A stretch of DNA of 15,446 nucleotides from Chloroflexota bacterium (GTDB lineage Bacteria > Chloroflexota > UBA6077): NCBI GenBank assembly GCA_021788565.1, contig JAJYKO010000036.1, forward strand, positions 1 through 15,446, in the 5' to 3' direction. The position numbers were made by a program, and so were the translations under genes. Below the pieces are notes generated by a model. The model searched no databases. It had not been told where the DNA came from and was given only the letters and a program-made list of their open reading frames with translations. How positions within the stretch are numbered: the stretch's first letter is position 1; the number at the start of each line of letters is the position of its first letter. Positions 1-15,446 of the stretch are shown here, piece by piece.

Positions 1-127
1 TCGACATCCTTTCATATGGGGTCAGCGACGGCGCCATCGGCCACGTCGCCAGCCAGGCATCGCACAGTTGGCGAAAGTTGCCTAGACTTGCCGGATGCAC
101 CACTTAGGAGTCCATGAATAGAAAGCA

Positions 128-223
128 GGGTCTCTTAGTTCTGTACCCGACCCTCACCCCGTGACGCGAGCTGGCGCAGCGTCACGGGGTGAGGGTGTGC
201 TCTGCGGCAGAACTAAGAGGCCT
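128..223. repeat. Nested inverted repeat upstream of the SDR gene
   Basis: Two nested perfect stems are visible. The inner arms are 18 nt each (150-167 and 179-196) around an 11-nt loop. The outer arms are 12 nt (132-143 and 208-219), and G-C and G-U pairs extend them to 128-130/221-223. The outer and inner stems are separated by an asymmetric internal loop. There is no T-run after either stem, so it is not a standard intrinsic terminator. It ends 20 bp before the SDR start codon, so it could be a structured mRNA leader or a small palindromic mobile element. The loop contains GAGCTGGCGC, which recurs in the loop of the element near 2298. Confidence 0.75.
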
Positions 224-236
224 CCTGTTGGGGAGG
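221..236 (+). promoter_or_regulatory. Possible Shine-Dalgarno-sequestering hairpin of the SDR gene
   Basis: CCTCC at 221-225 is an exact reverse complement of GGAGG at 232-236, which is the core of the ribosome binding site (GGGGAGGG, 230-237) for the ATG at 244. The loop is 6 nt. The left arm overlaps the outermost pairs of the larger hairpin at 128-223, so the two folds compete in part. This is a visible pairing only; a regulatory role is inference, and five base pairs can arise by chance. Confidence 0.3.
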
Positions 237-243
237 GAAAGCG

Positions 244-1017
244 ATGGAATTTCGCAACCGAAACGTTCTGGTGACCGGCGTCGGGGCGGGGATCGGCCGG
301 GGCATCGCGGCCGCCTTTGCCCAAGCTGGCGCCAACGTAATGGCCAGTGACATGGACGCCAGTCGCCTTCAGGAAAGCACGGCGTTGCTTGAGTCCCCGG
401 CCGGCGGCCACGTCGAGACACTGGTGGCCGACGTTCGCCGCGAGGACCAGGTGGAGGCACTGGTAAGCGAGACCCTGCGGCGCTTCGGGGCCCTCAACAT
501 CCTGGTCAACAACGCCGGCATCTATCCAAACTGTCCAGTGGTTCAGATGGGCGCGGAGGAGTGGGACGCTGTGATCGAGACCAACCTGCGCGGTCCCTTT
601 CTGATGTGCCGGGCCGTCGCGAGGCATATGATCGAGCGGGGCGAGGGCGGAAAGATCATCAACATATCCTCGGGCGCCTACAAATCCGCCCGTCTGGGCG
701 CGGCCCACTACTGCTCCTCCAAGGCGGGTGTGGTGATGCTCACGAAGGTGTTGGCACTGGAGTTAGCCGAGCATGGGATCAACGTCAACTCGGTATCGCC
801 CGGACTGATCGACGTCGGACCCCACCCGGGTGCGAGCGAAGCCTACAGGAGTGCCTTGATCAAGACGATCCCGTGGGGTCGAATGGGCCAGCCCAGCGAG
901 ATCGCGCGGGCGGTCCTGTTTTTGGCCTCGGACGACGCTGAATACATAACCGGCGAGGTCCTGGAGGTGGACGGCGGCGCTCTGGCAGGGCGCTTCTCTC
1001 TGCCCCTCAGCAGATAG
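244..1017 (+). CDS. SDR family NAD(P)-dependent oxidoreductase
   Basis: A classical short-chain dehydrogenase of 257 residues, the usual family length. It would interconvert a hydroxyl and a keto group; the substrate cannot be read from sequence. Motifs are in order: the cofactor glycine motif TGVGAGIG (11-18), Asp36 at the end of beta-strand 2, Asp63 in ADV, NNAG (89-92), Asn114, catalytic Ser143, and Tyr156-x3-Lys160. Asp36 usually indicates NAD(H) rather than NADP(H). The C-terminal VDGGAL motif is typical of FabG-like SDRs. There is no signal peptide, so it is cytoplasmic. The ATG at 244 has GGGAGGG 6 nt upstream. A strong terminator overlaps the stop codon, suggesting it is transcribed largely apart from the downstream genes. 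Family assignment is secure. Confidence 0.95.
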   Translation: MEFRNRNVLVTGVGAGIGRGIAAAFAQAGANVMASDMDASRLQESTALLESPAGGHVETLVADVRREDQVEALVSETLRRFGALNILVNNAGIYPNCPVVQMGAEEWDAVIETNLRGPFLMCRAVARHMIERGEGGKIINISSGAYKSARLGAAHYCSSKAGVVMLTKVLALELAEHGINVNSVSPGLIDVGPHPGASEAYRSALIKTIPWGRMGQPSEIARAVLFLASDDAEYITGEVLEVDGGALAGRFSLPLSR

Positions 1018-1068
1018 CCGGAGCCCGCGCCGACCGCGCTCGGAGGAGCGGGCTCCGGCTTTAATCTA
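1016..1068 (+). terminator. Intrinsic terminator after the SDR gene
   Basis: Perfect 13-nt arms (1016-1028 and 1048-1060) enclose a 19-nt loop, and TTTAATCT follows the second arm. The left arm begins inside the SDR stop codon. The stem is very GC-rich and the T-rich tail is modest. Only 34 bp separate it from the next start codon, so it either attenuates read-through into the ketopantoate-reductase-like gene or that gene has a very compact promoter. A TAATAC sequence at 1067-1072 could act as a -10 box, but I see no matching -35. Confidence 0.75.
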
Positions 1069-1094
1069 ATACTGATAGTCTCGGGAGGAGAGCC

Positions 1095-2138
1095 ATGGGA
1101 GTCACGGTCTATGGTGCTGGCGCCATCGGCGGACTGACAGGGGCCTACCTGGCAAAGGCCGGGGAAGACGTGCTGTTCGTGGACAGGGTGCCTGAGCACG
1201 TGGAGGCCCTGAACCGTGATGGGATGAAGATCACCGGCTACGCAAACTTCACCGCGAAGGTGAGAGCGTGCCTGCCCCAGGACCTGAAAGGACCCCTGGG
1301 GCTGACTTTCCTGGCGGTGAAAAGCCAGGACACCGAGGCAGCTCTGGACTTCCTCGCGCCTCAGGTGGGACCGGAGACGGTAGTCGTGTCCTTTCAGAAT
1401 GGCATGAACGAACCGAAGATAGCCGCGAGGATTGGCGCCGAAAAGGTGGTCGGCGCCTTCATCAACTTCAACGCCGACTGGCAGGCGCCTGGCCACGTCG
1501 AGCATGGTGGCCCGGGGGCCATCTACCTGGGGGAACTCGACGGCCGCATGACCGACCGCCTCTATAGCCTGCAGAAACTGCTCTCCCCCATGATGACGAT
1601 CAACGTCACCGACAACGTCTACGGGTGCCTGTGGGCGAAGATGATCGATTCCTCGGTGCTCACCCTGGAGGCGGCCACCGACGAGACCATGAGCGCCTTC
1701 GTGGGAAACCCAGAAGTCCAGCCCCTGTTGATCGCGCTTTGTGGCGAGGGGCTCCGTGTGTCACAGGCGTATGGGATTAAGCTCCAGAGCTTTGACGGCT
1801 TTGACGCAACCAAGATGCTCCCGCGCACCGAGGCTGAGGTCGCGGAAGCTCGGGCAATGCTAGACCGGTTCGCGGCCTTCCTCCGCCCGCTGGTCAAGCA
1901 GTACTCCGGCGTGTGGCGGGACCTGGCGGTGCGACATCGTCCCACGGAGACCGACTACCTCACCGGGTGGGTGATCGAGCAAGGGAAGAAGAAGGACATC
2001 GCCATGCCGCTGAACGAAAGGCTGGTTTCTATCATTAAGGAACTGGAGCGCGGCGAGCGCCAACGGTCGATGAGCAACGTGGAGGAACTGGAGACACTGC
2101 GCCGGCAGATCTACGGGCCCGACATCATCGTGCGCTAG
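1095..2138 (+). CDS. Ketopantoate reductase family oxidoreductase (ApbA/PanE-like)
   Basis: A 347-residue protein of the ketopantoate reductase family, somewhat longer than E. coli PanE (about 300). It should reduce a 2-keto acid to a 2-hydroxy acid. The N-terminal Rossmann motif is GAGAIG (7-12). VKSQDT (75-80), QNG (101-103) and the catalytic-type lysine Lys182 in LWAKMIDSS follow. The C-terminal domain has RPTETDYLTG (282-291) and AMPLNERL (303-310), the usual substrate-domain signatures. Asp30 sits at the end of beta-strand 2, where NADPH-using PanE has a basic residue, which suggests NADH use. No other pantothenate gene is nearby, so a catabolic role is more likely than CoA biosynthesis (inference). 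GGGAGGAG lies just upstream of the ATG. Confidence 0.9.
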   Translation: MGVTVYGAGAIGGLTGAYLAKAGEDVLFVDRVPEHVEALNRDGMKITGYANFTAKVRACLPQDLKGPLGLTFLAVKSQDTEAALDFLAPQVGPETVVVSFQNGMNEPKIAARIGAEKVVGAFINFNADWQAPGHVEHGGPGAIYLGELDGRMTDRLYSLQKLLSPMMTINVTDNVYGCLWAKMIDSSVLTLEAATDETMSAFVGNPEVQPLLIALCGEGLRVSQAYGIKLQSFDGFDATKMLPRTEAEVAEARAMLDRFAAFLRPLVKQYSGVWRDLAVRHRPTETDYLTGWVIEQGKKKDIAMPLNERLVSIIKELERGERQRSMSNVEELETLRRQIYGPDIIVR

Positions 2139-2162
2139 CGCTAGACCACGAAAGACTTGACC

Positions 2163-2227
2163 TGTAGGGGCCGTAGGCTCTGCCGGCCCGCAAACCAGGC
2201 GGGCGGGTACAGCGCCCCGCCCCTACA
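2163..2227. repeat. GC-rich palindromic repeat (TGTAGGGGC type)
   Basis: The outer arms TGTAGGGGC (2163-2171) and GCCCCTACA (2219-2227) are perfect complements. Inside, GCCCGC (2186-2191) pairs with GCGGGC (2199-2204) around a 7-nt loop, and the sequence between pairs imperfectly. From general knowledge, hairpins with this type of end are dispersed in many copies in Chloroflexota and some other uncultured genomes. No transposase is present, and no T-run supports a terminator role on the + strand. Confidence 0.65.
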
Positions 2228-2237
2228 AGTAAGGATC

Positions 2238-2367
2238 AGTTTGGTCGTCTAAAGTAAAGCGGCGACCAAACCCGCGGGGTCTTTGGCCCGTAGTACTGAG
2301 CTGGCGCGCCGTGATCCCCGAGACCCCGCGGGTTTCATCCTGGCTTTGGTTTAGTAGCGATCAACCT
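2238..2367. repeat. MITE-like element with inverted termini
   Basis: Perfect 15-nt arms AAACCCGCGGGGTCT (2268-2282) and its complement (2321-2335) enclose a 38-nt loop. Outside them, the ends 2238-2260 and 2343-2367 are imperfect inverted repeats, matching at about 17 of 25 aligned positions by eye. A further local stem pairs TTTGGTCG (2240-2247) with CGACCAAA (2263-2270). The loop carries GAGCTGGCGC (2298-2307), shared with the element at 128-223. The element stops a few bases before the ribosome binding site (AGGAGG) of the next gene, so it may supply or disturb that gene's 5' leader. There is no coding capacity and no obvious target-site duplication. Confidence 0.55.
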
Positions 2368-2369
2368 AT

Positions 2370-2375
2370 AGGAGG
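2370..2375 (+). promoter_or_regulatory. Ribosome binding site that fixes the TTG start at 2385
   Basis: AGGAGG lies 9 nt before TTG at 2385. It is the only strong site here and supports the rare TTG start. The next in-frame ATG would lose the conserved N-terminal helix of the peptidase. Confidence 0.7.
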
Positions 2376-2384
2376 CGGATATCC

Positions 2385-3545
2385 TTGAGCGATCTTGTCG
2401 CATACATCGACGGCAAAAAGCAGGAGATGCTCTCCCTCCTGGAGCAGATTGTCAACATGGACTCCGGCACCCTGGACAAGGCTGAAGTCAACCGGCTCGG
2501 CGCGGTCCTGGCCGAACGGCTCGCCTCTCTCGGCTTCGCCGTTGAGCGCGTGCCTCAGACCCAGTACGGCGACCACTTGATCGGCCGCAAGCAGGGTAGC
2601 GGCGATCAGCGGATCCTGTTCATCGGCCACATGGACACGGTGTTTCAGGCTGGCGAGGCGGCCAGGCGCCCCTTCCGGCTGGAGAGGAATCGGGCCTACG
2701 GGCCTGGAGTAGTCGACATGAAGGGCGGGTTGGTTAGCCTCCTGTACGCTCTGGAGGCGCTGAAAGCCACCGGCAAACCCTCTTTCGACACCATATCGAT
2801 GACCGTGATCTTCAACAGCGACGAGGAGGTTCTTTCTCCCACTTCCACGCCGCTGATTCAGGCAGAAGCCCGCCAGGCGCGGACGGTGTGCGTGTTCGAA
2901 CCTGCTCGCCCCGGCGGGGAGTACGTAGTGCGGCGCAAAGGGGTTGGGAAATACCTCCTGACCGTGAAGGGAAGGGCTGCGCACGCCGGTGCCCAACCCG
3001 AGAACGGCCGCAGCGCCATCGAGGAAATGGCCCACAAGATCCTGGACATCCACACCCTGACCAACTTCGGCAGCGGCACCACCCTCAACGTTGGCCTGGT
3101 TCGAGGCGGCGAGCGGTCGAACGTGGTCGCCGCGGAGGCTTACGCCGAGATCGACATCCGGGTTCCGAACCTGGAAGAGGCGAAGCGAGTGGACGCCAGG
3201 ATGCAGGAGATCGCTGCAAAGAGCACAGTCCCCGACACCACGGCCTTGCTGACGGGAGGAATCACCTTTCCGCCCATGACTCAGACACCGGAGGCACGCA
3301 GACAGTTCGAGGCGCTTCAGGCCATTGGACGGAGCCTCGACCTGGATCTCGAGGGCATCGCCACCGGTGGCGGCTCGGACGGCAACCATGCGTCGCAGTT
3401 CGCACCTACTCTTGATGGAATGGGTCCTCAGGGAAGCGAAGCGCACAGCGATCGTGAGTTCATGGTCGTGCCAACCCTGGCCGAGCGGACGAAGGTAACG
3501 GCCCTCTTCCTGGCCTCCTGGCCCGAGCTGATCGCCAGGGCGTGA
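2385..3545 (+). CDS. M20 family metallopeptidase, glutamate carboxypeptidase (CPG2)-like
   Basis: A 386-residue M20/M25 di-zinc hydrolase, expected to remove a C-terminal amino acid, often Glu or Asp, from a peptide or N-acyl conjugate. The catalytic set is complete: GHMDTV with His82 and Asp84, the bridging Asp111 in VVDMKGG, the catalytic Glu147 and ligand Glu148 in SDEE, Glu172 in FEP, and the distal ligand His354 in EAHSDREF. The Glu of the FEP motif, rather than Asp, is typical of carboxypeptidase G2-type members. The lid/dimerisation domain spans roughly residues 180-290, including AAHAGAQPENG (198-208). No signal peptide is present, unlike secreted Pseudomonas CPG2, so it should act in the cytoplasm. 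The stop overlaps the MFS start by 4 bp, implying translational coupling of uptake and cleavage. Confidence 0.93.
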   Translation: MSDLVAYIDGKKQEMLSLLEQIVNMDSGTLDKAEVNRLGAVLAERLASLGFAVERVPQTQYGDHLIGRKQGSGDQRILFIGHMDTVFQAGEAARRPFRLERNRAYGPGVVDMKGGLVSLLYALEALKATGKPSFDTISMTVIFNSDEEVLSPTSTPLIQAEARQARTVCVFEPARPGGEYVVRRKGVGKYLLTVKGRAAHAGAQPENGRSAIEEMAHKILDIHTLTNFGSGTTLNVGLVRGGERSNVVAAEAYAEIDIRVPNLEEAKRVDARMQEIAAKSTVPDTTALLTGGITFPPMTQTPEARRQFEALQAIGRSLDLDLEGIATGGGSDGNHASQFAPTLDGMGPQGSEAHSDREFMVVPTLAERTKVTALFLASWPELIARA

Positions 3546-4765
3546 GGGACTCGACAGTGCCAACCTGGGCTACGGTCACCGTGCTTTGCTCCCTGCTGGC
3601 GCTGCACAACGCTCAGCGGATGGCTCCTGTGGCCTTATACGAGGAGCTCAGGGTGAGGCTGGCGGTAGACTACGTCGGGGTCGGCTACCTGTTCGGCGCC
3701 TACCTGATCGCCTACGCCCTGTGCAACATCCCCGCGGGGATGCTGGCCGACCGGATCGACGCTCGCAAGCTGGTAGCCGTTGGGGCTGCCCTGAGCGTCG
3801 CCGCCTCGGTTGTGTTTGCCACGGCCACCAGCTATCCCATCGCCATCGCCGCGCGAATGGTCCTGGGCCTCGCGGGCGCCCTGATCTACGTCCCATCCGT
3901 GCGCTTCGTGGTCGCCAATTTCCCGAAGGCGAGGCGCGGCACGGTGATGGGCTTCCTCGAGATGGGAGCGGGGGCCGGTCAGATCCTGGCTCTCACCCTC
4001 CTGCCCTTCCTGGCAGGCCAGTGGGACCTCACGCGGGCCTTCCTTGCGCTGCCGCTCTTTGGAGTGCTGGTACTGGGAGGCATCTTCCTCGGGCTACCGC
4101 CGACTCGCCCGGTCGCGTCTCCCAACGCACATGGTGAGCTCCGGCTACTGCTGCGCAGCAGCCGCTTCTGGGACCTGATCGCCTTCCAATTCCTGGGGAT
4201 GCTGGCAATATACGCGATCTCGGGCTGGCTGCCCACGTTCGCCCGCGTCGACTTTGGCTACACGGCGGTCCAGGCCGGACTCGTAGGTGCCCTGGTCAAT
4301 GTGTCGCTCTCCCTCTTCTCTCCCCTGGCCGGCGTGATCTCTGACCGCATGCGCAGCCGTCCCCCGGTGCTACTGGCAGGTGCCCTACTCATGGCGGCTT
4401 GTCTCGCCGTGCTAGCGATCAGCCGAGACTCCACGGTACTGCTGGTGACAGCCTTTCTCGCGGGGGTGAGCACGGCCTTTTCCATACCCGTCTTCGTGAT
4501 CTATGTGGGAGAGAGCTTCGCCGCGGCTGGAGCCGGGCTGGCGGTATCCGTTGCCATCACCATCGGGCAAGTAGCCTCGTCACTCTCCGGGCCTCTCTTC
4601 GGCTACACCCTGGAGATGACCGGGACGTTCGTCGCCGTGTGGGGGCTGGCCCTGATCACGGCCGTACTCCGTATCCCATTCCTGTTCGGCGGGAGGCAGC
4701 GGCTGGCTGCCGAAGCACCTGCCGCCGGCTTCTCGCGGGAAACGCGCAAGAGGATCGATCGGTGA
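3542..4765 (+). CDS. MFS transporter
   Basis: A 407-residue inner-membrane protein with about 12 hydrophobic segments and the major facilitator loop motif GMLADRIDARK (66-76) between TM2 and TM3. The equivalent repeat GVISDRMRSR (264-273) lies in the second half. A hydrophilic central loop spans about 187-210. It has no periplasmic-binding-protein partner and is the only transporter in the window, so it is the likely importer or exporter of the compound handled by the surrounding hydrolases (inference). The GTG at 3542 overlaps the preceding stop by 4 bp. A second GTG at 3557 has GAGGGA about 7 nt upstream and is a plausible alternative start, removing five residues. The substrate cannot be predicted. 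The short basic C-terminal tail is cytoplasmic. Confidence 0.92.
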   Translation: MRDSTVPTWATVTVLCSLLALHNAQRMAPVALYEELRVRLAVDYVGVGYLFGAYLIAYALCNIPAGMLADRIDARKLVAVGAALSVAASVVFATATSYPIAIAARMVLGLAGALIYVPSVRFVVANFPKARRGTVMGFLEMGAGAGQILALTLLPFLAGQWDLTRAFLALPLFGVLVLGGIFLGLPPTRPVASPNAHGELRLLLRSSRFWDLIAFQFLGMLAIYAISGWLPTFARVDFGYTAVQAGLVGALVNVSLSLFSPLAGVISDRMRSRPPVLLAGALLMAACLAVLAISRDSTVLLVTAFLAGVSTAFSIPVFVIYVGESFAAAGAGLAVSVAITIGQVASSLSGPLFGYTLEMTGTFVAVWGLALITAVLRIPFLFGGRQRLAAEAPAAGFSRETRKRIDR

Positions 4766-4808
4766 GGCATTTCAGCACTTAACAGACCAAGGATCAAGGA
4801 GGTTCGCG

Positions 4809-5984
4809 ATGATTACAGCGATTCGGGCTGGGCGTCTGATTGACGGCCGCGGCGGCCAGGCCGTCGAGGACGCCGTGGTGCTGGTGGAGGGTGACCTGAT
4901 CCTGGCCGCGGGTCCGTCGGCCCAGGTTGCCGTTCCCGCCCAGGCGGAGGTCATCGATTTCGAAGGCCACGCCTTGCTGCCAGGTTTCATCGATGCCCAC
5001 ACTCATCTCTCGATTATTCCGGGATTGGGCAACCAGTCCGGCCAGATGATGGAGCCCGCCACCCGTCAGCTCTTTCGGGTGGTGGGCAACACCCGCCGGA
5101 TGCTCAATTCGGGTGTCACTACGGCGCGGATCATGGGGGAAGAGCACTTCCTGGACGTGGAAGCGCGCCAGGCCATTGAGGCGGGACAGATACCCGGGCC
5201 CAGGCTGATAATCTCCACCCGCCCTCTGACCGCGACCAACGGCCACGGCGGTGCCCTCACCTTCACGGATGGGCCCGACGCCATACGCCAACGCGCACGA
5301 GAGAATCTGAAGGCAGGCGCGGACTTCTTGAAGCTGTTCGCGACCGGCGGCATGTCCAGCAAGGTAGGCGTCGACAGGGTCAGCTACAGCGACGCCGAGA
5401 TCGCCACTATCGTCGAGGAGGCTGAGCGAGGCGGGACCTACGCTGCGGCCCATGCGCATGGGGGCCTGGGGATGCGACGGTGCCTGGAGCTGGGAGTTCG
5501 TACCATCGAGCACGCAGCCCTTGCAACCTCCGAGGAAGTGGATCTCGCCATCTCTAAAGGGGCCTGGCTGGTAGGCACCTTCGCCATTCTGTACCACCCC
5601 GAGGGCATCGAGAAAGCCGACTTCCACATCGCCGCCATTCGGGAGAAGGTGCTGGCGGGTCGAGAGGTCGCGCGCAAGAACTGGAGCCACATCGTGCAGT
5701 CCGGGGTCAAATGGGCGCTGGGCACCGACTCGATGCACGGCTTGCTACCGTACGAGGCAGTTAAGGTGGTGGAGTTCGGGGCAAACCCGATGGATGCCAT
5801 CCAGGCCATTACGTCGCGGGCAGCGCAGGTGTGCAGGATCGAGGATAGGGTAGGAACGGTGGAACCCGGCAAGCTGGCGGACCTGGTCGCGGTGCGCGGG
5901 GATCCCCTGCAGGATATTGAGGCGTTGAGGCGGGTCGGCTTCGTGATGAAGGGCGGTCGTCGCTACGACTTATCCGCTGAGTGA
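4809..5984 (+). CDS. Metal-dependent amidohydrolase family protein (imidazolonepropionase/Xaa-dipeptidase type)
   Basis: A 391-residue amidohydrolase-superfamily enzyme. The small N-terminal beta-domain (1-55) and C-terminal strands with VEPGKLADLV (351-360) flank a TIM barrel. The metal-site residues are present: DAHTH (His64, His66), Lys175 in FLKLFATGG as the probable carboxylated bridging lysine, AAHAHG (213-218), His235 in IEHA, and Asp307 in GTDS. This pattern matches proteins often labelled imidazolonepropionase or 'Xaa-Pro dipeptidase'. Characterised members of that group hydrolyse Xaa-Arg/Lys/His or hydrophobic dipeptides. With peptidases on both sides, a dipeptidase role is more likely than histidine degradation, as no hut genes are near (inference). 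AAGGAGG (4797-4803) supports the ATG. No signal peptide. Confidence 0.92.
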   Translation: MITAIRAGRLIDGRGGQAVEDAVVLVEGDLILAAGPSAQVAVPAQAEVIDFEGHALLPGFIDAHTHLSIIPGLGNQSGQMMEPATRQLFRVVGNTRRMLNSGVTTARIMGEEHFLDVEARQAIEAGQIPGPRLIISTRPLTATNGHGGALTFTDGPDAIRQRARENLKAGADFLKLFATGGMSSKVGVDRVSYSDAEIATIVEEAERGGTYAAAHAHGGLGMRRCLELGVRTIEHAALATSEEVDLAISKGAWLVGTFAILYHPEGIEKADFHIAAIREKVLAGREVARKNWSHIVQSGVKWALGTDSMHGLLPYEAVKVVEFGANPMDAIQAITSRAAQVCRIEDRVGTVEPGKLADLVAVRGDPLQDIEALRRVGFVMKGGRRYDLSAE

Positions 5985-6007
5985 TCAGCGCAGGAAGGAC
6001 AGGAGAA

Positions 6008-7372
6008 ATGGACAGGGAGGAATCTCTCGACCGCTACCTGAAGAGCCAGGAGCAGCGCTACCTGGATCTGTACTTTCGCTTGCTGCGGCAGCCGAGCGTG
6101 AGTGCCCAACGACTTGGTGTCGAGGAGTGCGCTCGGCTCCTGTGTGACGTGATGGGGGAACTGGGACTTCACGGGGAGGTACTCCCGACGGCGGGCCTGC
6201 CGGTCGTCTACGGGGAGTTGACCATAGATCCGGCAGCGCCCACCCTGCTGGTCTACGGGCACTACGACGTCCAGCCGCCGGAGCCCTATGAGGCCTGGGT
6301 CTCGCCCCCGTTTGAGCCAACAGTGCGGAATGGGAGGGTGTACGCCCGGGGCAGCGCCGATAACAAGGGGCAACTGCTGCCGCAACTCTTCGCCGTGGAG
6401 GCCCTGAGGGTGATCGGCGCACTACCCCGCCTGAACTACAAGTTCCTTTTTGACGGCGAGGAGGAGATGGGGAGCCCCAGCCTGCCGGCCTTCGTCGCAG
6501 CGAACCGAGAGCGATTGAAGGCCGATCAGCTCTACTGCAGCGATGGGGCCTACGACCCGAGCGGGCGGCCGCTCATCGAGTTCGGCGTCCGCGGCCTCCT
6601 GTACATCGAGTTGGAGTGCGAGTGGGCGAACCGAGATCTGCACTCGGGGCAGTTCGGCAACGTGGTTCCCAACCCGGCCTGGACACTGGTCCAGCTTCTG
6701 GCAACGATGAAGGACACTCAGGGACACGTCACGATCCCGGGCTTCTACGACGAGGTCGTGCCCCCAACTCCCTACGAGCGCCAGCTGATGGCCGTCCTTC
6801 CTTTCACTAGGGAGGAGTTCACAGCTTCCCTTGCACTGCCGCTGGAGGTGGGGCTCGAGGCTCAGAAGCACTTCGAGGGGTTGATGTTCCAGCCCACCCT
6901 CAACATCGCCGGCTTCAGGAGCGGCTATCTCGGGGAGGGGACGAAGACCGTGCTGCCTGGCAAGGCGCTGGTGAAGATCGACGTCCGGCTCGTCGAGGGC
7001 CAGGACCCGGACGTGATGTACCGACGGATCGTCGAATACGTGGCGGAGCGAGCACCTCGCGTTGAAGTGCGTAAGGTCGGCGGCGCGGTGCCCCCGGCCC
7101 GAAGCTCCAGCGAGACACCGGCCGCACAGGCGATAGTCCGAGCCGTTCGGGAGACCTGGAAGGCCGAGCCACTGATCAGGCCGAGCTCTGGTGGGACGCT
7201 GCCGATGTACCCATTCACGAAGACCCTCGGCCTGCCCGTCGTCTTCGTACCCTACGGCAACCCGGACGAAACCAACCACGCGCCCAATGAGAACATGAGC
7301 CTGGAGGCTTTCTGGCGCGGGATACGGACGAGCGCGGCGGTTTTCAACGAGCTGGCATCGGTCGAGAGATAG
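6008..7372 (+). CDS. M20 family dipeptidase (carnosinase/CNDP-like)
   Basis: A di-metal M20 dipeptidase of 454 residues, close to cytosolic non-specific dipeptidase in length. Residues seen, counting from the ATG at 6008: GHYDVQP with His85 and Asp87, bridging Asp118 in SADNKGQ, the Glu run DGEEEMGS (149-156) holding the catalytic and ligand Glu, Asp179 in SDG, and His424 in NHAPNENM. DLHSGQFG (210-217) marks the lid domain that shapes the active site across the dimer. The frame stays open to a GTG at 5981 overlapping the previous stop. The ATG at 6008 was chosen because purine-rich GGAAGG/AGGAG precedes it and the family's conserved N-terminal helix begins there. It should release free amino acids from dipeptides in the cytoplasm, with a substrate range different from the CPG2-like and AbgB-like relatives nearby. 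Confidence 0.93.
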   Translation: MDREESLDRYLKSQEQRYLDLYFRLLRQPSVSAQRLGVEECARLLCDVMGELGLHGEVLPTAGLPVVYGELTIDPAAPTLLVYGHYDVQPPEPYEAWVSPPFEPTVRNGRVYARGSADNKGQLLPQLFAVEALRVIGALPRLNYKFLFDGEEEMGSPSLPAFVAANRERLKADQLYCSDGAYDPSGRPLIEFGVRGLLYIELECEWANRDLHSGQFGNVVPNPAWTLVQLLATMKDTQGHVTIPGFYDEVVPPTPYERQLMAVLPFTREEFTASLALPLEVGLEAQKHFEGLMFQPTLNIAGFRSGYLGEGTKTVLPGKALVKIDVRLVEGQDPDVMYRRIVEYVAERAPRVEVRKVGGAVPPARSSSETPAAQAIVRAVRETWKAEPLIRPSSGGTLPMYPFTKTLGLPVVFVPYGNPDETNHAPNENMSLEAFWRGIRTSAAVFNELASVER

Positions 7373-7406
7373 GCCAGTACCTCTCAGAGAGAAACGGAGG
7401 ATCAAC

Positions 7407-9161
7407 ATGGCTGAGCCACAGATGAAAGACAACCTGGAGCAGTCGGTCCTCGGCGCCATATCGGCCCAGGAGCCGTGGGCGCTGGTGGAGCGGTTCTCTC
7501 ACATCGTTAGGCTATCGGCAACCCCGGAGGAGCGGAAGGCGATAGACTACCTGGTGGGTCGACTGGAGGCGCTGGGCATCCCCTACACCCTCTACGAGCC
7601 GGAGCTGTACGTGAGCCTGCCGATCTCAGGGCGGCTGGAGGTGTCGGGCGGCAGGGAGATTCGGGCCAAGACCCCCGCCTACTCCGCATCCGGCACCGTC
7701 GACGCCGAGGTCGTGTACCTCCCGGGAAACCTGGCCGGCGACGTGAGCCAGTTCTTCTTCTCCACGGCCCAGGACACGGCCGTCGATGTCCGGGGCAAGA
7801 TCGTGCTCACCGAGGGGATGTCCCTGCCCAAGGTGGTCCAGGACTACGAGCGGCGGGGTGCGGTCGGGCAGATCTACATCAACCCCGATGTCCAGGTGAT
7901 CCACGAACTGATGGCGACGACCATCTGGGGAATCCCGACTCTGGAGAACCTGGCGAGCAAGCCGCACACGCCCATCGTCAATGTGAACCGCACGGGCGGG
8001 GAGGAGCTGAAGCAGCTGCTCGCGAAGGGGCCCTTGAGGGTGCGGATCACCACGGAGCTGGACGAGCGCTGGAGGAAGGCGGCGATACCGGTCGCCGAGA
8101 TAAGGGGAAGCGAGGAGCCGGAGAAGTTCATCTTGCTTCACGGCCACCTGGACTCCTGGCACTACGGGGTCACAGATAACGCCACGGGCAACGCCGGCAA
8201 ACTGGAGCTGGCCCGGGTGTTCAACCAGCACCGGGACAGGCTGCGACGGAGCTTGCGCATCGCGTGGTGGTCGGGCCATTCTCACGGCCGCTATGCCGGA
8301 TCGACCTGGTACGCCGATAACTTCGGCCTCGACATCGAGAAGAACTGCGTGGCCCAGGTCAACATGGACTCGCCGGGCGCGAAGTGGGCCACAGCGTTCG
8401 ACGAGATGATGTGGACAGCCGAGGCTGACAGCCTGTGTAGGGACGCGATCGTCGACACGACGGGCATCACGCCGAAGCGGCTCCGGCCGATCCGCGCCGG
8501 CGACTACTCCTTCAACAACATCGGCGTCACCTCCTTCTACATGCTCTCCTCTAACATCCCCGTCGACGTCAAGAAGGAGATGGGCATGTACACCGTCGGC
8601 GGCAGCGGGGGCAACTCTCGCGCCTGGCACTCCGAGGGCGACGTCCTGGAAGCGGCCGACCCGAAGATCCTGGTGCGCGACATCAAGGTATACGCGGCGA
8701 CGATTTTTCGAGCTCTGAACGCCGACGTCTATCCCTTTGACTTCGTCAAGACAGTGGACGAGTCCCAGGAGATCGTTCAGAAGTACCAGAAGGAGGCGAG
8801 CGGACGCTTCGACCTCGGGCCGGTTTTGGAAGAGTTGGCGGCGCTGCGGGCAGATCTGGCGGCGTTCAATACGCGAGCCGCTCGCGCGGTTGCTTCCGGG
8901 GACCGCGCCGAGCAAAGGAAAGTGAACGAGGCGCTGCTAAGGCTGGGCCGGATACTTATCCCGACAGGGTACGCTAAGAGGGAAATATTCGAGCATGACC
9001 CGGCCTACGACATCCCAGCCTTCGCAGAGATCGCGCCTGCGGCGGACCTCCCAAAGTACGACGGACTGGCCGAGCAGAGGTTCTTGCTGAACCAGCTCGT
9101 CCGGGGTCGCAACAAGGTGCTCCTGCGCCTGCGGCAGGCCCGGGAGGTGGCGACGGCCTGA
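7407..9161 (+). CDS. M28 family peptidase-like protein with altered catalytic dyad (paralog 1)
   Basis: A 584-residue cytoplasmic protein with no signal peptide. It has an N-terminal helical segment, an inserted PA-like domain (about 90-200, with VRGKIVLTEG at 128-137), an M28 zinc-peptidase core (about 225-435) and a helical C-terminal domain (about 450-584). The layout recalls glutamate carboxypeptidase II. Metal-site residues: His247 and Asp249 in GHLDS, Asp257 in TDNATGN, Asp321 in NMDSPG, His408 in AWHSEGD. Where M28 enzymes have W-x-x-E-E-x-G before the GS motif, this has WSGHSHG (288-294), so His291 replaces the catalytic Glu and Ser292 the metal-binding Glu. Peptidase activity is therefore uncertain. 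GGAGG 8 nt upstream supports the ATG. Paralogs lie at 10094 and 14074. Confidence 0.85.
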   Translation: MAEPQMKDNLEQSVLGAISAQEPWALVERFSHIVRLSATPEERKAIDYLVGRLEALGIPYTLYEPELYVSLPISGRLEVSGGREIRAKTPAYSASGTVDAEVVYLPGNLAGDVSQFFFSTAQDTAVDVRGKIVLTEGMSLPKVVQDYERRGAVGQIYINPDVQVIHELMATTIWGIPTLENLASKPHTPIVNVNRTGGEELKQLLAKGPLRVRITTELDERWRKAAIPVAEIRGSEEPEKFILLHGHLDSWHYGVTDNATGNAGKLELARVFNQHRDRLRRSLRIAWWSGHSHGRYAGSTWYADNFGLDIEKNCVAQVNMDSPGAKWATAFDEMMWTAEADSLCRDAIVDTTGITPKRLRPIRAGDYSFNNIGVTSFYMLSSNIPVDVKKEMGMYTVGGSGGNSRAWHSEGDVLEAADPKILVRDIKVYAATIFRALNADVYPFDFVKTVDESQEIVQKYQKEASGRFDLGPVLEELAALRADLAAFNTRAARAVASGDRAEQRKVNEALLRLGRILIPTGYAKREIFEHDPAYDIPAFAEIAPAADLPKYDGLAEQRFLLNQLVRGRNKVLLRLRQAREVATA

Positions 9162-9179
9162 GTCGATGGGATGGCTCTA

Positions 9180-9269
9180 CCCTGGAATCGACGCTTCAGC
9201 GGGTTGGGCTCGGTCCTCCCGATGCCTGCTTCCTGTCCGCCTGGTCCGGCTGAAGCCTCGATTCCAGGG
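9180..9269. repeat. 90-bp palindrome in the gap before the AroM gene
   Basis: The arms 9180-9200 and 9249-9269 are 21 nt each and complementary at 20 positions, around a 48-nt loop. No T-run follows on either strand, so it is not a clear intrinsic terminator. It fills most of the 201-bp gap between the M28-like gene and the AroM gene. It may be a dispersed palindromic repeat, or a structured transcript region that separates expression of the two gene groups. Confidence 0.75.
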
Positions 9270-9352
9270 CGTGTGGAGGTGTTGGCGCGGAGTGAGCCAG
9301 GGGCTTAAATGAACTGTATTACGATAAGCCGGCTACCGCTGGGAGTAGACAT

Positions 9353-9357
9353 GGAGG
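9353..9357 (+). promoter_or_regulatory. Ribosome binding site that fixes the AroM start at 9363
   Basis: GGAGG lies 5 nt before the ATG at 9363. In-frame ATGs also occur at 9309 and 9351. The 9363 start gives a protein whose first residues align with the start of E. coli AroM, and the longer versions add residues with no family support. Confidence 0.6.
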
Positions 9358-9362
9358 CACCA

Positions 9363-10046
9363 ATGCGTCGAATCGGTATGGCTACCATAGGCCAGGCGCC
9401 CCGGGACGACCTCGTCCCCTTTATGCTGCAGATATTCTCCAGGCCCGTGGAAGCCCTCCAGAAGGGGGCCCTCGACGGGCTCGACCAGGAGCAGATCGGA
9501 GCCCTGGCGCCAGATCCCGGCGAGGTGGGCATCGTGGCGCGGCTGCTCGACGGCTCCTCGACCCTGCTATCCCACTCCAAGATCCTGCCCCGCATGCAGG
9601 TCGTGGTGGATAGCCTGTTCGAGCAGGGTTCGGAGTTCGTGGTTGTCCTGTGCGGTGCCGACTGGAGCGATCTGAAATCCTCCAGGCTGGTGGTGAACCC
9701 CGGCAGGCTTTTCCCCTCTATCGTCGGCAGCCTGGCCCGTGGTCGACGTCTGGGCATTATCAAGCCCTCTGCCGGCCAGGTGGAACGAGAGAAGGAGCGG
9801 TACGCCCAAATAGGCATCGAGGCCGTGGTGACTTCGGCGTCTCCCTACCTCGGCGACGCACGCCTCTCCGCCGCGCAGGACGCCGCCGCCTACCTGAAGG
9901 CCGGCGGCGTGGACCTGGTCTGGATGAGTTGCGTGGGAATGGACGAGCCGATGCGGGGCATCGTTCGGGAGATCGTGGACAGGCCAATTATTCTGGCCAG
10001 GTCGATCCTCTCCCGTGTGGTCGACGAGCTGCTATCCGGAGACTGA
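9363..10046 (+). CDS. aroM: AroM family protein
   Basis: A 227-residue protein resembling E. coli AroM (about 225 residues) along its length: the MATIGQAPRDDLVP start, the GEVGIVARLLDG stretch, VNPGRLFPSIVGSL, a KPSAGQVEREKERY region, and GGVDLVWMSCVGM near the C-terminus. AroM is known in E. coli from the TyrR-regulated aroL-yaiA-aroM operon but has no proven function. The fold appears related to Asp/Glu racemases. Here two cysteines, Cys97 in VLCGAD and Cys190 in MSCVGM, sit where the catalytic Cys pair of that superfamily lies. As I recall the E. coli sequence, the first is not conserved there. No shikimate genes are present. The setting between two M28-like genes points to peptide or amino acid catabolism. 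It is presumably cytoplasmic. Confidence 0.85.
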   Translation: MRRIGMATIGQAPRDDLVPFMLQIFSRPVEALQKGALDGLDQEQIGALAPDPGEVGIVARLLDGSSTLLSHSKILPRMQVVVDSLFEQGSEFVVVLCGADWSDLKSSRLVVNPGRLFPSIVGSLARGRRLGIIKPSAGQVEREKERYAQIGIEAVVTSASPYLGDARLSAAQDAAAYLKAGGVDLVWMSCVGMDEPMRGIVREIVDRPIILARSILSRVVDELLSGD

Positions 10047-10093
10047 CTTCCCGGCTCTTGATACAGACTCCGGAATAGGAAAGGTGAATCCAA

Positions 10094-11851
10094 ATGGCCG
10101 ATCTCGAAAAGGAGCTCAGATCCCAGGTAGACACCGCCGAAACGTGGTCCCACGTCGAGAAGCTCTCGAACTTCGAGCGCCTCGCCGGGACCGAGGGCGA
10201 GAAGGCGGGTGTCGATTACATAATTGGCAAGCTGGCCGAGTACGGCGTGCCCACGAAGCTTCACCGATTCGACGCTTTCATAAGCCATCCCCTTGAGTCG
10301 GAGCTGGAGGTCCTGGAGCCGGTGGGCATGTCCATACCCTGCAGGCCCCGCGCCTTCGCGGCCGGCACGCCGGAGGAGGGGATCGAGGCGGAGCTGCTCT
10401 ACCTCCACTCAGGGATCGAGGCCGGGAAGGGGGAGATGATCTTCTCCCATCGAGCCCTGGCTGACAGCTACGAGAGGGGAAGCCTGGCCGGGAAGATCGT
10501 ACTCACCAGCTCTGGCGGTCCCGACGGTTTGAAGAACGCCCAGGAGGGCGGCGCCCTGGCCCACTGCCAGATCTGGCCCTCGGACGAGAAGGTCATCCAC
10601 GAGATGATCGTGTCTTCCATCTGGGGCACCCCGACCCCCGAGTCGGCCCAGCGATTGGTTAAGATCCCAGCCATCTCTGTGACCCATTCTGACGGAGAGA
10701 GGTTGAGCGCCCTGTGCGAGCATGGCAGAGTACGGGTACGGCTGAAAGCGAGGGTTTACATCGGATGGAGGCCAGTGCTGCTGCCGGTGGCGGAGATCGC
10801 GGGCAGCGAGGAGCCGGAGAGGTTTCTCCTGGTGGGTGGCCACCATTGCTCCTGGTATTTCGGCACTACCGACAACGCGACGGGCGACGCCTGCCTCCTG
10901 GAGATGGCCCGAGTGCTGAACGGGAACAGGGCGGGGTTGCGACGTAGCGTCCGCATTGCCTGGTGGCCTGGCCACTCCCAGGGTCGCTACGCGGGCTCCA
11001 CCTGGTACGCGGACAACGAATTCGAGGACCTGCGCCGCAACTGCGTGGGCTACCTGGGTATCGACTCCCCAGGTGTCCGAGGGGCCCAGGTCTGGGACTG
11101 CCGCTACAACCACGGCGAGGTCGAGAAGTTCATGGACCGCCTGATGCGGGAGGTAACCGGCCAGGAACCGAACATTCGGCGACCCTTCAAGGCTGGCGAC
11201 CAGTCTTTCTGGGGGGTGGGTATCCCATCCTTCGGAGCCTACCGCATGATCCCTGTGGACTCCCCCGACCGGGCCAACGTCGGCGGCTCGGGCGGCGGCT
11301 ACTGGTGGCACAGCCCCGAGGACACCATCGACAAAGGCGACGCCAATGTTCTGGCCTCAGATACTGAGCTGTACCTTACCCTGGCGTCCCGAGTCTGCTC
11401 CGCCGACGTGCTGCCCTACGAGTACGTGACCCCGGCCAGAGACTTCGAGACGCTGCTGGCCGAGATTGGTGATGCTGTGGGGGGGCATCTCGACCTGGCG
11501 CCGGCCCTCGAGCAGGCGAGGGCCTTCGAGTCCGCCGCGGCGAGGATCGAGTCCGCCCGGGCGACGGTTTCGACCGAGCAGGTGAAAACGCTAAACGAGG
11601 GGATGCTGGGCATCGGCCGCATAGTCAACCCAGTGCTATACACGCAGGCTGGTGACTACGATCAGGACCCGGCGCTGCAGTTGCCCCTGCTGCCAGGGCT
11701 TCAGCCGGCCCGACAGCTGGCGAAGCTGGACCCGACGAGCGACAAGTACGGCTTCCTGCGGACTCGAGCCGTTCGGGAGCGCAATCGCATCGTGGACGCG
11801 CTCTATCGGGCGACCCTCGAGGCTGAGCGGCTGGTCAAGGAGCTTTCTTGA
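10094..11851 (+). CDS. M28 family peptidase-like protein with altered active site (paralog 2)
   Basis: A 585-residue paralog of the protein at 7407, with the same order: N-terminal helix, PA-like insertion (about 95-215, LAGKIVLTSS at 131-140), M28-type core, and helical C-terminal region (about 450-585). GRYAGSTWYADN (297-308) is identical in both. The equivalents of the metal ligands are His250, Asp260 in TTDNATG, Asp324 in GIDSPG and His406 in WWHSPED. Two catalytic positions deviate: Cys252 replaces the Asp of the HxD motif, and WPGHSQG (291-297) puts His294 and Ser295 where M28 peptidases have Glu-Glu. This makes it the most divergent of the three. It may bind a metal without classical peptidase chemistry. 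No signal peptide. AGGAAAGG precedes the ATG, and the gene follows AroM by 47 bp. Confidence 0.84.
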   Translation: MADLEKELRSQVDTAETWSHVEKLSNFERLAGTEGEKAGVDYIIGKLAEYGVPTKLHRFDAFISHPLESELEVLEPVGMSIPCRPRAFAAGTPEEGIEAELLYLHSGIEAGKGEMIFSHRALADSYERGSLAGKIVLTSSGGPDGLKNAQEGGALAHCQIWPSDEKVIHEMIVSSIWGTPTPESAQRLVKIPAISVTHSDGERLSALCEHGRVRVRLKARVYIGWRPVLLPVAEIAGSEEPERFLLVGGHHCSWYFGTTDNATGDACLLEMARVLNGNRAGLRRSVRIAWWPGHSQGRYAGSTWYADNEFEDLRRNCVGYLGIDSPGVRGAQVWDCRYNHGEVEKFMDRLMREVTGQEPNIRRPFKAGDQSFWGVGIPSFGAYRMIPVDSPDRANVGGSGGGYWWHSPEDTIDKGDANVLASDTELYLTLASRVCSADVLPYEYVTPARDFETLLAEIGDAVGGHLDLAPALEQARAFESAAARIESARATVSTEQVKTLNEGMLGIGRIVNPVLYTQAGDYDQDPALQLPLLPGLQPARQLAKLDPTSDKYGFLRTRAVRERNRIVDALYRATLEAERLVKELS

Positions 11852-11875
11852 TGCCGTAGTGCTCAGACAATTCGG

Positions 11876-11905
11876 TTGGCTGAGGCAGAATGCCCAGATT
11901 ATGCT
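11876..11905 (+). promoter_or_regulatory. Weak candidate promoter before the M20D gene
   Basis: TTGGCT (11876-11881) and TATGCT (11900-11905) are separated by 18 bp, a poor to moderate match to sigma-70 boxes. It lies in the locally AT-rich stretch between the M28-like and M20D genes, and the -10 falls inside the first copy of a 14-bp tandem repeat. The call rests on spacing and context only. Confidence 0.25.
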
Positions 11906-11924
11906 TTTCTGATTATGCTTTTCT
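11897..11924 (+). repeat. Perfect tandem repeat, 2 x 14 bp
   Basis: GATTATGCTTTTCT occurs twice head to tail (11897-11910 and 11911-11924), just before the ribosome binding site of the M20D gene. It is AT-rich in an otherwise GC-rich region. It could be a slippage product or a duplicated regulator or promoter site. Confidence 0.85.
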
Positions 11925-11930
11925 AAAGAA

Positions 11931-11934
11931 GGAG
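11931..11934 (+). promoter_or_regulatory. Ribosome binding site that fixes the GTG start at 11943
   Basis: AAGGAGAGG (11929-11937) contains GGAG 8 nt before GTG at 11943. An in-frame GTG at 11937 overlaps the purine run itself and is too close to be served by it, so 11943 is preferred. Confidence 0.6.
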
Positions 11935-11942
11935 AGGTGCTT

Positions 11943-13130
11943 GTGGCGACGCTAGAACAGGTGAAGGATAAGATAGCTGAGGAGGTGAAAGGGCTCCACC
12001 CGAGGCTGATCGAGATCAGCCACGAGATCCACGACAACCCGGAGATCGGCTTTCAGGAGCATCGGGCCGCGGCGCTGCTGACGGACGAGTTGGAGCGAAA
12101 TGGATTCTCGGTCGAACGGGGCGTGGCCGGCATTGAGACGGCTTTCGTCGGCACCTGGGGGAAAGGAAAGCCCGTGGTGGGCCTCCTGGCCGAGTACGAC
12201 GCGCTGCGAGGTGTTGGCCACGCCTGTGGCCACAACCTGATCGCCGTCTGGGCGCTGGGCGCGGGCATCGCTCTGAAGCAAGCCCTGCCGGAGTTGGAGG
12301 GGACCATCAAGGTGTTCGGCACGCCGGCGGAGGAGGGCGGCGGAGGGAAGGTGCTGATGGCCGACGCCGGTCTGTTCCGGGGGCTGGACGCCGCCATCAT
12401 GATGCATCCGCGGGACCAGACCTTCCTCGATCGGGGCTCCCTGGCCGTCTCTCACTGGAAGATCGAGTTTTTCGGCAAGTCCTCTCACGCCTCTGCGGCC
12501 CCGGAGAAGGGGATCAGCGCCCTGGATGCACTGCTTCAGGTCTTTTTCAGCGTCAACGCCTTCCGGCAGATGATGAAGCCGATCGGCCGGATGCACGGTT
12601 GCATCCTGAAAGGGGGCGATGCCCCCAATGTTATCCCGGACTACACCCTGGCCGAGTTCCTGGTGCGCTCCCGGGATCAGGACTACCTGGAGGAGTTGGA
12701 GAAGAAGTTCCTGGATATCGTGCAGGCTGCCTCCATGGCCACGGGCGCGCGCTCCGAGGTGCACAAGGGCACCAGTTACAAGGTACGGGTCAGCAATCGC
12801 GCACTGGTGGAGGCGCTGCGGGAGAACATGGTGGGCCTCGGGATCACGTGGGACACGCCCGAGGAGGGGGCCGTGGGGTCCAGCGATATCGGCGACGTCA
12901 GCCAGCTGGTGCCGACGATCCACCCCTACATGGCGATATGCGAGAAGGGGGTCCCAAACCACAACCCTCAGTTCGCCATTGAGGCCGCCTCGCCCCTGGC
13001 CGACGAGCGGATCGCCCTCGGCGCCACCCTGCTGAGCTGGACGGGCGCGGACGTCCTCCTCCGCTCCGATCTGCGTGAGCGCCTGCGCTCGACCTTCCGC
13101 GAACAGCTCGGCCGCGACCCAAAGGAATAA
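11943..13130 (+). CDS. M20D family amidohydrolase (AbgB/IAA-amino acid hydrolase type)
   Basis: A 395-residue M20D enzyme, expected to hydrolyse N-acyl or aminobenzoyl amino acids or dipeptides by a bi-metal mechanism. Motifs from the GTG at 11943: EIHDNPEIGFQE (28-39), ACGHN (94-98) with ligands Cys95 and His97, the Glu pair Glu130-Glu131 in TPAEEGGGGK, His155 in MMHP, the lid-domain SSHASAAPEKG (180-190), and the distal ligand His340 in VPNHNPQF. Cys95 rather than Asp as bridging ligand, and the PAEEGGGGK stretch, are characteristic of AbgB-like amidohydrolases. VGSSDIGDVSQLVPT (311-325) is another strong AbgB-type signature. It is probably cytoplasmic. An AbgA partner and an AbgT transporter are absent. 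It lies 13 bp before the racemase gene, so the two are very likely co-transcribed. Confidence 0.93.
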   Translation: MATLEQVKDKIAEEVKGLHPRLIEISHEIHDNPEIGFQEHRAAALLTDELERNGFSVERGVAGIETAFVGTWGKGKPVVGLLAEYDALRGVGHACGHNLIAVWALGAGIALKQALPELEGTIKVFGTPAEEGGGGKVLMADAGLFRGLDAAIMMHPRDQTFLDRGSLAVSHWKIEFFGKSSHASAAPEKGISALDALLQVFFSVNAFRQMMKPIGRMHGCILKGGDAPNVIPDYTLAEFLVRSRDQDYLEELEKKFLDIVQAASMATGARSEVHKGTSYKVRVSNRALVEALRENMVGLGITWDTPEEGAVGSSDIGDVSQLVPTIHPYMAICEKGVPNHNPQFAIEAASPLADERIALGATLLSWTGADVLLRSDLRERLRSTFREQLGRDPKE

Positions 13131-13131
13131 G

Positions 13132-13136
13132 GGAGG
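13132..13136 (+). promoter_or_regulatory. Ribosome binding site that fixes the GTG start at 13144
   Basis: GGAGG lies 7 nt before GTG at 13144. The same frame stays open back to 13075, but that version would overlap the M20D gene by 56 bp and add residues unlike the family. MRIVYIMP is the usual first beta-strand of hydantoin/Asp-Glu racemases. Confidence 0.7.
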
Positions 13137-13143
13137 TGGAGCT

Positions 13144-13872
13144 GTGCGTATCGTTTACATAATGCCGAGTGCCGTCTCGAGCGGCCCACGTGGGCCGGCG
13201 GAACTCGAGCGCCGCAGGGGCATCTTGCAGGGGTGGGCAGTCCCGGGCTGCGAGATCACCGTCGTCGACCTGGACCAGGGCCCGCTCTCCATCGAGTCCT
13301 CCGCTGAGGAGTACCTGGCGGTGCCGGGGTTGCTTCGCCGTGTGCAGGAGGGCGAGCGCGACGGATTCGACGCGGCGATAGTCGGATGCTACGGCGACCC
13401 CGGTGTGGATGCCTGCCGGGAGATCGCTCGCATCCCTGTCCTGGCTCCCGGCGAGTGCTCGATGCTCGTTGCCGCCAGCCTGAGCCACCGATTTAGCATC
13501 GTCACCGTGCTGAGCTCCCTGCTCCGTCCGCTGGAGCAGTTAGCCAGAGCGGTGGGGATCGATTCCAAGCTGGCCAGCGTCCGCTCGGTGGGCGTGCCCG
13601 TTCTGGATCTGGCTCGCGAGCCTGACAGCAGTTTCCGGAGCGTGCTCGAGGCATCTCGGCTGGCCATCTCCCAGGATCGGGCCGACACCATCGTCCTGGG
13701 CTGCATGTCTATGGCGTTCCTAGAGGTTTCCGACCGGCTACAGGGGGAGTTGGATGTGCCGGTGGTCAATCCGGCCCTGGTCACGCTGAAGTTCGCCGAG
13801 ATGCTGGTCCAGTCGAGGTTGGCGCCGAGCAAGCTTGCCTACCCGCTGCCGCCCAAGCCGCTGGCGCTGTGA
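13144..13872 (+). CDS. Aspartate/glutamate/hydantoin racemase family protein
   Basis: A 242-residue cofactor-independent racemase of the Asp/Glu/hydantoin racemase superfamily. The two catalytic cysteines are present: Cys82 in IVGCYGDPGVDACREI and Cys187 in VLGCMSMA. They act as acid and base on opposite faces of the alpha carbon. GDPG after the first Cys, VPVVNP (205-210) and the C-terminal SKLAYPLPPKP (229-239) fit the hydantoin racemase (HyuE) branch better than MurI. Immediately downstream of an M20D amidohydrolase, it could racemise a free or N-substituted amino acid so that a stereospecific hydrolase can use both forms (inference). No hydantoinase gene is in view, so a true hydantoin pathway is not shown. 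Cytoplasmic. Last gene of the + strand run. Confidence 0.9.
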   Translation: MRIVYIMPSAVSSGPRGPAELERRRGILQGWAVPGCEITVVDLDQGPLSIESSAEEYLAVPGLLRRVQEGERDGFDAAIVGCYGDPGVDACREIARIPVLAPGECSMLVAASLSHRFSIVTVLSSLLRPLEQLARAVGIDSKLASVRSVGVPVLDLAREPDSSFRSVLEASRLAISQDRADTIVLGCMSMAFLEVSDRLQGELDVPVVNPALVTLKFAEMLVQSRLAPSKLAYPLPPKPLAL

Positions 13873-13887
13873 CTCAAGGTTGCCGTG

Positions 13888-13922
13888 TCGAGCTTCGAAC
13901 CTGGGGGTTCTCGCGGGCTCGA
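13888..13922. repeat. Small two-part hairpin in the convergent gap
   Basis: TCGAGC (13888-13893) pairs with GCTCGA (13917-13922), and inside them GAACC (13897-13901) pairs with GGTTC (13906-13910) around a 4-nt loop. It starts 15 bp after the racemase stop, where a terminator would be expected, but no T-run follows. The rest of the 201-bp gap (13873-14073) between the convergent genes shows no gene with a recognisable product or ribosome binding site. Confidence 0.35.
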
Positions 13923-14073
13923 ATGTAGGGGGTGTTGCCAGGAGCGTCGGGACAAATGAGAGTGGTGAAATGATCTATGTGCCGGGAGGAGCCAAGGCTT
14001 GTCGGTCACCCCGCTTTGCAGGCCGCTTTAAGGGTGATGACATCGCCATCGAGTGACCTCGATAGGGGCTATA

Positions 14074-15446
14074 TCAAGGCGCTACTACCGTCGCTGTGCG
14101 ATGAGCCAGGTCACGCACCTCCCTCACGCCGTCGGCGAAACGGTTACGCTGACGGATCAACTCGGTGGCTAACAGGTGACGCTCCTCGGAGCCCGCTCCC
14201 ATGGAATTCATCCGAGGCAGTTCGTACAGACCAGGTAGGAGCGTGCTCTGGGCCGACAGCCCATAGGAGTCGTGGCCATAGCTGCCGGCGACCGTCCCTC
14301 CCAAAGGTACTAGGATCCTGCTAAGCGCCTTCAAAGTGGTGTTCAGTGTTGCCGCTACTTCCTCGGGCACGTTGCTCCGCCGGGTCTTCTCTCGCCAGCT
14401 CTCGGCCACGGAGTCCAATCGCTGCACGGCATCAAGCGCCTCCCGAGCCAGGGACACCGCCTTAGAGAGACCGATCTCGTCACCGACTGGCAGAAGAGTC
14501 TCCGCTCTCTCCACCATCTGTTTCACCGTGGGAGCAAAACGAGCAGGAATAATGGGTACGGTGAGAAGCTCGGCCAGATAGGCTGCGTACACTTTCAGGT
14601 GCAACCCTAGCAGTTCCCTGTCTAGCCGCTCGATGGTGCTAGCGTCAGTATGATGCCACCATCCCAGATTGCCGTTGCCCATGGCCTGGATCTCTGCCTT
14701 CGTGAACGCGGTGCGGCCCGTCAGGGAGGGCACACCGACACCAAAGAAGGAAGTATCGCCGGTCCGCACAAGTCGACCCCAGTAGGCTGACATGCCACCA
14801 AGCACCCGACGCTCCACCGCTGCGTGGAAATCGTGCAGCTCCACGTCGCTCTTGGTTTCCCAAAGAGTCGTGCCGATGAGAGCGGGCTGGTCGATCTGAA
14901 GGTAGGCCACGGCGTTCTCGCGGAGGTCGTCCCAATAGCTATCCACGAAATGGCTGGAGCCGATCATGGTGCCCGTCTCGTGGCCCACCCAGAAGCCGAC
15001 AGTGAGACTGCGCCGCAGCTCAGCCGCATGGTGCTGGAACACCCGAGCCAACTCTAGGAAGATGGCGTTGCCAGCGGCATTGTCACTAGCTGCCTGGCCA
15101 AACCACGAGTCCATGTGGCCACCCAGGATAGCGAACTCCGGCGAGGCGCTACCCGAGAGAACCCTGCCTACGGCCTGCCGCAGCGGTCGCCACTCGTCTC
15201 GGCTCTCTGCGCTTAGCCGCAGACTAACAGGCCCGCGGGCGACCATAGCCCGCAGCTCCAGCCCATCGGCACGAGATAAGCCGAGACAGGGGATGGTAGG
15301 CATCTCTGTGCGCATGGTAAGCCTGGTGGGGTTGCCCCAGCAGGGCTTCACCGAGCCGTAGGGCAGCAGCTTGCTATCGTCGTATCCCCAGTTGAGCAGA
15401 ACCGCGCCCAGAGCGCCCTGACGTGCCATGATCCGCTGCTTCTCCT
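14074..15446 (-). CDS. M28 family peptidase-like protein (paralog 3), N-terminus cut by window edge
   Basis: A third paralog on the opposite strand. The frame runs through the right edge: five more codons are open before the internal Met at 15429, and alignment to the paralogs suggests about 140-150 N-terminal residues lie outside. Visible parts are the end of the PA-like domain, the M28 core and the helical C-terminal domain. Counting from the Met at 15429, the metal-type residues are His105 and Asp107 in GGHMDS, Asp117 in SDNAAGN, Asp180 in QIDQP, and His259 in GWWHH. The position of the catalytic Glu is again His (His150), but the next residue is Glu151 in WVGHETG, so one metal-binding Glu is kept. 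It is the most canonical of the three. It is clearly diverged from the other two (for example GSSHFVDS against GSTWYADN), so it is an older paralog or a separate acquisition. Confidence 0.83.
   Translation of the reverse strand, partial: EKQRIMARQGALGAVLLNWGYDDSKLLPYGSVKPCWGNPTRLTMRTEMPTIPCLGLSRADGLELRAMVARGPVSLRLSAESRDEWRPLRQAVGRVLSGSASPEFAILGGHMDSWFGQAASDNAAGNAIFLELARVFQHHAAELRRSLTVGFWVGHETGTMIGSSHFVDSYWDDLRENAVAYLQIDQPALIGTTLWETKSDVELHDFHAAVERRVLGGMSAYWGRLVRTGDTSFFGVGVPSLTGRTAFTKAEIQAMGNGNLGWWHHTDASTIERLDRELLGLHLKVYAAYLAELLTVPIIPARFAPTVKQMVERAETLLPVGDEIGLSKAVSLAREALDAVQRLDSVAESWREKTRRSNVPEEVAATLNTTLKALSRILVPLGGTVAGSYGHDSYGLSAQSTLLPGLYELPRMNSMGAGSEERHLLATELIRQRNRFADGVREVRDLAHRTATVVAP

Follow-up and report, generated by a model that had tools for sequence, protein, structure and literature searches.

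The three M28-like genes A, B and C in the window, i.e. the 15,446-nt stretch of Chloroflexota DNA analysed here, encode histidine at the position at which M28 peptidases carry their catalytic glutamate, and the same histidine is present in 360/360 fetched relatives (239 of the HS type and 121 of the HE type, named after this residue and the next). This His clade is apparently a broad, uncharacterised variant of the M28 fold. We give roughly an even chance to the reading that A, B and C use metals to hydrolyse amides inside the cell, on a GCPII-like fold in which His291 (numbering of A) serves as general base/acid.

Sequence sampling, alignment and control regions

For each gene 120 relatives were fetched as listed, out of 3781 hits for A, 2812 for B and 1124 for C. 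The resulting alignment had 350 rows, consisting of 347 of the 360 relatives (13 shorter than 540 aa were left out) together with A, B and C. The motif was placed by four routes: phmmer against PDB chains, profile hmmsearch, MAFFT, and global profile-profile alignment with hhalign against canonical M28 cores. A tree was calculated from the M28 core of 65 rows, 11 of which formed the outgroup; the latter all came from the Chloroflexota MAGs analysed here and included no GCPII-type Glu proteins. For the neighbourhood comparison, 17 plasmid regions around His types (15 HS and 2 HE, L060 and L061) were picked as annotated, several being from related species. Nine EE loci with verified motif served as controls, and neighbours were counted by product name.

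Gene content of the window

Profile matches of the Pfam/NCBIfam type and open reading frames gave 12 genes in the 15.4 kb window (Table 1). The overlap of the last M20 gene and the racemase-family gene at 13075-13130, in different frames, suggests co-translation. None of the three frames of A, B and C holds an internal stop, and the proteins share only 30-36% identity with one another. Their PF04389 scores were 57.1 (A), 47.3 (B) and 54.5 bits (C) at a curated cut-off of 21.3; at E 0.001 no other Pfam family matched, neither TFR_dimer nor M55. The part of C within the window covers 456 aa, and its nearest relative, P0121, has 588 aa and is 92% identical.

Table 1. Genes, motifs and putative active-site positions in the window
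Feature	Position	Strand	Remarks
Short-chain dehydrogenase (SDR)	244..1017	+	
Ketopantoate-reductase-like protein	1095..2138	+	profile matches
M20 family hydrolase	2385..3545	+	profile match
MFS transporter	3542..4765	+	
Amidohydrolase family protein	4809..5984	+	top NCBIfam match Xaa-Pro dipeptidase, under its cut-off
M20 dipeptidase-like protein	5981..7372	+	profile matches
M28-like gene A, 584 aa, HS type	7407..9161	+	PF04389; AF2 model pLDDT 96.3
AroM (PF07302), between A and B	9309..10046	+	profile match
M28-like gene B, 585 aa, HS type	10094..11851	+	PF04389
M20 amidohydrolase	11937..13130	+	TIGR01891 above cut-off
Asp/Glu/hydantoin racemase family protein (PF01177)	13075..13872	+	profile match
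M28-like gene C, HE type, 5' end outside window	14074..15446	-	PF04389
A motif GHSHG	8274..8288	+	within WSGHSHGRYAGS
A His291 (of 584), base position	8277..8279	+	codon CAT
A Ser292, metal-ligand position	8280..8282	+	
B motif GHSQG	10970..10984	+	His = residue 294, codon CAC; within WPGHSQGRYAGS
C motif GHETG	14971..14985	-	His codon CAC; within WVGHETGTMIGS
A His247, first metal ligand position	8145..8147	+	350/350 rows; coordinate computed from start 7407
A Asp257, bridging ligand position	8175..8177	+	350/350 rows
A Asp321, ligand position	8367..8369	+	350/350 rows
A Asp366, loop reading S-D-H in most canonical M28	8502..8504	+	350/350 rows
A His408, last metal ligand position	8628..8630	+	350/350 rows

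Position of the histidine

The recomputed motif coordinates were identical to those of a first-pass annotation of this DNA, and its residue assignments were reproduced as well: in all four routes the histidine of A, B and C falls on the first Glu of the M28 motif, and Ser (A), Ser (B) and a retained Glu (C) fall on the second. The hhalign probability against canonical M28 cores was 99.8 for the HS and 99.4 for the HE type. One additional residue stands directly before the GS pair in all routes. By profile alignment to GCPII/GCPIII, H247, D257 and D321 of A correspond to residues 377, 387 and 453 of GCPII, and the H408 column matches the last His of the M28 structure 3iib (aligned via the C protein) as well as that of the M28 set of the MAGs (MAFFT). 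In the excerpted text of PMC8538779, Glu424 of GCPII is regarded as the catalytic base, and the zinc ligands are His377 with Asp453 and Glu425 with His553, Asp387 bridging the two. Compared with human GCPII, GCPIII and the NAALADase-like protein of M28 (16-19% identity), A, B and C have His in place of the base Glu424, and A and B have Ser in place of the GCPII ligand Glu425. The first-pass annotation had also considered that another conserved Glu might occupy the base position. No invariant Glu peculiar to the His clade was apparent in the alignment: E267 is invariant in the 350 rows, yet it is also present in 11/11 outgroup rows, and E339 is found in 6/11 of the latter.

Conservation within the clade

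H291, H247, D257, D321, H408, E267 and D366 each occur in 350/350 rows and Asp304 in 348/350. Position 292 is Ser in 238 and Glu in 112 rows, and the HE pattern was found in 111/111 rows of the C set. In 20/350 rows, B included, Cys takes the place of the Asp of HxD, which is not a ligand. Since the search favours near relatives, this invariance describes the branch and not all of M28. The earlier description of the ligands as mostly kept was correct as to their retention but understated it, four of the ligand columns being without exception. Of the PF04389 set H, D, E, D, H, the C type has all five putative ligand residues and A and B four, Glu being Ser. As had been expected, the fold should be retained, along with one metal site or more.

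In four orthologue pairs dN was 0.12-0.23, dS 0.93-1.34 and dN/dS 0.13-0.18, with no stops, which indicates purifying selection. A sequencing error or a decayed gene is ruled out by these ratios, by the three copies and by the presence of His in every fetched relative; the previously proposed sub-branch is real and old. A hydrophobic N-terminal stretch was detected by a simple hydropathy test in 2/317 Met-starting relatives, and A and B, in contrast to the GCPII group, have none; therefore A, B, C and their relatives are probably cytoplasmic.

Predicted fold and known systems

In the AF2 model of A 537 residues align to 3d7f, a superposition on GCPII over the full length, and in the P0121 model (pLDDT 95.5) 551 residues align to 9hlw, which likewise gives a full-length superposition on transferrin receptor. 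Both models thus predict an M28/GCPII-like fold over the whole chain, with protease, apical and helical dimer domains arranged in the three-domain plan of GCPII, from which A, B and C differ in lacking a Pfam TFR_dimer match. Transferrin receptor 1, with the same overall fold according to the models, is a receptor that has lost its enzyme site, whereas the His clade keeps four invariant ligand columns. The M28 core and the ligand pattern are common to the His clade and to BSAP (6hc6), 2ek8 and the Aeromonas aminopeptidase; unlike these enzymes, which have the natural base Glu, the clade has an extra C-terminal helical domain and an intracellular look.

The best PDB matches of the His-clade profile were to GCPIII at no more than 112 bits, whereas almost every fetched His-type gene scored above 400 bits (the exceptions being fragments in L004), and therefore no solved member was seen. 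A literature search, judged at the level of its results, returned no treatment of His-type M28 proteins, so that neither source shows a characterised member of the branch.

The E151H mutant of the Aeromonas aminopeptidase, made in work of 2005, is called "functional" in the title and is reportedly about 2000 times slower. Judged by its residues, the C type is the natural twin of this mutant. In the same work, the D-aminopeptidase DppA of Bacillus subtilis is reported to combine the metal ligands of the Aeromonas enzyme with His at the base position; its gene sits in a dipeptide-transporter operon. DppA belongs to a different family (M55) and A, B and C match PF04389 only. The residue pattern of the C type, His at the base position plus H, D, E, D, H, would be that reported for DppA. 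The first-pass annotation had concluded that the chemistry changes. A necessary change is not supported, as His at the base position reportedly works as acid/base in the E151H aminopeptidase, with DppA as a reported parallel; with these precedents the base swap alone would be no sign of new chemistry. The notion of an unknown reaction still stands for the substrate.

Phylogeny and distribution

The outgroup was split from the His types at 100/99, in a tree for which the program gave long-branch warnings and in which the outgroup was limited; its base column holds E in 10/11 rows, L028 being gapped. Two further groups were recovered, one of the 13 HE rows with support of 100/99 and one of the 41 HS rows with 95/88. 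The simplest history would accordingly be stepwise, EE to HE to HS. TFR_dimer (PF04253) had no match in 121 Chloroflexota genomes or in 14 controls, and therefore the sampling misses the clade's sister group as well as a fair outgroup built on the GCPII domain plan.

Against the clade profile, the M28 genes fetched from seven Chloroflexota MAG genomes and the plasmids fell into two sets: the His types scored about 400-800 bits and the Glu types less than 125 bits, with two fragments of one L004 gene in between; motif gaps in this comparison were resolved by the MAFFT alignment, except for L028. L004 (554-2261) has a second His-type M28 gene that is apparently broken, its pieces overlapping and being read in different frames. 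The distribution is patchy: at E 1e-40 the clade was present in 5/121 Chloroflexota genomes, one of which (G096) has 8 copies. Plasmid records with His types came from rhizobia, Ketogulonicigenium, Deinococcus, Roseomonas, Pantoea and haloarchaea, and the names of the relatives extend the range over Chloroflexota, Alphaproteobacteria, Deinococcota, Armatimonadota, haloarchaea and others. All are labelled "M28 peptidase" or "N-acetylated-alpha-linked acidic dipeptidase".

One HS subgroup (L008, L027, L030, L031, L037, L044, L014, L015) shows M-D-N-G-x-A, and in some of its members A replaces G after the motif (GHSHARY); two members adjoin M20 genes on rhizobial plasmids. A second, very different His variant was seen on a Herbiconiux plasmid (L116, 7082-8521), where an M28 protein with T-H-F-T-G at the base position reached 50.6 bits to the clade profile and has an amidase, a cupin and a peptide-type ABC importer alongside. 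On account of this motif it was dropped from the EE controls. As a query it found no match in the 121 Chloroflexota genomes, and its good matches among the plasmids were two near-identical Herbiconiux copies only.

Gene neighbourhood

His types sit in catabolic clusters in bacteria and haloarchaea. Genes for M20, M19 (membrane dipeptidase) or amidohydrolase proteins were present in 15/17 His regions and 0/9 controls (Fisher p 1.8e-5, uncorrected for kinship); L064 counts only through a "Zn-dependent hydrolase", and L012 and L062 have none. IclR/GntR regulators were found in 14/17 versus 0/9 (Fisher p 7e-5, uncorrected for kinship). ABC importers occurred in 13/17 versus 4/9, of which 3 were of the peptide type (p 0.046 against the 3, uncorrected for kinship), and the Asp/Glu racemase family in 7/17 versus 0/9 (Fisher p 0.058, uncorrected for kinship), directly adjoining the His-type gene in 6 (L010, L060, L061, L064, L068, L069). 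These last two links are weak.

Two Haladaptatus plasmids (L010, L068) mirror much of the window with SDR, M28, amidohydrolase and overlapping M20, M28 and racemase family, both M28 genes being of the His type. In the genome G096, several clusters between them contain orthologues of A (76%), B (69 and 63%), C (80%), the first M20 gene (71%, adjoining the A orthologue), the amidohydrolase (70%) and the last M20 gene (67%). Among the fetched Chloroflexota regions many His-type genes lie on short contigs with few recognisable neighbours, and therefore the cluster is not universal.

AroM, to our knowledge a family without known function, was located at most 600 nt from 6/33 unique His-type genes and 0/11 outgroup genes of the fetched Chloroflexota regions. 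It was discarded as a marker of the whole clade on this low share and on a rougher count (7/32, p 0.16, not significant). Instead it belongs to the B type, with 4/8 loci plus G096 and G104. The pairing of AroM with a B-type M28 gene was observed in the window and in L001, L003, L005, L007, L070 and L073.

Proposed mechanism and alternatives

We infer that the proteins bind metals and hydrolyse amides with His as the base. The substrates would be imported non-standard small peptides or N-acyl compounds, held between the three domains. Two metals would activate water, although the HS type might do so with one strong and one re-shaped site; His291, in the place of the catalytic Glu, would take its proton as general base and then pass it to the leaving amine. 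Histidine would not be a free swap for this Glu, because the E151H mutant is reportedly so much slower and because replacements of the GCPII base also cost activity. In the excerpted text on GCPII, E424A abolishes activity and E424Q lowers it 8-fold (PMC8538779).

The invariant Asp366 is a possible partner of His291 and would perhaps tune it. A comparable residue may be Asp305 of human glutaminyl cyclase, which we take to be the Asp of the S-D-H loop. As far as the excerpted text goes, Glu201, Asp248, Asp305 and His319 of that enzyme lie in one hydrogen-bond network (PMC10435661). We rejected the idea that the base Glu and the His of the S-D-H loop were exchanged together, with the loop becoming A-G-D. 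The EE controls L108 and L110 likewise have G-D-Q, and some His types have S-D; the Asp is therefore more probably the original one, with one residue deleted, and the change is not peculiar to the clade.

Alternatively, His291 could be a new metal ligand that stands in for the missing Glu, chiefly in the HS type, with hydrolysis still the reaction and metal-bound hydroxide alone or another residue as the base. The loss of the ligand Glu beside an invariant His291 in the HS type (Ser in 238/350 rows) and the additional residue before the GS pair, which could shift the loop, fit this reading. However, the HE type holds both residues together throughout the C set, so the His is retained even with a full set of ligands, and overall we consider the new-ligand role unlikely. 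A and B have also lost the metal-ligand Glu, and for these two a re-liganded or single-metal site is therefore a serious rival.

That the M28 fold here serves a non-catalytic purpose, in binding or regulation as in transferrin receptor, appears quite improbable in view of four ligand columns at 350/350, unlike a degenerate site, and of the degradative enzymes around the genes in 15/17 regions. For a non-hydrolytic metal enzyme, e.g. an isomerase or lyase or a mononuclear iron enzyme with a His/His/Asp set, speak the fact that the HS type has neither Glu and the presence of racemase-family, AroM and oxidoreductase genes among the neighbours. The neighbours are mostly hydrolases, though, and all M28-fold enzymes known to us act on amides by hydrolysis or cyclisation, which makes this proposal very unlikely. 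It is highly improbable that the His only seems to be at the base position through the one-residue loop insertion, with another conserved acid as base (Asp304 and Asp366 are close in sequence), given that the four alignment routes concur and that an invariant Glu peculiar to the clade was not seen.

Implications

With His291 as the base, a more far-reaching proposal, which we hold only tentatively and think rather unlikely, is that the His clade represents a catalytic class new to the M28 fold, the natural counterpart of E151H and convergent with DppA. Its members would be intracellular hydrolases of transporter-imported D-configured, racemised or otherwise non-standard dipeptides and would act with racemase-family partners (Asp/Glu racemase, AroM); they would have arisen stepwise from EE via HE to HS, the base being exchanged first and then one metal ligand. 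If His291 does act as the base, a single early event replaced a textbook catalytic residue and became fixed across a broad clade, and the E151H mutant would offer a quantitative yardstick for how nature regained the rate lost by the swap. His types would also mark conserved catabolic clusters, and behind the name "peptidase M28" there may be an enzyme that works in another way.
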